From Fluviicola sp. (lineage in GTDB: Bacteria; Bacteroidota; Bacteroidia; Flavobacteriales_D; Crocinitomicaceae): DNA of 64,000 bases. The stretch covers positions 965,315 to 1,029,314 of the forward strand of contig NZ_JBCNJT010000001.1 of assembly GCF_039596395.1 (NCBI RefSeq), given 5' to 3'. The notes under the pieces were generated by a model. The model was not told where the DNA came from. It worked only from the letters and a program-made list of their open reading frames with translations, and did not search any database. The first letter of the stretch is position 1, and each line of letters opens with the position of its first letter. Both the position numbers and the translations under genes were made by a program. Shown one piece after another: positions 1 through 64,000 of this stretch.

Positions 1-2
1 TC

Positions 3-335
3 AGGGATGCAAAAAAAGCCATGAAGAAATTGCCGTTTTTTCCCAGGCTGATCGTCCGGAGTATGTACAATCAAATGGACCGTCCTTCCCGGAAAACGCA
101 ACGGCGCTTTGAGAAGAACCTGGGGAAAAAGATCGGGAAGTTGCTGACTAAAAACCTTACCGGATTTGAACCGCCGCAACTCGCTGAATCCTCTTCTTTT
201 ACGCGTTGTGGAAACTACATTATTTTGTACCCGGATGTGGATTATTACGCAAAGTTCCCGCAAGACCGGAAAGCGATTTTTTTGAATCATCAGCTGGAAC
301 CGTATTTGTTTATGCTGGACAAACTGCCGAAATAA
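3..335 (+). CDS. Hypothetical protein, 5'-truncated by the window edge
   Basis: This is an open frame running into the left edge of the window. An ATG lies at 21, but the frame stays open upstream and reads R-D-A-K-K-A before it, so this is probably the C-terminal part of a longer protein. The visible part is basic at its start (many Lys/Arg in the first 45 residues) and then more neutral, with no membrane segment. I recognise no family. It is convergent with the next gene, with a single base between the two stop codons, so there is no room for a dedicated terminator. Confidence 0.6.
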   Translation, partial: RDAKKAMKKLPFFPRLIVRSMYNQMDRPSRKTQRRFEKNLGKKIGKLLTKNLTGFEPPQLAESSSFTRCGNYIILYPDVDYYAKFPQDRKAIFLNHQLEPYLFMLDKLPK

Positions 336-336
336 T

Positions 337-1728
337 TTAACGGACTTTTTTGCCGTTCATTACCTTTTCTGTCCGTACCAGTTTTGAATAGCTATCGTAA
401 TAGTCAATTTTTCCGTTGAAGAGTTTTTCTCCTTTAAAAACCCCCGTTTCTTCGGTGTAAGGAATCTGGAATTCAACAGGCATTTCCATATTCATTTTAT
501 ATCCGAATTTAGGTCCTGTTTTGCGGATGACTTTCCCGTTTTGATAATATAGTTCTGTTTGATCGGAATAGTTTTTACGAATAATCTCTCCAGGAACTGT
601 ATTTGAAAAAGTAATTAAAAAGTTGTCAAATCTTGACATGTTCGTGTATTGATAGAATTCCGACATTTTTAAACCGTTGGGGTAAAATTTGCGGGTTATC
701 CGGAAAGTAGAATCTGCTGAGAAGAATTTTGTTTCGGACAAACGGCCGGTTAGGTCATAGGTGAAAATAGTATCCGGTTCTTTGCTATTCCGGCGAAAAT
801 AGAATTGCATGCAAACGTCACAATCGAGCAGGTATTGCCAGTTTATCGAATAATCGCACTGTCTCCCCGTAAGAATCCAGTAGCCTGTTTTCTGGCCTGA
901 AGGAGTATATTTATTGACAATCCTTCCCTTAAAAAGGGTATCTGTGTTTTTCCCGTCCACCACATTTATGGAATAACTAAGATGAAGGCGGTCATAATAA
1001 ACACTACGCTTTCCGCTTTTCAGGAAGTCATTCTCAAAAGTACCCTCATCTTGTATGGCATATGTGCGATTGTTCTCAGTGAGTTCAGTTCGTATCGAAA
1101 TAAGTTCACAGTTTTTGTAAAAGTATTCGATCCGTTTGTTGGGTTCCATCTCTACTATATGAGAAGCACAGTTCTGGGATTCATCGTAAGTACTTATACG
1201 ATTTTCGTCCTTAATTATTTTTGGAAATTCGGACTTAACCTGTTCATAATTTTCAGGATTTTCGGGAACTTTTTCCCGAATGTAGTTCTCGTCCATTATT
1301 CCCCAGGTTGATACATGAAGTAACCGGATCGTTCCATCGATTTCATATTCGATCTCCAGTGGTCGGGAGAAAGGTGTGTGAACGAATTGTGCTTTTGCTG
1401 AAATGATAAGAGATTCACCGGGTTTAAGAACGATATTTCCACTGCCCAGGAAACTAATTCTGCCATCGGGATTGGGAACACGGATCACCTTAATTTGTTT
1501 GCTTGTATTGTTTGTTGCAAAAATTTTTAAAGTATTCAATTGGTGATTTTTCGGTAGTGTATTCCAGTAAATGCCTTGCGTTTTACCCGTAAAGTTGAGG
1601 TGTATTTCTTTTGTGATACCATCGGTGTACTCAATCACGGTATCTATGGAATTATACCGGTCTTTTTGTGTATATCCGTTAAAAACACATAGTACAAAGA
1701 GTATTTTTAAAATGTATATAATTTTCAT
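337..1728 (-). CDS. Secreted hypothetical protein with DUF1573-like and MORN-like regions
   Basis: A protein of about 463 residues. I place the start at 1728, where MKIIYILKILFVLCVFNG forms a signal peptide, rather than at the longer frame start at 1800. Residues roughly 40-150 resemble the Bacteroidota DUF1573/Ig-like fold (IVLKPGESLIISAK with a beta-rich context). The C-terminal half has short repeats of the YYNG/G..I type (TGRLSETKFF, YPNGLKMSEFY, YYQNGKVIRKTG), as in MORN/YwqK-type proteins. It is probably exported to the periplasm or cell surface. The function is unknown and no enzyme motif is visible. A -7-like box for this gene lies at 1798-1805. Confidence 0.75.
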   Translation of the reverse strand: MKIIYILKILFVLCVFNGYTQKDRYNSIDTVIEYTDGITKEIHLNFTGKTQGIYWNTLPKNHQLNTLKIFATNNTSKQIKVIRVPNPDGRISFLGSGNIVLKPGESLIISAKAQFVHTPFSRPLEIEYEIDGTIRLLHVSTWGIMDENYIREKVPENPENYEQVKSEFPKIIKDENRISTYDESQNCASHIVEMEPNKRIEYFYKNCELISIRTELTENNRTYAIQDEGTFENDFLKSGKRSVYYDRLHLSYSINVVDGKNTDTLFKGRIVNKYTPSGQKTGYWILTGRQCDYSINWQYLLDCDVCMQFYFRRNSKEPDTIFTYDLTGRLSETKFFSADSTFRITRKFYPNGLKMSEFYQYTNMSRFDNFLITFSNTVPGEIIRKNYSDQTELYYQNGKVIRKTGPKFGYKMNMEMPVEFQIPYTEETGVFKGEKLFNGKIDYYDSYSKLVRTEKVMNGKKVR

Positions 1729-2052
1729 AATGAGAAGTGATTCACCAGGTTGCCTGTGACAGACGGGGTTAATGACAGTAAATTTCCGATATTGAGTCAA
1801 ATTTAAGATAGAATTAATCCAAATAATGTTATATTTGAGTTAACACTAAATGACTCACTTGATGCTATTCACTTTACTAAATGAAACCGCTTTTACCGGC
1901 AGGTAGTACTAATCTAGTTCTTGTTTGAAAATAGCGTCATCAGGTTTGAACCTTTTGATAGTTGATGTGTGTGGAATCGTTTCGGGTGCTTTAACAGGCA
2001 GAACGGGACAATGGTTGTTGGAAATATTAGTTAAATCTAAAAGAGCAGAAGT
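1729..2052. other. Intergenic region between divergent genes
   Basis: 324 bases without a convincing gene. On the minus strand a TAAATTTG box (1798-1805) fits the Bacteroidota -7 consensus and lies 70 bases ahead of the gene starting at 1728. A TATATTTG on the plus strand (1830-1837) has no nearby downstream start. A minus frame over 1909-2199 is a shadow of the plus gene at 2053. I see nothing else in it. Confidence 0.5.
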
Positions 2053-2556
2053 ATGAAGGATTATCAACGGTTTTCGGAAACGCAGAAATTCAGACAGTGG
2101 TGGTTGTGGTTTCTTTTTGCAGGAATTAAAGGAGTAATGGGCTTTTTCATCGTGACCCAGGTTTTGTTCGGGACACCCTTTGGAAACAATATCGTGCAAA
2201 ATGCCATGCTGCTGATCAGTTTCCTGTTTATGCTAGTACTTTCCCTGTTGTTTTTCATCATGAAACTGGAAACGCGCATTACGGATACCGGCATTGCGGT
2301 ACGTTTTTACCCGATCCAACTGAAGTTCCGCAATTACAAGTGGGAAGACATCGACCAGATGTACGTACGGGAGTATGCTCCTTTAGCCGAATATGGTGGT
2401 TGGGGAATACGCTACAGTTTAATGGGCAAGGGAAGGGCTTTTAATGTTTCCGGGAGAATGGGCTTGCAACTGGTTTTTAAAGACGGCAGAAAACTCCTGA
2501 TCGGAACGAACAAACCGGAAGATTTGATACAGGTTTTGTCGGTAATAGGAAGATAA
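2053..2556 (+). CDS. Membrane protein resembling DUF6141
   Basis: A 167-residue protein with two hydrophobic segments (about residues 18-40 and 50-72). A soluble beta-rich domain follows, including ITDTGIAVRFYPIQ, YKWEDIDQMYVREY and a Gly-rich stretch near LMGKGRAF. That arrangement (two N-terminal helices and a PH-like domain) matches the Bacteroidota family I know as DUF6141, which has no established function. It is a single-gene unit ending at the palindrome at 2561-2600, facing the sanA-like gene. The family name is from memory and the topology is read from the sequence. Confidence 0.7.
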   Translation: MKDYQRFSETQKFRQWWLWFLFAGIKGVMGFFIVTQVLFGTPFGNNIVQNAMLLISFLFMLVLSLLFFIMKLETRITDTGIAVRFYPIQLKFRNYKWEDIDQMYVREYAPLAEYGGWGIRYSLMGKGRAFNVSGRMGLQLVFKDGRKLLIGTNKPEDLIQVLSVIGR

Positions 2557-2560
2557 TATA

Positions 2561-2600
2561 AAAACAGTAGGGGCGTAAAATTTTACGTCCCTACTGTTTT
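2561..2600. repeat. Long palindrome, dispersed family member 1; bidirectional terminator
   Basis: Left arm 2561-2580 and right arm 2581-2600 pair over 20 bp with one G-T wobble. The centre is AAAATTTT, the core is TAGGGGCG/CGTCCCTA, and the ends are AAAACAG/CTGTTTT. It sits between two convergent genes; the minus-strand stop codon (2599-2601) overlaps its right end. The A and T ends give a U-tract on either strand, so it can terminate both genes. Relatives are at 18934, 29993 and 51391. Confidence 0.85.
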
Positions 2601-3252
2601 ATCCGATTTTTACCGGCTGGCCCAGGAATTTGGAATCCACGCCGAATAGAATATCCCAAAAGACTTTCATGCGGGCAAAGCGTTCGCGGACTTTCGTTTT
2701 AAAACCTCCCATTTTAGCGACATCCTTTGCATTGTAGCCATAAACAGTCATCCCGAAATGCTCTCCCAGGTAAATGGCGCGTTCGTTGTGGAAGCGTTGT
2801 GAAATTACAATCACTTCTTTCTGACCGAATACTTTCAGGGCTCGTTCCATGGAATCCAGTGTTCGAAAACCGGCGTAATCCAGGAAAATGTGATTTGCGG
2901 GAATTCCTGCTGCTACGAGTGCGTTTTTCATGTCGGTAGGTTCGTCGTAGGTTTGAATGCTGTTGTCGCCACTAACCAGGATGTATTTGACTTTCCCGGC
3001 GCGGTATAATTCTACTGCGGCTTTTATCCGGTAAGAGAAGTACAGGTTGTCGTTACCATACCGGTTCGTGCGGGAAGTACCAAGTACCAGGGCAACTTTC
3101 ACTTCCGGGCATTCACTTACCCGGTCGAATACTTTTCCTTCTGCATTGGATTCGATGGCCCAATTGGCCCCGAAGAACCAAAAAAGTCCCAAAAGTAAGC
3201 TGATCATTAAAGTTCGTTTGATGATTTTGGACCAGTTGCGTTTGCGTTTCAT
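2599..3252 (-). CDS. sanA: SanA/YdcF-like DUF218 envelope protein
   Basis: A protein of about 217 residues of the DUF218 (ElyC/SanA/YdcF) family. The start is put at 3252 (MKRKRNWSK), because the longer frame to 3315 would run through the promoter region. One membrane helix (residues about 12-30) precedes an outward-facing domain. Recognisable motifs are VALVLGTSRTNRYG, YRIKAAVELYRAGKV, LVSGDN, the DYAGFRTLDS loop and SQRFHNERA, all typical of SanA. E. coli SanA affects the envelope permeability barrier (vancomycin sensitivity); the biochemical activity is unknown. A TATTTTTG -7 box lies 18 bases upstream. Confidence 0.85.
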   Translation of the reverse strand: MKRKRNWSKIIKRTLMISLLLGLFWFFGANWAIESNAEGKVFDRVSECPEVKVALVLGTSRTNRYGNDNLYFSYRIKAAVELYRAGKVKYILVSGDNSIQTYDEPTDMKNALVAAGIPANHIFLDYAGFRTLDSMERALKVFGQKEVIVISQRFHNERAIYLGEHFGMTVYGYNAKDVAKMGGFKTKVRERFARMKVFWDILFGVDSKFLGQPVKIG

Positions 3253-3270
3253 TGTTGTTGGATTGAGGAG

Positions 3271-3278
3271 CAAAAATA
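3271..3278 (-). promoter_or_regulatory. -7 promoter box of the sanA-like gene
   Basis: The minus strand reads TATTTTTG, matching the Bacteroidota -7 consensus TAnnTTTG, 18 bases upstream of the proposed ATG at 3252. This supports the internal start over the longer frame. Confidence 0.5.
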
Positions 3279-3313
3279 GTTGAAAAACAAAGGTAAGGGT
3301 GGAAATTAGTGTC

Positions 3314-3348
3314 AAAAAAAGCAGGGCCGCGATTAATCGCGGCCCTGC
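3314..3348 (-). terminator. Strong intrinsic terminator of clpB
   Basis: On the minus strand a perfect 28-base palindrome (3321-3348; arms GCAGGGCCGCGA and TCGCGGCCCTGC around TTAA) is followed by seven T. It lies 40 bases past the clpB stop. Its GCAGGG..CG core resembles the TAGGG..CG palindromes elsewhere in the window and may be a diverged relative. Confidence 0.85.
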
Positions 3349-3387
3349 TATCTACCTAAAACTAAACTACTCTATGAAAAAAAGTTC

Positions 3388-6015
3388 TTATCCGTTAGTT
3401 GCATCGATTTCCTCTTCCTGGGAAATCGGTTTTCTGAATACTATTTTGCCGTCGAAGATATCCATCACAACTGTCAGTGAGGTATCCAGTGTTCCAGCCA
3501 GTAATGCTTTCGACAATTCGTTGAGCACCTGCTTTTGGATGACGCGTTTCACCGGCCTTGCTCCGAAATGCGGATCGTATCCTGCTTCGACCAAATGTGC
3601 TTTTGCTTCTTCGGTCATGTGCATTTTAATTCCTTTTTCAAGCAACATACTTTTCAATTGGTCCAATTGCAACTGAACGATTTGTCTGACATATCGCTTG
3701 TTGAGCGGTGTAAAGATGATCGTTTCATCGATACGGTTCAGGAATTCCGGACGAATGGTTTGTTTCAGCAATTCCAATACTTTGAATTTTGCTTTTTCCA
3801 TTGCGTCGTGCAGGTTTTCTTCCTTCACGCCTTCGAAGCTTTCCTGGATCAAATGAGATCCCATGTTGGAAGTCATGATGATGATCGTGTTCTTGAAATT
3901 TACCGTTCTTCCTTTGTTATCTGTTAAGCGCCCGTCGTCCAGTACCTGCAGCAGGATATTGAATACATCCGGGTGTGCTTTTTCGATCTCGTCCAATAAC
4001 ACGATGGAATAAGGTCTTCTTCGAACGGCTTCTGTCAATTGTCCGCCTTCATCGTATCCTACGTATCCCGGAGGCGCTCCGACCAAGCGGCTTACGCTGT
4101 GTTTTTCCTGGTATTCCGACATGTCGATACGCGTCATGGCATTTTCATCGTTGAACAGGAAGTCTGCCAATGCTTTTGCCAATTCTGTTTTACCGACTCC
4201 GGTAGGACCTAAGAAGATGAACGAACCGATCGGTTTGCGCATATCCTGTAGTCCGGCCCTGCTTCGTCTTACGGCATCCGAAAGTGCTTCGATTGCTTCT
4301 TCCTGGCCAACAACCCGTTTTCCGAGTTCGTCTTCCAGGCGAAGTAATTTGGAAACTTCGCTTTCGACCATTTTCGAAACCGGGATACCGGTCCATTTTG
4401 AAACCACGTCCGCGATTTCCTGTGCATCAACTTCTTCCTTGATCAACTTGGAATTTGCCTGTAATTCGATCAGTTTCTTCTTGCCTTCTTCCAGCTGGAT
4501 TTCGGCTTCTTTGATTCGTCCATAGCGGATTTCAGCAACTTTTCCATAATCTCCCGAACGTTCGGCCTGATCGGCTTCCAGTTTCAGGTTTTCGATCATT
4601 TCCTTCGTTTTCTGAACACCTTCCACGATGTCTTTTTCAGCCTGCCATTTGGCGTTGAAAGCATTGCGTTGTTCTTCCAGGGAAGCCAGTTCTTTACCCA
4701 GGACTTCCAGTTTTTTGGTGTCGTTTTCACGCTTGATGGCTTCGCGCTCGATTTCCAGCTGCATGATACGTCGCTCCAGTTCGTCCAGTTCTTCCGGTTT
4801 GGAGTTGATTTCCATGCGCAATTTGGAAGCAGCCTCGTCAATCAAGTCGATTGCTTTATCCGGCAAATGGCGTTCGGTAATGTATCTTTGAGACAATTCA
4901 ACTGCCGCAATGATTGCCGCATCCTTGATCAGCACTTTGTGGTGATTTTCGTATTTGTCCTTGATACCCCGCAAGATCGAAATTGCATCTTCGGTATCCG
5001 GTTCGTCTACCAAAACCGGCTGGAAGCGGCGCACCAATGCTTTGTCTTTTTCGAAATATTTCTGGTATTCATTCAAAGTGGTTGCTCCGACTGCTCTGAG
5101 TTCACCTCTTGCCAATGCTGGTTTTAAGATATTTGCTGCGTCCATTGCACCTTCACCGCCACCGGCTCCGACTAGTGTGTGGATTTCATCAATGAACAGG
5201 ATGATCTCACCGTCGGCGCTGGTTACTTCTTTCACCACCGATTTCAAGCGCTCTTCGAATTCACCTTTGTATTTTGCCCCGGCAACCAAAGCACCCATGT
5301 CCAGACTGTAAACTATTTTGGACTTCAGGTTTTCCGGAACGTCGCCGTCGATAATCCGATGCGCAATTCCTTCGGCAATGGCTGTTTTACCAACTCCGGG
5401 TTCACCGATCAGGATCGGGTTGTTTTTTGTTCTTCGTGTAAGGATCTGAAGTACCCGACGAATTTCGTCATCACGACCGATCACAGGATCTAATTTCCCT
5501 TCCCGGGCCAATTCGTTGAGGTTCTTGGCATATTTTTCCAACGATTTGTAAGTTCCTTCCTGTTGGTTGGAAGTAATTTTCTCTCCGTTTCTTAATTCCA
5601 TAATATCTTTTATAACCTTTTTCTTGTCGAGTTTCGCATCACGCAGTAATTGCCCGATCTGGTCTTTTGAATCGATCAAAGCCAGGAACAGCATTTCTAC
5701 CGTTGCATATTCGTCGCCGTTCTCTTTAGCGGTTTTTAAAGCTTGCTGCAGTGTTTCCTGTGCTTTCGGGGAAAGATAGATCTGTCCGCCGGAAACTTTG
5801 CTCTGGCTTTCAAGGATCCGGTCCAAAGCAAGCTCTATTGTTTTCGGGTTTACCTGTGATTGTTTCAATAAGTAAGGAACCACATCTGCATCTTTCAGAA
5901 AAATCCCTTTCAGCAGGTGAGCATTTTCGATAGCCTGATGCCCTTCTGTTTGAGCATACTCCTGAGCTGCCTGAATGACTTCCTGTGTTTTTATTGTAAA
6001 TTGGTTGCTATCCAT
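3388..6015 (-). CDS. clpB: ATP-dependent disaggregase ClpB (Hsp100)
   Basis: An 875-residue cytosolic AAA+ unfoldase that extracts polypeptides from aggregates together with DnaK. The N-terminal Clp repeat domain is at residues about 1-145. NBD1 has Walker A GEPGVGKT near 205 and Walker [15 protein letters not shown] coiled-coil middle domain spans about 400-530 ([21 protein letters not shown]), which distinguishes ClpB from ClpA/ClpC. NBD2 has Walker A GPTGVGKT near 610 and [13 protein letters not shown]. Length and domain order are normal for the family (about 860-880). It is monocistronic, with a strong terminator downstream. No clear TAnnTTTG box lies just upstream, which would fit control by an alternative or heat-shock mechanism, but I see no CIRCE element. 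Confidence 0.97.
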
Positions 6016-6179
6016 TTTTTGTAATTTTGATTTCTTTCAGTCAAATCGCGAACCAAAACCCGTTTTGAGCTCTTTTTAAGACAAAAAGACAGTTTAAAGA
6101 ATTTCAAACCGACAAAATGACATCTCTCATTCGGATGAGATGAGCGCGATAAATAGTAATTTAGCCAAAAATTGCCGGG

Positions 6180-6290
6180 ATGTCTAAAATCAAAAGAACT
6201 TACAAAAAACTCTATCCTTATTTTGTGGATGTATGGCAATACATTGCAATCATCGTGATCTTTATCCTTGCCGCAATCTTCTTTCTGTAG
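6180..6290 (+). CDS. Small single-pass membrane protein (36 residues)
   Basis: ATG at 6180, stop TAG ending at 6290. The product starts MSKIKRTYKKLYPYF, then has a hydrophobic stretch IAIIVIFILAAIFFL to its C-terminus. A basic amphipathic head followed by one C-terminal helix is a good small-membrane-protein layout, with the positive side predicted in the cytosol. It lies in the gap between divergent clpB and the glycosyltransferase, in low-complexity-free sequence. A weak TAATTTAG lies about 10 bases upstream of the start region. I do not recognise a family. It is supported by composition only, so it could be chance. Confidence 0.5.
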   Translation: MSKIKRTYKKLYPYFVDVWQYIAIIVIFILAAIFFL

Positions 6291-6402
6291 ATCTACCGTG
6301 TCCGGAGTCTTTGAGAGAGCGATTGTCTGCGACCAATGATCCTAAATTATTTCCGCACTAATCCTGGATTGGCCCTGATCATTCAAAAGCAAAGATTTTT
6401 CT

Positions 6403-6410
6403 TATTTTTG
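6403..6410 (+). promoter_or_regulatory. -7 promoter box within the long frame of the glycosyltransferase
   Basis: TATTTTTG matches TAnnTTTG. It lies downstream of the first ATG of the open frame (6336) and 18 bases upstream of an in-frame TTG at 6429, so it argues for the TTG start. Confidence 0.5.
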
Positions 6411-6428
6411 TTCAAAAGTTTAAAAGCG

Positions 6429-7379
6429 TTGGAAAATCAACTTGAAATCTCAATAGTCGTTCCTTTATTCAATGAAGTAGAGTCTTTACCGGAACTGCAT
6501 GCCTGGATCAAGCGGGTATTGAACGATCATAAGCTTACTTACGAAGTCATCTTTGTGGACGACGGAAGTAAGGATGGTTCCTGGAAAGTTATTGAATCGT
6601 TGAAGTTAATCGATTCGAATGTCCGGGGAATAAAATTCCAGCGCAATTATGGAAAATCAGCCGCACTGCATACCGGTTTTCAGGCTGCGTTGGGAAAAGT
6701 GGTGGTTACCATGGATGCAGATTTGCAGGATTCTCCCGATGAACTGCCGGAATTGCACCGGATGATTACCGAAGAAGATTACGACGTGGTTTCCGGATGG
6801 AAGAAAAAACGTTACGACCCGGTTACGAAAACCGTTCCTACGAAACTTTACAACTGGGCGGCGCGCAGGATGACCGGGATTCATTTACACGATTTCAATT
6901 GCGGACTGAAAGCCTATAAAAATGCGGTGGTAAAAAGTATCGAACTATACGGCGATATGCACCGGTATATTCCGCCGCTGGCGAAGTTTGCCGGATTCAA
7001 TAAAATAGGTGAGAAGGTGGTGATTCACCAGGCACGTAAATACGGAACCACTAAATTCGGGCTGAACCGTTTCCTGAACGGTCCGCTGGATTTGATGACC
7101 GTTGTCTTTATGGGGAAATTCGGGAAGAAACCGATGCATTTTTTCGGCGCAATGGGATCTTTATTGTTCATTGTCGGTTTTGGAATTGCGGCTTACCTGG
7201 CCATTGATAAGTTGTTTGTGCATTCAACGGCCATTAAGCTGGCGGAACGCACGGAATTCTTCGTGGGGCTTACAGCGATGATCATGGGAGTTCAATTCTT
7301 TTTGGCAGGATTCCTTGCGGAGTTGATAGGCCGTAATTCTTCCACCCGAAATCATTACCTGGTAGAAACTGAAATCTGA
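6429..7379 (+). CDS. Family 2 glycosyltransferase, polyprenyl-phosphate (DPM1/GtrB) type
   Basis: About 316 residues from a TTG start at 6429; the frame also has an ATG at 6336, but a promoter box and a low-quality N-terminus argue against it. The GT-A domain begins ISIVVPLFNE, has FVDDGSKDGSW and the metal-binding MDADLQDSPDE, then SGWKKKRYDP and DFNCGLKAYK. Two C-terminal membrane helices (about residues 238-260 and 280-302) are typical of enzymes that load a sugar from a nucleotide donor onto undecaprenyl phosphate at the inner membrane. The sugar cannot be read from the sequence. A HAD phosphatase follows after 6 bases, probably cotranscribed. Confidence 0.88.
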   Translation: MENQLEISIVVPLFNEVESLPELHAWIKRVLNDHKLTYEVIFVDDGSKDGSWKVIESLKLIDSNVRGIKFQRNYGKSAALHTGFQAALGKVVVTMDADLQDSPDELPELHRMITEEDYDVVSGWKKKRYDPVTKTVPTKLYNWAARRMTGIHLHDFNCGLKAYKNAVVKSIELYGDMHRYIPPLAKFAGFNKIGEKVVIHQARKYGTTKFGLNRFLNGPLDLMTVVFMGKFGKKPMHFFGAMGSLLFIVGFGIAAYLAIDKLFVHSTAIKLAERTEFFVGLTAMIMGVQFFLAGFLAELIGRNSSTRNHYLVETEI

Positions 7380-7385
7380 TATTTC

Positions 7386-7937
7386 ATGAAAAACTGGCAT
7401 GTTGACCGCTCCTGGACACTTTTCCTGGACCGTGACGGCGTAATCAATGTAAGGCTGATGGGTGATTATGTCAAAACCCGGGAAGAATTCGAATTGCTTC
7501 CGGGGGTTGCCAGGGCTGTTTCCAAAGCAAACACCCTTTTTTCACACGTTTTCGTAGTAACCAATCAGCAGGGAATCGGAAAGGGAGTCATGACCGAGCG
7601 TAACCTTTCGGAGATTCACAGTTATTGTAGTGAATTACTCGAAGTTGAAAACGGACACATAGATCAGTATTATTTTGCCCCGAATTTAGCTTCAGAAAAT
7701 TCAACTTTGAGAAAACCGAATTCAGGAATGGCGCTTTTAGCCCAATCGGAATTTCCGGCAGTTGATTTCCGGAAATCGATCATGGTGGGCGATTCAGACT
7801 CAGACATTGAATTTGGCAGGAAACTTGGAATGAAAACGGTGTTCATCAGGCACACAGGTGCTGAGGAACATCCAGCAGCTGATTTAACTTGTGATTCGCT
7901 GGAATCATTTATAAACTTAATGACCGATGAGATTTAG
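7386..7937 (+). CDS. HAD-IIIA phosphatase, GmhB-like
   Basis: A 183-residue HAD hydrolase. Motif I is LDRDGVIN (nucleophile and acid Asp), motif II VVTNQQGIGKG, motif III RKPNSGM, and motif IV MVGDSDSDIEFG. The layout is that of D-glycero-manno-heptose-1,7-bisphosphate 7-phosphatase or histidinol phosphatase. The zinc loop of GmhB, which normally places Cys and His residues just before RKP, has no Cys or His here (YYFAPNLASENSTL), so this is a zinc-free variant and substrate assignment to heptose bisphosphate is uncertain. It follows the glycosyltransferase by 6 bases and overlaps the next gene by 11 bases, suggesting one operon. Confidence 0.82.
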   Translation: MKNWHVDRSWTLFLDRDGVINVRLMGDYVKTREEFELLPGVARAVSKANTLFSHVFVVTNQQGIGKGVMTERNLSEIHSYCSELLEVENGHIDQYYFAPNLASENSTLRKPNSGMALLAQSEFPAVDFRKSIMVGDSDSDIEFGRKLGMKTVFIRHTGAEEHPAADLTCDSLESFINLMTDEI

Positions 7938-8688
7938 AATTCTTTTTACCGCATTGTGTTTTATTGCTCCCTTGAGCTGGGGCCAGACTGTTAATCAAAA
8001 AGATACACAGGGAAGAAAACAGGGCCCCTGGCAGAAAACTTATCCCAAATCGCGTGCTTTTGAATATAAGGGCCAGTTTAAAGACGATAAGCCCGTAGGA
8101 ACATTCTATTATTATTATGCGTCTACCAAGAAAAAAGCCATTGTCGTACATGATGAAAAAACAGGACGTTCTACTTCGGTCATGTACCACGAGAACGGTG
8201 TTTTGATGGCGAAGGGAATTTTCAAAAACCAGGAAAAAGACAGCATTTGGGAATATTACGGACCTTCGGGGAAATTAAGCACGAAAGAAACGTATTCAAA
8301 TGGAAAACTGAACGGGAACCAGACGATTTATTATGTAATGGAAGATCCGAGTGACAAGCGTATTCTACCTGCTAAGGTAACTCCTTATAAAATGGGAGTG
8401 ATCCACGGTGATGTGATCGAATACTTCGACACCGGAATTATTAAGAGCAAAGTGACGTATGTCAACGGGAAGAAAGAGGGAATAGCAATTACCAATCACC
8501 CGAACGGAAAAGTGATGATCACGGAACGCTTTAAAGGAGGAATTCAGCATGGCTGGCAATCTGCGCACGACCAAACCGGGAAAGAAACCGGGAAACAGTA
8601 TTACCGTTACGGGAAACGGATTGAGGGTAAGGAACTTGACTCTTATCTGAAGCAGTGTAAGGCAAAAGGAATCAATCCGAACGGTTAA
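7927..8688 (+). CDS. Secreted MORN/YwqK-type repeat protein
   Basis: 253 residues with signal peptide MRFRILFTALCFIAPLSWG. The rest consists of MORN-like repeats: GRKQGPWQKTYPK, DDKPVGTFYYYY, YHENGVLMAKGIF, SNGKLNGNQTIYY, FDTGIIKSKVTYVNGKKEG, HPNGKVMITERF. Annotation pipelines often call such proteins 'YwqK family antitoxin', but there is no toxin gene here and the export signal argues against a cytosolic antitoxin. It overlaps the 3' end of the HAD gene by 11 bases, so it is probably translated in the same operon. The role is unknown; periplasmic or surface location is inferred. Confidence 0.8.
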   Translation: MRFRILFTALCFIAPLSWGQTVNQKDTQGRKQGPWQKTYPKSRAFEYKGQFKDDKPVGTFYYYYASTKKKAIVVHDEKTGRSTSVMYHENGVLMAKGIFKNQEKDSIWEYYGPSGKLSTKETYSNGKLNGNQTIYYVMEDPSDKRILPAKVTPYKMGVIHGDVIEYFDTGIIKSKVTYVNGKKEGIAITNHPNGKVMITERFKGGIQHGWQSAHDQTGKETGKQYYRYGKRIEGKELDSYLKQCKAKGINPNG

Positions 8689-8758
8689 TTCTTCGTCCGG
8701 ATCTTTCTTTTGATCAATTCGTTCGAATTGAATCCGCTTTTTTTTGTAATTTCCGTCC

Positions 8759-9448
8759 GTGATTCAAAAAATCGGAACCATAGCAATCGTTTTTTCATGC
8801 CTGATTGTTTTTCTTGCAGCCAATTCGTGCAAGAAAACCGATGAGTTCAGCATGTATTACGATTATTATCCCCTCAAACAAGGCCATTACAACATCTATT
8901 CCGTTCATGAAGTGATCGTTGATCAGCAAGTAAATGTAAGAGACACCTTCGATTATTTTATCAAAACGCTTGTCGGCGATACCATTACCGATAATTCAGG
9001 CCGTCAGGCAAAGCAGTTTGAGCGTTATTACAGTGCGAATGCAAACGGTCCCTGGACCATACACGATGTCTGGACAGCGATCAAATACGATGGAAAAGCA
9101 GAATTGGTAGAAGAAAATAACCGCGTTATCAAACTGGTTTTTGCACCGAGTGAAGACGACGAATGGAATATGAATGCTTACAATACGCTGGAACCTTTGG
9201 AATGCTATTATTCAAGTATTCATCAGTCTTATTCTTTGGGAGGAAATACCTATGCTTCAACCGTAACCGTGGAGCAGGAAGATTTTTCATCCTACATTGA
9301 TTCACGCCGCAAATACGAAGTTTACGCCCGTGGAGTAGGGTTGGTACACAAATACTTCCGCGATTTTATCATCAACAACGGCAATCCCAACAATGTGAAA
9401 AAAGGACACTTACTGGAGATGCGCCTGATATCCTACGGAGAAGAATGA
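8759..9448 (+). CDS. Lipoprotein of unknown function
   Basis: 229 residues beginning at a GTG (8759). A hydrophobic leader is followed by a lipobox, FLAANSCKK, so the Cys near residue 24 is probably lipidated. The mature part starts with an acidic/aromatic stretch (DEFSMYYDYYPLKQGHYNIYSVHEV), then is beta-rich, with an ending common to Bacteroidota outer-membrane lipoproteins (GVGLVHKYFRDF ... LEMRLISYGEE). No enzymatic motif is seen. It stands alone, 70 bases after the MORN protein. Confidence 0.78.
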   Translation: MIQKIGTIAIVFSCLIVFLAANSCKKTDEFSMYYDYYPLKQGHYNIYSVHEVIVDQQVNVRDTFDYFIKTLVGDTITDNSGRQAKQFERYYSANANGPWTIHDVWTAIKYDGKAELVEENNRVIKLVFAPSEDDEWNMNAYNTLEPLECYYSSIHQSYSLGGNTYASTVTVEQEDFSSYIDSRRKYEVYARGVGLVHKYFRDFIINNGNPNNVKKGHLLEMRLISYGEE

Positions 9449-9483
9449 CCCGTATTGTAAGCAACATTTACGCTGGTTTTTAA

Positions 9484-9511
9484 TTGCATGTGTGCTGAAA
9501 TTTTAACTTTG
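9484..9511 (+). promoter_or_regulatory. Bacteroidota-type promoter of the second glycosyltransferase
   Basis: TTG at 9484-9486, a 17-base spacer, then TAACTTTG at 9504-9511. Both elements match the Bacteroidota housekeeping promoter. The ATG follows 14 bases after the -7 box, leaving a very short leader. Confidence 0.65.
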
Positions 9512-9525
9512 CCGAAAAGGAATCC

Positions 9526-10524
9526 ATGTATTTTTCATTTATTATTCCCGTTTACAACAGGCCAGATGAAATAGATGAGCTGCTAAAAAGCTTGACCGAG
9601 CAAACCTATCCGGAAGATTTCGAGGTGGTTGTAGTGGAGGATGGTTCTACTATTCCTTGCGGCGATATTATTGAATCATATCAGGACAGATTATCCATAT
9701 CCTATTACAATAAACCGAATTCAGGGCCGGGTGACTCCCGGAATTATGGAATGCGGGCTGCAAAAGGAGATTATTTCCTGATTTTGGATTCCGACTGTAT
9801 TTTACCGCCCGATTATCTGAGTTCAGTTGCTGCGGGTTTGGAAAAAACATATGTAGATTGCTTCGGCGGACCGGACAATGCGCTGGATTCTTTTTCGGAT
9901 GTTCAGAAAGCGATTAATTTTACAATGACCTCTTTCCTCACCACAGGCGGTATTCGCGGTGGATCTGAAAAAATAGGGCGATTCCAGCCCCGGAGCTTTA
10001 ACATGGGGCTTTCCAAAAAAGCTTTCGAAGCTTCAGGAGGATTTGGGAATATTCACCCGGGAGAAGATCCGGACCTTTCCATTCGTTTGTGGGAAATGGG
10101 TTTTGAAAGCAAGCTGTTTAAAGATTCCTATGTTTACCACAAAAGAAGAATTGACTGGTCGAAATTTTACAAACAGGTCAATAAATTCGGAAAAGCGAGA
10201 CCAATCTTGGATTCCTGGTATCCGGCATACAAAAAAATCACGTTTTGGTTCCCGACCTTATTCTGCTTAGGATTTGTTGCTTCGCTCATTTTAGGACTAT
10301 TCGTAACACCATTTTTCCTGCTGCTTTACCCGTTGTATTTCGGAGTTCTTTTTGTTTCCGGAGTTCTAAAAACAGGAAGTATTAGAATAGGTGCGCTTGC
10401 TGTAATTGCTTGTGTGATCCAGTTTTACGGATATGGGATGGGATTCCTGAAATCCTTCCTGAAAGTTGCCCTGCTGAAACAAAAACCGCAAGAGGCATTT
10501 CCTGAATTATTTTTCAGGAAGTAG
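9526..10524 (+). CDS. Family 2 glycosyltransferase with C-terminal membrane helices
   Basis: A 332-residue protein. The GT-A domain opens with FSFIIPVYNRPDEI, followed by VVVEDGST, SGPGDSRNYGM and the DxD-type ILDSDCILP. Further conserved parts are GGPDNAL, GGSEKIGRFQPRSFNMG and GEDPDLSIRLWEMGF, the acceptor-side ED. The last third (about residues 240-315) is strongly hydrophobic, with two or three membrane helices. It probably transfers a sugar to a lipid- or surface-polysaccharide acceptor at the cytosolic face of the inner membrane; donor and acceptor are unknown. It has its own promoter and no operon partner. Confidence 0.85.
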   Translation: MYFSFIIPVYNRPDEIDELLKSLTEQTYPEDFEVVVVEDGSTIPCGDIIESYQDRLSISYYNKPNSGPGDSRNYGMRAAKGDYFLILDSDCILPPDYLSSVAAGLEKTYVDCFGGPDNALDSFSDVQKAINFTMTSFLTTGGIRGGSEKIGRFQPRSFNMGLSKKAFEASGGFGNIHPGEDPDLSIRLWEMGFESKLFKDSYVYHKRRIDWSKFYKQVNKFGKARPILDSWYPAYKKITFWFPTLFCLGFVASLILGLFVTPFFLLLYPLYFGVLFVSGVLKTGSIRIGALAVIACVIQFYGYGMGFLKSFLKVALLKQKPQEAFPELFFRK

Positions 10525-10626
10525 ACGGTTCTTTCCAAATCAACCAATTTTACCGCGCTAAAATCCTGATATCAAAAGGGTTGAATAGTCTTGTGTGCTT
10601 TTTTTTTAAAAGGTTTTACACATAAG

Positions 10627-10657
10627 TTGACATTGATAGTCGTAAATGATATATTTG
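10627..10657 (+). promoter_or_regulatory. Promoter of secDF
   Basis: TTG at 10627-10629 and TATATTTG at 10650-10657, with a 20-base spacer, match the Bacteroidota consensus. The secDF ATG lies 27 bases downstream. Confidence 0.7.
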
Positions 10658-10684
10658 CGGGCTTAAAAAATACAATCAATCAAA

Positions 10685-13600
10685 ATGCGTAATAAAGGAT
10701 TTTTCTGGTTTTTAACGATTTTGCTTACCGGAGTATGTGTGTATCAATTATCATTTACTTGGGTAGCAATCGGCGTTGAAAACGATGCTGAACGTGAGGC
10801 ACTGGGTCTGGTCGAAGAGTTAAAAACAAAGGCTGCTGCTACTGACAGCAATAAAGTTGCTTTGTCTAATGGAACTATCATCGATTTCAACAAGCCAGAG
10901 GCGTTTGAACTTGCGAAGGCAGCAATGATCAACCAGGTATTGACGGAGAAAGCAGAGAAAGCTGTTTATCCTGTTATCGGATCAAAATTCAAGGATGTAA
11001 AAGCACGTTCACTAGCGTTCGGTTTGGACCTTGTAGGTGGTATGAGTGTAACGATGGAAATCGATGTTCCTGCGTTTGTTAAATCCTATGCACGCAATGC
11101 AAGAGATTTGAAATTCTCAGCACCATTTGACGAAGCTTACAGAATCCACACCACTAAAGGAGGAGATTTCATCGATTTGTTTGTAGATGCTTTTGAAAAG
11201 AAGAACGGATCAGACAAATTGGTTCGCCAATTAAATATCAGTGAAGTAAAAGAATTGTCTTACAACTCTACAAATTCAGAAGTTGCTTCTTATTTCCATG
11301 ATAAGATTGCAAGTTCGATGGACGGAGTTGAGCAGATTATGAGCAAGCGTATCAACCAGTTTGGTGTTGCGCAGCCGAATATCCAGAAAGAGTCCCGTAA
11401 GAACCGTTTGTATATCGAACTTCCGGGAGTTCAGGATGAGGCAACAGTTGCCAAGAAATTGCAATCAACTGCAAACCTTGAGTTTTATGAGACTTACGTA
11501 TTGGCAGACCAGGGAATCCAGGTTGGATTATCCAATGCGAACGTTGTTTCAAGAAGTCCTGAGATCAAGAAAACGGAAGCTGACACTGCAACAACAAATA
11601 CTGCTGATTCAACAGGAACAGATACGGCTAAAGCTGTTGTGAAACCTGCAAAATCACTTTCTCTTTCTTCCAAGCCTATGGCTGGTGCTAAAAAACCATT
11701 GTTCGACTATTTGAAAGTGGAGCCTGGAATGGGATTGGGTACTGCGGATGCAGAAAACAGAGATGAAGTAGACGAAATTTTGAAGCGTTCCGATGTAATC
11801 AGCCTGTTCCCTCAGGATTTGAAATTCATGTGGTCTGCTAACCTGGAAGATATCGGTGACGGTAAAAAAGGATACGTATTATATGCTGTAAGAATTCCGG
11901 AAGGAGGAAAAGCAATGGTCGGAGGTGAAGATGTAAAATCTGCCGTTCGTTCATTCAACCAGCAAAACTTACAAACTACGGTAAGCGTAACCATGTCCAT
12001 CGACGGAACTCAGAAATGGGCTCAGATGACAGAAAGAAACGTTGGACGTTCCGTAGCAATTACGATGGATAACGTGGTTTATTCCGCACCGGTAGTAAAC
12101 GAAGCAATCAAAGGAGGAAGCACAGAGATTTCCGGAAACTTTACCATTGCTGAAGCAGATGACCTTTCCGGGTTGTTGAACGGTGGTTCACTTCCAGCAC
12201 CTTGTGTGATCAAGCAGCAAACAAAAGTAGGACCGACAATCGGTAAAGAAAACTCTGAAGCGGGATTGATTTCATTTGCTTTCGCATTCCTGGCAGTATT
12301 CATTTATATGTACTTCTACTACGGAAAAGGAGGTTTGGTTGCAAACATCGCTTTGGCAGTGAACGTAGTATTGATCTTCGGTTGTTTGGCTTCTTTCGGA
12401 GCAGTATTGACATTGGCAGGTATTGCAGGTATCGTATTGACAATCGGTACGGCGGTCGATGCAAACATTTTGATTTTCGAACGTATTAAAGAAGAAAATG
12501 CTGCCGGAAAATCTTCCGAAGAAGCGGTGAATATCGGTTTCATCAAAGCATTGCCTTCTATCATCGATGCGAACGTAACGCACTTGTTGGTAGCAATGAT
12601 TTTGAAAATCTTCGGAACAGGGGAGATCGAATCTTTCGCAACAACATTGATCGTGGGTATCTTCACATCGGTGTTCTCAGCGATCATTATTTCTAAATTG
12701 ATCATTACTTCTTCTTTGGAAAAAGGAAGAAAAGTGACTTTCAGTACGAAGTATACACACAACATGTTCTCGAACTTCCATTTCGACTGGATTGGTAAGA
12801 GAAAGTACTTCTACATCTTCTCAATCACCGTTACAGTCCTTGGTATCGCTGCTTTCGCAACAAGAGGTTTGAAACAAAGTGTTGAGTTTACGGGTGGTAG
12901 AACATTCGGTGTGAAAATGGAGAAACCTGCAGACATCGAAACGGTAAGAAAAGCAATGGAATCGGTATTCATCGAAGCGAACGGAGAGAAATCCAACGTA
13001 GAGATCAAAACAAAATCCAACGCTTACAACGTAGAAATCACTACCAACTATTTGTTGGCTGACGCATCTGCAACTTCCAAAGTAGAAGATAAAATGAAAG
13101 ACGGGTTTGCAAGTATCAAGGATAAATCCGGAGAAATCCAGGTAACGGATACACGCTCGATCTCTGCTTCCGTTTCGGAAGAAATGTGGTCTTCTGCAAC
13201 ACTTTCCATTACATTGGCTTTGATCGCGATCTTTGCATACATCTTTATCCGTTTCGGTCAGTGGCAGTACTCATTGGGTGCGATCTTAGGATTGGCGCAC
13301 GACGTATTGTTCGTTCTTTCGGTGTTCTCTTTACTGCATGGTATCCTGCCATTCAGCCTGGATGTGAACCAAGCGTTCATTGCAGCGATCCTTACGGTAA
13401 TCGGTTACTCGATGAACGATACGGTGATCGTATTCGACCGTATCCGTGAAAGCCTGAACTTTGACAAGAACCAGCACGAAGCGAAAGAAGTAATCAACGA
13501 AGCATTGAACAGAACGCTAAGCCGTACATTCAATACATCCATGATCTTGTTCGTGGTATTGCTGATCATGTTCATTTTCGGTGGACCTGCAATCAAAGGA

Positions 13601-13714
13601 TTCCTGTTCGCACTATTGGTAGGTGTTGTAATCGGAACCTATTCTTCCCTGTGTGTTGCTACACCGATCCTTGTTGACTTCACGAAGTCATTCAAGATCA
13701 AGAGTAAGAAATAA
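10685..13714 (+). CDS. secDF: Protein translocase SecDF fusion
   Basis: A 1009-residue inner-membrane RND-type protein that uses the proton motive force to help SecYEG translocation. The SecD half has one N-terminal helix, the signature FGLDLVGGMSVTMEID near residue 115, a large periplasmic domain (to about 510, including a Thr/Lys-rich linker around 300-340), then five helices with AVDANILIFERIKEE. The SecF half begins near 690 with FDWIGKRKYFY and has VEFTGGRTFGV and YSMNDTVIVFDRIRE. A single SecDF chain of about 1000 residues is usual in Bacteroidota. Monocistronic, flanked by a good promoter and terminator. Confidence 0.97.
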   Translation: MRNKGFFWFLTILLTGVCVYQLSFTWVAIGVENDAEREALGLVEELKTKAAATDSNKVALSNGTIIDFNKPEAFELAKAAMINQVLTEKAEKAVYPVIGSKFKDVKARSLAFGLDLVGGMSVTMEIDVPAFVKSYARNARDLKFSAPFDEAYRIHTTKGGDFIDLFVDAFEKKNGSDKLVRQLNISEVKELSYNSTNSEVASYFHDKIASSMDGVEQIMSKRINQFGVAQPNIQKESRKNRLYIELPGVQDEATVAKKLQSTANLEFYETYVLADQGIQVGLSNANVVSRSPEIKKTEADTATTNTADSTGTDTAKAVVKPAKSLSLSSKPMAGAKKPLFDYLKVEPGMGLGTADAENRDEVDEILKRSDVISLFPQDLKFMWSANLEDIGDGKKGYVLYAVRIPEGGKAMVGGEDVKSAVRSFNQQNLQTTVSVTMSIDGTQKWAQMTERNVGRSVAITMDNVVYSAPVVNEAIKGGSTEISGNFTIAEADDLSGLLNGGSLPAPCVIKQQTKVGPTIGKENSEAGLISFAFAFLAVFIYMYFYYGKGGLVANIALAVNVVLIFGCLASFGAVLTLAGIAGIVLTIGTAVDANILIFERIKEENAAGKSSEEAVNIGFIKALPSIIDANVTHLLVAMILKIFGTGEIESFATTLIVGIFTSVFSAIIISKLIITSSLEKGRKVTFSTKYTHNMFSNFHFDWIGKRKYFYIFSITVTVLGIAAFATRGLKQSVEFTGGRTFGVKMEKPADIETVRKAMESVFIEANGEKSNVEIKTKSNAYNVEITTNYLLADASATSKVEDKMKDGFASIKDKSGEIQVTDTRSISASVSEEMWSSATLSITLALIAIFAYIFIRFGQWQYSLGAILGLAHDVLFVLSVFSLLHGILPFSLDVNQAFIAAILTVIGYSMNDTVIVFDRIRESLNFDKNQHEAKEVINEALNRTLSRTFNTSMILFVVLLIMFIFGGPAIKGFLFALLVGVVIGTYSSLCVATPILVDFTKSFKIKSKK

Positions 13715-13732
13715 TCATACTTAGATAGTTGA

Positions 13733-13766
13733 AAGCGGCCGGTCAATAGATCGGCCGCTTTTTTTA
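13733..13766 (+). terminator. Intrinsic terminator of secDF
   Basis: Stem AAGCGGCCG (13733-13741) pairs with CGGCCGCTT (13752-13760) around a 10-base loop, followed by a run of T. It begins 18 bases past the stop codon. Confidence 0.9.
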
Positions 13767-14070
13767 TGCTCTTTTTTACAACCTTTTGAAGAGAGTTCAA
13801 TCAAAATGGAAAAGGTTCAATGAGTTCAAGCGTTCAATAAAGTTAAAACTTTGGAACTGTGGAACCTTTTGAACAATTTAACTTGTAAAAAAACACGCTA
13901 TGATAGTGATCGTTTCATTGGTTCTCGCGCTGCTTGTGGGGAACATATTAATTCAGAGAAAAGACTAACTCAGAATGAGAGTGAGAATGAAGAAGACTTC
14001 TAATTTGTTTGAAAACTGACCAGGTACGAGGATCATACATCATTCTCGTTCCCAATTCCCGCTCTGTCTC
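13767..14070. other. Intergenic region rich in TTCAA/TTGAA words
   Basis: About 300 bases between convergent secDF and the exonuclease gene. From about 13785 to 13885 there are many copies of GTTCAA and its complement TTGAAC, able to fold back. A frame of 22 codons (13900-13968, starting MIVIVSLVLALLVG) could encode a tiny membrane peptide but has no supporting signal. Around 13975-14060 words of the type GAATGAGAGTGAGAATG occur. No gene is supported. Confidence 0.5.
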
Positions 14071-15447
14071 TTATCCTCCGTAAGGGATTTTCAGTGTTTC
14101 ACTGTTCTTGCGCAGGTAGTAGCGCAAAATGGTCCGCGCATCTTTATCTTCCGGGTGAAGTTCGATAAAGCGCAGCCAATGCCGGTGAGCTTGTTTCATC
14201 GTATAATACGGAACAAATCCAAATCCGCGGTAAGAGCCGTTTTCGATCCATATTACGCTCTTTTCGCGTTTGTCGCGGCCATTTTCCACAATAAAGAAAT
14301 TATCGTCGTCAAAAGTCAGCAAATTGATCAGTTCGCTTACACGTTGGTTGTATGATTCCGGATGTTCGGTTCCCACACATGCTCCGTGGCATTTGCGTAC
14401 CTGGTAGCCGAAACAGCTTCCGTTGCTTTTTTCAATGCTGCACAGTTTCTGGCAAAGCTGGTGTTTTTCAACCAGGCCAAAAATGTATTCATTGGCTTCG
14501 CGTTTCGTGGTAAATGTCGTAATCGGCGCGCTGGATGTTTTACTGATCTTATCTACATAAAGCTGCAGGTATCCGGCCTGATCCTGGTAATCAAATAATC
14601 CGTAAGCAAAAGTGCTTTTTCGAAGTGCCCGGTTGTAAACAGGTTTGTGTACTTTGATCAGTTCCGATTCGAACAGCAAAGCAATCAGTTCGGAGCCGGT
14701 CAGTTCGAATTCGATCCGTGCAATTTCCTGGCGCATAACCGAACCTTTGAGTGTTTTGGAATTCTTCAAATGCTGTTCGATCCGTTTGCGGATGTGCTTG
14801 CTTTTACCGATGTAGATTAGTTGGTTTGCATCGTTGTAGAACTTGTAAACTCCTGGTTTATTCGGAATTTCTTCCAGTACATCAAGATCCAGGTTCGGAT
14901 GCAAAATCTTCGGATTAACTTCTTCCTGTATAAATGTCTGCAGGCCTTTTGAATCCGTTTGATGCAAGAGTGTAAACAAATGTGCGGTAGCTTCTGCATC
15001 GCCTTTGGCGCGGTGCCGGTCTACCAGATTAATTCCCAAAGCTTTGGTCAGTTTACCCAGGCTGTAAGATTCGTGGTTCGGGATGACATAGCGTGCAGCT
15101 CTTACCGTGCACAAATGCGCTTTGCGGTAATCGTATCCCAGCAGTTTGAATTCGTGGCGGATAATCCCGTAATCAAAACCCACATTGTGAGCTACGAAAA
15201 TACACCCTTCTGTAAATTCAATGATCTGTTTGGCAATTTCATAGAATTTAGGTGCATCTTCCACCATTTTATCGTGAATTCCGGTCAACCTGGAGATAAA
15301 CTCAGGGATAGGCATTTCGGGATTCACCAGCGTAGCAAATGAGTCGATGATCTGGGTTCCATCGTGCTTGTATATAGCGATTTCCGTAATCTTGGAAGAT
15401 TTAGTTGACCCACCGGTTGTTTCGATATCTACAATTGCGTAATTCAC
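14071..15447 (-). CDS. DnaQ-type 3'-5' exonuclease fused to a UvrC/Cho-like GIY-YIG domain
   Basis: 458 residues from a GTG start at 15447. Residues 1-165 form a DEDDh exonuclease: IVDIETTGG (Exo I), AHNVGFDYGIIRHEF (Exo II) and HRAKGDAEATAHLF (Exo III). Residues about 195-275 form a GIY-YIG nuclease: NKPGVYKFYN, LIYIGKSKHIRKRIEQHL. The C-terminal part has a Cys cluster (HQLCQKLCSIEK, CFGYQVRKCHGAC), similar to the region that follows GIY-YIG in Cho-type proteins. This fused architecture is known in Bacteroidota and is assumed to act in DNA repair or proofreading. Its -7 box lies only 4 bases from the start codon, implying a leaderless mRNA. Confidence 0.88.
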   Translation of the reverse strand: MNYAIVDIETTGGSTKSSKITEIAIYKHDGTQIIDSFATLVNPEMPIPEFISRLTGIHDKMVEDAPKFYEIAKQIIEFTEGCIFVAHNVGFDYGIIRHEFKLLGYDYRKAHLCTVRAARYVIPNHESYSLGKLTKALGINLVDRHRAKGDAEATAHLFTLLHQTDSKGLQTFIQEEVNPKILHPNLDLDVLEEIPNKPGVYKFYNDANQLIYIGKSKHIRKRIEQHLKNSKTLKGSVMRQEIARIEFELTGSELIALLFESELIKVHKPVYNRALRKSTFAYGLFDYQDQAGYLQLYVDKISKTSSAPITTFTTKREANEYIFGLVEKHQLCQKLCSIEKSNGSCFGYQVRKCHGACVGTEHPESYNQRVSELINLLTFDDDNFFIVENGRDKREKSVIWIENGSYRGFGFVPYYTMKQAHRHWLRFIELHPEDKDARTILRYYLRKNSETLKIPYGG

Positions 15448-15451
15448 GCCA

Positions 15452-15459
15452 CAAATTTA
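15452..15459 (-). promoter_or_regulatory. -7 box abutting the exonuclease GTG start
   Basis: Minus-strand TAAATTTG ends 4 bases before the start codon at 15447. The transcription start expected about 5-7 bases downstream would coincide with the first codon. Confidence 0.5.
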
Positions 15460-15534
15460 CGGATTTTTTAGTGGGTGATTTGTCAAACAAATGTCGTGGC
15501 AACAGAAATTAACGAATAGTCCCTGAATATTCCT

Positions 15535-15542
15535 TAAATTTG
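15535..15542 (+). promoter_or_regulatory. -7 box of the 85-residue protein gene
   Basis: TAAATTTG matches TAnnTTTG and lies 17 bases before the ATG at 15560. No convincing TTG was seen at the usual distance upstream. Confidence 0.45.
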
Positions 15543-15559
15543 TCGAAAATAGTATCAAT

Positions 15560-15817
15560 ATGGCAAATAAGAGAGTAATCAAGAAACAATTGAACGGGAT
15601 GATCATCGACGTTTTGGATGAGTGTTTTTCAATCCAATTGTATAACGAATCTAAAACAGAAGCTACGGATAAACTGATTGAAGAAGCATTGAGTTTTGGA
15701 GATGACGTTTTGACGAAGATCCACGAAGCTAAAACGAAAAAAGATTTCCCTGCTATTCGTCAAATGATGGAAGATAAAGGTGTTTACTTCATCGAAGAGT
15801 TAAACGGTTTGCAATAA
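15560..15817 (+). CDS. Small conserved-type cytosolic protein of unknown function
   Basis: 85 residues, mostly alpha-helical, with no signal peptide or membrane segment. It begins MANKRVIKKQLNGMI and contains an acidic/helical centre (ATDKLIEEALSFGDDVL), ending in FIEELNGL. The composition and own promoter/terminator pair indicate a real gene. I associate similar proteins with Bacteroidota hypotheticals but know no function. It is single-gene, bracketed by a -7 box at 15535 and a terminator at 15841. Confidence 0.75.
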   Translation: MANKRVIKKQLNGMIIDVLDECFSIQLYNESKTEATDKLIEEALSFGDDVLTKIHEAKTKKDFPAIRQMMEDKGVYFIEELNGLQ

Positions 15818-15840
15818 GATTTAATGATCAATAACGAATG

Positions 15841-15872
15841 AAACCCGGATGTCATGTCTGGGTTTTGTTGTT
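15841..15872 (+). terminator. Intrinsic terminator after the 85-residue gene
   Basis: AAACCCGGA pairs with TCTGGGTTT (one G-T pair) around TGTCATG, followed by TTGTTGTTTT. Confidence 0.7.
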
Positions 15873-15897
15873 TTCGGGGAGTAGAGAAGTCAAAAAT

Positions 15898-16016
15898 GTT
15901 CAAAGGTTCAAAATGTTCAAAAAGTTCAAAGGTTCAAAATGTTCAAAAAGTTCAAAGGTTCAAAGGGTTCAAAAGGGTTAAACTAAAATCTGTTTTGAAC
16001 GTTTGAACAATTCAAC
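15898..16016. repeat. TTCAAA-rich tandem repeat with inverted partner
   Basis: A 26-base unit starting GTTCAAAGGTTCAAAATG is present at 15898-15923 and 15924-15949, with a third diverged copy from 15950. Complementary TTGAAC words follow at 15991-16016, so the region can fold into a long imperfect hairpin. It lies between convergent genes and just touches the stop of the GNAT gene. Similar words recur at 13785-13885 and 36280-36365. Confidence 0.8.
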
Positions 16017-16018
16017 AT

Positions 16019-16498
16019 TTAAACTTTTTTGCTCATCCACAAATCACAGGCAAAATGCCCGGAATCTCCATACGGACGATCCAGGTACTCAAATCCCAGA
16101 TGTTCGTATAAGCCTACTGCGATATGCAATTCCGGAAGCGTTTCCAGGTAAATTTCTCCAAAACCTTCGGAAATGGCCGCTGCAATGGATTTTTCCATGA
16201 GTTGTTTTCCCAAACCGGCACTGCGATGACTTTTAGCCACATAAAGTTTGACCAACTCAATGCATCCTTCGGGTAAGCCGGTTGTCGGGTAAATTCCACA
16301 ACCACCTACAACAATCCCGTTTTCTTTAGCAATGAAATACTGTGAATGCGCTGCACGGAAGAGTTCGAACAAATGGTCTGTTGTCGGATCCGTAAAAACC
16401 GTTCCGGGTTTGTTGGCTCCGAATTCTGTCAGCACTTCACGAATCAACTGCGCAATTGCGGCGTTGTCTTCAGGTTGTATGTGGTCAATAGCAATCAT
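16019..16498 (-). CDS. GNAT-family N-acetyltransferase
   Basis: 159 residues with the GNAT fold. The beta-strand GIVVGGCGIYPT is followed by ELVKLYVAKSHRSAGLGKQLMEKS, where RSAGLG is the acetyl-CoA pyrophosphate loop (motif A), and by LETLPELHIAVGLYEHLGFEYL (motif B). The acceptor is unknown; the sequence resembles small-molecule or amino-acid acetyltransferases. Its ATG overlaps the stop of the upstream acyltransferase gene (ATGA), so the two are translationally coupled. The gene ends directly at a TTCAAA repeat block. Confidence 0.85.
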   Translation of the reverse strand: MIAIDHIQPEDNAAIAQLIREVLTEFGANKPGTVFTDPTTDHLFELFRAAHSQYFIAKENGIVVGGCGIYPTTGLPEGCIELVKLYVAKSHRSAGLGKQLMEKSIAAAISEGFGEIYLETLPELHIAVGLYEHLGFEYLDRPYGDSGHFACDLWMSKKV

Positions 16499-17610
16499 GC
16501 TCTGAAATAACGTTTAAGTTTCAAAATGGGTTTTTCGAAATAGCGGTAGGAAAGGATAGATAGCAAACTATTCGAAAAAAGCAGCAGTACGAAATAAAGA
16601 ATAAAATACCCGGCTTGCTGTGTCCAGTTCAGGAATTCGAATGTTTTACAGAGGTAGAAGATCAACAGGCAGTGGAAGAGGTAAAATCCGTAAGTGAGTT
16701 TTCCGGCCTGCTGAAACCAGGGAATCCGGTCGGCCTTGAAGAAAGAATGTTTTGCTTTCAATTGTTCGAGAAGGACAAAGACGAAGAACACGCCGGAGAT
16801 GATTCTTTCCAGTGAAATCAGTCTTCCCGGAAGTACTTTATGGGAAGCAAACAGAAAGCTGGTTCCTACCAGGTAAATCACACCGATCTGCCACTTTTTC
16901 AAGTTTTCGACCCACTGAATGGATGGATTTTCAAAGACCAGTGTTGCCAGCAGACCTCCGATCGCCATATCTGAAATAACACTCAGCGTATGGTAGTAGA
17001 GAAGGTTCGGATCTGCGGCATGATAGAACCTGAAAGCGAAAGACCCGCTTATTACCGTTAAAAAGAAAATCCGGAAAGAACGGATCGTCTTCCATTGAAA
17101 AAATCCGATCACCAATGCCCCGCCGATGTAAAACTGTTCTTCAATGCTTACGCTCCAGGTGGCTGAGAGAAAGTTGATGGAATCCCTGCTGCCGTTGATC
17201 AGTTCGTCGAAATTTGACAGGAATAAACCGTATCGCCAGAATTCGTGCACGGTTTGTATCCCAAACGGAAGATGCGGGAAAATGAAAAATCCGAATAAAA
17301 CAATGACGAAGTAAAGTGGCCAAAGTCGCAGGATACGCCTCACCAAAAAGAACCCGACATGGATTTTTCCCCGTTCCTTCAATTCTTTCAACAGCAGATA
17401 AGTGATCAAAAAACCGCTAAGGACAAAGAATAAATTGACCCCATAATGCCCGATGGAAGTCAGCTTTCGCACCCACAAAAAAGGAGCGGACTCGAAAAAA
17501 TCGCCCCATACTTCCCGGTTTATGGTAAAAGTATGGAACAAAAACACCATGAAAGCACCGATGAACCGCAATCCATCCAGGTTTTCGAAGTGAATTTTTT
17601 CTTTTTGCAT
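16495..17610 (-). CDS. Acyltransferase 3 family membrane protein (OafA/YrhL-like)
   Basis: About 371 residues starting at ATG 17610 (MQKEKIHFENLDG). A TTG further upstream at 17646 overlaps the -7 box and is rejected. The N-terminus has the family hallmark LDGLRFIGAFMVFLFH, whose His is the presumed catalytic residue, then about ten membrane helices. The motif SVSIEEQFY lies near residue 170. Members O-acylate surface glycans such as O-antigen, exopolysaccharide or peptidoglycan at the inner membrane. The substrate here is unknown. It is coupled to the GNAT gene downstream and divergent from lhgO. Confidence 0.9.
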   Translation of the reverse strand: MQKEKIHFENLDGLRFIGAFMVFLFHTFTINREVWGDFFESAPFLWVRKLTSIGHYGVNLFFVLSGFLITYLLLKELKERGKIHVGFFLVRRILRLWPLYFVIVLFGFFIFPHLPFGIQTVHEFWRYGLFLSNFDELINGSRDSINFLSATWSVSIEEQFYIGGALVIGFFQWKTIRSFRIFFLTVISGSFAFRFYHAADPNLLYYHTLSVISDMAIGGLLATLVFENPSIQWVENLKKWQIGVIYLVGTSFLFASHKVLPGRLISLERIISGVFFVFVLLEQLKAKHSFFKADRIPWFQQAGKLTYGFYLFHCLLIFYLCKTFEFLNWTQQAGYFILYFVLLLFSNSLLSILSYRYFEKPILKLKRYFRA

Positions 17611-17643
17611 CCTTCCCTTAGTTTCCGTTTTTGTGAAGCTGTT

Positions 17644-17686
17644 CAAATGTAGTCATTATATACTATTGCTTTTTCTAGTACATTTG
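17644..17686. promoter_or_regulatory. Divergent -7 boxes: acyltransferase (minus) and lhgO (plus)
   Basis: Minus-strand TACATTTG at 17644-17651 and plus-strand TACATTTG at 17679-17686, 27 bases apart. Each leads to the internal ATG chosen for its gene (17610 and 17705). The boxes overlap the longer open frames, arguing against the upstream starts. Confidence 0.55.
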
Positions 17687-17704
17687 CAGAAAATTTACAC
17701 ATTC

Positions 17705-18916
17705 ATGGCATACGACGTAGCAATTATCGGTGGTGGAATAGTAGGCGCAGCGACATTTTATAAAATGCAGAAGCGCTACCCGGATTTAGCGATTGTTTTG
17801 ATTGAGAAAGAGCCACATCTGGCAGATCATCAAACGGGAAACAATTCCGGGGTAATTCACAGTGGATTGTACTATAAGCCGGGATCGCTGAAAGCGAAGA
17901 ATTGCGTTTCGGGCCGACATGAACTGGTTGCTTTTGCCAAAGAGCACCACATTGCACACGATGTTTGCGGAAAAGTGGTTGTGGCGGTCGATCAGTCTGA
18001 ATTGCCGAACATGGAAAAGATTTTTCAAAACGGATTGGCAAACAATACGGAGGGAATTGAAATGATCGATGCGAAGCGTGTAAAAGAAATCGAACCTTAC
18101 GTGGAAAGCATCGGTGGTATCTGGGTTCCGTGTACGGGAATTATTGATTTCCGCGGAGCGACAGAAAAAATGGCGGAAATTGCCCTTTCCATGCAGCCGA
18201 AGAGTGCGATGAAACTGAACCACGAAGTGACCGGGATTGAGCGCTCAGCTGAAAAGACCATCATTGCTACCAATAAAGGGAATATTGAAGCGAAATACCT
18301 GGTTTTCTGCGGAGGTTTGCAGGCTGATCGTTTAGCGAAAAAAGACGGGGTGAAGCTCAAAGAAAAAGTGGTTGGTTTCCGGGGAGATTATTACGAATTG
18401 ACCGAAGAAGCCAAACACAAGGTGAAAAACCTGATTTACCCGGTTCCAAACCCGGATTTCCCGTTCCTTGGGGTTCATTTCACAAGAATGACCAACGGAG
18501 AGATCGAATGCGGTCCGAATGCTGTGTTTACCTTTAAACGCGAAGGTTATGGAAAAACAGACTTCTCGCTGAAAGATACAGTAGATGCATTGACTTATAA
18601 AGGAACCTGGAAATTGTTTTTCAATAACATGAAATTCGGAATCGATGAATACCGCCGTGCGTTCTCCAAACGTTTGTTCCTGAAAACGCTGCAACGGATT
18701 ATTCCTACGCTCACCATGGAAGATATTCATCCGGGAAGAGCAGGAGTGAGGGCTTTACTATTGGCAGAAGATGGTGATACCCGCGATGATTTCCGTTTCG
18801 AATTCCACGAAAATTCCATCCACGTATTGAATGCTCCGTCTCCTGCAGCAACAGCATCCCTGGCAATTGGGGGGCAGATCGTTGATGAAGCTGAGAAACA
18901 TTTTGGCTGGAAATAA
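17705..18916 (+). CDS. lhgO: L-2-hydroxyglutarate oxidase
   Basis: 403 residues, starting at ATG 17705 just before the FAD-binding strand YDVAIIGGGIVGAATFY. It oxidises L-2-hydroxyglutarate to 2-oxoglutarate, passing electrons to the quinone pool or oxygen, and is a peripheral membrane flavoprotein. Family motifs include VLIEKE, HQTGNNSGVIHSGLYY, KPGSLKAKNC and a C-terminal GRAGVRALLL. A frame extension to 17633 would add a hydrophobic stretch upstream of the FAD motif and runs through the -7 box, so I reject it. The gene is monocistronic and ends before a palindrome of the TAGGGGCG family. Confidence 0.93.
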   Translation: MAYDVAIIGGGIVGAATFYKMQKRYPDLAIVLIEKEPHLADHQTGNNSGVIHSGLYYKPGSLKAKNCVSGRHELVAFAKEHHIAHDVCGKVVVAVDQSELPNMEKIFQNGLANNTEGIEMIDAKRVKEIEPYVESIGGIWVPCTGIIDFRGATEKMAEIALSMQPKSAMKLNHEVTGIERSAEKTIIATNKGNIEAKYLVFCGGLQADRLAKKDGVKLKEKVVGFRGDYYELTEEAKHKVKNLIYPVPNPDFPFLGVHFTRMTNGEIECGPNAVFTFKREGYGKTDFSLKDTVDALTYKGTWKLFFNNMKFGIDEYRRAFSKRLFLKTLQRIIPTLTMEDIHPGRAGVRALLLAEDGDTRDDFRFEFHENSIHVLNAPSPAATASLAIGGQIVDEAEKHFGWK

Positions 18917-18933
18917 CCAGGATAATCTTTTAT

Positions 18934-18971
18934 AAAACGTAGGGGCGGAAAATTTTCCGCCCCTACGTTTT
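18934..18971. repeat. Perfect 38-bp palindrome, dispersed family member 2
   Basis: Arms 18934-18952 and 18953-18971 are fully complementary over 19 bp: AAAACG ends, TAGGGGCGG core, AAAATTTT centre. It lies 18 bases after the lhgO stop and can terminate transcription on either strand. Confidence 0.9.
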
Positions 18972-19048
18972 TGAATTCCATAACATTCGTTTTTTTTCGA
19001 TAATACCCGCGTTACTTAAAGTTTTTCGAATAATAATTCCCGATTTAC

Positions 19049-19078
19049 TTGTTTAAGAGCTAAATTCTTTTAAATTTG
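19049..19078 (+). promoter_or_regulatory. Promoter ahead of the secreted-protein/T9SS pair
   Basis: TTG at 19049-19051 and TAAATTTG at 19071-19078, with a 19-base spacer, match the consensus well. The first downstream start is at 19346, which gives an unusually long leader of about 260 bases. Confidence 0.6.
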
Positions 19079-19345
19079 TTATAGTTCCTCTGGCGAACAA
19101 ACTGAAACTACAATAGTTCAAATTATCGAACTATCTCTTCGGAGTCTTAATATTCGACTAAACTAGTAGAATTGTAATCGACTGTTGCGTTTTGAAAAAA
19201 TTGACTGACTGTTTAGTCGTATAAGGAGTCTTGAAAATAGATGACTTGACTAAAATTACTGTTGACGGGTTATTGTAAAAAACACACATCTATTAACGAA
19301 CCATTAGTCTACTGAAATAGACCAATGACTACTAACTGTTAGATT
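19079..19345 (+). other. Long untranslated leader of about 260 bases
   Basis: Between a good promoter and the ATG at 19346 there is no supported gene. The stretch has many TCGAC/TCGAA/GTCTTAATATTCGAC-type words and short complementary segments (for example GACTGTTTAGTCG-type hairpins). No known riboswitch pattern was recognised. It could be a regulatory leader or a decayed gene remnant. Confidence 0.4.
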
Positions 19346-19768
19346 ATGAAAAAGGATCTGTTCAAATGGACAAAAAGTATGGCAGCATGCGTTCTTTTTT
19401 GTTCGACAGCGTTTTCACAGGAGGAGCATTCGCTCATTACCACTCCACAATTAAAAGTTTCCTACGTGGAAGGCCTATGTGACGTTGAACCGGGAAAACA
19501 AGCTTATCAATTTGCTTTTTTAAAAATTGAGAACCTGACAAGTAATGCATTACATGTCGGATTTAATATCGTAACCGAATTTGCAGAAGGGTGTTCCGGA
19601 TGCAATGGCAGTGACGAAAGCCTCTACTATGTTAGTTTGTCGCCAAATCAGGTATATGCCGCTTCCTGCGGATCTGATGACAAATCTAAAGTCTACTTAC
19701 GTAATCCAAATTTTTCGGGAGCGTGGAACTTCCAGGAATTACGCATTGAAAATCTGGTAGTCGAATAA
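19346..19768 (+). CDS. Small secreted Cys-containing protein of unknown function
   Basis: 140 residues with a signal peptide ending ACVLFCSTAFSQ. The mature part, about 115 residues, is beta-rich and has Cys in GLCDVEPG, EGCSGCNGSDE and AASCGSDDK, which may form disulfides. The central line FAFLKIENLTSNALHVGFNIVTEF looks like a beta-sandwich. I recognise no family. It is followed after 61 bases by the large T9SS protein and both appear to depend on the promoter at 19049, so the two may work together at the surface. That partnership is inference. Confidence 0.7.
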   Translation: MKKDLFKWTKSMAACVLFCSTAFSQEEHSLITTPQLKVSYVEGLCDVEPGKQAYQFAFLKIENLTSNALHVGFNIVTEFAEGCSGCNGSDESLYYVSLSPNQVYAASCGSDDKSKVYLRNPNFSGAWNFQELRIENLVVE

Positions 19769-19829
19769 CAGGAATCTCCCCTGAACGAGAATATTCGACT
19801 TAGAAACTATTAAAATTTACTGAACTACT

Positions 19830-22800
19830 ATGAAAGCAACATTACTCATAATGTGCTTACTCGGTGTGCTTACCGGGTATGCTCAAACATGCGAAGTATC
19901 GATAACCAATCCGTCCCCGCTGACCGTTTGTCCGGGTGCCGTGATCACATTAACTGCTACCGGAACGGTAACGCAGGCCAATCAGTCTTTTAACTTCAAT
20001 AACAACGCATTGCCTGCGGGCTGGTCTACTTCCGGAACAGCAAATTACGGGGTGTTGTGCGGGAACTCTCTGGACAATACGCCCTATTTCTGGGCTTCTA
20101 CAGCAGCGGGAACTCCCCAGATCACGACCGATAATTTTGACGTGTGTTCGGGAGGAACACTGGATTTTGAAATGAGGTACGCGGTCCAGGGTGGGGCAGT
20201 TCCATGTGAAGGTCCGGATGAACAGGACGAAGGAGTTTCCATTCAATACAGTATTGATGGTGGTGCAACCTGGATCGAGTTTGTTTATTTCAGTCCATGG
20301 GGTTTCCAGCTTGGAACGAATCCGGGGGGAAATGCTTCTATTAACGGGGCAACAGCCTATACAAACTGGAGTCAATTTTCTATTCCTATTCCGGCAGCGG
20401 CAGCAACAACAAATACGATGTTCAGATGGATCCAGACCAATTCCTCCGGAGGATGTTGTGATAACTGGGGACTGGATAATATTTTTATCAATGCGGGACC
20501 ATGTCTGACAACAAATATCGGTTGGGACATTCCCGGCTCCAACACACCGTCTTCGAATACCATTACGATTCCTGTTTATAGTGACACAGTGATTGTAGCG
20601 GGATTGTATGACAACAATGGAGTTTTATTGTGCCAGTCTTTGCCATTTACAGTAAATGTATTCACTCCTTCCATTAACGGTGGACCGGATCAAACCATTT
20701 GTGAAGGCCAGAATGTGACGCTAAACGGAGCAGGAGGAACTAATTTTGTCTGGGATAATGGCGTTACTAACGGAACACCGTTTGCGCCGACGACCACCAC
20801 CACTTATACCGTAAACGGAACAGATGTAAACGGTTGTCCGGCAACAGATCAGGTTTTGATAACTGTAAATCCGTCGAATCCATATACCTTAACTTATCCG
20901 GATACGGATTATTGTATGGATGCGGCAGATCCGTCACCGGCGCTTTCAACTCCTTTGGCAGGAACCTACAGTGTGGCACCTGCTACCATTACAATCAATG
21001 CAAATACCGGGGTTTTGGATTTGTCATCCAGTACGACCACAACTTCACAGGTTTATACCGTCTCATTTACTCCGAGTGTACCTTGTTATGCAGTTACAAC
21101 CACCCAGTTAACGGTTCACGCATTACCAACAGTAGATGCGGGTGCAGATGCTTCTGTTTGTGAAGGCGATCAAATGGCAATGGTTGCTACGGGAAATGCA
21201 GTGAGTTATTTTTGGGGAGCCAATACTCCTAACGGAACAGTCATAACGCCACCGGCAGGCTCGACCAGTTATACGGCCACAGGAACAAGTGCTGCTGGGT
21301 GTACGAATACCGATGTCAGAGTATTGACGGTAAATCCGATGCCGACAGCGGCTATTTCAGGAAGTACGACCGTTTGTCTCAACGACGCACAGCCGACAGT
21401 TACATTTACCGGATCGAATGCAACAGCACCTTATACATTTACCTATTCCTATAATAACGGAGCTCCTTTACAAGTTACGTCCAATGCGGCGGGAGTTGCA
21501 ACCATTTCCATTCCTACCAATGTGGCAGGAACGCATCAATACAGTTTGATCAGCGTGGAAGATGCGAGCACAACGACTTGTTTGAACCAGCAGCAGGGAA
21601 ATGTAGCCATTACCGTAAATGATCTCCCGACTGCATCCATTGCAGGAACTACAACAATCTGCCAGTTCTCCAATCAGCCGCAGGTAACTTTTACGGGAGG
21701 GAATACTGTGGGACCTTATACTTTTACGTATACACTGAATGGTGTTTCGCAAACCATAACAACTCCGAACGGTTCGAATGATGCGGTAATAAACGTACCT
21801 TCTACCACGGTGGGGAACTTTGTCTACAGTTTGGTAAGTGTTCAGGATGCTTCTGCCACGGCTTGTTCTGCAAACCAGGCCGGAACGGCAACAATCAGTG
21901 TGAATCCACTTCCGAGTGCTACGATTGCGGGAGATACAAGCTTGTGCCTGAATGAAAACCAGCCGATCGTTACTTTCCAGGGAACAAATGGCGTTTCACC
22001 GTTTACATTTACCTATTCCATCAATGGCGGTGCGCCTCAGACACTGGTTTCAGTTTCGGGACAATCTACTATTTCGGTTCCGACCAATGCTCCGGGGGAT
22101 TTTACCTATGAATTGATCTCTGTTCAGGAAAGTTCGGTTTCTATGTGTACGAATCAGATTAATGACAGTGTACTGGTGAGAGTGTGGGATTTGCCGAATG
22201 TAGTTGCAGGGAATGATTATCCGATTTGTGACGGACAGTCCGTTACTTTAAACGGGCAGGGTGCAGTAACTTACGTTTGGGACAATAATGTCATAGACGG
22301 TGTTCCGTTTTCTCCGACAGCCACGCTGAGTTATACGGTAGAAGGCACGGACGCAAACGGATGTAAGAACACGGACGTGATCGAGGTAACGGTTGTCCCT
22401 ATTCCGCAGGTTGACTTTTCAGCTACGCAGGTTGCAGGATGTTCTCCTTTGATTACAACACTTACAAACCAGTCAACCGGAAACCTGGTGGATTGTCAGT
22501 GGACTTTATCCAACGGCGATTCGTATACGGGTTGCGGATCTGTAGACATGGAATTAACGGAGCCTGGATGTTACGATGTCACTCTAACTGTTTCTACCCC
22601 GGAAGGTTGTACCAATACGGATACAAGACCTGCATTCCTGTGTGTATATCCGAATCCGGTGGCTGATTTTGAAATGACTCCGACCGAATTGGAAACATCC
22701 AATACCTTTGTGAACTTCTTCAATAATTCTTATGGGGCAACAACTTATTCCTGGGACTTCTCAGATGGAAGTTTAGGCAGTACGGCTGAGAACCCGACAC

Positions 22801-23192
22801 ATGTCTTCCCGGATGAAGAAGCATCGTATTACGACATTTACCTGGTGGCAATCAGCAGCGATGGTTGTACTGATACGACTTTCAAAACCGTTCACGTAGG
22901 AGAAGACCTGATTTACTATGTTCCGAATGCGTTTTCACCGGATGGAGATGAGTTTAACAATGTTTTCAAACCGGTTCTGACTTCCGGATTTGATGTGAAC
23001 AGCTATCACCTGTCTATTTTCAACAGATGGGGAGAACTGATCTTCGAGTCGTTGAACTATGAAGAAGGGTGGGATGGAACCTATCACAATGAAAAATTGC
23101 TGGATGGCACTTACATCTGGAAAATCAAGGTAAAGAACAAATCGAACGATAAAAAAACAGAATTGGACGGCCATGTTACCTTGCTGAAATAA
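19830..23192 (+). CDS. Large surface protein with Ig/PKD-like repeats and T9SS type B sorting domain
   Basis: 1120 residues with signal peptide MKATLLIMCLLGVLTGYAQ. The N-terminal region (about 45-260) is jelly-roll-like. Then come several Ig-like modules, each with a TICxxxxQPxVTFTG or VCEGDQ-type opening, such as TVCLNDAQPTVTFTG, TICQFSNQPQVTFTG and SLCLNENQPIVTFQG. PKD modules follow (CSPLITTLTNQSTG; FFNNSYGATTYSWDFSDG). The last about 90 residues are the gliding-motility-associated C-terminal domain: YVPNAFSPDGDEFNNVF, FNRWGELIFES, GWDGTYHNEKL, DGTYIWKI. This is the type B signal for the Bacteroidota type IX secretion system. An adhesin or gliding-surface role is inferred. Confidence 0.93.
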   Translation: MKATLLIMCLLGVLTGYAQTCEVSITNPSPLTVCPGAVITLTATGTVTQANQSFNFNNNALPAGWSTSGTANYGVLCGNSLDNTPYFWASTAAGTPQITTDNFDVCSGGTLDFEMRYAVQGGAVPCEGPDEQDEGVSIQYSIDGGATWIEFVYFSPWGFQLGTNPGGNASINGATAYTNWSQFSIPIPAAAATTNTMFRWIQTNSSGGCCDNWGLDNIFINAGPCLTTNIGWDIPGSNTPSSNTITIPVYSDTVIVAGLYDNNGVLLCQSLPFTVNVFTPSINGGPDQTICEGQNVTLNGAGGTNFVWDNGVTNGTPFAPTTTTTYTVNGTDVNGCPATDQVLITVNPSNPYTLTYPDTDYCMDAADPSPALSTPLAGTYSVAPATITINANTGVLDLSSSTTTTSQVYTVSFTPSVPCYAVTTTQLTVHALPTVDAGADASVCEGDQMAMVATGNAVSYFWGANTPNGTVITPPAGSTSYTATGTSAAGCTNTDVRVLTVNPMPTAAISGSTTVCLNDAQPTVTFTGSNATAPYTFTYSYNNGAPLQVTSNAAGVATISIPTNVAGTHQYSLISVEDASTTTCLNQQQGNVAITVNDLPTASIAGTTTICQFSNQPQVTFTGGNTVGPYTFTYTLNGVSQTITTPNGSNDAVINVPSTTVGNFVYSLVSVQDASATACSANQAGTATISVNPLPSATIAGDTSLCLNENQPIVTFQGTNGVSPFTFTYSINGGAPQTLVSVSGQSTISVPTNAPGDFTYELISVQESSVSMCTNQINDSVLVRVWDLPNVVAGNDYPICDGQSVTLNGQGAVTYVWDNNVIDGVPFSPTATLSYTVEGTDANGCKNTDVIEVTVVPIPQVDFSATQVAGCSPLITTLTNQSTGNLVDCQWTLSNGDSYTGCGSVDMELTEPGCYDVTLTVSTPEGCTNTDTRPAFLCVYPNPVADFEMTPTELETSNTFVNFFNNSYGATTYSWDFSDGSLGSTAENPTHVFPDEEASYYDIYLVAISSDGCTDTTFKTVHVGEDLIYYVPNAFSPDGDEFNNVFKPVLTSGFDVNSYHLSIFNRWGELIFESLNYEEGWDGTYHNEKLLDGTYIWKIKVKNKSNDKKTELDGHVTLLK

Positions 23193-23225
23193 ATAGCAGA
23201 CACCTAAACACTATTCATAGCGTGA

Positions 23226-23266
23226 GAATCGCCTCGGTCCAGGGATTGAGGCGATTCTTCTTTTTC
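23226..23266 (+). terminator. Intrinsic terminator after the T9SS protein
   Basis: GAATCGCCTC (23226-23235 region) pairs with GAGGCGATTC (23248-23257) around a 12-base loop and is followed by TTCTTTTT. Confidence 0.85.
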
Positions 23267-23293
23267 CGGAAAACCAGTTTGATTTTTTCGACG

Positions 23294-23301
23294 TATTTTT
23301 G
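23294..23301 (+). promoter_or_regulatory. -7 box of yaaA
   Basis: TATTTTTG lies 18 bases before the ATG at 23320. It overlaps an upstream TTG start of the same frame and therefore supports the ATG. Confidence 0.5.
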
Positions 23302-23319
23302 GGCAAAGCAAAATCAATT

Positions 23320-24084
23320 ATGAAGATTCTCATTTCTCCTGCAAAGTCGATCAACGAAAATTGCCAATTTCCCGCATTTGATTTCACACAACCCGCATTT
23401 TCCAAAGAGGCAAAATCACTCGTAGGAAAGCTGAAAAAGCTGAAAGCAAAAGACATCATGGAATTGATGCATGTTTCAAAAGACATTGCCGAGTTGAATA
23501 TGAACAGAAATAAATCCTGGCATTTGTCGCCGGAACCAACCGAAGATGTGAAGCCGGCAGCTTTCCTGTTTACAGGGGAAGTTTATAAGGGATTGGATGC
23601 CGAGTCGCTTTCAGAGAAAGAATTGGAAAAAGCTCAGAAAAACCTGAGAATCTTATCCGGAATGTATGGTTTGCTGAAACCCATGGACCTGATCCATCCT
23701 TACAGGCTGGAAATGGGAACACGTTGGGAAATCAAGGAAGGAATTTCCAATTTGTACCAGTTTTGGGGAGATAAACTGACTAAATCCTTGTTGAAAGAAA
23801 CCGAAAAAGGAGAAGCGATCATCAATTTGGCTTCTGCCGAGTACAACAAGGCTATTTTGTGGAAGAAGGTCAAAAATCCGGTGGTAACACCTGTCTTTAA
23901 AGAATTCAAGAATGGCGAATACAAAGTTGTTATGATTTTCGCAAAACATGCCCGCGGTGCTATGGCGCGTTACATCATTCAGAATGAATTAACTAACGCG
24001 GAAGACCTGAAAAGCTATAATGTAGACGGGTATTCTTTTGACGAAAAACAGTCTTCAGCTTCCGAATGGGTTTTTGTGAGGTAA
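23320..24084 (+). CDS. yaaA: Peroxide stress protein YaaA
   Basis: 254 residues starting MKILISPAKSINE, the invariant opening of the YaaA (UPF0246) family. Other conserved stretches are LFTGEVYKGLDAESL, NLRILSGMYGLLKPMDLI, PYRLEMGTRW, INLASAEYNKAI and FAKHARGAMARYII. In E. coli YaaA is induced by hydrogen peroxide through OxyR and limits free iron and Fenton damage; it is reported to bind DNA. The length is the usual one. It sits alone between terminator-bounded neighbours with its own -7 box. Confidence 0.95.
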   Translation: MKILISPAKSINENCQFPAFDFTQPAFSKEAKSLVGKLKKLKAKDIMELMHVSKDIAELNMNRNKSWHLSPEPTEDVKPAAFLFTGEVYKGLDAESLSEKELEKAQKNLRILSGMYGLLKPMDLIHPYRLEMGTRWEIKEGISNLYQFWGDKLTKSLLKETEKGEAIINLASAEYNKAILWKKVKNPVVTPVFKEFKNGEYKVVMIFAKHARGAMARYIIQNELTNAEDLKSYNVDGYSFDEKQSSASEWVFVR

Positions 24085-24159
24085 TTCTAAGAATCCAATA
24101 AAAACGTTTTATTTCGGGCTATTTAACTCAGAATTCTTAACAATTCCGTACTGAAAACT

Positions 24160-24167
24160 TACCTTTG
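24160..24167 (+). promoter_or_regulatory. -7 box of sdaA
   Basis: TACCTTTG matches TAnnTTTG and lies 54 bases upstream of the ATG at 24222. No clear TTG was found at the usual spacing. Confidence 0.45.
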
Positions 24168-24221
24168 CAGAGACTTGTCAAGTAATTTCTTTGCTTAATC
24201 TTGTCGCAGTAAACTCACCCA

Positions 24222-25646
24222 ATGGAACAAATTAGTGTTTTTGATATTTTCAAGATCGGTGTAGGCCCTTCGAGCTCTCATACAATGGGACCCTGGAGAG
24301 CAGCACAGCAATTCATCAATTTATATAAGACCAATCCGGGAATCAGCGAAATCAAACGAATTCATGTGGATTTGTACGGATCCCTGGCTAAAACAGGTAA
24401 AGGACACGGAACGGATATCGCTGTTCTGTTGGGATTAATGGGGGAAGATCCCGTTACCATTGCTGTAAATACCATCGATCCGAAATTTGAACGGATCCAT
24501 CTGACAAAAACACTGGAAATTTGCGGGGAGCACGTCATTACTTTTGACCCCGAAACAGACCTGATCTTTCATTTTGATAAATCATTACCCGGTCATCCGA
24601 ACGCGCTGACATTAACCGTTTTTATGATGGACGGTTCGCAGGAATCGCACACGTATTACTCCGTTGGTGGCGGATTCGTGGTAAAAGAAGGCGAGGAAGA
24701 AACCCAATCGGCAGATGCCGTGCAATTACCTTTCCCGATTGAAACGGCTGCAGACCTGAAAAGGTATTGCGACGAGCAGGGAGTAAGTATTTCTGAAATC
24801 GTTTTGCGCAATGAATTGACCTGGAGATCCCAGGAAGAAACTTTTGCCGGGTGCCTGGAAATATGGAATGTGATGCGTGAATGTGTTTACAGAGGAGTAA
24901 ACACGCAGGGAACACTTCCTGGAGGGTTGAATGTGAAAAGACGCGCTTATGAAATGAGCCGGCGCTTATTGAACGGAATTGCCTGTAAAGATTCAAAGGA
25001 TTTCATCAAACAAATTCAGTCGACCAGTAATATTTTCCAAAATACCCTGAACTGGGTAAGCTGTTTTGCCCTTTCGGTAAACGAGGAAAACGCAGCATTC
25101 GGAAGAGTGGTAACAGCGCCTACAAATGGAGCTTCGGGCGTTATTCCAGCCGTATTGATGTATTACGTTTGTTTCGCAGGCGGAACAGAAGATAAAGATA
25201 TTATCCGTTTCATGACAGTTGCTGCCGAGATCGGAAGTATTTTCAAAAAACGCTCCACCATATCCGCTGCAATGGGCGGTTGCCAGGCAGAGATCGGTGT
25301 TTCTTCCGCAATGGCTGCTGCAGCTTTGACAGAATGTTTGGGCGGTGATCCGGATCAGGCCATGATGGCTGCGGAAATCGCGATGGAACATCATTTGGGC
25401 TTGACTTGTGATCCTATCGGAGGATTGGTGCAGATTCCATGCATCGAACGGAATACGATGGGAGCAATCAAAGCAATTACGGCTTGCCAGTTGGCTTTAC
25501 AGGGAAATCCGGATACAGCAAAAGTTTCGTTGGATGGGGTCATCAAAACCATGTGGGAAACCGCTTTGGATATGAATGAGAAATACAAGGAAACATCCGA
25601 CGGCGGATTGGCGACGAACATCCCGGTGAATATTTCGGAGTGCTAA
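24222..25646 (+). CDS. sdaA: L-serine ammonia-lyase, iron-sulfur dependent, single chain
   Basis: 474 residues. It deaminates L-serine to pyruvate and ammonia using a [4Fe-4S] cluster. The N-terminal domain has [23 protein letters not shown], the SSSHT hallmark. The catalytic domain carries [18 protein letters not shown] and the cluster cysteines in [27 protein letters not shown]. It is the one-chain type, as in E. coli SdaA, rather than the split alpha/beta form. Serine is also the precursor of cysteine, which links it loosely to the sulfur operon downstream, but that operon has its own promoter and riboswitch. Confidence 0.95.
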
Positions 25647-25761
25647 AATACGGATAGACATGTGTCTATTTGGTAAGTGTGGATGTGGGTTTGAGATGGA
25701 TTTGACGACCCGTCAATTTCCATTCAGATTACCATTTTTTTATTTTTTCTTGCATTAGCAT

Positions 25762-25793
25762 TTGCTTTTATCAATTTCTTTTAAGAATCTTTG
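25762..25793 (+). promoter_or_regulatory. Promoter of the SAM-riboswitch leader
   Basis: TTG at 25762-25764 and AATCTTTG at 25786-25793, with a 21-base spacer. The -7 box deviates in its first base (A for T). It would start the transcript near 25800, about 30 bases ahead of the riboswitch core. Confidence 0.5.
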
Positions 25794-25823
25794 TGCCGTA
25801 ATTCTAAGCGAGAATACAAGTAG

Positions 25824-25946
25824 TTTATACAGAAGAGGCGAGAGACGGACTTTTTGACCCTCTGGCAACCAACTTTAAGTCACGACACTAACAGTCGGGA
25901 TTGGAAAACCGGTGCCAACTTCCGAGTTTGATACAAAGTGTATCCG
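25824..25946 (+). promoter_or_regulatory. SAM-I (S-box) riboswitch upstream of metX
   Basis: The segment carries the S-box core: AGAGGCGAGAGACGGAC, a short loop, then CCCTCTGGCAACC, a variable stem, and CCGGTGCCAACTTCC. AGAGG pairs with CCTCT, and GGCAACC/GGTGCCAA are the strongly conserved SAM-I junction words. The position just ahead of a homoserine acetyltransferase operon is a standard one for SAM-I in Bacteroidota. It should reduce expression when S-adenosylmethionine is abundant. The closing P1 helix is less certain (ATAC near 25826 with GTAT near 25940), and I do not see a classic terminator immediately after it, so control may be at translation or through the leader peptide that follows. 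Confidence 0.85.
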
Positions 25947-25966
25947 ACGAATATAAATAGTGTGTT

Positions 25967-26068
25967 ATGAAAAGAGCAAAAATTTACAAGCCTTATTTTC
26001 ATCTGCCGCGGCAGATAACTTCTTTCAATTTTATTTCCGGTCAAATGTGTTGTTGTTGCTGTTGTTAA
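25967..26068 (+). CDS. Leader peptide ending in six cysteines, upstream of metX
   Basis: 33 codons from ATG 25967 to TAA 26066-26068. The product begins MKRAKIYKPYFHLPRQ, continues ITSFNFISGQ and ends M-C-C-C-C-C-C. The six Cys codons (TGT x5 and TGC) are the last sense codons. An ATG at 26045 gives a minimal MCCCCCC. It sits between the SAM riboswitch and metX, whose ATG is 42 bases past the stop. The UGUUGU run is complementary to ACAACA at 26096-26101, nine bases before the metX start. A 16-base palindrome (ATCTGCCG/CGGCAGAT, 26001-26016) lies within the frame. I infer ribosome-mediated sensing of Cys-tRNA. Polycysteine leader peptides are known in actinobacteria; I know of no described Bacteroidota example. 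Confidence 0.75.
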   Translation: MKRAKIYKPYFHLPRQITSFNFISGQMCCCCCC

Positions 26069-26110
26069 TTCTTCGGTCAACTTTATTTTTCATTTACAAC
26101 ATATTTTATC

Positions 26111-27166
26111 ATGTCAACAACGTATTTAGTTCGTGAAAGCGAACAGGCTTTGCAGCCAATCCAGCATATCTATTCTTCAAACGCCGCATTCTTTTTGGAA
26201 TCCGGAAAGAAATTATCGAACCTTTCGCTGGCTTACCAAACCTGGGGAACACTGAATGAAGACCGTTCGAATGTGGTTTGGGTGTGTCATGCACTCACGG
26301 GGAATCACCGGGTACAGGAATGGTGGGGCGATTTATTCGGAACGGGAAAATGTTTTGATCCGGAAGACTATTTCATTGTAGCCGTAAATGTTCCCGGAAG
26401 TGCTTATGGTTCTACCGGGCCTTTGAGCGAAGAGCTTCCCGAAGAGGAAAAATTCGATGCATTTCCCGTACTGACTATCCGTGATATGGCAGCAGCATTG
26501 GAATTGGTTCGCAAAGAATTAACGATCGAACGGATCCATGTGTTGATCGGGGCATCTTTAGGCGGACAGCAACTATTGGAATGGTCATTAATCATCCCGG
26601 ATAAAATAGAGCACATTATTCCCATTGCAACCAACCTGAAACATTCACCCTTTGGAATTGCTTTCAACGAAGCACAGCGCATGGCAATCCAGGCCGATCA
26701 GACATTTTATTCGAAAAAACACGATGGAGGAGAGGAAGGCCTGAAAGCTGCGCGCGCAATCGGGATGTTGAGTTACCGCACTTACGAAGGTTACCGGATT
26801 ACTCAAAGCGAAGAAGACCATTCCGGGTTTGACGGTTTCAAAGCAAGTTCCTACCAGCAATACCAGGGAGAAAAGCTGGCAAAACGCTTCAATGCATTCA
26901 GTTACTGGTATTTATCCAAAGCAATGGATTCACACAATGTGTTCCGGAACCGGGATGAAAACGTGTTGGAACGATGTCGCATGCCTGCTTTGGTGATCGG
27001 TATTGATTCGGATCTTTTATTCCCGGTCGCAGAGCAGGAAGAACTCGCAAATCAGTTACAAAATGCCAGGCTGGTCCGCTTACAATCAGACTTTGGCCAC
27101 GACGGATTTCTGGTAGAAACGGAAACCTTAACGAACCACATTAAACAATTTTTAAAGATTAACTAA
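26111..27166 (+). CDS. metX: Homoserine O-acetyltransferase
   Basis: 351 residues, alpha/beta-hydrolase fold. It acetylates L-homoserine with acetyl-CoA, the first committed step to methionine. The oxyanion region reads VWVCHALTGNHR, the substrate loop VNVPGSAYGSTGP, the nucleophile Ser is in LIGASLGGQQLLEW near residue 148, the acid Asp in IGIDSDLLFP near 300, and the His in FGHDGFLVE near 333. That is the complete triad. First gene of a four-gene operon; hom follows after one base. Its leader contains the SAM riboswitch and the polycysteine frame. MetX and serine acetyltransferase share the fold, but the acceptor motif and the neighbours fix the assignment. Confidence 0.95.
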   Translation: MSTTYLVRESEQALQPIQHIYSSNAAFFLESGKKLSNLSLAYQTWGTLNEDRSNVVWVCHALTGNHRVQEWWGDLFGTGKCFDPEDYFIVAVNVPGSAYGSTGPLSEELPEEEKFDAFPVLTIRDMAAALELVRKELTIERIHVLIGASLGGQQLLEWSLIIPDKIEHIIPIATNLKHSPFGIAFNEAQRMAIQADQTFYSKKHDGGEEGLKAARAIGMLSYRTYEGYRITQSEEDHSGFDGFKASSYQQYQGEKLAKRFNAFSYWYLSKAMDSHNVFRNRDENVLERCRMPALVIGIDSDLLFPVAEQEELANQLQNARLVRLQSDFGHDGFLVETETLTNHIKQFLKIN

Positions 27167-27167
27167 G

Positions 27168-28415
27168 ATGAAAAAACAACTCACAATAGGATTATTCGGT
27201 TTCGGATGTGTAGGAACCGGATTATACGAAGTATTGAACAAAACCACTCTTTTACAGGCTTCGATCAAACACATCGTAATTAAGGATTTAAGCAAGAAAC
27301 GCATCATTGATCCGGGTTATTTCAGTACGGATGCAGACCGCATTCTGAACGACGAAGAAATCAATGTAGTGGTGGAATTGATCAACGATTACGAAGCCGC
27401 ATACGAGATCGTGACGCGTGCATTGAAATCCGGGAAACACGTGGTTTCAGCGAATAAAAAACTGATCGCTTATTACCTGGACGAATTGGTTTCACTGGCG
27501 AAAGAGAACAACGTTTCCTTCCTGTATGAAGCATCTGTAGGCGGTTCCATTCCGATTATCCGTAACCTGGAGGAATATTACAACAACGATTCACTTTCCA
27601 ATATCAACGGAATTGTAAATGGGACCACGAATTATATTCTCACGAAAACAAGCGAAGGAGAATCTTTTGATGGAGCGCTTAAAAATGCACAGGACCTGGG
27701 CTTTGCCGAATTGGATCCGACTTCGGATGTGGATGGATTCGATGCCAAATACAAATTAGTGTTACTGTTGAAACATGCCTTCGGATTTACTGCGAAACAG
27801 GAGGCCGTTTGGAATTATGGAATCCGTCACCTGAAAGATTGGGATGCGACTTATGCCCGTGAAAAAGGATTGAAAATCAAGTTGCTGGCGTTCGGAACGC
27901 GAATCAATAACCAGGTAATCGGTTTTGTGGCTCCGCACCTGATTCCGAACAATCATTTTGCATTCAATGTAGAAAATGAGTTCAATGCGGTAGTAGTGGA
28001 AGCGTTATTTTCCGATAAACAGTTATTCCTTGGAAAAGGTGCGGGAAGCCACCCGACAGCGAGTGCGGTACTTTCGGATATTTCCGCATTGCAGTTTGAT
28101 TATGCCTACGAGTACAAAAAATCCAAAACGGAAGAAATCCTGCATTTCGAGCACGATTTTTCCCTGAAAGTCTATTTGAGTGCTACAACCCAGGAAAAAC
28201 TGGACCAAGTGGAGTTTGTTGAGACACTGGAAACCTATTCAGGACAATCTCACAGTTACAAGATCGGAAGAGTGACGTACGAAGAATTACAAAAACAAAA
28301 CTGGAACGATGCTTCCGATTATTTCCTGGCGGTCATTCCAGATAGTGTTGAGTTGAACAATGGAGCCATACTTTCCGCATCGGAATCCACCCGATTAATC
28401 GAAGAATTGTCATGA
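27168..28415 (+). CDS. hom: Homoserine dehydrogenase
   Basis: 415 residues. It reduces aspartate semialdehyde to homoserine with NAD(P)H. The Rossmann motif GLFGFGCVGTGLYEVL is at the N-terminus. VVSANKKLIA, LYEASVGGSIPIIRNL and GIVNGTTNYILT are the family signatures, with the catalytic Lys/Asp region in AELDPTSDVDGFDAKYKLVLL. The C-terminal about 90 residues may be a degenerate ACT-like domain. It is not fused to aspartokinase. One base separates it from metX, and its stop overlaps the OsmC-family start by 4 bases, so translation is coupled. It supplies the MetX substrate within the same SAM-regulated unit. Confidence 0.95.
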   Translation: MKKQLTIGLFGFGCVGTGLYEVLNKTTLLQASIKHIVIKDLSKKRIIDPGYFSTDADRILNDEEINVVVELINDYEAAYEIVTRALKSGKHVVSANKKLIAYYLDELVSLAKENNVSFLYEASVGGSIPIIRNLEEYYNNDSLSNINGIVNGTTNYILTKTSEGESFDGALKNAQDLGFAELDPTSDVDGFDAKYKLVLLLKHAFGFTAKQEAVWNYGIRHLKDWDATYAREKGLKIKLLAFGTRINNQVIGFVAPHLIPNNHFAFNVENEFNAVVVEALFSDKQLFLGKGAGSHPTASAVLSDISALQFDYAYEYKKSKTEEILHFEHDFSLKVYLSATTQEKLDQVEFVETLETYSGQSHSYKIGRVTYEELQKQNWNDASDYFLAVIPDSVELNNGAILSASESTRLIEELS

Positions 28416-28825
28416 AATTAGCATTGAAACTGGTAGAAGCTCCTTTCGTTTTGGAAGCGAGCAATGAATCGGGAGCTTCCCTGAAAATGGATGCAACGGA
28501 GAAAATCGGAGGACAAAACAAGGGAATGCGACCGATGGAAGTACTTGCAAGTTCGCTGGCAGGTTGCATGTCGATAGATGTGTTGCTGATTCTTCAAAAA
28601 CAGCGTCAGGAAGTTTCTTTTTACGAAGTGAACATTGATGCTAACCGTAAAGATGCTGTTCCGGCGGCATTTGAGACCATTCACCTGGTATTTGCATTCA
28701 ACAAGGAAGTAGATCTTGAAAAAGCGGCAGCCGCAGTAAAACTAAGCCATGAAAAATATTGCTCGGTTTCTGCATCCCTGCGCCCGGAAATAAGTATTCA
28801 AACAGAAGTCAGACATCAATCATGA
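28412..28825 (+). CDS. OsmC-family peroxiredoxin-like protein
   Basis: 137 residues, OsmC/Ohr fold. The two reactive cysteines of the family are present, in SSLAGCMSIDVLLIL and EKYCSVSASL. Such proteins reduce organic hydroperoxides in the cytosol. It is embedded in the methionine operon, overlapping hom by 4 bases and the trans-sulfuration gene by 4 bases. That tight placement suggests a role connected to thiol or sulfide chemistry rather than osmotic stress; this is inference. OsmC proteins are commonly located in sulfur operons of Bacteroidota in my experience. Confidence 0.9.
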   Translation: MKLALKLVEAPFVLEASNESGASLKMDATEKIGGQNKGMRPMEVLASSLAGCMSIDVLLILQKQRQEVSFYEVNIDANRKDAVPAAFETIHLVFAFNKEVDLEKAAAAVKLSHEKYCSVSASLRPEISIQTEVRHQS

Positions 28826-29991
28826 ATCATTACAGAAACGAAACTTTAGCGATCCGCATTCAGAATGAGCGTTCGCAGGAAGCAGAACACAGTGTTCCTT
28901 TATACCTCACATCCAGTTATGTGTTTGACGATGCGGAGCAGATGCGTGCAGCCTTTTCCGATGAAATCGAAGCCAATATTTATTCCCGGTATTCCAATCC
29001 GAATGTGGATGAATTACTGGAAAAAGTAGCGCGTTTGGAAGCCGGAGAAGCAGCCTGGGCAACAGCTACGGGAATGGCAGCAGTGTTTACCACTTTTGCG
29101 GCTTTGCTTCAGAGTGGCGATCACATTGTTTCTTCCAAGTCGGTTTTCGGGTCTACGCACCAGTTATTCGTGAATATTCTTCCGAAATGGGGAATTACAA
29201 CCACTTATGTCGATGCAATCGATTACGAGGGCTACGAAAAAGCCATTCAGCCGGAAACGAAAATCGTTTACATTGAAACACCTTCCAATCCGGGTTTGGA
29301 CATTATTGACATCCAAAAACTGGCAGCAATCTGCAAAGCGAAAAAGGTATTGCTGGTGGTCGACAATTGTTTCGCTACGCCGGTTTTACAGCAACCGTTA
29401 AAGCTCGGCGCGGATATTGTCATTCATTCCGCAACGAAATACATGGACGGGCAAGGCCGTGTGCTGGGAGGACTGATCGTTTCGACCAAAGAAATCATAA
29501 CCCAAATTCAGGGATTTGCGCGTCACAGTGGGCCGGCATTATCACCGTTCAATGCGTGGGTGCTTTCCAAATCACTGGAAACCCTGCATCTGAGAATGGA
29601 AAAACATTGTGCTCAGGCTTATGAAATTGCGAAGCGCCTGGAATCAAACAAGCAGGTTGCGTGGGTGAAATATCCGTTCCTGGATTCGCATCCGCAGCGT
29701 GATACCGCAAAAAGCCAGATGCAATATGGTGGTGGAATTGTCACTTTCCAGGTCAAAGGAGGATTGGAAGCCGGAAGAAAATTCCTGGACCGCCTGAATT
29801 TGTTCTCGCTGACTCCAAACCTGGGCGACAGCCGAAGTATTGCCACACATCCGGCATCGACCACCCACAGCAAGTTGAAACCGGAAGAACGCGAAGCAGT
29901 GGGCATTTCCGACGGATTGGTGCGCTTGAGCATCGGTTTGGAACACCTGGAGGATATTTGGGAAGATATTGAACAGGCGTTGAATAATTGA
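28822..29991 (+). CDS. metZ: O-succinyl/acetylhomoserine sulfhydrylase (PLP, Cys/Met metabolism family)
   Basis: 389 residues from ATG 28822, which overlaps the OsmC stop (ATGA). The PLP Cys/Met family motifs are SRYSNPNVDELLEKVARLE, ATGMAAVFTTFAALLQSGD and the PLP lysine in HSATKYMDGQGRVLGG near residue 206. The GQGR after the lysine is typical of MetZ-type sulfhydrylases that use sulfide directly to make homocysteine, rather than cystathionine gamma-synthase. With MetX in the operon the likely substrate is O-acetylhomoserine. The longer frame to 28759 would overlap OsmC deeply and is rejected. The gene ends 2 bases before a terminator palindrome. Confidence 0.9.
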   Translation: MNHYRNETLAIRIQNERSQEAEHSVPLYLTSSYVFDDAEQMRAAFSDEIEANIYSRYSNPNVDELLEKVARLEAGEAAWATATGMAAVFTTFAALLQSGDHIVSSKSVFGSTHQLFVNILPKWGITTTYVDAIDYEGYEKAIQPETKIVYIETPSNPGLDIIDIQKLAAICKAKKVLLVVDNCFATPVLQQPLKLGADIVIHSATKYMDGQGRVLGGLIVSTKEIITQIQGFARHSGPALSPFNAWVLSKSLETLHLRMEKHCAQAYEIAKRLESNKQVAWVKYPFLDSHPQRDTAKSQMQYGGGIVTFQVKGGLEAGRKFLDRLNLFSLTPNLGDSRSIATHPASTTHSKLKPEEREAVGISDGLVRLSIGLEHLEDIWEDIEQALNN

Positions 29992-29992
29992 A

Positions 29993-30030
29993 AAACAGTA
30001 GGGACGCGACGCATCGCGTCCCTACTGTTT
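29993..30030 (+). repeat. 34-bp hairpin palindrome, dispersed family member 3; terminator of the met operon
   Basis: Arms 29993-30009 and 30014-30030 are perfectly complementary over 17 bp around CGCA. Ends AAACAG/CTGTTT, core TAGGGACGCGA. It starts 2 bases after the metZ stop and is followed by a short T-run, so it ends the operon. Confidence 0.9.
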
Positions 30031-30049
30031 GCACCGTCCATACATTTTT

Positions 30050-30057
30050 TAATTTTG
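30050..30057 (+). promoter_or_regulatory. -7 box abutting the GNAT start
   Basis: TAATTTTG ends 4 bases before the ATG at 30062, predicting a leaderless or nearly leaderless transcript. Confidence 0.55.
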
Positions 30058-30061
30058 CAGC

Positions 30062-30523
30062 ATGCAAATTGAAATCATCCCGTATTCCCCGGAACTGAAA
30101 GAATACATCAAAGTCCTGAATTACGAATGGCTGGAGGAATATTTTCACGTCGAAGAAGGAGATCGGATTTCGCTTTCCAATCCGCAGGAACAGATCATCG
30201 ATAAAGGCGGATTGATCTTCTTTGCAAAATACGGAAATGAAATAGTGGGTACCGCATCGCTTCTGAAGAAAACCGATTCCATTTTTGAATTGGGTAAAAT
30301 GGCCGTTTCCAAAAATGTCCGCGGATTGGGAATCGGGAAGGTATTGATGGAACACTGCCTGAAAGTTGCCCGGGAACGGAACATTGAAAAATTGATCCTG
30401 TATTCCAATACCATTCTGACGCCCGCCATTCAGCTGTACCGCCAATACGGTTTCGAAGAAATCGAGCTGGAACAGGGAGTGTATGAGCGTGGAAATATCA
30501 AAATGGAAAAGAAGCTTTTTTAA
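30062..30523 (+). CDS. GNAT-family N-acetyltransferase
   Basis: 153 residues. The N-terminal helix-strand IEIIPYSPELKEYIKVLNYEWLEEYF is typical of the family. The core strand GNEIVGTASLLKK is followed by ELGKMAVSKNVRGLGIGKVLMEHCL, where RGLGIG is the acetyl-CoA loop, and then LYSNTILTPAIQLYRQYGFEEIEL (motif B). The substrate is unknown. It has its own promoter box only 4 bases ahead and lies just after the met operon terminator. A divergent link to the AraC gene downstream (56 bases on, same strand) is not obvious. Confidence 0.87.
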   Translation: MQIEIIPYSPELKEYIKVLNYEWLEEYFHVEEGDRISLSNPQEQIIDKGGLIFFAKYGNEIVGTASLLKKTDSIFELGKMAVSKNVRGLGIGKVLMEHCLKVARERNIEKLILYSNTILTPAIQLYRQYGFEEIELEQGVYERGNIKMEKKLF

Positions 30524-30579
30524 CGGTCATATACGGATGTGAGAATGGCAGTTAAAACGCAAAAAGCTAATTTTAGCCC

Positions 30580-31371
30580 ATGGAGCGTTTTGTAACAGTT
30601 AAACCGAAGAACGAACTAATTGCAACATACATTTCCTACTATTATTTTCATGAAGCAGATGAAGCGGACCCGAATCGCGGTTTTGTCTTTTATCCGCATT
30701 TTAAACACGGTTTCACGGCTTACAAAACCGAAAACTCCATCATTACCCGGTATACGATGAATTACGACCGGCAAATCCGCGTCGAACTGCCTGAACCTTT
30801 TCAGAAACTGGGTGTGGCATTCCATCCTTTGGGAATCAATCATTTTATTTCGGAACCGGTACAAAAGCTGCATCATAAGGAAACGCTGGAATTCTCCCAC
30901 TGGAACCCCGATATTTACCCGGAACTGGATGAGATATTCCAGGCAGGTAATCCGGAACAAAAAAGAGATTTACTGGACCAATTGTTTGAAAAACGTTTCC
31001 GGATAAATCCCGATCTGAACATTACACAGCAGGCAATCGGGCATATTTTCAGCAGTTTTGGCACGATTCAGGTCGATGAATTGGCTGAAAAGATCGGTGT
31101 GAACCGCAAAACCTTGCTTCGCCATTTCCGCAAACACCTCGATTGTTCGATCGAAGAATATAAAAAAGTGGTCAAGTTCCGAACCAGTATCCAGGCAGCC
31201 ATCAATATGGGAATGAAAAACCTGACAGAGGTTTCCCTTTACAGTTTGTATTACGATCAGTCGGACTTTACGAACCGGTTCAAAGAACTGACCGGACAAA
31301 CTCCCGGAAACTTTTTCAGTTCCGTTCAAAAAATGGGCGAAGAAGACATTTTTTGGAAATTTGACGGGTGA
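30580..31371 (+). CDS. AraC-family transcriptional regulator
   Basis: 263 residues. The N-terminal domain (1-140) is a DUF6597-like sensor region: RFVTVKPKNELIATYISYYYF, FYPHFKHGFTAY, GVAFHPLGINHFI. The C-terminal AraC domain has two helix-turn-helix motifs, IQVDELAEKIGVNRKTLLRHF and LTEVSLYSLYYDQSDFTNRFKELTGQTPGNFF, with the family signature at the end. The ligand is unknown. A TAATTTTA box (30568-30575) stands 4 bases before the ATG. The target could be the DUF6624 gene that follows after 72 bases, but no operator is recognisable. Confidence 0.88.
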   Translation: MERFVTVKPKNELIATYISYYYFHEADEADPNRGFVFYPHFKHGFTAYKTENSIITRYTMNYDRQIRVELPEPFQKLGVAFHPLGINHFISEPVQKLHHKETLEFSHWNPDIYPELDEIFQAGNPEQKRDLLDQLFEKRFRINPDLNITQQAIGHIFSSFGTIQVDELAEKIGVNRKTLLRHFRKHLDCSIEEYKKVVKFRTSIQAAINMGMKNLTEVSLYSLYYDQSDFTNRFKELTGQTPGNFFSSVQKMGEEDIFWKFDG

Positions 31372-31407
31372 GTCCCAATTCTACAAGTATTTGGCTTGTT
31401 AAGGAAC

Positions 31408-31415
31408 TACTTTTG
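31408..31415 (+). promoter_or_regulatory. -7 box of the DUF6624 protein gene
   Basis: TACTTTTG lies 28 bases upstream of the ATG at 31444 and downstream of a TTG start in the same frame, which it therefore rules out. Confidence 0.5.
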
Positions 31416-31443
31416 TCCCATAACAAAGCCCAATAATTATCAA

Positions 31444-32442
31444 ATGATCAGAACCACATTTATATTCAGTTTATTAGTGAGTTGTTTTTTCTGGGTGCGA
31501 AACGCCAATGCACAGCAGAAACAACTTTACGATTCGCTGGTAACTCAGGCATTTGGTTTTTATGAAATTAAAGAGTACAAGGCTTCCGCAGAAAAGTATG
31601 CGGAAGCTTTTGTTGCTTTTGGCGGAAAAGGGCATACCGGAGATCGCTACAATGCGGCCTGCTCGTGGGCATTAGCGGGTAATCCGGATTCTGCTTTCGT
31701 GCAGTTGTTTAAGATCACGCAAAACGGAAGTTACACCAACCTGGAACACATTACTTCCGATACCGATCTGAATTCCCTGCACCAGGATAAGCGCTGGAAG
31801 AAAATCATCAGCCAGGTTCAAAAAAACAAAGAAAAAGCCGAAGCAAATTTCGATAAGCCATTGGTTGCTAAGTTGAATAAGATTTATGAAGATGACCAAT
31901 CGCATCGGATGCAAATTAACGCTATCCAGGAAAAATACGGTTGGGAATCCACGCAAATGGATTCTATCTGGGAAGTGATCAGCCTGAAAGACTCCCTCAA
32001 TCTGATAGAAGTCAAAAAGATTTTGGACACACGAGGCTGGCTTGGTGCCGACATTGTGGGCGGAAAAGGAAATTCTACCCTGTTCCTGGTGATCCAGCAT
32101 GCTGATCAGAAAACACAGGAACAGTATTTGCCGATGATGCGTGAAGCAGTTGCAAAAGGAAACGCAGCTGCTTCCAGTCTGGCTTTATTGGAAGACCGTG
32201 TAGCTTTGGGGCAGGGAAAAAAACAGATTTACGGAAGCCAGATCGGGATGTTCCGGGAAAGCGGTGAGAATTATGTACTTCCGCTGGAAGATCCGGACAA
32301 TGTTGACAAACGCCGGGCAAGTGTGGGCCTTGGAAAACTCCAGGATTACGTCAATTACTGGGGAATGACCTGGAACGTGGAAGAATACAAGAAGAACCTT
32401 CCTCGCTATGAAGAAGAACAAAGGAAATACCACCGGGATTAA
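31444..32442 (+). CDS. Secreted DUF6624-containing protein with TPR-like N-terminus
   Basis: 332 residues. ATG 31444 gives a signal peptide IRTTFIFSLLVSCFFWVRNANAQ. The N-terminal part resembles TPR units (YEIKEYKASAEKYAEAF; RYNAACSWALAGNPDSAFVQLF; LNSLHQDKRWKKI). The C-terminal half matches the DUF6624 pattern: LNLIEVKKILDTRGWLG, GNSTLFLVIQHADQKTQEQYLP, ALLEDRVALGQGKKQIYGSQIG, LPLEDPDNVDKRRASVGL. The function is unknown. It follows the AraC regulator and precedes a beta-lactamase-like gene that has its own promoter. Confidence 0.8.
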   Translation: MIRTTFIFSLLVSCFFWVRNANAQQKQLYDSLVTQAFGFYEIKEYKASAEKYAEAFVAFGGKGHTGDRYNAACSWALAGNPDSAFVQLFKITQNGSYTNLEHITSDTDLNSLHQDKRWKKIISQVQKNKEKAEANFDKPLVAKLNKIYEDDQSHRMQINAIQEKYGWESTQMDSIWEVISLKDSLNLIEVKKILDTRGWLGADIVGGKGNSTLFLVIQHADQKTQEQYLPMMREAVAKGNAAASSLALLEDRVALGQGKKQIYGSQIGMFRESGENYVLPLEDPDNVDKRRASVGLGKLQDYVNYWGMTWNVEEYKKNLPRYEEEQRKYHRD

Positions 32443-32483
32443 ATTGTTTCAGGAGAATTATTGTGAATTAAAATGATTGGATA

Positions 32484-32513
32484 TTGTTTCGTACGAAATG
32501 TTTCGTACCTTTG
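32484..32513 (+). promoter_or_regulatory. Promoter with palindromic operator-like site ahead of the serine hydrolase
   Basis: TTG (32484-32486), a 19-base spacer and TACCTTTG (32506-32513) form a full promoter. Between them lies the 12-base palindrome TTTCGTACGAAA (32488-32499), and a second half-site TTTCGTAC (32501-32508) overlaps the -7 box. A repressor bound here would block polymerase. The repressor is not encoded next door and is unknown. Confidence 0.65.
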
Positions 32514-32534
32514 AAAAATCGATTTCAAAACAAT

Positions 32535-33950
32535 ATGAACATTCAAACCATTTTAACAGCTGCGTTTCTCGCTACAAGCCTTTTATCTTTCGGACAAAAA
32601 TCACGCACGGAAAAACGATTGGATTCGTTATTCACTGCTCTGGCAGCGCAAAATCAATTCAGCGGAAGTGTATTGATAGCTGAAAAAGGAAAGGTCATTT
32701 ACAAAGGAGGAAAAGGATATAGCAATGAGCTTTCACAAGAATGGAATAACGCTCAGACTATTTTCGAACTGGCCTCCTGCAGCAAGCAGTTTACAGGTGT
32801 TTCGATTGCATTGCTTCACAGAGATAAAAAGCTGGATTATACAGACGATATTACGAAGTATCTTCCGGAATTGAGCAGCTTTAAAGGAGTCAGCATTTAT
32901 GATTTGCTGCATCACACGAGCGGCATCCCTGAATTCCTGTTCGGAAACTTTACCAACAATTGGAAGAATGAACGCATAGCAACCCCGCAGGATGTGGTGG
33001 CTTATTATGCAGAACGAAAAGATACACTGGAGTTTCCACCGCATTCACAGGAAAGATATACCAACACGAATTATGTGCTTTTAGCGGTAATCATCGAACG
33101 GGTTTCCGGACAAAAGCTGGATACGTACCTGGCTGAAAAGATCTTCCGTCCGTTGAAAATGGACCGCACCTTTATTTATTGCAGAAGGGAAGCTCCGCGC
33201 AAACTGAAAAATTATGCTTTCGGCTACGAATGGATTAAAAATTCTTTTGAAAAAGCAACACCGGACGATCCACGGATTGGAAAAATGGCATTTCGTTACA
33301 TGGACGGTATTTATGGTGCTGCAAAGGTGAATTCTACCGTGGAAGATCTGTATAAATGGATGAATGCCATTAAAAATAACCAATTACTTACGGCACAGGA
33401 GTTTGAAGAGGTGATGGCAATTACGAAAACTTCAGCGAATAAAGAAGTGAAGTACGGTTTTGGTTTTGATGTGCGAAAAGGAAGCAATTCGATCTCTTAC
33501 GGGCATACGGGAAGCTGGGACGGGTACATTACCCTAATGCATTACAGTTCCGGGAATGACCGCACAATTATTATCCTGAACAACTTCAAAAACGGTACTT
33601 GCCCGTATGAAACAATCACGGAGATCCTGGATCGAAAACCGGCTTCCAATGAGTTCGTGAAGAAGGTCAATCAGAAAGAAGAAGTTCTCAGGCAGTATGT
33701 GGGTGAATATGCAAACCCGGAAAACCCGGATGAAAAGCATCTGATTACTTATCTCGACGGCCATTTGGTATATAATACGAATAAATCGGGTTGGGATATG
33801 CGTTTTTTCCCATCTTCCGCCACGGTTTTTCAGGCTATTCGCCAGGGAGGCACTAACGGTGTAATGGAATTCAAACCTCAGGAAGACGGAAGCATGCAGC
33901 TTGAAATGTCGATGTACGGACAGGTGATAGGTAGTGGAGTGAGAAAGTAA
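32535..33950 (+). CDS. Class C beta-lactamase-like serine hydrolase
   Basis: 471 residues starting at ATG 32535, with signal peptide NIQTILTAAFLATSLLSFG. The catalytic SxxK is in ELASCSKQFTGVSIAL near residue 78. The second motif YxN is in ERYTNTNYVLLAVIIERVSG, and the third is the HTG in YGHTGSWDGY near 330. This is the serine beta-lactamase / D-Ala-D-Ala carboxypeptidase / esterase superfamily; family members of this kind are more often peptidases or esterases than resistance enzymes, and sequence alone does not decide. A C-terminal domain of about 100 residues (QYVGEYANPE...) is the lipocalin-like DUF3471-type tail. It is controlled by a promoter with a palindromic site. Confidence 0.9.
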   Translation: MNIQTILTAAFLATSLLSFGQKSRTEKRLDSLFTALAAQNQFSGSVLIAEKGKVIYKGGKGYSNELSQEWNNAQTIFELASCSKQFTGVSIALLHRDKKLDYTDDITKYLPELSSFKGVSIYDLLHHTSGIPEFLFGNFTNNWKNERIATPQDVVAYYAERKDTLEFPPHSQERYTNTNYVLLAVIIERVSGQKLDTYLAEKIFRPLKMDRTFIYCRREAPRKLKNYAFGYEWIKNSFEKATPDDPRIGKMAFRYMDGIYGAAKVNSTVEDLYKWMNAIKNNQLLTAQEFEEVMAITKTSANKEVKYGFGFDVRKGSNSISYGHTGSWDGYITLMHYSSGNDRTIIILNNFKNGTCPYETITEILDRKPASNEFVKKVNQKEEVLRQYVGEYANPENPDEKHLITYLDGHLVYNTNKSGWDMRFFPSSATVFQAIRQGGTNGVMEFKPQEDGSMQLEMSMYGQVIGSGVRK

Positions 33951-33966
33951 GCATTGGATTTTATAA

Positions 33967-34090
33967 GAATTGCGAATTGCGAATTGCGAATTTTTAAGAT
34001 TAACAGATTCATGCAGCTATTCAGCGGTTTAAAATTAGTTCAGATCTTTAAATGACTTATTTTAACCATCATTCGCAATTCGTAATTCGG
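33967..34090. repeat. AATTGCG direct repeats and inverted partner
   Basis: GAATTGCGAATTGCGAATT at about 33967-33986 (three copies of a 7-base word) and ATTCGCAATTCGTAATTCG at 34070-34089 are inverted relative to each other, about 80 bases apart. They could fold into a large imperfect hairpin between the two co-directional genes. Relatives of these words appear at about 49800-49825 and 56275-56290. Confidence 0.6.
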
Positions 34091-34107
34091 GATTTGTAAT
34101 TAAGAGT

Positions 34108-34115
34108 TATCTTTG
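34108..34115 (+). promoter_or_regulatory. -7 box of the first FKBP gene
   Basis: TATCTTTG lies 15 bases before the ATG at 34131 and overlaps a TTG start of the same frame. Confidence 0.5.
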
Positions 34116-34130
34116 TCCCAAATTAAAACT

Positions 34131-34736
34131 ATGTCACAAGATATTCAGGCAGTTAGCTACTGCATCGGTCTAAGCGTTGCAGACAGTTTGATGCAGCAGG
34201 ATTTAGGAGGAATTGATCCTTCAGTAATGGCGGAAGCAATTTCGGATGTTTTCAACGGGAAAACAATGAAATACTCACCGGACCAGGCGAATGAAATTAT
34301 CCAGAAATACATTCAGGAAATTACCACTTCAAAATTTGAAGTGTTCAAGAACGAAGGAGAAGCATTCCTGGCTGAAAATGCGAAGAAAGAGGGAGTTACA
34401 ACAACTGCTTCCGGTTTGCAGTACGAGGTGGTTGAATTGGGTAACGGACCGAAACCGACGAGTACGGATACGGTAAATGTTCATTACCACGGAACGCTGA
34501 TTGATGGAACGGTTTTCGACAGTTCGGTGACAAGAGGAATTCCGGCAACTTTCGGAGTGCACCAGGTTATTAAAGGCTGGACAGAAGCATTACAGTTAAT
34601 GCCTGTAGGTTCGAAGTACCGTTTGTACATTCCGCAGGATTTGGCTTACGGAGCACATCCGCATCCGGGTGGAGCGATCAAACCGTTCATGGCCCTTATT
34701 TTTGACGTTGAATTATTAGGAATTGAAAACAATTAA
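34131..34736 (+). CDS. FKBP-type peptidyl-prolyl isomerase, FklB/Mip-like
   Basis: 201 residues from ATG 34131. The N-terminal dimerisation helix domain (AVSYCIGLSVADSLMQQDL ... PDQANEIIQKYIQE) is followed by the FKBP domain: TTASGLQYEVVELG, VNVHYHGTLIDGTVFDSS, VIKGWTEALQLMPVGSKYRLYIP, LAYGAHP, LIFDVELLGI. No signal peptide, so probably cytosolic. It catalyses cis-trans isomerisation of prolyl bonds and may act as a chaperone. The next gene, after one base, is a lipoprotein of the same family. Confidence 0.93.
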   Translation: MSQDIQAVSYCIGLSVADSLMQQDLGGIDPSVMAEAISDVFNGKTMKYSPDQANEIIQKYIQEITTSKFEVFKNEGEAFLAENAKKEGVTTTASGLQYEVVELGNGPKPTSTDTVNVHYHGTLIDGTVFDSSVTRGIPATFGVHQVIKGWTEALQLMPVGSKYRLYIPQDLAYGAHPHPGGAIKPFMALIFDVELLGIENN

Positions 34737-34737
34737 G

Positions 34738-35655
34738 ATGAGAAAAATCATTCTGGCTTCCCTGTTATTGGCAATCACCTTTGCATGCGGCGATGATAAA
34801 GAGAAAGGAAGAGTGCTTCCTTTGAATACACAGAAGCAGCAAATCTCCTATTTGATGGGGGCGGACAATGCAGGACAATTGCTTCAGGACCCGAATTTCG
34901 CGAAATACGATAAGGACCAAATCCTGAAAGGATTCGAGCAAGGACTGACTGATGAGAAATCATTTGATGCAGCTTGTCAGACAACGATCCAGAACTTATT
35001 GGGACCGACTCAGCAGGAATTCAACGAAAAATATGCGAAAGATGCTTCGTTATGTATCGGTAAATTCATCGGGGGAATGTTTAAATCCAGCTGGAAGCAA
35101 GCGAAATCCTACGATGAGTTTGACAAAGAATACCTGGTTTACGGTTTCGAATTGGGATTGAAAAAAGAAGATACGTTGATCGCAAAGGATGTGAAAGCAA
35201 CCATGCTGAAAGACTTTATGACAAAGATCAACACACGTGTGATGGGTGAAGTGACCAAAAAGGAAACAGCATTCTTCAACAAAGTGAAGCAGATTGCATC
35301 CATTAAGGAATTGCCGAACGGATTGTATATGGAAACCATCCAGGCAGGAACAGGTGGAAGCCCGACAGCAACCAGCGACGTGAAAGCACATTACGTATTG
35401 ATGAATACAGAAGGCGATACTTTGCAATCTTCCCTGAACGGACCGCAAATCCCGGTGTTTAACCTGGGAAGTGTAATTCCGGGATGGACGATCGGTATTC
35501 CATTCATGAAAAAAGGAGGGAAGTACAAATTATACGTTCCTCAAAACATGGCTTACGGAAAAGATTCTCCGGATCCGAATACCATTCCGCCATTCTCCAC
35601 ATTGGTTTTCTATGTGGAACTGGTTGATTTCGGACCAATGGGAACAGTAAAATAA
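34738..35655 (+). CDS. Lipoprotein FKBP-type peptidyl-prolyl isomerase
   Basis: 305 residues from ATG 34738. The leader ILASLLLAITFACGDDK carries a lipobox, so the protein is probably an outer-membrane lipoprotein. An N-terminal Mip-like helical region (QQISYLMGADNAGQLL ... ILKGFEQGL) is followed by a second related stretch and a C-terminal FKBP domain (LPNGLYMETIQAG, VKAHYVLMNTEGDTL, VIPGWTIGIPFMKKGGKYKLYVP, MAYGKDSP, LVFYVELVDF). It is cotranscribed with the cytosolic FKBP and ends at an intrinsic terminator. The catalytic domain seems to have a diverged core (GPQIPVFNLGS), so isomerase activity is likely but not certain. Confidence 0.88.
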   Translation: MRKIILASLLLAITFACGDDKEKGRVLPLNTQKQQISYLMGADNAGQLLQDPNFAKYDKDQILKGFEQGLTDEKSFDAACQTTIQNLLGPTQQEFNEKYAKDASLCIGKFIGGMFKSSWKQAKSYDEFDKEYLVYGFELGLKKEDTLIAKDVKATMLKDFMTKINTRVMGEVTKKETAFFNKVKQIASIKELPNGLYMETIQAGTGGSPTATSDVKAHYVLMNTEGDTLQSSLNGPQIPVFNLGSVIPGWTIGIPFMKKGGKYKLYVPQNMAYGKDSPDPNTIPPFSTLVFYVELVDFGPMGTVK

Positions 35656-35663
35656 TAAGGGAT

Positions 35664-35698
35664 AAATCCTCTTCGTATTCGGAGAGGATTTTTTTTTG
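35664..35698 (+). terminator. Intrinsic terminator of the FKBP pair
   Basis: AAATCCTCTTCG pairs with CGGAGAGGATTT (12 bp, one G-T) around TATT and is followed by a run of T. Confidence 0.9.
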
Positions 35699-35700
35699 AA

Positions 35701-35722
35701 TGTGACTGAGTGGAGTCGAAGG
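35701..35722 (+). repeat. Solitary half-site of the CTGAGCGGAGTCGAAG repeat
   Basis: TGTGACTGAGTGGAGTCGAAGG resembles one arm of the perfect inverted repeat at 48514-48590 (GGCTGAGCGGAGTCGAAG) with a C-to-T change. It lies just after the FKBP terminator and just before the GNAT gene. Confidence 0.6.
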
Positions 35723-35736
35723 TAACTTTTTAGCTT

Positions 35737-36303
35737 ATGGAAATAAATCACAAGATTTTCGATCAGTTTCCGGTTCTTCAAACGGAAAGATTGCTCCTCA
35801 GAAAGATTGAACTGACGGACGCGCAGGAAATTATGCATATGCGTCAAAACAAGCGCGTGAACCAGTTTATTGCCAGAAATAGCATGGCCGGCCTAGAAGC
35901 TGCGGAAGAATTGGTCAAAAAGACTTCTGAAGCATACGACTCGAAAGCAGGTATCGGCTGGGCAGGAGTTCTAAGAGATGGTTCGGGAATTATTGGTACT
36001 TGTGGCTTTAATTGCATTGACCACCTGAATAACCGCGCAGAGATCGGCGGAGAGCTTTCTGTTGATTACTGGGGCAAGAACATTGCGCTGGAAGCTGTTC
36101 AAGCAATCGTTTCTTTCGGGTTTGGTCCAATGAACCTGCATGCCATCGAAGCGTTTGTTTCACCGGAAAACAGGGGAGCTATTTACCTATTGGAATCCCT
36201 CGGATTTGAAAAAGAAGCGCATTTCAAGGACCGGATTTTCTTCCAAGGAAACTATTCGGATATGGCGGTCTATACCGTTTTCAATAGTTCAATAGTTCAA
36301 TAG
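35737..36303 (+). CDS. RimJ/RimL-type GNAT acetyltransferase with a repeat-derived C-terminus
   Basis: 188 residues. The N-terminus QFPVLQTERLLLRKIELTDAQEIMHM is the hallmark of ribosomal-protein/alanine-type acetyltransferases. GIIGTCGFNCI, AEIGGELSVDYWGKNIALEAVQAIVSFGF (acetyl-CoA loop WGKNIA) and HAIEAFVSPENRGAIYLLESLGFEKEAHF are the GNAT motifs. The acceptor is unknown. The last residues, FNSSIVQ, and the stop codon are encoded by three copies of an 8-base tandem repeat (see 36280-36333), so the natural C-terminus was probably replaced by repeat sequence. Confidence 0.88.
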   Translation: MEINHKIFDQFPVLQTERLLLRKIELTDAQEIMHMRQNKRVNQFIARNSMAGLEAAEELVKKTSEAYDSKAGIGWAGVLRDGSGIIGTCGFNCIDHLNNRAEIGGELSVDYWGKNIALEAVQAIVSFGFGPMNLHAIEAFVSPENRGAIYLLESLGFEKEAHFKDRIFFQGNYSDMAVYTVFNSSIVQ

Positions 36304-36333
36304 TTCAATAGTTCAATAGTTCAATAGTTCAAT
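36280..36333 (+). repeat. TTCAATAG tandem repeat, 6.75 copies
   Basis: Six complete 8-base units TTCAATAG from 36280 to 36327 and a partial seventh. The first three encode the C-terminus and TAG stop of the GNAT gene, because three units make 24 bases and pass through all frames. Such a unit always yields a stop within 3 copies. It is followed by TTGAAC words that could fold back onto it. Confidence 0.9.
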
Positions 36334-36374
36334 TTGAACGGTTAAACCTTTTAAACGTTTGAACTTTCTTCAGG

Positions 36375-37001
36375 CTAAAGCTTGAAGAAAAACGCAATCC
36401 GGTAAATCAATGGAATAAGTGCACCCGGTTGGCCGTTCGCGGTTTGTTTTTTCATAAAATACCCGGCTCTGAACGGACTGTTCGGATTATCAATGAGATC
36501 ATACATGATTCCTGCGTTCAATCGAAAGTTTTGCTCTTCTCCAAAAGCATGTGAAAATCCGCCACCAAGCAATCCGGTTGGTGCCCAGGCTCTTTTTGCT
36601 GAAATGATTCCGTTGGTGTAGCTGTAAGGATTGGACAACAATTCAAATTCGAATCCGACGAACAGGTAATTGAAAAACCGTCCGTGAACAAATGCACCGC
36701 CTCCGTAAACCGAATAAGATCCGGTAAGTCCGTAGTTTTTGTAATACGAATAGTGATAACGCACGGAAGGTCCGAAAGAAAGGTATTTATTGCGTACAAT
36801 TCCGAATTTTAACCCGATTCCGCCCGTTCCACCGAAAGTACCCGCAGAGAAGTGCAAATCAGCCCCGATCTCATTATAAGGCGTAAACTTTTTTTCGGTC
36901 GTTTCCTCTTCTTCATCTTTCAGGTAAAGCTCCTTGTCTTCCTGTCCGAAACTGAAATGCGTACTTGCACTGAGAAGTAGGAGTATTAAGAACTGTTTCA
37001 T
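36375..37001 (-). CDS. Secreted outer-membrane beta-barrel-like protein
   Basis: 208 residues with signal peptide KQFLILLLLSASTHFSFG. After an acidic segment (EDKELYLKDEEEETTEKK) comes alternating aromatic/glycine-rich beta structure: SAGTFGGTGGIGLKFG, YLSFGPSVRYHYSYY, YSVYGGGAFVHGRFFNYLFVGFEFE, LGGGFSHAFGEEQNFRLNAGIMYDL. The C-terminus ends YRIAFFFKL, an aromatic beta-signal-like end. This suggests an eight-strand barrel in the outer membrane with unknown role. Its start overlaps the hydrolase stop by 4 bases, at the end of the dnaX operon. Confidence 0.75.
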   Translation of the reverse strand: MKQFLILLLLSASTHFSFGQEDKELYLKDEEEETTEKKFTPYNEIGADLHFSAGTFGGTGGIGLKFGIVRNKYLSFGPSVRYHYSYYKNYGLTGSYSVYGGGAFVHGRFFNYLFVGFEFELLSNPYSYTNGIISAKRAWAPTGLLGGGFSHAFGEEQNFRLNAGIMYDLIDNPNSPFRAGYFMKKQTANGQPGALIPLIYRIAFFFKL

Positions 37002-37624
37002 AGAATGCTTATAAGTGTTTCCGGATGAATGTCGTGCGTTCCTTCGAAACGGGCGATGTGAATTCCGCGCGACTGGTAATCCTCGATGAGTATTTCCTGG
37101 TCTGCTTTCGGGAAGAATTCATCTTCCGTTCCCAAAACGAAAGTGTTTTTGACAGCCAAACCGGTGTGTTCTTCAACAGCCAGATCAGGTGGGTAAACAC
37201 TGGCCCAGGAAATGAAATGATCGCAGTGTATGTTTCCGTTTGCCAGCCAGCGTGCAGCAGTTGCTCCGCCTTGTGAAAAACCGATAACGGTTATTTTTTC
37301 GGGAGCATAACTCTTGAGTATTTCTGTGTGAAGGAGGTCTAAACTCAGTATATTCAGCCGGATATCTTCTTCCCGCCATTCTTTGGTCATCCAGGAAGCG
37401 CCCACTCTTCCTGAAGTTCCCCGGAGGTAAAAACGATGCCTTCCTTCCGGAAAAACGAATAAAACGTCTGTTGCAGGAATACCTTCGAATTTTTTACTGA
37501 AATATTCCACCAATTGCCCGTATCCGTGCAGGACATATACCAGGTGCTTCACTGGGTCTCCGGATTGGATCTTCCGGTAACGGAGCGAAGACGGAATTGC
37601 TATTTTCCCTTCCACGGAACTCAT
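36998..37624 (-). CDS. Alpha/beta hydrolase (phospholipase/carboxylesterase-like)
   Basis: 208 residues. The fold is shown by VKHLVYVLHGYGQ, the nucleophile elbow GFSQGG near residue 120, the acid in VLGTEDEFFPK and the His in GTHDIHPETL near 200: a complete triad. GFSQGG with HGYG resembles the carboxylesterase/phospholipase family 2 (YpfH-like). No signal peptide, so cytosolic. The substrate is unknown. It overlaps both flanking genes by 4 bases, which indicates translational coupling in the dnaX operon. Confidence 0.87.
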   Translation of the reverse strand: MSSVEGKIAIPSSLRYRKIQSGDPVKHLVYVLHGYGQLVEYFSKKFEGIPATDVLFVFPEGRHRFYLRGTSGRVGASWMTKEWREEDIRLNILSLDLLHTEILKSYAPEKITVIGFSQGGATAARWLANGNIHCDHFISWASVYPPDLAVEEHTGLAVKNTFVLGTEDEFFPKADQEILIEDYQSRGIHIARFEGTHDIHPETLISIL

Positions 37625-38424
37625 ACTTTCTTCGGTAAGTTTTTGGCAAATTCCGGGTAAAGACGGTACTTTTTCGCTACAGGGTCCAGGAAGAATTTCA
37701 GTTTCAACGCTTTTTTCTTCGTGATGGAAGGAATGTACTTGTAAACGTCCCCGATGTTTTTCGTGTAAGAATCGATCTCACTTTCATAAATCGCGATATC
37801 CATCGGTACCTGGTTCGGATTTTCCTCATAGGAGTGAACCAAAGCTTCCGGGTGATCCTCGCCAGCAAAGTCAAAGGATTTCCACTGGAAAACCATCATC
37901 AGGTCGTGCTCGTTGAATACGGAGAAATAACTTTTCCAGCCTGAATTCCGGATTCGGTAACCCACAATCACATCTTTCCGGGTAGGAGCAACGATGGAGC
38001 GGAACTCAATGTCCAATTCTCTTCCCGGGCTGGAAGGAGCAAAGATCGGGTTTGAAATGCGGTCAATTGCACCGTCGTAATAGAACATGTAGTTGTAATT
38101 CCCGGTGAACCCGATTTCTGCAGCTTTCGCTTCGCGGTTATTTTTGATCGCTTCGTCCATCGCATATTCCAGGCGATTAACAGTAATAATGGCATCCTCG
38201 ATGGTATCTGCATTGATGTATTCCTTGTAGATCCTCAGAGTGAATTTTTCATTCACCGGAATAGCCAGGGATGCCATGATTTCTCTTTTAGCCCGTGCGT
38301 CAAAGCTTTCATTGCTTTTTCCGTCGGTTTTTTCTGTTGTGATGTCCGAATCTGTGGTAGTTTCATCACTACAGGAACTTGCCATAAGCAGCAGGCAAAG
38401 CATGCTGATTTCAACTAATTTCAT
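37621..38424 (-). CDS. Lipoprotein of unknown function
   Basis: 267 residues with leader KLVEISMLCLLLMASSCSD; the lipobox ASSC makes the Cys near residue 18 the lipidation site. The mature part starts with an acidic/Thr-rich linker and then has INEKFTLRIYKEYINADTIEDAIITVNRLEYAMDE, which resembles the FG-GAP/DUF-type beta domain. No enzymatic motif is clear. It lies 4 bases after the dnaX stop and overlaps the hydrolase by 4 bases, so it is part of the same operon. The link with DNA replication is probably only positional. Confidence 0.75.
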   Translation of the reverse strand: MKLVEISMLCLLLMASSCSDETTTDSDITTEKTDGKSNESFDARAKREIMASLAIPVNEKFTLRIYKEYINADTIEDAIITVNRLEYAMDEAIKNNREAKAAEIGFTGNYNYMFYYDGAIDRISNPIFAPSSPGRELDIEFRSIVAPTRKDVIVGYRIRNSGWKSYFSVFNEHDLMMVFQWKSFDFAGEDHPEALVHSYEENPNQVPMDIAIYESEIDSYTKNIGDVYKYIPSITKKKALKLKFFLDPVAKKYRLYPEFAKNLPKKV

Positions 38425-38428
38425 ATGT

Positions 38429-39043
38429 TTAATAATCGATGTCTAAGTTAAAACGGTTCTTGAGGTCGAAAAGGTTTGAATTTTTCTTCGCTAATTTTTC
38501 AAAACGGTCCGGACCGTTCAGGTATTTCACTTCTTCCGGGGCGTCTTTGACCATTTCCAATTGGATAACCAGGTCGTAGTTTTGGATTTCCTTGCGGATG
38601 TATGCCATTACTTCTCCGAGCGCTGCTTCCAGGCGTGTCATCTGGATGGTATTGTCCACTTCAAACTGGAAAGTTGTTTCATCCAGCTGAACAGGTTCGC
38701 GTTTGATCATCACGTGATAGACCTGGTCTTGCCCGTTCAGTTTTTGCGTATGCGCCATGGTTTTCCAAAGGCGTACCACATCATCCCGGTGGAATTCCTT
38801 CTTCGGCAAATCACTTTGAGGAACCTGCGCTTTGGCTTTTTGCTGCTCGATCAGTTGATTGATCGATAAGTTATTGGAGTTTAAATTCCCGGTTGGAGCC
38901 GATAGTACTTTTGCTTCCGGCTTCATCGAAAAAGCAGTTCTTTCGGGAGTTACGGAAGGTTTGTTTACAGGCTTGGATTCATTTCTCAGGCTTTGCCCGA
39001 CAAACGGAATGATGGGAACCGGATCAGTTAAGGATTTTTTTTT
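38429..39043 (-). CDS. dnaX: tau-specific C-terminal part of DNA polymerase III subunit (dnaX, -1 frame)
   Basis: In the -1 frame relative to the gamma frame the sequence continues without a stop from the A10 run to 38429. It reads SLTDPVPIIPFVGQSLRNESK, a Pro/Ser-rich linker, then KPEAKVLSAPTG, and a folded region with FHRDDVVRLWKTMAHTQ, VQLDETTFQFEVDN and EVMAYIRKEIQNYDL. This matches the tau C-terminal region of Bacteroidota clamp loaders (about 200 residues). Joined by one -1 shift, gamma (369 codons) plus 202 gives about 571 residues, the expected length for tau. No independent start is evident; the ATG at 38926 is internal. Confidence 0.75.
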   Translation of the reverse strand, partial: KKKSLTDPVPIIPFVGQSLRNESKPVNKPSVTPERTAFSMKPEAKVLSAPTGNLNSNNLSINQLIEQQKAKAQVPQSDLPKKEFHRDDVVRLWKTMAHTQKLNGQDQVYHVMIKREPVQLDETTFQFEVDNTIQMTRLEAALGEVMAYIRKEIQNYDLVIQLEMVKDAPEEVKYLNGPDRFEKLAKKNSNLFDLKNRFNLDIDY

Positions 39044-40143
39044 TCGAGCTCAGATTTAACCGAACAGATTTGCATCAGGGTCAATTCGACCAGCAAGCGT
39101 TGGTTCTTTGCGGATTTGTAATCCACATCTGCTTTGCTGAGCACTCCCAAACAACGCAGGGCGAAGGCTCCGTCGATTTTCTTGGCCTGGTCCACAAACA
39201 GTTTTTCCGTTGCTTCACCGACTTCCAGCAGGTTTGCCGTTCGGGGATCTTTGCAGATCAACAGGTTCCTGAAATGTTCTGCCAGTCCTACCAGGAAATG
39301 ATGTCCGTCAAATCCTTTTTCCATCACATCGTTGAACAACAGTAAACACGCAGGAATATCCTCATTCAATGCATTTTCCACGACTTTGAAATAATAATCG
39401 TGATCCAATACATTCAAATTGTCTAAAACCGCTTTATGGGTAATGGTTGTTCCGCAGAAGCTGACGATCTGGTCGAAAATAGACAAGGCATCACGCAGTG
39501 CTCCGTCTGCTTTCTGAGCAATCAGGTGCAGGGCATCCGGATCAGCAGAAATGGCTTCCTGTGTAGCAACGTGTGCCAAATGATCGGCAATGTCTTTGAC
39601 TTTGATGCGTTGAAAATCAAAAATCTGGCAGCGCGACAAAATCGTCGGTAAGATCTTGTGTTTTTCAGTGGTTGCCAAAATGAAGATCGCGTGAGCAGGC
39701 GGTTCTTCCAAAGTCTTCAAAAAAGCGTTGAAAGCCGCTGTAGACAACATGTGAACCTCGTCGATGATATACACCTTGTGAGTTCCCAATTGCGGAGCGA
39801 TACGAACCTGGTCGATCAATCCGCGGATATCGTCTACGGAGTTGTTGGATGCCGCATCTAATTCGTAAACGTTCAGGGAAGCACCTTCGTTGAAGGAAAG
39901 GCAGCTTTCACACTGATCACAAGCTTCTACAGCTTCTGTTCTGTTAAAACAGTTGATTGTTTTCGCTAAAATACGTGCAGTAGTTGTTTTACCAACTCCA
40001 CGCGAACCACAAAACAAGAAAGCCTGCGCTAAATGCTGGTTTTTGATTGCGTTCTTAAGTGTGTTGGTAATTGCCTTTTGCCCAACAACCGTATCAAAGG
40101 TCTGGGGTCTGTATTTTCGGGCAGAAACAACGAAATCCGACAT
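39028..40143 (-). CDS. dnaX: DNA polymerase III gamma subunit / tau N-terminal part
   Basis: 371 residues in the zero frame. AAA+ clamp loader: VVGQKAITNTLKNAI, Walker A SRGVGKTTTARILA (near residue 45), a Cys4 zinc module CFNRTEAVEACDQCESC, Walker B YIIDEVHMLS, sensor and SRC motif (LSRCQIFDFQRI), and the collar region to about 360. The zero frame ends after LEKKNP at a TAA directly beyond a run of ten A. That length corresponds to gamma (domains I-III). Tau would need a -1 shift at the A10 run. A -7 box lies only 5 bases from the ATG. Confidence 0.93.
   Translation of the reverse strand: MSDFVVSARKYRPQTFDTVVGQKAITNTLKNAIKNQHLAQAFLFCGSRGVGKTTTARILAKTINCFNRTEAVEACDQCESCLSFNEGASLNVYELDAASNNSVDDIRGLIDQVRIAPQLGTHKVYIIDEVHMLSTAAFNAFLKTLEEPPAHAIFILATTEKHKILPTILSRCQIFDFQRIKVKDIADHLAHVATQEAISADPDALHLIAQKADGALRDALSIFDQIVSFCGTTITHKAVLDNLNVLDHDYYFKVVENALNEDIPACLLLFNDVMEKGFDGHHFLVGLAEHFRNLLICKDPRTANLLEVGEATEKLFVDQAKKIDGAFALRCLGVLSKADVDYKSAKNQRLLVELTLMQICSVKSELEKKNP
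39035..39044 (-). other. Slippery A10 run in dnaX (programmed frameshift or slippage candidate)
   Basis: On the coding strand CTC-GAA-AAA-AAA-AAT-CCT-TAA: ten A starting in the GAA codon. The heptamer A-AAA-AAA supports a -1 slip, and a run of this length also supports transcriptional slippage as reported for Thermus dnaX. A sequencing error (10 instead of 11 A) is the alternative. Confidence 0.6.
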
Positions 40144-40148
40144 GGATA

Positions 40149-40175
40149 CAAAGTTAGGGAAACTTTCTCAAACAA
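40149..40175 (-). promoter_or_regulatory. Promoter abutting the dnaX start
   Basis: On the minus strand TAACTTTG (40149-40156) ends 5 bases before the ATG at 40143, with TTG at 40173-40175 at a 16-base spacing. The mRNA would be nearly leaderless. Confidence 0.55.
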
Positions 40176-40290
40176 TTGAAAATTGAAAATGGTAAAATTG
40201 AAAAGTTTTGAAAAGAGTTAAGACGAATTAGTCGTTACCGGGATATTTTTCTGTCTGACGCTAAAAGTCTTGTCTCATGACTCTTTAAAT

Positions 40291-41322
40291 TCAATTGGTT
40301 TGATTTTCCAGCCTTTGTGAATCCCGGATCCGTTTTTCAAGAATGTTGGAATACTGTAAAGCTTCGTCCTGGCCACCTTCCACGTAAGATTTCTGTATCC
40401 AGGATTTCGCACTTTGCAAGTCGTTCAGTACTTCATAAGCCAGCGCCATGTTGTATGCCGCACGTGCCCTGATCTTGGATTTCGGATTCGAATCATACTC
40501 TTCTTTCCAGGTATTCAGCGCTCCTTCCCAGTCCCTGGTAAGTGCCTGCCGGGCACCGATACTCATCCGTCCTTTTTTACTGACATACATCATACGCTGT
40601 TCCCAGAAGTAAAGCGGAACCAGGTCGTGTGCAAAAGATTGGCCGGTATAATAACTTACTTCGGTCAAGGCTTCGTTTCGTTTGATCAGGCGGCCAATAG
40701 CTTCTACCGGATTTGCAGAGCGCTGTACCCATGTTTTTCCCTGTTTGTATGCATCCTGGTAAACGATGGTTCTTTTAGCCGGATAATACAGTATAAAGCC
40801 CGCCCTTGCAGTAGCTTTCCCGGTTATTTCGACTTCTGCACCGCTTCCGTTCAACATGTTTTGAACCGTATTGACCGCTGTTGCCGCCGGATTGATCACA
40901 TTAAAATCGGTATCGAAGAATTCCAGGCTTAAAACAGCATCCGTTCCGTATTTTTTACAAATACTATCAACCTGGTCCCAATTCATGGGCGCACCAAAAT
41001 CAATGCTTGCGGGTTTGGAAGCCATCATGGAACTGTCGCATTGTTTGATTTCAAATCTTGGACTTGTTCGAAGCAGTTGATCGATGCCCCTGATACATTC
41101 ATTCGATAATTCTTTGTCCTGCTTCGGAGTTTCCAATGTCAAAGTCCCTTCCAGCAATCCTTCTTTTCCGGGAATGGAATGATTGAGCAGGGCTAAAGAT
41201 TTAATAGAGTTGTCGACAGAAATATTCGCAGGTCTCTGAACCTCTATCTGCATACCTTGTGTGGTTCTGCAGGAACTGAAAATCAGCATGCCGGCGGTGC
41301 TGAGTAAAAGTAGTTGTTTCAT
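40291..41322 (-). CDS. Lipoprotein of the DUF6340 type
   Basis: 343 residues starting at ATG 41322, giving the leader KQLLLLSTAGMLIFSSCR with a lipobox SSC. The frame continues upstream to 41376 but would precede the signal peptide. DUF6340-type features: ISVDNSIKSLALLNHSIP, IDFGAPMNWDQVDSICKKYGTDAVLSLEFFDTDF, a central transmembrane-free beta region and a C-terminal TPR-like part (RKNGRMSIGARQALTRDWEGALNTW, KSKIRARAAYNMALAYEVLNDLQSA). The function is unknown; location probably the periplasmic face of an outer membrane. It precedes cbs divergently. Confidence 0.8.
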   Translation of the reverse strand: MKQLLLLSTAGMLIFSSCRTTQGMQIEVQRPANISVDNSIKSLALLNHSIPGKEGLLEGTLTLETPKQDKELSNECIRGIDQLLRTSPRFEIKQCDSSMMASKPASIDFGAPMNWDQVDSICKKYGTDAVLSLEFFDTDFNVINPAATAVNTVQNMLNGSGAEVEITGKATARAGFILYYPAKRTIVYQDAYKQGKTWVQRSANPVEAIGRLIKRNEALTEVSYYTGQSFAHDLVPLYFWEQRMMYVSKKGRMSIGARQALTRDWEGALNTWKEEYDSNPKSKIRARAAYNMALAYEVLNDLQSAKSWIQKSYVEGGQDEALQYSNILEKRIRDSQRLENQTN

Positions 41323-41339
41323 ATAGTCATCGTTCGGTG

Positions 41340-41347
41340 CAAATATA
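41340..41347 (-). promoter_or_regulatory. -7 box of the DUF6340 gene
   Basis: Minus-strand TATATTTG lies 17 bases upstream of the ATG at 41322, inside the longer frame, supporting the internal start. Confidence 0.5.
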
Positions 41348-41501
41348 TCTGATTCTCTGAATGGATATATCGGCAAGTTTAAAAGTTGAAGCCGGTACTT
41401 CTAAAACTGTGCCGGATTTTGAAGGATTATAATTTTAACTTTTATACCTGTGTGGCTTTTAAAATTTAACCTTTCTTCCCGCTCTCTTTTGCATTTTACA
41501 T

Positions 41502-41529
41502 TTGAATTAAGATTAGTCTTCTATCTTTG
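41502..41529 (+). promoter_or_regulatory. Promoter of the cystathionine beta-synthase gene
   Basis: TTG (41502-41504), a 17-base spacer and TATCTTTG (41522-41529) match the consensus. The ATG at 41545 is 15 bases further on. Confidence 0.65.
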
Positions 41530-41544
41530 TGTAAAATTCGATAA

Positions 41545-42906
41545 ATGAAAGTTTATAACAACATATTGGAAACCATCGGGAATACGCCTTTGGTGAGATT
41601 GAACAAGCTGACCAAAAACTGTAAAGCAACCGTTTTAGCGAAAGTTGAAACAACCAACCCTGGCAACTCCGTGAAAGACCGCATGGCGGTAAAAATGATC
41701 GAGGACGCCGAGAAAAACGGATTGTTGAAACCGGGAGGAACCATCATCGAAGGAACTTCCGGGAATACAGGAATGGGACTGGCCCTGGCTGCTATCGTAA
41801 AAGGTTATAAGCTGATTTGTGTATTGAATGACAAACAGTCCAAAGAGAAAATGGATATTTTGCGTGCTGTTGGAGCTGAAGTAGTGGTTTGTCCTACTGC
41901 TGTTGAGCCTTCAGACCCGCGTTCCTATTATTCCGTTTCCAAAAGACTGGCAAAAGAAATCCCGAATTCCTGGTACGTAAACCAATACGATAACTTATCG
42001 AACCGTGTGGCTCATTACGAGCAAACAGGTCCTGAGATCTGGGAACAGACCGATGGAAAAGTAACGCACTTCATCGTTGGAGTAGGAACAGGAGGAACGA
42101 TTTCCGGAGTTGGAAAATATCTGAAAGAGAAAAACCCGAACATCAAGATTTGGGGAATTGATACGTACGGTTCTGTTTTCAAGAAATACAAGGAAACAGG
42201 GATTTTTGACGAAAACGAGATCTATCCGTATATCACCGAAGGAATCGGGGAGGACATTCTTCCGGCAAACGTGGATTTCGATGTGATCGATTTATTCGAA
42301 AAAGTAACCGATAAAGATGCAGCAATTTATACGCGCCGCCTGGCTCGTGAGGAAGGAATTTTCGTTGGAAACTCGGCAGGAGCAGCTATCGGTGGATTGT
42401 TGCAGTTGCAAGACCAGCTAACGGAAGATGATGTGGTAGTAGTTTTATTCCACGACCACGGAAGCCGTTATGTAGGTAAAATCTTCAACGACGACTGGAT
42501 GCGTGAACGTGGATTCCTGGAAGAAGAATTCAAAACGGCAGAAGATGTGATCGCGCGCCACGCGGATTTACCGTTGGTAACACTGTATTCGGAAGAATTG
42601 GTTTCACATGCGATCATGAAAATGCGTAAGTACAACATTTCTCAGATTCCTGTATTGAGAGACGGGGAATTAGTAGGTTCATTGAACGATTCCCAGGTTT
42701 ACCAGTTGCTGGTTGATAATCCGGCGTTGAGAGACACACCGATTTCGAAGATCATGCAGAAGCCTTTCCCGGTTGTTGCAGGGACAGCTAAACTGGAAGA
42801 TGTGGCGAAACTGATCAATGAGCAGACGCCTGCTGTGATTGTTGAGCGTGCAAACGGAGATAAGAAAATTCTTACTCGTCAGGACGTGATTGCTTCTCTT
42901 GCTTAA
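41545..42906 (+). CDS. cbs: Cystathionine beta-synthase with CBS domains
   Basis: 453 residues. The PLP domain has ILETIGNTPLVRLNKL, NPGNSVKDRMAVKMI (PLP lysine), EGTSGNTGMGLALAA and GVGTGGTISGVGKYLKE. A serine/homocysteine-type active site is seen in SAGAAIGG. The last about 120 residues form a pair of CBS motifs (SHAIMKMRKYNISQIPVLRDGELVGSL; DTPISKIMQKPFPVVA). This combination is cystathionine beta-synthase rather than cysteine synthase, although bacterial enzymes of this type can also make cysteine. It condenses serine and homocysteine, so it is the reverse-transsulfuration step to cysteine and complements the metX-metZ operon at 26-30 kb. Confidence 0.9.
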   Translation: MKVYNNILETIGNTPLVRLNKLTKNCKATVLAKVETTNPGNSVKDRMAVKMIEDAEKNGLLKPGGTIIEGTSGNTGMGLALAAIVKGYKLICVLNDKQSKEKMDILRAVGAEVVVCPTAVEPSDPRSYYSVSKRLAKEIPNSWYVNQYDNLSNRVAHYEQTGPEIWEQTDGKVTHFIVGVGTGGTISGVGKYLKEKNPNIKIWGIDTYGSVFKKYKETGIFDENEIYPYITEGIGEDILPANVDFDVIDLFEKVTDKDAAIYTRRLAREEGIFVGNSAGAAIGGLLQLQDQLTEDDVVVVLFHDHGSRYVGKIFNDDWMRERGFLEEEFKTAEDVIARHADLPLVTLYSEELVSHAIMKMRKYNISQIPVLRDGELVGSLNDSQVYQLLVDNPALRDTPISKIMQKPFPVVAGTAKLEDVAKLINEQTPAVIVERANGDKKILTRQDVIASLA

Positions 42907-42948
42907 GCAAGTCCTCGATTCTCACTCTCAAACTCACACTGTGAAAGA

Positions 42949-43734
42949 ATGAGTAAAAAGAACTATACAGATCAAATGCAGCGAACGGTGGAGATTACTT
43001 CCACCGTTTCGCGTATTATTTCATTGGTTCCTTCCCAAACGGAATTATTGGTGGATTTGGGCCTGCGCGAAAAGCTGGTTGGAATCACGAAGTTTTGTGT
43101 GCATCCCAAAGGGCTGAAAAAAGAAGTGCAGCTGATCGGCGGAACCAAGAATGTGAAGATTGACCTGGTACGTTCGTTGAATCCGGATTTGGTGATCGGG
43201 AACAAGGAAGAAAACAACCAGGCGGATATCGAAGCACTGGAAGAAATCCTTCCGACCTGGATGAGCGATATTTTCAATCTGGAAGATGCATTGGAAATGA
43301 TCGGGAGAGTAGGAGAGATCACCGGTACCACTGAAAAAGCGGAAGAAATTATTTCGACGATCCGCATGAATTTTTCCCGCCTGGAAAAGCATAAAAGCAG
43401 CGGAAAAAGCGTGTTGTACCTCATTTGGAAGAATCCTTACATTGCAGCCGGTCCGAATACGTTCATCGATGCGATGCTGACGACTTTGGGCTTTCAAAAT
43501 GCGATGCAAACGGAACGCTACCCGGAAGTGGAAATGACCGGTTTGAATCCGGATCTTATTTTCCTGAGTTCGGAACCTTATCCGTTTAAAGAAAAACACA
43601 TTGCGGAACTGCAAAATCAATTTCCGGAAAGCAAAGTCGTTCTTGTCGACGGAGAATATTTTTCCTGGTACGGTTCCAGACTAATTGAAGCTCCTGCTTA
43701 TTTTGCGAATTTGTTAAATCAGATCGAAGCCTGA
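42949..43734 (+). CDS. Helical-backbone metal-receptor / BtuF-like protein without signal peptide
   Basis: 261 residues. Periplasmic-binding-protein-like fold of the cobalamin/siderophore class (cluster A-II): TVSRIISLVPSQTELLVDLGLREKLVGITKFC, GGTKNVKIDLVRSLNPDLVIGNKEENNQADIEAL, MIGRVGEITGTTEKAEEII, NTFIDAMLTTLGFQNA, LNPDLIFLSSEPYPF. It lacks the usual signal peptide or lipobox: the N-terminus MSKKNYTDQMQ is hydrophilic. Pipelines often call this 'helical backbone metal receptor' or 'cobalamin-binding protein'. There is no ABC transporter next to it. The role is uncertain; a cytosolic metal-binding function is possible. It starts 42 bases after cbs. Confidence 0.8.
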   Translation: MSKKNYTDQMQRTVEITSTVSRIISLVPSQTELLVDLGLREKLVGITKFCVHPKGLKKEVQLIGGTKNVKIDLVRSLNPDLVIGNKEENNQADIEALEEILPTWMSDIFNLEDALEMIGRVGEITGTTEKAEEIISTIRMNFSRLEKHKSSGKSVLYLIWKNPYIAAGPNTFIDAMLTTLGFQNAMQTERYPEVEMTGLNPDLIFLSSEPYPFKEKHIAELQNQFPESKVVLVDGEYFSWYGSRLIEAPAYFANLLNQIEA

Positions 43735-43788
43735 AAAGATTGAGAAGGAAGTATTAAATTTATGCTTGCATATCTATTTTTACTTACC

Positions 43789-44232
43789 ATGAAAAGATCA
43801 TTCTTTACCTTCATTTTCTTTGCCCTAGTGTCTTTGGTTTCTGTTTCGTTCAAAGCACCGTCATACCATACAATTACCATTAAAGTGACCAATATCCGGA
43901 ATAGCAAAGGAAATATGCAGCTTCAAATCTTCCGCAATGCAGAAAATTACAACAAAGGATTGGCTTGGAAAGTAAAGATTGTGGATAAGGGTGAGATGAA
44001 AAACAATACGCTTACCTGCACTTTTACCGGAATTGAAGAAGGAGAGTATGGAATAGCTCTGCTGGATGATGAAAACAAGAACAAGGAAATGGATTACACC
44101 ATGTTCATGCCTGATGAAGGATTCGGATTCGCTGATTATTATCACAGTGGCTGGAGCAAACCCAAATTTGACCAATTCAAGTTTACCTTAAAGGACGATA
44201 AATCGATGACGGCAAAACTGCGTTACGTGTAA
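43789..44232 (+). CDS. Secreted DUF2141 protein
   Basis: 147 residues from ATG 43789. The leader KRSFFTFIFFALVSLVSVSFKAP is a signal peptide; the extension to 43762 is not needed. The DUF2141 domain shows HTITIKVTNIRNSKGNMQLQIFRNAENY, FTGIEEGEYGIALLDDENKNKEMDY and GFGFADYYHSGWSKPKFDQFKFTL. Family members are secreted beta-sandwich proteins of unknown function in Bacteroidota. It is convergent with the next gene, with adjacent stop codons. Confidence 0.85.
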   Translation: MKRSFFTFIFFALVSLVSVSFKAPSYHTITIKVTNIRNSKGNMQLQIFRNAENYNKGLAWKVKIVDKGEMKNNTLTCTFTGIEEGEYGIALLDDENKNKEMDYTMFMPDEGFGFADYYHSGWSKPKFDQFKFTLKDDKSMTAKLRYV

Positions 44233-45582
44233 TTACTGCTCGAAAAACGGCATTCCGCTTATCATCTTGGTCATTTCGTGAAGCGGGTGCTTGTCTTTCT
44301 TGAAATTGATCTTGCCTTTAATCTTATACAGATTACCTTTTTTAGGTTTGATCTCAATGTCGATAGATTCTGAGCTTTTCAGGAAATCATTGAACGCTTT
44401 AACCGGCCCCATATTCTCGATAAACGCAGTCACAAAAGTACTCCCGTAAATCTTGGTGGATTTTTCCAAATGACCTTTGATGAAGAACACATCATTTCCG
44501 GAATAAGGAATCACAGCATCCGGATTCACACCGATGAAATAAGTCGTTGCAGAAAGCTGCTTCAAATGAAAAATCGTATTCCCGAAGTTTAGCGTCAGGT
44601 TTGGCCTGCGCACCGATTCCGGAAATGCCTGCCACAGGTCTTCAACCTTACAGGCGTGTTTCGACTGGATGATCAGGTCCATGACGGGAGTCGGTAAAAA
44701 ACCGATGATGCTCGGAAGACTGTCTTTCGGATCTTCCAGGTAAGTTCCTTTGAAATCTACCGCATAAGCTTCAATATCCTTGAAATGCGGAAGTCCTTCC
44801 GGTAAGAAATTCAATAGCGTATCCGGCAATGCTTCAGGGATAAACCGGGAGTAGATGTATACACCTTCCGATTTCAGGCCGAACTTCAGATTGGCATGCA
44901 GGTTTTTCGGATAGGTAATTTCACCTTCCAGGTTGATCGATTTATCCTGGTGCTGAATCGATAAATTCATCGAGGAAAAACCGCTTTTGGCAGGGAGTTT
45001 TTTGACATTCAATGCAATGAATTCATTCTTTTCAGAAGCTGCTTTTTCAAGTTCCCGGAACGGTTGATTCAGAATGTCTGCAAGTACTTTTTCCAGTGCT
45101 GCGCGGTCTTTCTTTCCCTTGATCTGCTGGATAAATACTCCGCAATGACCCAAAGCTTTTCCGGCCTGGTTGGCTTTGCAGTAAGCAGGAATGTTATTGT
45201 TGAATGCTTCGGCATCACGTGTTTGTACGGCAATCAATAAATAGGTTTTGTGATCCCGTTCGATGCTGTAAAGCACAATGTCTTCCTGTGGATCAATACG
45301 CAGCGATTTTTTATCGGAATCACTGTTTAAATTCCTGTTGATCAGTTCGCGCACTTTTGTAATGAAAGCATCGTCCTTTTCCGTAAACAGCGTATTGTAA
45401 ACTTCGGTCTTTACAAAAGATTCGGCATCCAGTCTCAGCACCCAACCGGCATCATCCGGGATAGGAACAAGCGGATTGTCCTGGTGATTGGAAAGAATGT
45501 TCAGGCAAATAAAAATCAGTAAACTGGAGGCTGTAAGCAGCACTACAAGGAAGGCAGCATAAAAGCGTTTTTTTATTTGCAT
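44233..45582 (-). CDS. Membrane-anchored hypothetical protein
   Basis: 449 residues with one N-terminal membrane helix (RFYAAFLVVLLTASSLLIFICLNIL) and a large extracytoplasmic region. Features include IPDDAGWVLRLDAESFV near the start, YLLIAVQTRDAEAFNNNIP, EDIEAYAVDFKGTYLEDPKDSLPSIIGFLP and INFKKDKHPLHEMTKMISG. The domain order is consistent with a DUF4836/DUF3352-type 'protein of unknown function'; I cannot assign it firmly. A TACCTTTA box, one base off the -7 consensus, lies 4 bases before the ATG. Its upstream neighbour plsC is divergent. Confidence 0.7.
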   Translation of the reverse strand: MQIKKRFYAAFLVVLLTASSLLIFICLNILSNHQDNPLVPIPDDAGWVLRLDAESFVKTEVYNTLFTEKDDAFITKVRELINRNLNSDSDKKSLRIDPQEDIVLYSIERDHKTYLLIAVQTRDAEAFNNNIPAYCKANQAGKALGHCGVFIQQIKGKKDRAALEKVLADILNQPFRELEKAASEKNEFIALNVKKLPAKSGFSSMNLSIQHQDKSINLEGEITYPKNLHANLKFGLKSEGVYIYSRFIPEALPDTLLNFLPEGLPHFKDIEAYAVDFKGTYLEDPKDSLPSIIGFLPTPVMDLIIQSKHACKVEDLWQAFPESVRRPNLTLNFGNTIFHLKQLSATTYFIGVNPDAVIPYSGNDVFFIKGHLEKSTKIYGSTFVTAFIENMGPVKAFNDFLKSSESIDIEIKPKKGNLYKIKGKINFKKDKHPLHEMTKMISGMPFFEQ

Positions 45583-45611
45583 GGCATAAAGGTAATTTTT
45601 TATTGAAATTG

Positions 45612-45619
45612 TAACTTTG
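45612..45619 (+). promoter_or_regulatory. -7 box abutting the plsC start
   Basis: TAACTTTG ends 4 bases before the ATG at 45624, predicting a leaderless transcript. Confidence 0.55.
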
Positions 45620-45623
45620 TTTC

Positions 45624-46175
45624 ATGGGAAAATTCTTTTTCTGGATACTTAAGCTATTCGGTTGGAAAATAGATAGTCATAGTCCGGATGGTATTAACAA
45701 GGCCGTTGTAGTTGTTGGACCGCATACTTCCAACTGGGATTTTGTGATAGGTAAGATGGCCTTTGCGCACTACAAAGTGAATGCGAAATTTTTGATCAAA
45801 AAGGATTTGTTCTTCTTTCCGCTGGGCCCGATCCTGAAGGCGATGGGAGGAATTCCGGTCGACCGGAAGAAAAACAACAACATCACGGAGCAGGCGGTGA
45901 ATATCTTCAAAAACAACGAAAAATGCTTTTTGGTATTTACCCCGGAAGGAACAAGAAGCTATCAGCCTCACTGGAAAAAAGGGTTTTATTACATCGCACA
46001 GAACGCCGGTGTTCCGATCTACATTGCTTACATCGATTACAAACGCAAAATCGGAGGTTTCCATTCCCTGTTTATTCCAACAGGAGATGTGGATGCAGAT
46101 ATCAAGTACATCAAGAATATTTTATCGGAATACACGGGGAAAGTTCCCGAAAACGGTATTCGAAAACAGGACTGA
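45624..46175 (+). CDS. 1-acyl-sn-glycerol-3-phosphate acyltransferase-like protein
   Basis: 183 residues. The PlsC family HX4D motif is in GPHTSNWDFVIGKM near residue 33. The second motif is the stretch PLGPILKAMGGIPVDRKKN, and the third, VFTPEGTRS, binds glycerol phosphate. It acylates lysophosphatidic acid or an aminolipid at the membrane. At 183 residues it is a short member, similar to the Bacteroidota relatives that act on lipids such as those of the ornithine type. One base separates it from the HipA-like kinase gene's ATG region, so they may be cotranscribed. Confidence 0.87.
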   Translation: MGKFFFWILKLFGWKIDSHSPDGINKAVVVVGPHTSNWDFVIGKMAFAHYKVNAKFLIKKDLFFFPLGPILKAMGGIPVDRKKNNNITEQAVNIFKNNEKCFLVFTPEGTRSYQPHWKKGFYYIAQNAGVPIYIAYIDYKRKIGGFHSLFIPTGDVDADIKYIKNILSEYTGKVPENGIRKQD

Positions 46176-46177
46176 GC

Positions 46178-46966
46178 ATGTCAGAATTTTTAAGAACGGT
46201 AAACGTAACCCGCTATATTTCTCCGCTGAGAGAAGGAGGGTCGCTTCCTGCATTGGTAGATGCCGATGACGATTTCAAGTACGTGTTGAAATTCCGGGGA
46301 GCCGGACATGGTGTAAAAGCATTGATTTCCGAGTTTTTGGGCGGTGAAATTGCCCGCATGCTCGGATTCAAAGTTCCGGAGCTGGTTTTTGTAAACCTGG
46401 ACGAAGATTTCGGTCGTTCGGAAGCGGATGAGGAAATCCAGGATTTACTGCGTGCCAGCCACGGACTGAATTTGGGGCTTCATTTCCTGACTGGAGCAAT
46501 CACCTTTGACCCGGTAGTGACAAAAGTCGACGAAGAAACAGCTTCACGCATTGTTTGGCTGGATGCTTTTATTACGAACATCGACCGTACTTTCCGCAAT
46601 ACCAATATGCTGATCTGGAAGAAAGAGTTGTGGCTGATCGATCACGGAGCCTCTTTTTATTTTCACCATACCTGGGAAAATTGGGAGAAAACCGCCCAAA
46701 GTAACTTCCTGTATGTGAAAGACCATGTATTGCTGCCACAAGCTTCCAAAATGGACGAAGCGGACGCATTCGCACATACCAGGCTGAATGAGGAAAAGTT
46801 GCATGCCTTGGTTGACGCACTTCCGGAATCCTGGCTGATCTGGGAAGACCTCGACGCCACACCGGAAGAAATCAAGCAAGTGTATAAGAAGTTCTTAAGC
46901 ATCCGCCTGAAGAACTCCGTGAATTTTGTAAACGAAGCTAAAAATGCCCGAAATGTTCTTATATGA
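46178..46966 (+). CDS. HipA-family kinase (stand-alone, short)
   Basis: 262 residues from ATG 46178, 2 bases after plsC. The frame extends to 45923 but that would overlap plsC by 250 bases. HipA-type kinase signs are YVLKFRGAGHGVKALISEFLGGEIARMLGF (nucleotide side), the catalytic segment DAFITNIDRTFRNTNMLIW and ELWLIDHGASFYFHH. It lacks the HipB-interacting N-terminal domain of canonical HipA (about 440 residues). A tRNA-synthetase-type target would fit the HipA precedent but is unproven. The next gene (DUF3037) overlaps by 23 bases; HipA-like/DUF3037 pairs recur in bacteria and may form one system. Confidence 0.85.
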   Translation: MSEFLRTVNVTRYISPLREGGSLPALVDADDDFKYVLKFRGAGHGVKALISEFLGGEIARMLGFKVPELVFVNLDEDFGRSEADEEIQDLLRASHGLNLGLHFLTGAITFDPVVTKVDEETASRIVWLDAFITNIDRTFRNTNMLIWKKELWLIDHGASFYFHHTWENWEKTAQSNFLYVKDHVLLPQASKMDEADAFAHTRLNEEKLHALVDALPESWLIWEDLDATPEEIKQVYKKFLSIRLKNSVNFVNEAKNARNVLI

Positions 46967-47327
46967 ATATGCTGTAATTCGCCTGGTACCGCAGGTAGAG
47001 CGCGAAGAATTCATCAACGTGGGCATCATTTTGTTCTCGAAAAAACAAAAGTTCATCCGGACAAAGATTGTACTTCCCGAAGAACGGTTGAAGCTGTTTA
47101 AATGCGAAATGGATCTGGACCAGATCAAAGCAAACCTGCAGGCTTTTGAGCTGATCAGTGCCGGTTCGAAAGCCGGTGGGCCGATTGCCTGCGAAGAATT
47201 GCCGGAACGTTTTCGCTGGCTGACAGCTGTGAGAAGTTCGATTATCCAGACATCGCGCCCGCATCCGGGAAAAACGACTGATCTGGAGAGAGAGGTGGAG
47301 CGGTTGTTTTTGGAATACGTAGATTAA
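46944..47327 (+). CDS. DUF3037 protein, partner of the HipA-like kinase
   Basis: 127 residues: FLYEYAVIRLVPQVEREEFINVGIILFSKKQKFI is the DUF3037 signature, followed by LKLFKCEMDLDQIKANLQAFELI and RFRWLTAVRSSIIQTSRPHPG. The family is widespread and of unknown function, and commonly accompanies the short HipA-like kinase. The start overlaps the kinase 3' end by 23 bases, so the ratio of products is probably fixed by coupling. No signal peptide or membrane segment. A bidirectional hairpin follows at 47348. Confidence 0.85.
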   Translation: MPEMFLYEYAVIRLVPQVEREEFINVGIILFSKKQKFIRTKIVLPEERLKLFKCEMDLDQIKANLQAFELISAGSKAGGPIACEELPERFRWLTAVRSSIIQTSRPHPGKTTDLEREVERLFLEYVD

Positions 47328-47347
47328 TGATCAATGATCAATAGAAT

Positions 47348-47379
47348 AATTATCAAGAAGAGGATTTATCTTGATAATT
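47348..47379. terminator. Hairpin between convergent genes
   Basis: AATTATCAAGA (47348-47358) pairs with TCTTGATAATT (47369-47379) around a 10-base loop, with further TGATCAAT/ATTGATCA pairing outside. It lies between the convergent DUF3037 and DUF5522 genes; the T/A content permits termination on both strands but the U-tracts are weak. Confidence 0.5.
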
Positions 47380-47408
47380 GATCATTAAGGAATTGATAGT
47401 TTGCTCAA

Positions 47409-47594
47409 TTATTTCCGAAAAGAATCCGTTTTCTTATCATACCCGTAAGGGCAATGCCTGCAGCCGCTTTTGCAGCAATGGCCACGTTTCAAATGGTACT
47501 TTTCCGTAAAAACAATGTAACCTTCCGGGGTATAATAAAAGTCTTCCGGATCTAAACCATTATTTTTGGGGAGCGGACGAAAATCATCATTCAT
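47409..47594 (-). CDS. DUF5522 small Cys-rich protein
   Basis: 61 residues: LDPEDFYYTPEGYIVFTEKYHLKRGHCCKSGCRHCPYGY is the DUF5522 signature, with Cys spaced CC-x3-C-x2-C that could bind a metal. Function unknown. A TAATTTTG box lies 4 bases before the ATG. It is divergent from the PLP deaminase gene with a 20-base gap. Confidence 0.88.
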   Translation of the reverse strand: MNDDFRPLPKNNGLDPEDFYYTPEGYIVFTEKYHLKRGHCCKSGCRHCPYGYDKKTDSFRK

Positions 47595-47598
47595 AACA

Positions 47599-47606
47599 CA
47601 AAATTA
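47599..47606 (-). promoter_or_regulatory. -7 box abutting the DUF5522 start
   Basis: Minus-strand TAATTTTG ends 4 bases before the ATG at 47594, predicting a leaderless transcript. Confidence 0.5.
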
Positions 47607-47614
47607 CGCATTTC

Positions 47615-48517
47615 ATGGAGCTCTTCGATACATCCCTTTCCATTTTACAGGAAATCAAACTGGACCCTCAGCAATTCAGGAACGTGCGCCTGCTTGTAAA
47701 GCGTGATGATCTGATCCATCCGGAAGTATCGGGGAACAAGTGGCGAAAACTGAAGTATAACCTGGAATTGGCCATGTATCAGAAAAAAGATGGGATTCTG
47801 ACTTTTGGCGGTGCTTATTCGAATCATTTACTGGCGGTGGCTGCGGCTTGTCAGTTGGCGGGATTGCAGTCTATAGGTGTCGTACGGGGAGAAGAACTGA
47901 CTGCCGATAGCAATGAAAACCTGAAGCGCTGTGCGGCCCTGGGAATGGAATTACTCTTTGTTTCGCGGGAATCTTACGACGAACGCAACGAGAAAAGTTG
48001 CCAGGAAGGCTGGAAAGAAGCACATCCTCATTTTTTACTCGTTCCGGAAGGCGGTTCCAATTATTACGGAATCGTGGGCTGCCAGGAAATAGGGAAAGAG
48101 CTTCCGGCTGAAACCGACCATTTGTTTGTAGCGCAAGGGACAACGACAACCAGTTGTGGTTTGCTGCTGGGATCGGATGAAAAAACAAAATTGCACGTAG
48201 TTCCTGCATTGAAAGGATTTGATGCAATTGCTGAAATGCGAAAACAGCTTTATCCGGTACTGCTCGACGAAGAAACAATGAACGAATACATGGACCGGGT
48301 AGTGGTGCATCCGGAAGCACATTTCGGAGGTTATGGAAAATGGACCCCGGAACTGCTTGATTTTATGGAGATGTGCCGGAAAGAATACGGTCTGCCGCTG
48401 GATAAGATTTATACGGGAAAAGCGTTTCATGCACTGATGGAATGGCTGAAAGCACAGGATTTCCAAACACTGCAAACGGTTGTTTTCCTGCATACGGGCG
48501 GGCTGCAAAATGGGTGA
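47615..48517 (+). CDS. 1-aminocyclopropane-1-carboxylate deaminase / D-cysteine desulfhydrase-like
   Basis: 300 residues, PLP fold II. The lysine region is VKRDDLIHPEVSGNKWRKLKYNLE, followed by ILTFGGAYSNHLLAVAAACQLAGLQSIGVVRGEE, LLVPEGGSNYYGIVGCQEIG and FVAQGTTTTSCGLLLG. These resemble D-cysteine desulfhydrase (DcyD) and ACC deaminase; the two cannot be separated here, though D-cysteine desulfhydrase is the more common role in bacteria. The product would be pyruvate, sulfide and ammonia from D-cysteine. The last base of the TGA stop lies inside the arm of a 25-bp inverted repeat. Confidence 0.87.
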   Translation: MELFDTSLSILQEIKLDPQQFRNVRLLVKRDDLIHPEVSGNKWRKLKYNLELAMYQKKDGILTFGGAYSNHLLAVAAACQLAGLQSIGVVRGEELTADSNENLKRCAALGMELLFVSRESYDERNEKSCQEGWKEAHPHFLLVPEGGSNYYGIVGCQEIGKELPAETDHLFVAQGTTTTSCGLLLGSDEKTKLHVVPALKGFDAIAEMRKQLYPVLLDEETMNEYMDRVVVHPEAHFGGYGKWTPELLDFMEMCRKEYGLPLDKIYTGKAFHALMEWLKAQDFQTLQTVVFLHTGGLQNG

Positions 48518-48590
48518 CTTCGACTCCGCTCAGCCACCCTGAAAAATTGTAACTTATGTGACGAAGGTGGCTGAGCGGAGTCGAAGTCAC
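48514..48590. repeat. Perfect 25-bp inverted repeat supplying both stop codons
   Basis: Left arm 48514-48538 begins GTGACTTCGACTCCGCTCAG; right arm 48566-48590 is its exact complement, with a 27-base spacer. The TGA at 48515-48517 stops the plus gene and, on the minus strand, TGA at 48587-48589 stops the oxidoreductase. The word CTGAGCGGAGTCGAAG resembles a motif that I know from intergenic positions in Bacteroidota genomes. It can form a bidirectional terminator hairpin. Confidence 0.9.
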
Positions 48591-49165
48591 TGACGTCTTC
48601 CCCAATTTTCTGTTTTTTGAAGCCACTTTTCCCGCATTTCAGGCTTCGAGTTCCGGATAATCCCGATGTAACTCACTTTGACCGGTTTGATTCCGCAAAA
48701 TTTCAGGACAGAACGTTTTAACTGGTTCACACTTGGTCTTCGGAATACTAACCGATAAAATAGTGCAGGCTGATCCAACGTGGTGATAATATGGGCTGTT
48801 TTTCCCTTTAAAAGTTTATCCCAGAACGGAGAATTCTCCCGGTATTGAAAAGCAAAACCCGGTAGGAACAACCGATCAATGAATCCTTTGGTAATGGCAG
48901 GAAGTCCGCCCCACCACACAGGGTGGATCCAAACCAAGTGTTCCGCCCATTGAATTTTCTCCCACGCTTCCAGCAGGTCCGGTTCCAGTTCCGTGCGTTT
49001 CTGATAACCGAATTGCAGGTTCGGATTAAAATCCAGGTCGGCGATGACGATTTCTTTCACTTCTGCTCCCGAACTCAAAGCTCCTTTCCGGTAAGCTTCT
49101 GCAATTCCGAAATTGAAAGAATGGGTATTCGGATGTCCGTTTATGATTAAAATTTTTTGGCTCAT
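48587..49165 (-). CDS. NAD(P)H-dependent oxidoreductase of the flavodoxin fold (KefF/MdaB-like)
   Basis: 192 residues. Flavodoxin-like: ILIINGHPNTHSFNFGIAEAYRKGA (FMN phosphate loop), LVWIHPVWWGGLPAITKGFIDRLFLPGFAF, and ITTLDQPALFYRLVF. It is of the quinone-reductase/KefF kind and is predicted to reduce quinones with two electrons. It is 54 bases downstream of the Crp-type regulator, so the two may be an operon. Its stop lies in the 25-bp inverted repeat; the last residues, ENWGRRQ, precede it. Confidence 0.88.
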   Translation of the reverse strand: MSQKILIINGHPNTHSFNFGIAEAYRKGALSSGAEVKEIVIADLDFNPNLQFGYQKRTELEPDLLEAWEKIQWAEHLVWIHPVWWGGLPAITKGFIDRLFLPGFAFQYRENSPFWDKLLKGKTAHIITTLDQPALFYRLVFRRPSVNQLKRSVLKFCGIKPVKVSYIGIIRNSKPEMREKWLQKTENWGRRQ

Positions 49166-49180
49166 ACTTGTTTTTTAAGC

Positions 49181-49188
49181 AAAGCTAC
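49181..49188 (-). promoter_or_regulatory. -7-like box before the oxidoreductase
   Basis: Minus-strand TAGCTTTG lies 15 bases before the ATG at 49165, suggesting a promoter separate from that of the upstream Crp-type gene. Confidence 0.4.
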
Positions 49189-49219
49189 AAGCAAGCGAAA
49201 CTCAAAAAAAGGACATTTG

Positions 49220-49789
49220 TCACAAAACCACTGCTTTCCGGATCCGGCTTAAATGTCGTTGTGTAATTCCCAGGTAGGAAGCCAGGTGTTGCACGGAAAT
49301 CTGCCGGATATATTCCGGTTGTTCTTCGATGAGGTTTTGGTAGCGTTCATGTGCCGAATCGCGTTGCAATTGAAATACGCGGCCTTCCAGTTCCAGGTAT
49401 TGCTGCTCGGCCATTATCTTCAGAAAATGGATCCAGGCCGGATTTTTAGCAAGTAATCCGTCGATTTGATCTTTGGGAATAATCAACAGTTCCGCATCCG
49501 AAAGTGCCTGGATGTATTCCACGCTTCCTTTTCCGGTAATGAATGCGGAATAGGCAGCCATCATATCACCCGGAAAGCGAAAGCAATAAGTCATTTCGTT
49601 GCCGCTCGGAGTGACATAAAAAGAACGGAAGACGCCTTTTTCAATAAAAGCGACTTCCGAACATTTTTCTCCTTCGTGCACGAAGTAGCTTCCCTTTTTC
49701 ACAGGACGTTTTGAAAATAAGCTCACGGCATCTTCAATTTCAGCTGCTGTGAAAAGATTGAAATGTGCTAAAAATGATTGCAATTGCAT
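49220..49789 (-). CDS. Crp/Fnr-family transcriptional regulator
   Basis: 189 residues. The N-terminal cyclic-nucleotide-binding fold is shown by FSKRPVKKGSYFVHEGEKCSEVAFIEKGVFRSFYV and FPGDMMAAYSAF; the C-terminal winged helix has ISVQHLASYLGITQRHLSRIRKAVVL. No Cys cluster for an Fe-S centre, so it is not Fnr itself. The ligand is unknown. Family relatives in Bacteroidota regulate respiratory or stress genes. The neighbouring oxidoreductase on the same strand is a candidate target. Confidence 0.88.
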   Translation of the reverse strand: MQLQSFLAHFNLFTAAEIEDAVSLFSKRPVKKGSYFVHEGEKCSEVAFIEKGVFRSFYVTPSGNEMTYCFRFPGDMMAAYSAFITGKGSVEYIQALSDAELLIIPKDQIDGLLAKNPAWIHFLKIMAEQQYLELEGRVFQLQRDSAHERYQNLIEEQPEYIRQISVQHLASYLGITQRHLSRIRKAVVL

Positions 49790-49825
49790 GCGTTAAAATT
49801 ACGAATTGCAGGTGCGAATTGCATG

Positions 49826-51340
49826 TTATTCTTTGATCAGTTTTTGCACATGGATTTCTTTCCCGTTGTTGTCTGTGAAAATGAGTTGGTATGCTCCCGA
49901 GGCCAGAGAATTCAATGACAGGACTGTAAGTTTGTTTACGGGATATGCTTCGATGAACCTTCCAGCGGCATCTACCAATCGAACGGATGTTACGGATTCG
50001 TTTTCAATGGAAAGAGTCAATTTGTCCGAAAAAGGATTCGGGTAAAGAACTATTCCGGAGGAGTTTTCTTCCGAAAGTCCTAAACTCTGACTGATGTCAA
50101 TATCAGCAAGCATGAAATTGGCTTCATTGTTCGAGTAGCGGGACGATCCTCCGACGATAATGTGTCCGTTCGTTTTTAGTTCGATTGTTTGCAGATAATC
50201 GTGATCCGGTGACACATCTACCGTAAATGTTCCTGTTCCGTTAAAACTGTTGTCTGTGCTGCCATTGCTGTTCAGGCGTGTGATGGAAAAACCGGCGTTG
50301 TATAAACTGACTTCCTGCGTTCCGCCGATGAGGAATTTCCCGTCGGGTTGAACAGCGAAATCGACATAAGGATAGGAATGTGTCACGACTCCGTTGGTAC
50401 CGAAACCCGTGTCGAACGTTCCATCCGGGTTTATTTTTGCCAGGATAGCTCCCATGGCTTGTCCGCCCATCACGATCTGGCCATTCGGAAGTTCAACGGC
50501 TTTTTGCAGAAACTCGTCCACTTCAGGACTTCCGCTAAACGGATACAGATCTGCAATGACCTTTCCGTTTGTTCCGAAACTAGTAACAAAATTGCCGTTC
50601 AGGTCCAGTTTGCAATACGCCACTTTCATATTGTTTTGATCAGTGATGTCGTAACCCACGCAAAGAATGGTATTGTCGGAAAGTAAAATGGCATCCCAGA
50701 GAATAAACGTGAAATTGGCATCTGACAAGAATTTCGAACCGCTATTCCCGAAATTCGGGTCGAGTACTCCGCTGGAGTTGATCTTGCTCACAACTCCTGT
50801 GCCGTAGCTGTTTCCCGCCAATAAAACGGAACCATTGCCCGGTACGATCATTTTTGCAATGTGACTGTTCGGATGGGAAAGTTTGAAAATACCATTGTTC
50901 CCGAAAGTATTGTCTAAACTTCCGGTGGTGGTATAGCGGACAACAAAAGAGTTGTAATCGCCCGGGCCGCTTGGAGTCGGACCTAAATAAGAGGAACCTG
51001 CTACTAGGATTTTTCCGTCGTTTTGTAACCGGATATCCAATGGAAATTCGGAATAATCGATGGTGGTTTTGACCATTCCATTCGTGCCGAAATTGGAAAG
51101 CAGGATGCCGTTGTGCGAATGTTTGGTCACTGTCAGGTGATAAATGCCCGAAGATCCTGGTTCCATGCTATATCCTGCACTGAAAATCGTTCCGCCGGCA
51201 TCCGTAGCAATACGGTTTATTTCCGTCGTATTCGGAGTGATGGCAATTCCGTTATTCCCGAAAATGGGATTTAAATGAACCGGTTGGGCAAATGCTGAAA
51301 CTCCTGCGATGGAGATGAAAAGAGTAGAAAATAATTTCAT
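49826..51340 (-). CDS. Delta-60 repeat protein with T9SS type A sorting domain
   Basis: 504 residues with signal peptide KLFSTLFISIAGVSAFA. The body consists of delta-60-type repeats: FGNNGIAITPN, ILVAGSSYLG, TGSLDNTFGNNGIFKLS, VLLAGNSYG, SGVLDPNFGNSG, DNTILCVGYDI, GQIVMGGQAMG, KFLIGGTQEV, GSTDNSFNGTGTFT, HIIVGGSSR. They should form a beta-propeller. The C-terminal about 75 residues are a type A sorting signal: IVLYPNPFSDKLTLSIE, VRLVDAAGRFIEAY, ASGAYQLIFTDNNG, VQKLIKE. It is exported by the type IX system and may be surface-attached or released. Ligand unknown. Confidence 0.92.
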   Translation of the reverse strand: MKLFSTLFISIAGVSAFAQPVHLNPIFGNNGIAITPNTTEINRIATDAGGTIFSAGYSMEPGSSGIYHLTVTKHSHNGILLSNFGTNGMVKTTIDYSEFPLDIRLQNDGKILVAGSSYLGPTPSGPGDYNSFVVRYTTTGSLDNTFGNNGIFKLSHPNSHIAKMIVPGNGSVLLAGNSYGTGVVSKINSSGVLDPNFGNSGSKFLSDANFTFILWDAILLSDNTILCVGYDITDQNNMKVAYCKLDLNGNFVTSFGTNGKVIADLYPFSGSPEVDEFLQKAVELPNGQIVMGGQAMGAILAKINPDGTFDTGFGTNGVVTHSYPYVDFAVQPDGKFLIGGTQEVSLYNAGFSITRLNSNGSTDNSFNGTGTFTVDVSPDHDYLQTIELKTNGHIIVGGSSRYSNNEANFMLADIDISQSLGLSEENSSGIVLYPNPFSDKLTLSIENESVTSVRLVDAAGRFIEAYPVNKLTVLSLNSLASGAYQLIFTDNNGKEIHVQKLIKE

Positions 51341-51390
51341 AATGAACGTTTGTGTCTACTCAATACCATTGAAAAAATGAAAGGTTGTCA

Positions 51391-51428
51391 AAAAAGTAGG
51401 GGCGGAAAATTTTCCGCCCCTACTTTTT
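51391..51428. repeat. Perfect 38-bp palindrome, dispersed family member 4
   Basis: Arms 51391-51409 and 51410-51428 are perfectly complementary over 19 bp: AAAAAG ends, TAGGGGCGG core, AAAATTTT centre. It lies between two minus-strand genes, 17 bases past the stop of the M16 gene, so it can terminate that gene. Confidence 0.9.
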
Positions 51429-51444
51429 CTATTTTAGTTAAATA

Positions 51445-53526
51445 TTACTCAAACAATGCCTTGTCAACCGTTCCGTTGAATTCGATAGATTTTACAGCAC
51501 CTGAAAGCGTCATTTCGCCCATTACCTGGGTTAATTTGTGCGCAAAAAGGAATCCGTTCACATCTTTGTAATCATCGTACATCGTTGTTGCTTCCACTGT
51601 TTCTTCACCTTGTTTGGTGATGGAAACTGTTTTGAATTTCAGGTTGGTTGCTGCATCGAAGTAATCGTAAGACTCTTTCTGACCGTCGTTTGTCATCAAC
51701 ACGTAGTAATCTTTTCCGGCAATGGTCTCGATTCCTTTGATCTCGTATTTCATTCCGGAAGTCTTGTAAGTTGCTTCAGGGAATAAACCTTCGCCTTTCT
51801 TTTTCGCAGCGATTTCTTCCGCAGACATGGCTTCTTTTCCGGTTTGCATGCTCATTTCAGAACCTTTTGTTCCATCGTAATAAGAGCTTTGGAAAACCAT
51901 TCCCTGTGCTTCGATTTTCATTGCTTCCTTGTTCGGAGCAACAAAAGCATCCGTCATGGTGATCACTACCGGAATCTGAGGAGAAGAAAGTTCGATTTTC
52001 TTAACTACCGACTTTACTTTCTTCATTTTCTTTTCCAAATCCTTTGCAGAAGCTGTTTTCGTTACGGTATTGATGTAACGCTCGATCAATTGGTCGGCAG
52101 TGATGTCGGACTTCTTCATTTCCTTCACCGGATTTCCGAACGGATCCAGTTTTTCGATCACACCGTCGCTGTCAAATGCTTTCAACTTCGGCAAGATATC
52201 TTCGTTTCCGACAACTACGATGTTGAACCCGTTTTTGAAGTATTTCTGGGCAACTGTCAGTACGTCGTCTTTAGTGATCGCATCCAAACGCTTCAAATAA
52301 GTCTGGTAGTAATCTGCCGGCAGGTTATCGCGAATGATACTCAATGCGAAACGTGCAATAGTCTGAGGTCTTTCCAATGAACGTGCAAAGCTTCCCGCCA
52401 TTGCTGACTTCGCTAAGTTTAATTCATCATCAGTCACATAGCTGTCGCTGATTTTTGTAATCTCAGCCAACAATTCCGTGATGGCAGAATCCGTTACTTC
52501 GTTTCTGAAACTTCCGGATGTTCCGAACCAGCTTCCGTCTCTTGTTACTTCGAAAGAAGTATAAGCACCGTAAGTATAAGCTTTGTCCTCACGCAGGTTT
52601 TGCATGATGCGCGCTCCGAAAGAACCACCGCCCAAAATGCTGTTCATCACATTCAAAGCGATCTGGTCAGAAGCTCCCGGTTTCATTTCGATCGGGAAAG
52701 TGATAGAGATCACCGATTGTACCGCTCCCGGTTTGTTTACGAAAATCACGCGGTTTCCTTTCGCTTTCAATCCTGTTCCGAAATCTTCTTTATACGCTTG
52801 TCCGCCTTTCCATGCTCCGAAATACTTTTCGGCCATTTTTAGTGCGTTTTCTTTGTTGATATCACCTACGATTACCAGGTATGCCCCGTTCGGAGTAAAT
52901 ACCTGCTTGTAATTGTTTTTTACATCGTCCAGAGTGATTGCAGCCAGAGAAGCTTCATCCATCACTTCACCAAGCGGGTGATTCGGGAAATCGATCTTTG
53001 ATTCTGCATTGGAAGCCATGGTGTTTGGGTCTGATTTCGCAGACAACAACCCGGATTCGTTTTGTTTTTTGATACGGTCGAACTCACTTTGCGGGAAAGC
53101 GGCGTTCATGGTTACATCCTGCATGATGTCCAATCCTGTTTCCATATGTTTGGTCAAACAAGAGAAATAAACGGAATGGCCGTCTGCACTCAGGTCAGCT
53201 CCCATGTTATCCACTTCCTTATCTAATACGTCTTTTGAACGTTTGGTGGTTCCGGAAGTCAGCAATTGCCCCATCATGTTGTTGGTTCCTGCTTTCGAAC
53301 CTTCGATCATTGGCGAAGCTCCCATGGTAAGCGAGAAAGAAACACGCGGTAATTTATGGTTCTCAGAAAGGATTACGGTAATTCCGTTGCTCAATTTGAA
53401 AACTTCTGAGTTCTTGATATTAATAGTTGGTGCCGCAGCTGCAGCCGGTCTTACAGAACGATCAATTTGTTGTCCGTAAACCCCTGTAAATGCTGTTAAA
53501 GCAACCAGTGTAATTAACTTTTTCAT
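51445..53526 (-). CDS. M16 peptidase-like protein, non-catalytic subunit, with extra C-terminal domain
   Basis: 693 residues, signal peptide KKLITLVALTAFTGVYG. The M16 fold begins FKLSNGITVILSENHKLPRVSFSLTMGASPMIEGSKAGTN, but the HxxEH zinc site is replaced: the position expected to hold it reads MMGQLLTSGTTKRS. The second M16 half has TPNGAYLVIVGDINKENALKMAEKYFGAWKG and SFGARIMQNLREDKAYTYGAY. The last about 180 residues (from PVVITMTDAFVAPNK) resemble a lipoprotein-sorting/DUF4292-like beta domain. It probably pairs with the active subunit encoded immediately upstream (gap 6 bases), as in other two-component M16 enzymes. Periplasmic location. Confidence 0.88.
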   Translation of the reverse strand: MKKLITLVALTAFTGVYGQQIDRSVRPAAAAAPTINIKNSEVFKLSNGITVILSENHKLPRVSFSLTMGASPMIEGSKAGTNNMMGQLLTSGTTKRSKDVLDKEVDNMGADLSADGHSVYFSCLTKHMETGLDIMQDVTMNAAFPQSEFDRIKKQNESGLLSAKSDPNTMASNAESKIDFPNHPLGEVMDEASLAAITLDDVKNNYKQVFTPNGAYLVIVGDINKENALKMAEKYFGAWKGGQAYKEDFGTGLKAKGNRVIFVNKPGAVQSVISITFPIEMKPGASDQIALNVMNSILGGGSFGARIMQNLREDKAYTYGAYTSFEVTRDGSWFGTSGSFRNEVTDSAITELLAEITKISDSYVTDDELNLAKSAMAGSFARSLERPQTIARFALSIIRDNLPADYYQTYLKRLDAITKDDVLTVAQKYFKNGFNIVVVGNEDILPKLKAFDSDGVIEKLDPFGNPVKEMKKSDITADQLIERYINTVTKTASAKDLEKKMKKVKSVVKKIELSSPQIPVVITMTDAFVAPNKEAMKIEAQGMVFQSSYYDGTKGSEMSMQTGKEAMSAEEIAAKKKGEGLFPEATYKTSGMKYEIKGIETIAGKDYYVLMTNDGQKESYDYFDAATNLKFKTVSITKQGEETVEATTMYDDYKDVNGFLFAHKLTQVMGEMTLSGAVKSIEFNGTVDKALFE

Positions 53527-53532
53527 GATTCG

Positions 53533-55005
53533 TTACTGTTTTTGTTCTTTGGGTAAATAATAAAGAATGATTCGGTTGTCCTGAGTCAGATATTTTTTAG
53601 CAACGCGCTGAATATCTTCACGGGTAATGCTCATGTAGATTTCCATTTGCTTATTGATCAGTTCCGTACTTCCGAAATACATTTTGTTTTGAGCCAAATT
53701 CTCAGCAATACCAGCTACTGTGGAGTTGGAGCTTACGATCTGGTTCTCGAACTGGTTGCGAACAGCCTGGAATTCTTCTTCGGAAATCAGGTTGTCCTGG
53801 ATCGATTTGATCTCTTCGTCCAATGATTTTTCCAGGTCTTCCACTTTTGTTCCGTTAGCAGCAATTGCAGCAACGATCCCCAATCCCGGATCTTCCATGT
53901 TGAAAGCGAAGGAGAAAGCAGCAACCGCCTGTTGTTTTTTCTCCACGATGTCTTTATTCATGCGGGAAGAGTTACTTCCTGACAAAACAGCGTTCAGCAT
54001 TTCAATGGCAGCGAAATCCTTGTCTGTTTCTTTCGGGAACTTGTATCCCATGAATACTGCAGGCAATTGGATATTGTCGTAAACCGTTTCTCTCTGAATC
54101 CCGGAAATAGGTTCGAAAGCAGGATTTGGTTTTGGAATCTCACAGGCCATTGCCGTGTATTTCTTCAACAATTCTTTTGCTTTCGCATCCGTCGGGTTAT
54201 TGAAGTTTTTCGGGTCGAAAGATAATTTCTCCACTCCGTATTTTGTTTTGAATTCGCCTTCACCCAGGTTCTCGAAATCACGGAACAGGTTAATTGCCTG
54301 TCCTTTCGGAACAGAAGCAAAGTATTTGTCGATCCATTTTTTCGTTTGCTCCACATTGATATCTCCCGCAATGGAAAGAATCGCATTGGAAGGAACGTAG
54401 AATGTGTGGTAGAAATTCACGTAATCGATTTCCTGTGCAGCATTCAGATCTTCCATACTTCCGATCGGTACCCAACGGTAAGGATGGTTTTTGTAAGCCA
54501 TTTTGAACAGGTTTTCCATGAAAGTAGCGTAAGGCTGATTGTCTACACGCTGTCTTTTTTCTTCTTTCACAACTTCGCGCTGTGTTTCAACACCAGTTTG
54601 ATCCACTTTTGCATGCAACAAACGCTCGCTTTCCAGCCATAATCCCAATTCCAATTGGTTGGAAGGAAGGATTTCGTAGTAATAGGTTCTGTCCTGGCTG
54701 GTATTTGCATTCAGTGCTCCACCGTTTTTCTCCACCAATTCGGAGTATTCTCCGCGTTTGATGTTGGTAGAACCTTCAAATAATAAGTGTTCGAAGAAGT
54801 GGGCAAATCCTGTTCTGGAAGGATTTTCGTTTTTAGAACCTACGTGGTACATAACTGAAACAGCTACTATCGGAGTAGCATGTTCCTCATGTAAAATGAC
54901 ATGCATTCCGTTTGCCAGGTCGTATTCGATGTACTTTACCTTCTCCTGGGAGAATCCGGTGATCGAAGACGAAAGCAACAATGCTGTAAAAAGACTTTTT
55001 TTCAT
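53533..55005 (-). CDS. M16 zinc metallopeptidase, catalytic subunit
   Basis: 490 residues from ATG 55005 (longer frame to 55044 rejected, since MKKSLFTALLLSSSITGFSQ is a signal peptide). The HxxEH zinc motif is in GFAHFFEHLLFEGSTN near residue 75, with the downstream Glu in REVVKEEKRQR. Typical M16 segments follow: HPYRWVPIGSMEDLNAA, YVPSNAILSIAGDI, LPAVFMGYKFPKETD. The second half continues as a non-catalytic domain to the C-terminus. It acts in the periplasm on small peptides, likely with the subunit encoded 6 bases downstream. Confidence 0.93.
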   Translation of the reverse strand: MKKSLFTALLLSSSITGFSQEKVKYIEYDLANGMHVILHEEHATPIVAVSVMYHVGSKNENPSRTGFAHFFEHLLFEGSTNIKRGEYSELVEKNGGALNANTSQDRTYYYEILPSNQLELGLWLESERLLHAKVDQTGVETQREVVKEEKRQRVDNQPYATFMENLFKMAYKNHPYRWVPIGSMEDLNAAQEIDYVNFYHTFYVPSNAILSIAGDINVEQTKKWIDKYFASVPKGQAINLFRDFENLGEGEFKTKYGVEKLSFDPKNFNNPTDAKAKELLKKYTAMACEIPKPNPAFEPISGIQRETVYDNIQLPAVFMGYKFPKETDKDFAAIEMLNAVLSGSNSSRMNKDIVEKKQQAVAAFSFAFNMEDPGLGIVAAIAANGTKVEDLEKSLDEEIKSIQDNLISEEEFQAVRNQFENQIVSSNSTVAGIAENLAQNKMYFGSTELINKQMEIYMSITREDIQRVAKKYLTQDNRIILYYLPKEQKQ

Positions 55006-55110
55006 GTTGAATTTTTCGACTTGTTTGCACGAAAATAACAACAAAAATTGCTTTACAACTAATTAGGTGAATTTCGGACAGAAAACTGGACGAACGGTTT
55101 TTATCTGCTT

Positions 55111-55144
55111 TCAGTAAGGCCAAAAAAATTTTCGGCCTTACTGA
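55111..55144. repeat. Hairpin with AAAATTTT centre between divergent genes
   Basis: TCAGTAAGGCC (55111-55121) pairs with GGCCTTACTGA (55134-55144) around an A/T-rich centre. The layout resembles the TAGGGGCG..AAAATTTT palindromes but the arms differ. It lies in the divergent gap between the M16 catalytic subunit and the next gene, where a terminator has no obvious use. Confidence 0.6.
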
Positions 55145-55186
55145 GCTTAACAATTAGTTAGCATGGTTTTTGTTATATTCGGGACT

Positions 55187-56269
55187 ATGAAATTTTTGAC
55201 TTTTGGCTTTTTGCTGCTTACATCCGGTCTTTTTGCACAGAAACAGACTGTTTTCGCCTATATGGACTACAACAATTTTTTTCACTCTTTCAAGGACGGC
55301 TATTTCAACCAGGTTGATCACCAGGCTGTAACGGGAATTGCCTACGGAGACGAAGTGATCGCTTATTACAACAACCAGCGGGATTTCAAGATCTACGACG
55401 GAACATTTTCCAGGGTTATGACCAATCAGCCGGCTACTTTTAAAATCTCAGATCACCTGGCAGCCTGGAATATCGGGCAATTGCTGTTTTACTACGAGAA
55501 CGGAAAACCACACAATATGACTTCTTTCGGCGGCGATTATTGGGTGACGGATTCATTGATTACTTTCCAGGATACGCGCTACAATTCATTGAATGTGGTT
55601 TACCAGGGGAAAATTTCCACATTGATGCAAAGTACCACAGACCTTCCTGCACCGGTCGTACAGGGCGATAACCTGGTTGTGTTCAAGGACAACGGGGATA
55701 TTTTCAAAGTGTTTTACCGCGGACAGATTTACGACATCGGTACATACAATGGAACGGACTTTGAATTTTTCGCAGGAACAGATATCCTGGGCTTCAACGA
55801 TCCGCAGACACGCACATTTGCAGTTTTCCAGGACGGTGAGTTTTTGGATGTGGAAGAATTCAGAGCACCGAAAGTAAAAGCCGGAAGAGGATTCCTGGCT
55901 TACGAAGATTTGCAGGGAAACCTGAAGTTCTACGGAAAAGGCAAGTATGAAACTTTGAGTTCTTTTGCCCAGTTCTGGGATGCCAAAGATGATTTGGTTG
56001 TTTGGGGCGATGCAAATACAACTTACCAATATTACAAAGGAGAAAAGAAAAACCTGGCCAATTTCGTAGTGAAAGAATGGCAGATGAAAAACGATGTGGT
56101 GGCTTTCAGGACCCTTATGGGCGGAGTAGGAGCTTCCGTAGCGGGTGTATACAAGGAAGTGACTTCGATCAACGATACGGATTTCATCATCAACGGTCAT
56201 GGTGTGATGGTACAAATGAAGAACCGCGCGGTGATTGTTTTGTACAACGGACAGATCTACCGCGACTAA
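55187..56269 (+). CDS. Secreted beta-propeller-like protein of unknown function
   Basis: 360 residues from ATG 55187, with signal peptide MKFLTFGFLLLTSGLFAQ; the longer frame to 55163 is not needed. The body has about nine repeats of roughly 40 residues, each ending in an aromatic/Asp-rich turn: VIAYYNNQRDFKIYDG, LLFYYENGKPHNM, LITFQDTRYNSLNVVYQGK, LVVFKDNGDIFKVFYRGQ, ILGFNDPQTRTFAVFQDGE, FLAYEDLQGNLKFYGKG, LVVWGDANTTYQYYKGE, VVAFRTLMGG and AVIVLYNGQIYRD. That suggests a WD-like or other beta-propeller. No named family is recognised. It is divergent from the M16 pair. Confidence 0.72.
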   Translation: MKFLTFGFLLLTSGLFAQKQTVFAYMDYNNFFHSFKDGYFNQVDHQAVTGIAYGDEVIAYYNNQRDFKIYDGTFSRVMTNQPATFKISDHLAAWNIGQLLFYYENGKPHNMTSFGGDYWVTDSLITFQDTRYNSLNVVYQGKISTLMQSTTDLPAPVVQGDNLVVFKDNGDIFKVFYRGQIYDIGTYNGTDFEFFAGTDILGFNDPQTRTFAVFQDGEFLDVEEFRAPKVKAGRGFLAYEDLQGNLKFYGKGKYETLSSFAQFWDAKDDLVVWGDANTTYQYYKGEKKNLANFVVKEWQMKNDVVAFRTLMGGVGASVAGVYKEVTSINDTDFIINGHGVMVQMKNRAVIVLYNGQIYRD

Positions 56270-56428
56270 TTCCAATTGCAAATTGCGAATGTCGGATCAA
56301 AGAAATTGAAAATGAACAATTGAAAAGAATTGGCGCTTTCAGATAGCTCCATGTAATTTGTCAATGATACTTTCTCTTTTTTAACGTATTACTTTTTCAA
56401 TTTTACATTTTACATTTTCAATTAGTCT

Positions 56429-56436
56429 TATCTTTG
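56429..56436 (+). promoter_or_regulatory. -7 box of the DUF4494 operon
   Basis: TATCTTTG lies 21 bases before the ATG at 56458. The surrounding ATTTTACATTTTCAATTAGTC resembles the region ahead of cbs at 41490. Confidence 0.55.
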
Positions 56437-56457
56437 TTATTCTTAAAAAATTGATAA

Positions 56458-57063
56458 ATGAATAGTTGGTTTACCGTAAAGGTTAAATATACAAAACAGT
56501 TGGAAGACGGTACTTTCAAGCGTGTTTCAGAGCCGTATCTGGTAGCTGCAATGACTTTCACAGATGCGGAAGCCCGCATTTACGAAGAATTGGGAAGCCT
56601 GATCCGCGGTGAGTTCGTTGTAACGGGAATTACACGCACGGATTTCCACGATATTTTCCACTACGAAGACGCAGATGTCTGGTACAAATGCAAAATCACA
56701 TATGAAGCCGGAGGTGACGGTGGTGAAGAAGGAGCGAAAGCGAAAAAAGTTTCTCAGAACTTCATCGTAACGGCTCATTCGGTAAAAGATGCCTACGAAC
56801 GTTTGAAAGAAAGTTTGGGCGGAATGATGATCGATTATGTCATTCCTTCCATTACCATTTCACCGATCGTTGATGTATTCCCTTTCGGAGATGAATCGGA
56901 AGACCGTGTTGCGGTAGATTTTGAAAAGCAGGTGAAAGCAGAAGTTGCTGAGCACGCTATGGGAACGAAAACGGTATTTTCAGCACCGGGATCGGATGTT
57001 GACGAGTTCGAAGATGACGAAGATTCTGTTATTGACGACCAATTCGGAGAAGAAGAAGAATAA
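56458..57063 (+). CDS. DUF4494 protein
   Basis: 201 residues, beginning MNSWFTVKVKYTKQLEDGTFKRVSEPYLVAAMTFTDAEARIYEELG, the DUF4494 signature; the middle has RTDFHDIFHYEDADVWYKCKI and FIVTAHSVKDAYERLKESLG. The C-terminus is very acidic (DVDEFEDDEDSVIDD). No signal peptide or membrane helix. The family is confined to Bacteroidota and has no known function. It is followed after 3 bases by pdxH, and a third gene (M16) after another 3, so all three form an operon. Confidence 0.9.
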   Translation: MNSWFTVKVKYTKQLEDGTFKRVSEPYLVAAMTFTDAEARIYEELGSLIRGEFVVTGITRTDFHDIFHYEDADVWYKCKITYEAGGDGGEEGAKAKKVSQNFIVTAHSVKDAYERLKESLGGMMIDYVIPSITISPIVDVFPFGDESEDRVAVDFEKQVKAEVAEHAMGTKTVFSAPGSDVDEFEDDEDSVIDDQFGEEEE

Positions 57064-57066
57064 AAA

Positions 57067-57714
57067 ATGGACGATTTCCTCGATGTAATTCGAAACGATC
57101 ATCATCAATTTGACAAAGGGAAACTGGAAGATCATTTTGGTGATGAACCTTTTACTTTATTGGCCAAATGGCTGAGAGAAGCAATTGAGAAACCCGCAAC
57201 AGAACCCAATGCGATGACAGTTTCGACCCTGGGACTGGACGGATTTCCGAGAGCCCGCGTGGTGTATTGGAAAGAATTGCTCGAAGAAGGAATTGTTTTT
57301 TATACCAACTATTCCAGTGATAAAGGAAAAGCGATCGAAGCCAATCCGCAGGTAAATGCCTTGTTGTATTGGCCGGAGTTGGAGCGCCAGATCAGTATTA
57401 CCGGTTTCGCTGAAAAAGTTCCGGCTGAAATGAGCGATGCTTATTTTGAATCACGTCCAAGGGGAAGTAAGCTCGGAGCCTGGGCATCCCACCAAAGTGA
57501 AGTGCTGGATTCCAGGGATGAACTGGAAAAAAGAGTAGCCGAATACGCTGAAAAGTTCCCGGATTATGTTCCAAGGCCGGAACATTGGGGAGGTTACCTG
57601 ATTCGTCCGATCAACGTGGAATTCTGGCAGGGACGCCCTTCGCGTTTGCACGACCGCATTGTTTTTAATCTGAAACCGGATAATTCTTGGGAACTTCATC
57701 GCAAGAATCCTTAA
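57067..57714 (+). CDS. pdxH: Pyridoxamine/pyridoxine 5'-phosphate oxidase
   Basis: 215 residues. It oxidises pyridoxamine or pyridoxine 5'-phosphate to PLP with FMN. Family signatures are EPNAMTVSTLGLDGFPRARVVYWKEL, FYTNYSSDKGKAIEANPQVNALLYWPELERQI, YFESRPRGSKLGAWAS and the C-terminal RPEHWGGYLIRPINVEFWQGRPSRLHDR. Cytosolic. The length is normal. It supplies PLP for the several PLP enzymes of this window (sdaA is Fe-S, but cbs, metZ and the deaminase use PLP). Confidence 0.96.
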   Translation: MDDFLDVIRNDHHQFDKGKLEDHFGDEPFTLLAKWLREAIEKPATEPNAMTVSTLGLDGFPRARVVYWKELLEEGIVFYTNYSSDKGKAIEANPQVNALLYWPELERQISITGFAEKVPAEMSDAYFESRPRGSKLGAWASHQSEVLDSRDELEKRVAEYAEKFPDYVPRPEHWGGYLIRPINVEFWQGRPSRLHDRIVFNLKPDNSWELHRKNP

Positions 57715-57717
57715 TGA

Positions 57718-58968
57718 ATGATAGAACTATTACCTCATATTTATACGCTTTCAAACGGGCTTAGATTGGTTTACCTGCATGCGGGTTCACCGGTTGCTCA
57801 TTTGGGAGTTACCGTGCTTGCCGGTTCCAGGTTTGAAGAAGATCACGAGGTCGGGCTGGCTCACTTCTTAGAGCACAGTATTTTCAAAGGAACGGAAAAA
57901 CGCAAAGCCTTTCACATTCTCTCCCGCCTGGATTCGGTTGGTGGAGAATTGAATGCCTATACCACGAAAGAAGAAATCTGTTTGTATGCTTCTTTTGTTA
58001 AAACGCACTTGAATCGCGCAGCCGAATTGCTTTCGGATATTGCGATCAACAGTAATTTCCCGGAGAAAGAAATCCAAAAGGAAAAGGAAATTGTGCTGGA
58101 TGAATTGAATTCTTACCTGGACAATCCGAGCGACAAGATTTTCGACGATTACGAAGCATTGATTTTCCCGAACCATCCGCTGGGAAATAACATCCTGGGA
58201 ACACCCGAATCGGTGCAGTCTTTCGGAAGGGAATCGCTGAAACAATACGTTGATAAGTTCTTTTTTACTGAAAACACGGTTATTTCCTTTGTCGGGGATA
58301 TTCCTTTGAATACGCTGGTGAAATGCCTGGAAAAGCACTTTCATTCCATGCCATCGGGGAAAGCGAAGGCAATTCCCAGAACTTTTGAGAATTATATTCC
58401 TGTTAAAAAGCGGGTAGAAGAGGGGAATTACCAGGCGCATGCCATCATCGGTGGAATTGCTCCGGGATACAACAGCGAACACCGCAGGGGAATGACTTTA
58501 CTGACAAATGTACTCGGTGGCCCGGCTATGAATTCCCGCCTTATTCTATCCGTTCGTGAGAAGTACGGATACACCTATAACATCGAAGCGCAATATTCCC
58601 CTTATCTGGATTTGGGTTATTGGTCGATCTATTTCGGAACGGACCAGAAATACCTGGCAAAAACGATGAAGATCATTTATGCTGAGTTGAAGAAGCTCCG
58701 GGAAGTTCCGCTTACTGCGAAGCAATTGCTGCAGGCAAAAGAGCAATTGAAAGGTCACATTGCTTTGTCCCTGGACTCGAATTTGGGCTTGATGCAAGGT
58801 TTGGGAAAATCCCTGTTGCTGTTCAACCAGATTGATACCATCCAGGAGATGTATGCGAGTATTGATAAGCTGACGAGTGAAGAATTGCAGGAAATTGCCC
58901 GGACTTATTTCAAGGAAGAAACTATCTCTGAATTGATCTACGATGTAAAACCTGACTCAGGAAATTAA
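57718..58968 (+). CDS. Cytosolic M16 peptidase
   Basis: 416 residues without a signal peptide. HxxEH is present in GLAHFLEHSIFKGTEKR near residue 49, and the third Glu in KEIVLDELNSYLD. M16 features: TLSNGLRLVYLHAGSPVAHLGVTVLAGSRFEE, ENTVISFVGDIPLNTL, NVLGGPAMNSRLILSVREKYGYTYNIEAQY. It resembles the processing-peptidase-like bacterial proteins (PqqL/YmxG-like). It is the last gene of the DUF4494-pdxH operon, starting 3 bases after pdxH. Confidence 0.92.
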   Translation: MIELLPHIYTLSNGLRLVYLHAGSPVAHLGVTVLAGSRFEEDHEVGLAHFLEHSIFKGTEKRKAFHILSRLDSVGGELNAYTTKEEICLYASFVKTHLNRAAELLSDIAINSNFPEKEIQKEKEIVLDELNSYLDNPSDKIFDDYEALIFPNHPLGNNILGTPESVQSFGRESLKQYVDKFFFTENTVISFVGDIPLNTLVKCLEKHFHSMPSGKAKAIPRTFENYIPVKKRVEEGNYQAHAIIGGIAPGYNSEHRRGMTLLTNVLGGPAMNSRLILSVREKYGYTYNIEAQYSPYLDLGYWSIYFGTDQKYLAKTMKIIYAELKKLREVPLTAKQLLQAKEQLKGHIALSLDSNLGLMQGLGKSLLLFNQIDTIQEMYASIDKLTSEELQEIARTYFKEETISELIYDVKPDSGN

Positions 58969-59111
58969 TACGACAACTTTTCAACTTCTCGAATTCTCGA
59001 ATTTGCAACATTGCGATATTGCAATGAAGATTTCTTTATTCTTGAAACCCTATTTGTTAAAGCCAGGAATTAATTTATCATTTTTTAGATTAACTTCCCC
59101 TGAATTGAAAT

Positions 59112-59119
59112 TAACTTTG
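59112..59119 (+). promoter_or_regulatory. -7 box of the thioredoxin-family gene
   Basis: TAACTTTG lies 19 bases before the ATG at 59139. Confidence 0.5.
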
Positions 59120-59138
59120 AATCCTCAAATTTACAGAC

Positions 59139-59687
59139 ATGGACTTTCAAACTTACCTCGAACAATTCGAACAAATCCTAAACGCTTCCAACCGGCAAGC
59201 TCCTTACGATAAAGAAGACTATCTTAATTACACCAAGCTGAACTGGTCGCGGATGAACCGTTGGCTGAAAAAAGGAGAAATTCTGCCTCACGTAAAAGAG
59301 AAGATCGAATCAATCAACGAAAAACAAGAATGGGTTGTCATTACCGAACCCTGGTGTGGCGATGCTTCACACATTGTTCCGTTCATTCAGATGATGGCGG
59401 AATTGAACCCATTGATCCATGTAGATTACGAATTACGTGATTCAGAACCTTTCCGCATCAATGATTACCTGACAAACGGCGGAAAAGCAATTCCGAAAGT
59501 GATTATCAAAAACGAACAAGGAGAGGATTTGGCAACCTGGGGTCCAAGACCTGCGGAATGTCAATTGCTGTACAAAGAAATGCACGACAGTAAAGCGCCA
59601 TTTGAAGAAGTGAAAATCCGCTTGCAAAACTGGTACAACGAACATCAGGGAGTAGAGATCCAGGAAGAAATCATTGCCTTGATTTAA
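59139..59687 (+). CDS. Thioredoxin-family protein with a single active-site Cys
   Basis: 182 residues. The thioredoxin-like core has VVITEPWCGDASHIVPFIQMMAEL: WCGD rather than WCxxC, so only one Cys remains at the redox position. GKAIPKVIIKN is the cis-Pro loop. It belongs to the Bacteroidota thioredoxin family with a TGWxGD-like site, presumably not a general disulfide reductase; it may act as a chaperone or bind a cofactor. No signal peptide. It ends at a clear terminator. Confidence 0.88.
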   Translation: MDFQTYLEQFEQILNASNRQAPYDKEDYLNYTKLNWSRMNRWLKKGEILPHVKEKIESINEKQEWVVITEPWCGDASHIVPFIQMMAELNPLIHVDYELRDSEPFRINDYLTNGGKAIPKVIIKNEQGEDLATWGPRPAECQLLYKEMHDSKAPFEEVKIRLQNWYNEHQGVEIQEEIIALI

Positions 59688-59707
59688 GCTTTTAGAAGAA
59701 ATAAATA

Positions 59708-59746
59708 AAACCTGCAGGACTTCAGTGTTCCAGCAGGTTTTTTTGT
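59708..59746 (+). terminator. Intrinsic terminator after the thioredoxin-family gene
   Basis: AAACCTGC (59708-59715) pairs with GCAGGTTT (59733-59740), followed by TTTTG-type T-run. Confidence 0.8.
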
Positions 59747-59802
59747 TTGAAACGGGATTATTTCAATTCGAAAAAATCCCGCTTTTGCAAATCATCTGTT
59801 TT

Positions 59803-60786
59803 TTAAGAGTTTGTAGTAGATTTCCCTCTTCTTAAACGTTCCATATTACATTCAGGACACCAGGAATGGGAATAAATAACGTGATGAGATTTTGTTTCCC
59901 AAACATGTCCTTTTGAACATTCGAATCGTAGCATCGTGGATAAATTCTGATACGTTTTAGAAAGGCATTTCCCTCCTTTTTGAGCAGCGAATTGATTGAT
60001 TTCTTCCAATCTTTTTAGTTCTCTTTTAGCATTGCGTTTTTTAGTATTGCATTCAGGGCACCAATCTGAACTTGTAAGTTGTTTAATTTGATCTCGGCTC
60101 TTTTTGAATTGGTGTTTATTTTTGCATTCCCATTCTAAAGGGATTTCTGTATTGATATAAATTTTAGAAAGAAGTTTTCCATCACGTTCCTGTGCCCATT
60201 TTTTCATGAGTTCCAATGCTTCTTGCTGTTCAATTTGCTTCATACATTTTACGCACCAACTTCCACGTTGTACCATTCTTGGCGAATGCTCGAATTGGTG
60301 ACCGGAGGCACATTCCCAAAGGTGTTTGGTTTCTCTTCCGAGAAATTCGGAAGTCAAACATTTTCCGCCTCTTTCTAAAGCCCAATTTTTCAAATCCTCC
60401 AGGTTAAGAGGGGCTAAGCCTGAACATTTTTTACACCAGGTTTGATCGTAAAATATGGTTGTAGGAAGTAATTCCCAGCGATGTCCCTGCCCGCATTCAA
60501 ATGTTACATTGGTTTTTCGATCTATAAACTCATTGGAAAGACATTTTCCTCCTCTTTCGGCTGCATAATTACGAAGCCATTCCAAATGTTGTTCCGGAGT
60601 TTTTCTTTTATTGCATTGCGGACACCAGGCACCTTTTGAGACGAAATATGGACTTAGATCAAAAGTATGTCCTTTTTTACAACGCCAGGAATGGTCTGAC
60701 ATCTGATCAGTGAATTCGGTACTTAAGCATGTTCCTTCGCGTTCTGATGCTAAAGCTGTCAAATCATTTATAGAGCTAATGCGCAT
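59803..60786 (-). CDS. Five-repeat zinc-knuckle protein of unknown function
   Basis: 327 residues made of five consecutive modules of about 65 residues. Each reads roughly A-x-x-RGGKCLS-x-EF, then WEC-x2-GH-x-W/F, then GSWCPxC: examples SWRCKKGHTFDL, TFECGQGHRWEL, LWECASGHQFEH, LEWECKNKHQFKK and LRFECSKGHVWET. Each module has a CxxGH pair and a WCxxC pair, four potential zinc ligands. The pattern resembles the zinc-ribbon family DUF4379-like domain. No enzymatic motif, signal peptide or membrane segment. It may bind DNA or RNA. The gene is alone, with AT-rich flanks, and may be transferred; base use looks a little more AT-rich than its neighbours by eye. Confidence 0.8.
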   Translation of the reverse strand: MRISSINDLTALASEREGTCLSTEFTDQMSDHSWRCKKGHTFDLSPYFVSKGAWCPQCNKRKTPEQHLEWLRNYAAERGGKCLSNEFIDRKTNVTFECGQGHRWELLPTTIFYDQTWCKKCSGLAPLNLEDLKNWALERGGKCLTSEFLGRETKHLWECASGHQFEHSPRMVQRGSWCVKCMKQIEQQEALELMKKWAQERDGKLLSKIYINTEIPLEWECKNKHQFKKSRDQIKQLTSSDWCPECNTKKRNAKRELKRLEEINQFAAQKGGKCLSKTYQNLSTMLRFECSKGHVWETKSHHVIYSHSWCPECNMERLRRGKSTTNS

Positions 60787-60854
60787 AGTGGCTTATTAAT
60801 AATTGGTTAAGTTAATACTATTATGATTATTCTTATAAGAAGAATGATTTTTGA

Positions 60855-61556
60855 TTATAAAATCCGGTCGTGAAATTCCCTTGTAAGCGTTTTATACGCT
60901 TCCGTGTATGCTCCGCTTTCCGTCCGGATGCATAAAGAAGAAGTTTTTATTTTCTGTTCCTGTTTTCCCAAAGAAAGGATCATCCGGGTGGGCTTTTCCG
61001 GTTTACCGAAAAGGGTGATCAGTTCCAAAGCATACAATTGATGCTCTTTTGCCAGTTGAACAATGTTCCAGGTGCTTTCAAACGGAACAATGATCCAGGC
61101 TTTCCCGTTTGGAGTCAGCAAGCGTGAAATAGCCGCGATCAATTCCGTAAAAGAAAGGCTTTCCGTATGACGTGCGAGTGATTTGTGTACATCCGGGTTT
61201 TTCTGACTGTTCTCAAAAAAGGGCGGATTGCTGATAATCGCATCGAACAGTTCCGCAGCCTGGTATTCCTGGATGGGTTGATGAACGATCGAAATGGGAG
61301 ACGGGAACGGATTGTTCTGTGCATTTGTGCGGGCGTCAAGTACTGCCTGCTCGGAAATTTCCAGCCCGGTAATTTCCCGGAAAGCAAACCGCTGGGCACA
61401 CATGAGTGAAAGAACACCGGTTCCGGTTCCGATATCGAGTAAACGTGCGGGATTTCCCCAATGACATAATGAACCGAGGATCATTGAGTCTGTGCCGACT
61501 TTCAGCGCAGCATGTTCCTGGGAAATTTGAAAGTGTTTGAATTTAAAAACACTCAT
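60855..61556 (-). CDS. trmN6: tRNA1(Val) (adenine(37)-N6)-methyltransferase
   Basis: 233 residues of the YfiC/TrmN6 family, a class I SAM-dependent methyltransferase. SAM motif I is LDIGTGTGVLSLMCAQR, and the catalytic NPPF motif of N6-adenine methylases is in DAIISNPPFFENSQK near residue 115. The start MSVFKFKHFQISQEHAALKVGTDSMILGSL is the family opening. It methylates A37 of tRNA1(Val). The ATG overlaps the rimM stop by one base (TAATG), so translation is coupled in the rpsP operon. Confidence 0.92.
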   Translation of the reverse strand: MSVFKFKHFQISQEHAALKVGTDSMILGSLCHWGNPARLLDIGTGTGVLSLMCAQRFAFREITGLEISEQAVLDARTNAQNNPFPSPISIVHQPIQEYQAAELFDAIISNPPFFENSQKNPDVHKSLARHTESLSFTELIAAISRLLTPNGKAWIIVPFESTWNIVQLAKEHQLYALELITLFGKPEKPTRMILSLGKQEQKIKTSSLCIRTESGAYTEAYKTLTREFHDRIL

Positions 61557-62086
61557 TATTCGCCCATGTACATTTCAATCAGGCCTTCCGGAGAAGTGAC
61601 GTGTAATGTTTTGGATTGGCGGTCAACTTGTTGGATCAGTCCCTCCACAAAAGGGATCAGGATTTCTTTTTCGCCGTTCATGACCACGATCAGCGGGTTT
61701 ACACTATTATCTACGACTTCTTCGATAATTCCGGCTTCACCATAACGGGTGTCAATCAGTTTGAATCCGATAATCTCGTGATCGTAGAAGTGTTTATCGT
61801 CCAGTTCAGGGAGAATGGACAAGGGAAGATAACAGCTTTTTCTAAGAATGACTTTCGCATCGTTTTCCGAATCAACACCTTCCAGTTTTACGGAAGCAAA
61901 TCCTTTGTTCTTCAATTGGAACGACTGAACAAAGAACGGGGTCAATTGCCCGTTGATATCAATAAAAAATGCGTCAAGTGTTTTGTAATCTTCCGGATTG
62001 GTTACATCCAAAAAAAGCGAAACTTCACCTTTGTATCCGTGAAGTTTCGCAATATAACCAAGTTGAAAGCAATCAGAATGTTGCAT
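61556..62086 (-). CDS. rimM: Ribosome maturation factor RimM
   Basis: 176 residues. It binds S19 and is needed for 30S head maturation. The N-terminal domain begins CFQLGYIAKLHGYKGEVSLFLDVTNPEDYKTLDAFFIDI; the PRC-barrel C-terminal domain has LPELDDKHFYDHEIIGFKLIDTRYGEAGIIEEVVDNSVNPLIVVMNGEKEILIPFVEGLI. The usual length (about 175). It follows rpsP by 18 bases, the standard rpsP-rimM order; trmD is not next to it here, trmN6 is. Confidence 0.95.
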   Translation of the reverse strand: MQHSDCFQLGYIAKLHGYKGEVSLFLDVTNPEDYKTLDAFFIDINGQLTPFFVQSFQLKNKGFASVKLEGVDSENDAKVILRKSCYLPLSILPELDDKHFYDHEIIGFKLIDTRYGEAGIIEEVVDNSVNPLIVVMNGEKEILIPFVEGLIQQVDRQSKTLHVTSPEGLIEMYMGE

Positions 62087-62104
62087 GGATCAACTTTAAA
62101 TGAA

Positions 62105-62689
62105 TTAAGCCTCAGCTTCTCCTTCAGCAGCCGGAGCATCCTCTGCAGGAGCTTCAGTTGTTTCTTCAGCAGCAGCCTCTTCTGTTGTAGCTTCAGTTTC
62201 CTCAGCAGGAGCCTCTACTTCTTCAACAGCCGGCGTGTTTTTAGCTTCAATAGCTTTTGCTTTAGCCTCGTTAGCTTCAGCTTCCGCTTTCAAACGTGCA
62301 GCTTTATCAGCTACAGCATCTTTTCCAAGACCTTCAATTTTACCCTGGATTTTAGCAGCTTTTTCAGCTTCCCAAGCAGCAAACTTAGTTTCTACCTGCT
62401 CAGCAGTTAAAGCTCCTTTTGTTACACCTTTCAACAGGTGGTTTTTGTACAATACCCCTTTGTAAGAAAGGATTGCACGTGCAGTATCAGACATTTCAGC
62501 ACCTGTACCAACCCATTTTAAAGTTGATTCGAAGTTGATGTCGATTGTAGCCGGGTTCGTGTTCGGGTTGTAAACTCCCAATTTCTCGATGAACTTACCA
62601 TCACGCTTAGCGCGGGAATCAGCTACTACTACGTGGAAAATTGCTTTCCCTTTTTTACCGTGTCTTTGCAAACGAATACGTGTTGCCAT
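62105..62689 (-). CDS. rpsP: 30S ribosomal protein S16 with long acidic Ala-rich tail
   Basis: 194 residues, against about 80-90 in most bacteria. The core (1-85) reads ATRIRLQRHGKKGKAIFHVVVADSRAKRDGKFIEKLGVYNPN and IDINFESTLKWVGTGAEMSDTARAILSYKGVLYKNHLL. After it a helical linker and a low-complexity Ala/Glu-rich tail (from about 120; VEEVEAPAEETEATTEEAAAE) extend the protein. Such tails are common in Bacteroidota S16 and probably emerge from the 30S surface. Promoter at 62763-62792 and a small leader hairpin at 62704. Confidence 0.96.
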   Translation of the reverse strand: MATRIRLQRHGKKGKAIFHVVVADSRAKRDGKFIEKLGVYNPNTNPATIDINFESTLKWVGTGAEMSDTARAILSYKGVLYKNHLLKGVTKGALTAEQVETKFAAWEAEKAAKIQGKIEGLGKDAVADKAARLKAEAEANEAKAKAIEAKNTPAVEEVEAPAEETEATTEEAAAEETTEAPAEDAPAAEGEAEA

Positions 62690-62703
62690 AATGTTAATTG
62701 TTT

Positions 62704-62719
62704 GAGGTACGAAACCTCG
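62704..62719 (-). promoter_or_regulatory. Small hairpin in the rpsP leader
   Basis: On the minus strand GAGGT-TTCGT-ACCTC forms a 5-bp stem 15-30 bases ahead of the ATG. It could be a ribosomal-protein leader element or simply chance; no family was recognised. Confidence 0.35.
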
Positions 62720-62762
62720 TTTAAAATGAATATTAACTTCTGTTTAGCGAATAAACAGGGTG

Positions 62763-62792
62763 CAAAGATAGTAAAAGCTTCAGAATCTGCAA
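62763..62792 (-). promoter_or_regulatory. Promoter of the rpsP-rimM-trmN6 operon
   Basis: On the minus strand TTG (62790-62792), a 19-base spacer and TATCTTTG (62763-62770) match the Bacteroidota consensus. The rpsP ATG is about 73 bases downstream. Confidence 0.7.
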
Positions 62793-62794
62793 AT

Positions 62795-62826
62795 AAAAAA
62801 GGGAACGATATTTCTACCGTTCCCCT
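62795..62826 (-). terminator. Intrinsic terminator of the outer-membrane protein gene
   Basis: On the minus strand GGGAACGG..CGTTCCC stem (62801-62807 with 62818-62824), followed by a T-run. It directly abuts the rpsP promoter. Confidence 0.85.
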
Positions 62827-62856
62827 TCAACCAATAATATTCTTTAAGAATTCCGA

Positions 62857-63687
62857 TTAGTCTTTTGTAAAAGTAAATTTAACACCAACCTGTAAGAAGA
62901 AGTTACTGAAGTTTGCAACTTGTCTCAAATCTTCTTTTGCAACGCCCACATTTGTTCCCGTTGGGTTTGTTCCCGCGTTGTTGGAAGTATTTGTCAATTC
63001 GTCAACATACTTGGTTTCTTTACTGTAGGTAGGAATATTACCCAATTGGTCTGTTCCGTTTACGTTATACATTTTCATCGTTGTTTCTTTCGATTTCACA
63101 CGTAAGCTGTTTGCTCCGACTTCAGCGAAGAATCCGAATTTTTTACCGAAATGTACGTTCAATCCGACAGCTCCGGTGTATCCCAAACTCACTTTCCCGG
63201 AAGTTTTCAATTGTATCAGCGTTTGAGCGGCCGGGTTTGTATTGTCAATGATCTCGGATTTAACCGATCCCATCAACGGGAAAATTAATCCTGTACGCGC
63301 ATAAACCGATAATTTCTCACCTCCTGATTTTACGATGAAAGCTGGTGTGATACGGAATTGGTTGGAAGATTGCGTGTGTTGGTAATCACCCGTTGGTAAT
63401 GTAGCCTCGTCGATTGTTGTTTTGGCTCCGAAGAATCCGTTCAGGCCTAATTCAATTCCAAAATGTTCTCCGAACATGTATCCCGGAATAATATTCGCTT
63501 GCACACCGCTTCCCAATGTTCCGTAAATGTTCTTTTCGCTGTAAGAGCTTCCGCTGGCAGTTGTGCTTGTTCCCATCACATGCCCCGGTGATCCTAAACC
63601 GTAACCTGCAGAAATGCCAAGGTTAAATTGTGCGGATGCAGTGCCCATAGCCATTACTGCCAATACAGGTAGAATTAATTTTTTCAT
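62857..63687 (-). CDS. Outer-membrane beta-barrel protein
   Basis: 276 residues with signal peptide KKLILPVLAVMAMGTASA. The mature protein starts QFNLGISAGYGLGSPGHVMGTSTT and alternates hydrophobic/polar residues: GSGVQANIIPGYMFGEHFGIELGLNGFFGA, FRITPAFIVKSGGEKLSVYARTGLIFPLMG, VSLGYTGAVGLNVHFGKKFGFFAEVGANSL. It ends in FFLQVGVKFTF, a typical barrel terminus (Phe near the end). The fold is an OmpW/OprF-like or porin-family barrel of unknown pore function. It is monocistronic with a terminator. Confidence 0.85.
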   Translation of the reverse strand: MKKLILPVLAVMAMGTASAQFNLGISAGYGLGSPGHVMGTSTTASGSSYSEKNIYGTLGSGVQANIIPGYMFGEHFGIELGLNGFFGAKTTIDEATLPTGDYQHTQSSNQFRITPAFIVKSGGEKLSVYARTGLIFPLMGSVKSEIIDNTNPAAQTLIQLKTSGKVSLGYTGAVGLNVHFGKKFGFFAEVGANSLRVKSKETTMKMYNVNGTDQLGNIPTYSKETKYVDELTNTSNNAGTNPTGTNVGVAKEDLRQVANFSNFFLQVGVKFTFTKD

Positions 63688-63750
63688 AAGAGAGATTTTA
63701 GATTTTTTTGCAATTTAGAATGTTTTAATTAATTAGGCAAGCATAATAAC

Positions 63751-64000
63751 ATGAAAAATCACACGAATTTGTTTGAGGAAGTTAAATCGGTAGTGGAAGA
63801 GAAATTCAGGAGGGAAAGCGCTGATCACGATTGGTATCACATTGAACGGGTGCTGAAACTTGCTGAATATATTCAAAATCAGGAAGGTGGCGATTTGATG
63901 GTGGTTCGCCTGGCCGCTTTGCTGCACGACATTTCAGATCACAAATTGAACGGCGGGATCAAGAACGATTGCGGAAGAGTGTCGCGGGAAATCCTGACAG
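63751..64000 (+). CDS. HD-domain phosphohydrolase, 3'-truncated by the window edge
   Basis: Starts at ATG 63751 and runs open off the window end. The visible 83 residues have SADHDWYHIERVLKLAEYI followed by VVRLAALLHDISDHKLNGGIKNDCGRVSREIL: the H...HD metal-binding pattern with HDWYH and LLHDISDHK of the YedJ/YfbR-like HD hydrolase family. Such proteins hydrolyse phosphate esters, often nucleotides; the substrate is unknown. The gene is divergent from the outer-membrane protein. Confidence 0.85.
   Translation, partial: MKNHTNLFEEVKSVVEEKFRRESADHDWYHIERVLKLAEYIQNQEGGDLMVVRLAALLHDISDHKLNGGIKNDCGRVSREILT

Follow-up and report, generated by a model that had tools for sequence, protein, structure and literature searches.

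Polycysteine leader peptides of Actinobacteria were reportedly the subject of work by Canestrari et al. in 2020. Leaders of this type are known in that phylum (PMC1262725) and, as far as the accessible text of the source goes, they resemble the frame described here in being short ORFs with a Cys run near the stop codon, located before cysteine or sulfur genes, and in lacking, in the mycobacterial cases, a conserved terminator hairpin. They differ in the phylum and in the genes concerned (the cys operon and cbs), and the available text mentions no riboswitch. A second related case is uORFC-8-2, a leader with two Cys codons that precedes cysS in Rhodobacterales (PMC8632094). Going by the portion of that report at hand, it is similar in having tandem Cys codons within a stem before a cysteine gene, but the codons are two, a U-run terminator is present, no riboswitch is mentioned and the hosts are Alphaproteobacteria.

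The present locus also departs from SAM-I (S-box) leaders, since here the start codon found behind the P1 helix belongs to the leader peptide and not to the gene. Leaders with two inputs have been found elsewhere, as in mgtA, whose leader responds to Mg2+ and to proline. The tandem attenuators of Salmonella mgtCBR form a two-input leader with a codon-sensing ORF (PMC3641672); in the accessible part of that description, one leader receives two inputs, one of them through a codon-rich ORF that reads charged tRNA, as we propose below, but the signals are ATP or Mg2+ and proline, the phylum is a different one and a SAM aptamer is absent. In Bacillus clausii, metE is preceded by SAM-I and AdoCbl riboswitches in tandem (PMC2258182). 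This leader is alike in that it controls a methionine gene by two inputs with the use of SAM-I, and unlike in that, according to the text available, the second input is another riboswitch and the terminators are independent.

As for species closer to the one studied here, 'strong clues' that leader peptides attenuate a number of operons for amino acids, unnamed in the accessible text, are noted in Flavobacterium psychrophilum (PMC9723704), and a map of B. thetaiotaomicron mentions, in the part available, sORFs resembling attenuating leader peptides (PMC7366714). In the openly accessible papers searched, we found neither a combination of SAM-I with a cysteine leader nor, for Bacteroidota, any description of a polycysteine leader. 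A comparative survey of attenuation by Lopatovskaya, Seliverstov and Lyubetsky is said to exist and could hold an earlier mention.

A riboswitch and a polycysteine frame upstream of metX

The window, that is, the whole stretch of 64,000 nucleotides of Fluviicola sp. that was analysed, carries the features collected in table 1. An earlier note made on the letters of this DNA had placed a SAM-I core at 25824-25946, and we recovered it as a match to RF00162 above the gathering threshold. No other Rfam family reached its gathering threshold in the whole window, and the covariance-model score puts the aptamer within the family by a margin of 1.2 bits only. The same note had described a frame of 33 codons ending in Met, six Cys and TAA, with the metX ATG 42 nt beyond the stop, as well as an ACAACA motif at 26096-26101, all of which were found in place. 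The frame translates as MKRAKIYKPYFHLPRQITSFNFISGQMCCCCCC followed by the stop, with a Met-Cys6-TAA tail, and begins after a gap of 7 nt from the last base of the riboswitch. Directly upstream of the leader lies a gene for L-serine ammonia-lyase (window 24222-25646); cystathionine beta-synthase uses serine as its co-substrate.

Table 1. Features of the leader, its operon and a related gene in the window (window coordinates)
Feature	Position	Strand	Evidence or remark
SAM-I riboswitch aptamer	25822..25959	+	RF00162, 45.6 bits vs gathering 44.4, E 3.3e-07
P1 3' strand GAATATAAATA, directly upstream of leader ATG	25949..25959	+	Rfam alignment
Polycysteine leader peptide ORF, 33 sense codons, stop TAA	25967..26068	+	
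Hairpin ATCTGCCGCGGCAGAT within leader ORF, starting 34 nt past the leader's first base	26001..26016	+	
Six Cys codons TGT TGT TGT TGC TGT TGT	26048..26065	+	ATG 26045-26047 before, TAA after
CGGTCAAC, possible anti-Cys strand just past the stop, pairs with Cys codons	26074..26081	+	
ACAACATAT, second possible partner of Met-Cys codons, before metX start	26096..26104	+	0 covariation
metX, homoserine O-acetyltransferase-like	26111..27166	+	TIGR01392 328.7 bits, below cut-off 500; NF001209 304 vs 331
Homoserine dehydrogenase	27168..28415	+	NF004976 342.5 bits, cut-off 205
OsmC-like protein	28412..28825	+	PF02566 66.3 bits
metZ-type O-succinyl/O-acetylhomoserine sulfhydrylase	28822..29991	+	NF006003 532.4 bits, cut-off 522
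Cystathionine beta-synthase, outside the leader operon	41545..42906	+	TIGR01137 489.6 bits, just under cut-off 510.25; PALP + CBS domain

For comparison, 316 SAM-I leaders of Bacteroidota were tabulated, 295 of them distinct once identical ones had been removed. This sample is not random, being made up of the 80 loci nearest in metX, relatives and hand-picked SAM-I places, part of which came from the best matches listed, where low-scoring SAM-I leaders are under-represented. The nearest named metX relatives of the window are Fluviicola and Flavobacteriales MAGs. Outside the 316 rows stand 28 of the 80 named metX loci and five fetched SAM-I loci (L022, L139, L224, L250 and L303), at which no aptamer core was found by pattern. 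A leader was counted as carrying a Cys run when, in a frame between aptamer and gene, three or more of the last 15 codons were Cys codons; the 72 Cys leaders so defined include a few weak ones (e.g., L279, L373 and L402) that are expected from chance. Genes beyond the reference set, which includes the metY of L041, were labelled by short motifs.

The position of the leader start with respect to the riboswitch is regular. The leader ATG lies 39-53 nt past the aptamer core in 57 of the 72 Cys leaders, and in 44 of the 72 an ATAAA-type motif of the P1 3' strand is found 9-12 nt before it. A TATAAA-type motif is carried by 128 of the 295 leaders (including 11 of the 79 MetH/E/F ones), and among these 128 an ATG stands 6-14 nt behind the motif in 56/62 Cys leaders and 28/42 others of the metX/metY class, versus 1/11 MetH/E/F leaders and 4/13 remaining ones. 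One locus (L123, genome G014) has no leader ORF and, in the position where it would begin, a metX ATG in frame with the gene, which amounts to a natural deletion. According to the accessible text of PMC2258182, there are SAM-I riboswitches in which the 3' side of P1 contains the ribosome binding site. With its ATG so close behind P1, translation of the leader peptide is probably gated by SAM through the SAM-I riboswitch. In two metH leaders (L018 and L021), strong hairpins are followed by a tail rich in U (5 and 9 of 10 nt); such hairpins and the rarity of the P1-ATG layout in metH leaders suggest that two SAM-I platforms coexist in one genome.

Chance, gene specificity and distribution of the cysteine frame

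Among 164 SAM-I leaders of 30-400 nt before MetX, MetY or homoserine dehydrogenase genes, 56 have an upstream ORF with a Cys run by this definition, versus 39 of 3280 dinucleotide shuffles (20 per leader), and at least five Cys occur in 42/164 leaders versus 1/3280 shuffles. In the first 227 leaders, which are those covered by the frame and shift tests, every one of the 48 distinct runs of at least three TGY codons is in frame with an ATG behind the riboswitch. When the last run of 49 leaders (duplicates included) was moved by 1 or 2 nt, the frame was open in 11 of 98 cases. Interruptions of the runs consist of whole codons only, as in CCCMCCCMC (L039) and CICICCPCCC (L041), and the Cys codons are mixed (267 TGT and 146 TGC). 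Between families, the N-terminal parts of the leaders differ, and the number and spacing of Cys vary. The variable N-termini, the whole-codon breaks and the TGT/TGC mixture are what one would expect if Cys codons close to the stop are under selection.

A Cys run is by its nature a short repeat, and it might have arisen by chance or as a TGT simple repeat devoid of coding role, but the shuffles, the frame test, the gene specificity described below and the TGT/TGC mixture contradict such an origin. We rejected it on the basis of the shuffles and frame tests, and its probability is negligible. The sequence hallmarks of a polycysteine attenuator, namely a Cys run by the stop, a conserved frame and cysteine-linked genes, are found here, and the sequence evidence makes it very likely that the frame encodes a real cysteine leader peptide.

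The frame is far from evenly distributed among genes. Within the 295 distinct leaders it precedes metX in 26 of 49 cases, metY in 37 of 139, homoserine dehydrogenase in 1 of 3, cysH in 3 of 4 and osmC in the single case, and it was not found before metH (0/75), metE (0/2) or metF (0/2). Taken together, 68 of 196 MetX/MetY/HSD/CysH/OsmC leaders have a Cys frame versus none of 79 MetH/MetE/MetF leaders (Fisher 2e-12), a comparison in which the metH leaders, being shorter (median 103 vs about 220 nt), offer less room for such a frame. The divide runs between sulfur-bringing genes and methyl-moving genes. Both states are present in the window genome, where the metX leader (L002) has the run and the SAM-I leader of metH (L001) does not. 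The remaining genes gave 5 Cys frames in 20 leaders, three before TonB-receptor-type genes and two before a 332-aa protein; among the same 20, a receptor-like leader (L240), four peroxiredoxin leaders and three NifS-like leaders are without a Cys frame.

Some of these cases deserve separate mention. In other Bacteroidota, leaders of cysH (PAPS reductase) combine SAM-I with a Cys-rich frame (L352, L388 and, as a weak case with a frame of only 8 codons, L365), and three of the four cysH genes were checked as PF01507. Cys frames at this gene extend the two-input scheme to sulfate reduction. Possible Cys-containing frames lie behind SAM-I before the TonB-receptor-type genes of L336, L393 and L373 (the gene was checked at L336), which perhaps serve the uptake of sulfur compounds. 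The uncharacterised 332-aa protein is preceded by SAM-I and a Cys-rich frame in two genomes of one genus (L368 and L376), and the gene at L376 has no Pfam match.

The survey of Bacteroidota SAM-I leaders supports a two-input leader made of SAM-I and a polycysteine frame in several families of the phylum, mainly before genes of sulfur assimilation and homocysteine synthesis. The run is absent, on the other hand, in 102 of 139 metY and 23 of 49 metX SAM-I leaders, so the pairing of SAM-I with Cys codons is lineage-specific. Only one or two Cys are left in most Larkinella loci, and the run was lost in one Fluviicola MAG (L059). The case named in the earlier note as speaking against its reading, a leader without the run but with the riboswitch, does occur, at L059, L123, L125 and L127, the last three in genomes that have CysK.

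Genome-wide scans for TGY runs before stop codons (115/296 genomes and 129/395 genomes) gave tallies that are not evidence by themselves, since the background is high; among the loci read, we used only those in which a small ORF precedes a gene that is of sulfur type or was met repeatedly. Two frames, the first with seven and the second with four Cys codons at its end, were seen 60-65 nt before cysS-type genes (L189, whose gene is PF01406, and L159, whose gene was assigned by its N-terminus only). Five further frames end in six to nine Cys codons; one precedes a tetrapyrrole methylase gene (L207) and the others (L198, L200, L203 and L205) precede genes with one shared N-terminus, the gene at L198 being PF05721, PhyH. 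No aptamer core was found by pattern at any of these seven loci.

Predicted pairing of the cysteine codons and the hairpin inside the frame

Ribosome-dependent attenuation at the Cys codons is likely. The number and spacing of Cys are free, which fits codon sensing rather than a folded site. This bears on another explanation, by which the peptide, being rich in Cys, would work in trans or bind a metal or a thiol-reactive signal (oxidation, zinc) instead of gauging Cys-tRNA. Four or more adjacent Cys could indeed bind metal, and an OsmC gene is part of the operon, but N-termini unconserved between families, together with the free Cys number and spacing, make such a role very improbable. A sensing of Cys-tRNA would imply that cysteine shortage raises expression of the operon, which we regard as quite likely.

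The stall may act on transcription or on translation of metX, and this may differ between lineages; on the exact switching step our confidence is evenly balanced. The Cys codons pair with the sequence past the stop at p<0.05 in 11 of 44 leaders (combined 3e-6) and, in a narrower Cys-codon pairing test, in 12 of 72 (combined 1.3e-6), with no significance in the other 33/44 and 60/72; as the relatives are not independent, these combined p-values, like all others given here, overstate. The pairing is clear in some relatives (L041, L050 and L403). In the window, the pairing of CGGTCAAC with the Cys codons is not significant (p 0.113), and it is stronger in some relatives outside the genus.

The earlier note had proposed that the UGUUGU run pairs with ACAACA and hides the metX start, which a ribosome stalled on the Cys codons would free. 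The helix itself is predicted. It appears as an RNAalifold consensus helix in nine relatives, each of its 6 pairs being kept in 8 or 9 of the 9, and the minimum free energy fold of the window contains a 9-bp helix, AUGUGUUGU with ACAACAUAU, longer than the 6 bp first noticed. When the Cys codons are blocked, moreover, the gene start is predicted to be more open, the value rising in the window from 0.43 to 0.75 and the mean of 19 short-spacer leaders from 0.47 to 0.60. Against its acting as a switch stand a consensus energy of -1.64 kcal/mol with 0 covarying pairs, such that the covarying helix between Cys codons and gene start typical of a translational attenuator was not found in these relatives, and a window fold no better than that of shuffled sequences (z -0.48, 49 of 200 shuffles at least as good). 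In 48 long-spacer leaders no opening of the gene start is predicted upon blocking; moreover, the predicted openness is 0.60 whether the ribosome is placed at the stop or at the Cys codons. Translational attenuation through Cys codons and ACAACA(UAU) is therefore, in our judgement, rather unlikely.

A pattern scan revealed no canonical intrinsic terminator behind the window leader. The two hits of that scan were discarded, one being located upstream of the riboswitch and the other corresponding to the hairpin of the leader ORF. RNAalifold, applied to several groups of relatives, returned helices in some close groups and no common fold among the groups listed.

It might also be supposed that the leader ORF has no part in sensing cysteine and serves just to increase or time the translation of metX, by reinitiation or standby. 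Leader genes have been proposed to raise downstream translation by reinitiation (PMC4833913), but in the accessible text of that study the peak distance for Bacteroidetes is 11-14 bp, whereas the stop codon lies mostly 30-140 nt before the gene in our leaders. Such a role would also leave unexplained the Cys codons themselves, their absence before metH and the association with CysK presented below, and we consider it as improbable as the metal-binding peptide.

The leader frame contains a second structural element, absent from the earlier note. A hairpin mostly begins 31-43 nt past the first base of the leader, with a sequence that differs among lineages. Of the 72 Cys leaders, 59 were taken into the hairpin test, in which 26 gave p<0.05 and 15 gave no hairpin; the combined value of 1.6e-13 is optimistic because the position window was picked after the pattern had been seen. 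The first 24 nt of the leader have less structure than shuffled sequences. In eight Fluviicola relatives, 76.8% of the hairpin cells pair, the covariation score is 0.602 versus 0.229 in shuffles, and 12 cells are changed on both sides versus 5.0, with none of 500 shuffles reaching either value. Five of the seven hairpin pairs are changed on both sides, a figure matched by 112 of the 500 shuffles. Sliding the arms drops pairing to 18-46%, and RNAalifold gives the same helix unprompted, 4 of its 5 pairs having kept double changes.

The distance of the hairpin tracks the start codon and not the Cys run, and places it just outside an initiating ribosome. Such a location leads us to propose a pause of RNA polymerase. 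In the trp leader, a paused RNA polymerase waits for the first ribosome, and by analogy the hairpin probably works as a pause or coupling hairpin. A hairpin at a similar place is also found in some metX/metY leaders that have no run, and so it may belong to a module formed by riboswitch and leader start.

Cysteine supply and the two proposed inputs

Cysteine as a second input had been explained in the earlier note by competition between homocysteine synthesis and cysteine synthesis. We replace this explanation, since cystathionine beta-synthase is present and no CysK-type protein was found, which makes it more likely that cysteine is produced from homocysteine. The window genome has two PALP-family matches, that is, the cystathionine beta-synthase and a D-cysteine-desulfhydrase-like protein, and the search for CysK in this genome returned none, the sole TIGR01136 match being the cystathionine beta-synthase. 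For a second enzyme of Cys/Met metabolism, encoded elsewhere (L409), cystathionine gamma-synthase is the single model passed of those shown, and we assume that it performs the cystathionine lyase step. With this gene content, homocysteine probably feeds both SAM and cysteine, which would probably be the two end products of the metX operon.

The presence of CysK was compared with that of the run, a protein over the TIGR01136 cut-off being called CysK and the tallies being made by hand. CysK is present in 2 of 21 genomes with the run versus 3 of 3 without it in the family of the window genome (Fisher 0.0049; two of the 21 are 83-84% complete), and in 9 of 36 versus 28 of 43 in a wider sample (6e-4), both values being too optimistic since the genomes are related. 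Counting G129 (L279, three scattered Cys) among the genomes with the run changes the latter figures to 9/37 versus 28/42. The tally covers 80 of 89 intended genomes, from which G292 was then taken out because only its metH leader (L303) was read, and the run-less state of a genome refers to the SAM-I leaders read, some such genomes having further SAM-I matches. Nine exception genomes of the wider sample have CysK and run together. In a family here called f1, 12 of the 15 genomes searched, some of them incomplete, gave no metX match (G006, G010, G019, G025-G031, G033 and G034), which suggests methionine auxotrophy or another route.

Putting these elements together, bound SAM would close P1 and thereby cover the initiation region of the leader, as the position of the ATG suggests. 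When SAM is low, the leader would be translated, and the hairpin ~34 nt past the ATG probably holds RNA polymerase for the first ribosome. As in classical attenuation, a ribosome with enough Cys-tRNA would reach the stop and the operon would stay attenuated, and shortage of Cys-tRNA would cause a stall that keeps the Cys codons from downstream pairing, allowing metX to be expressed. The operon would be fully on only when SAM and cysteine are both short, because homocysteine probably feeds SAM and, via cystathionine, cysteine. When SAM is plentiful, homocysteine would also return from SAH, so that an override of the cysteine input by SAM may be tolerable.

We therefore favor, as the likely function of the locus on sequence grounds, a two-input leader that would control homocysteine synthesis by its two end products. 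There is a slightly better than even chance that the scheme applies across several Bacteroidota families, in which SAM-I, instead of acting on the gene directly, would switch on translation of a cysteine-counting leader and form an RNA AND-gate (low SAM and low Cys-tRNA) for homocysteine synthesis and for sulfate reduction (cysH), the cysteine half being lost where a separate cysteine synthase exists and the gene start then being able to move behind the riboswitch. If true, the locus would represent a naturally occurring RNA controller that responds to two metabolites, its leader peptide being gated by a riboswitch, and a single leader would read both end products of one branch point. The rule that we offer is that the cysteine input would occur where homocysteine is the source of cysteine and would be lost with CysK. 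The finding also marks small ORFs in a phylum in which attenuation seems little studied.
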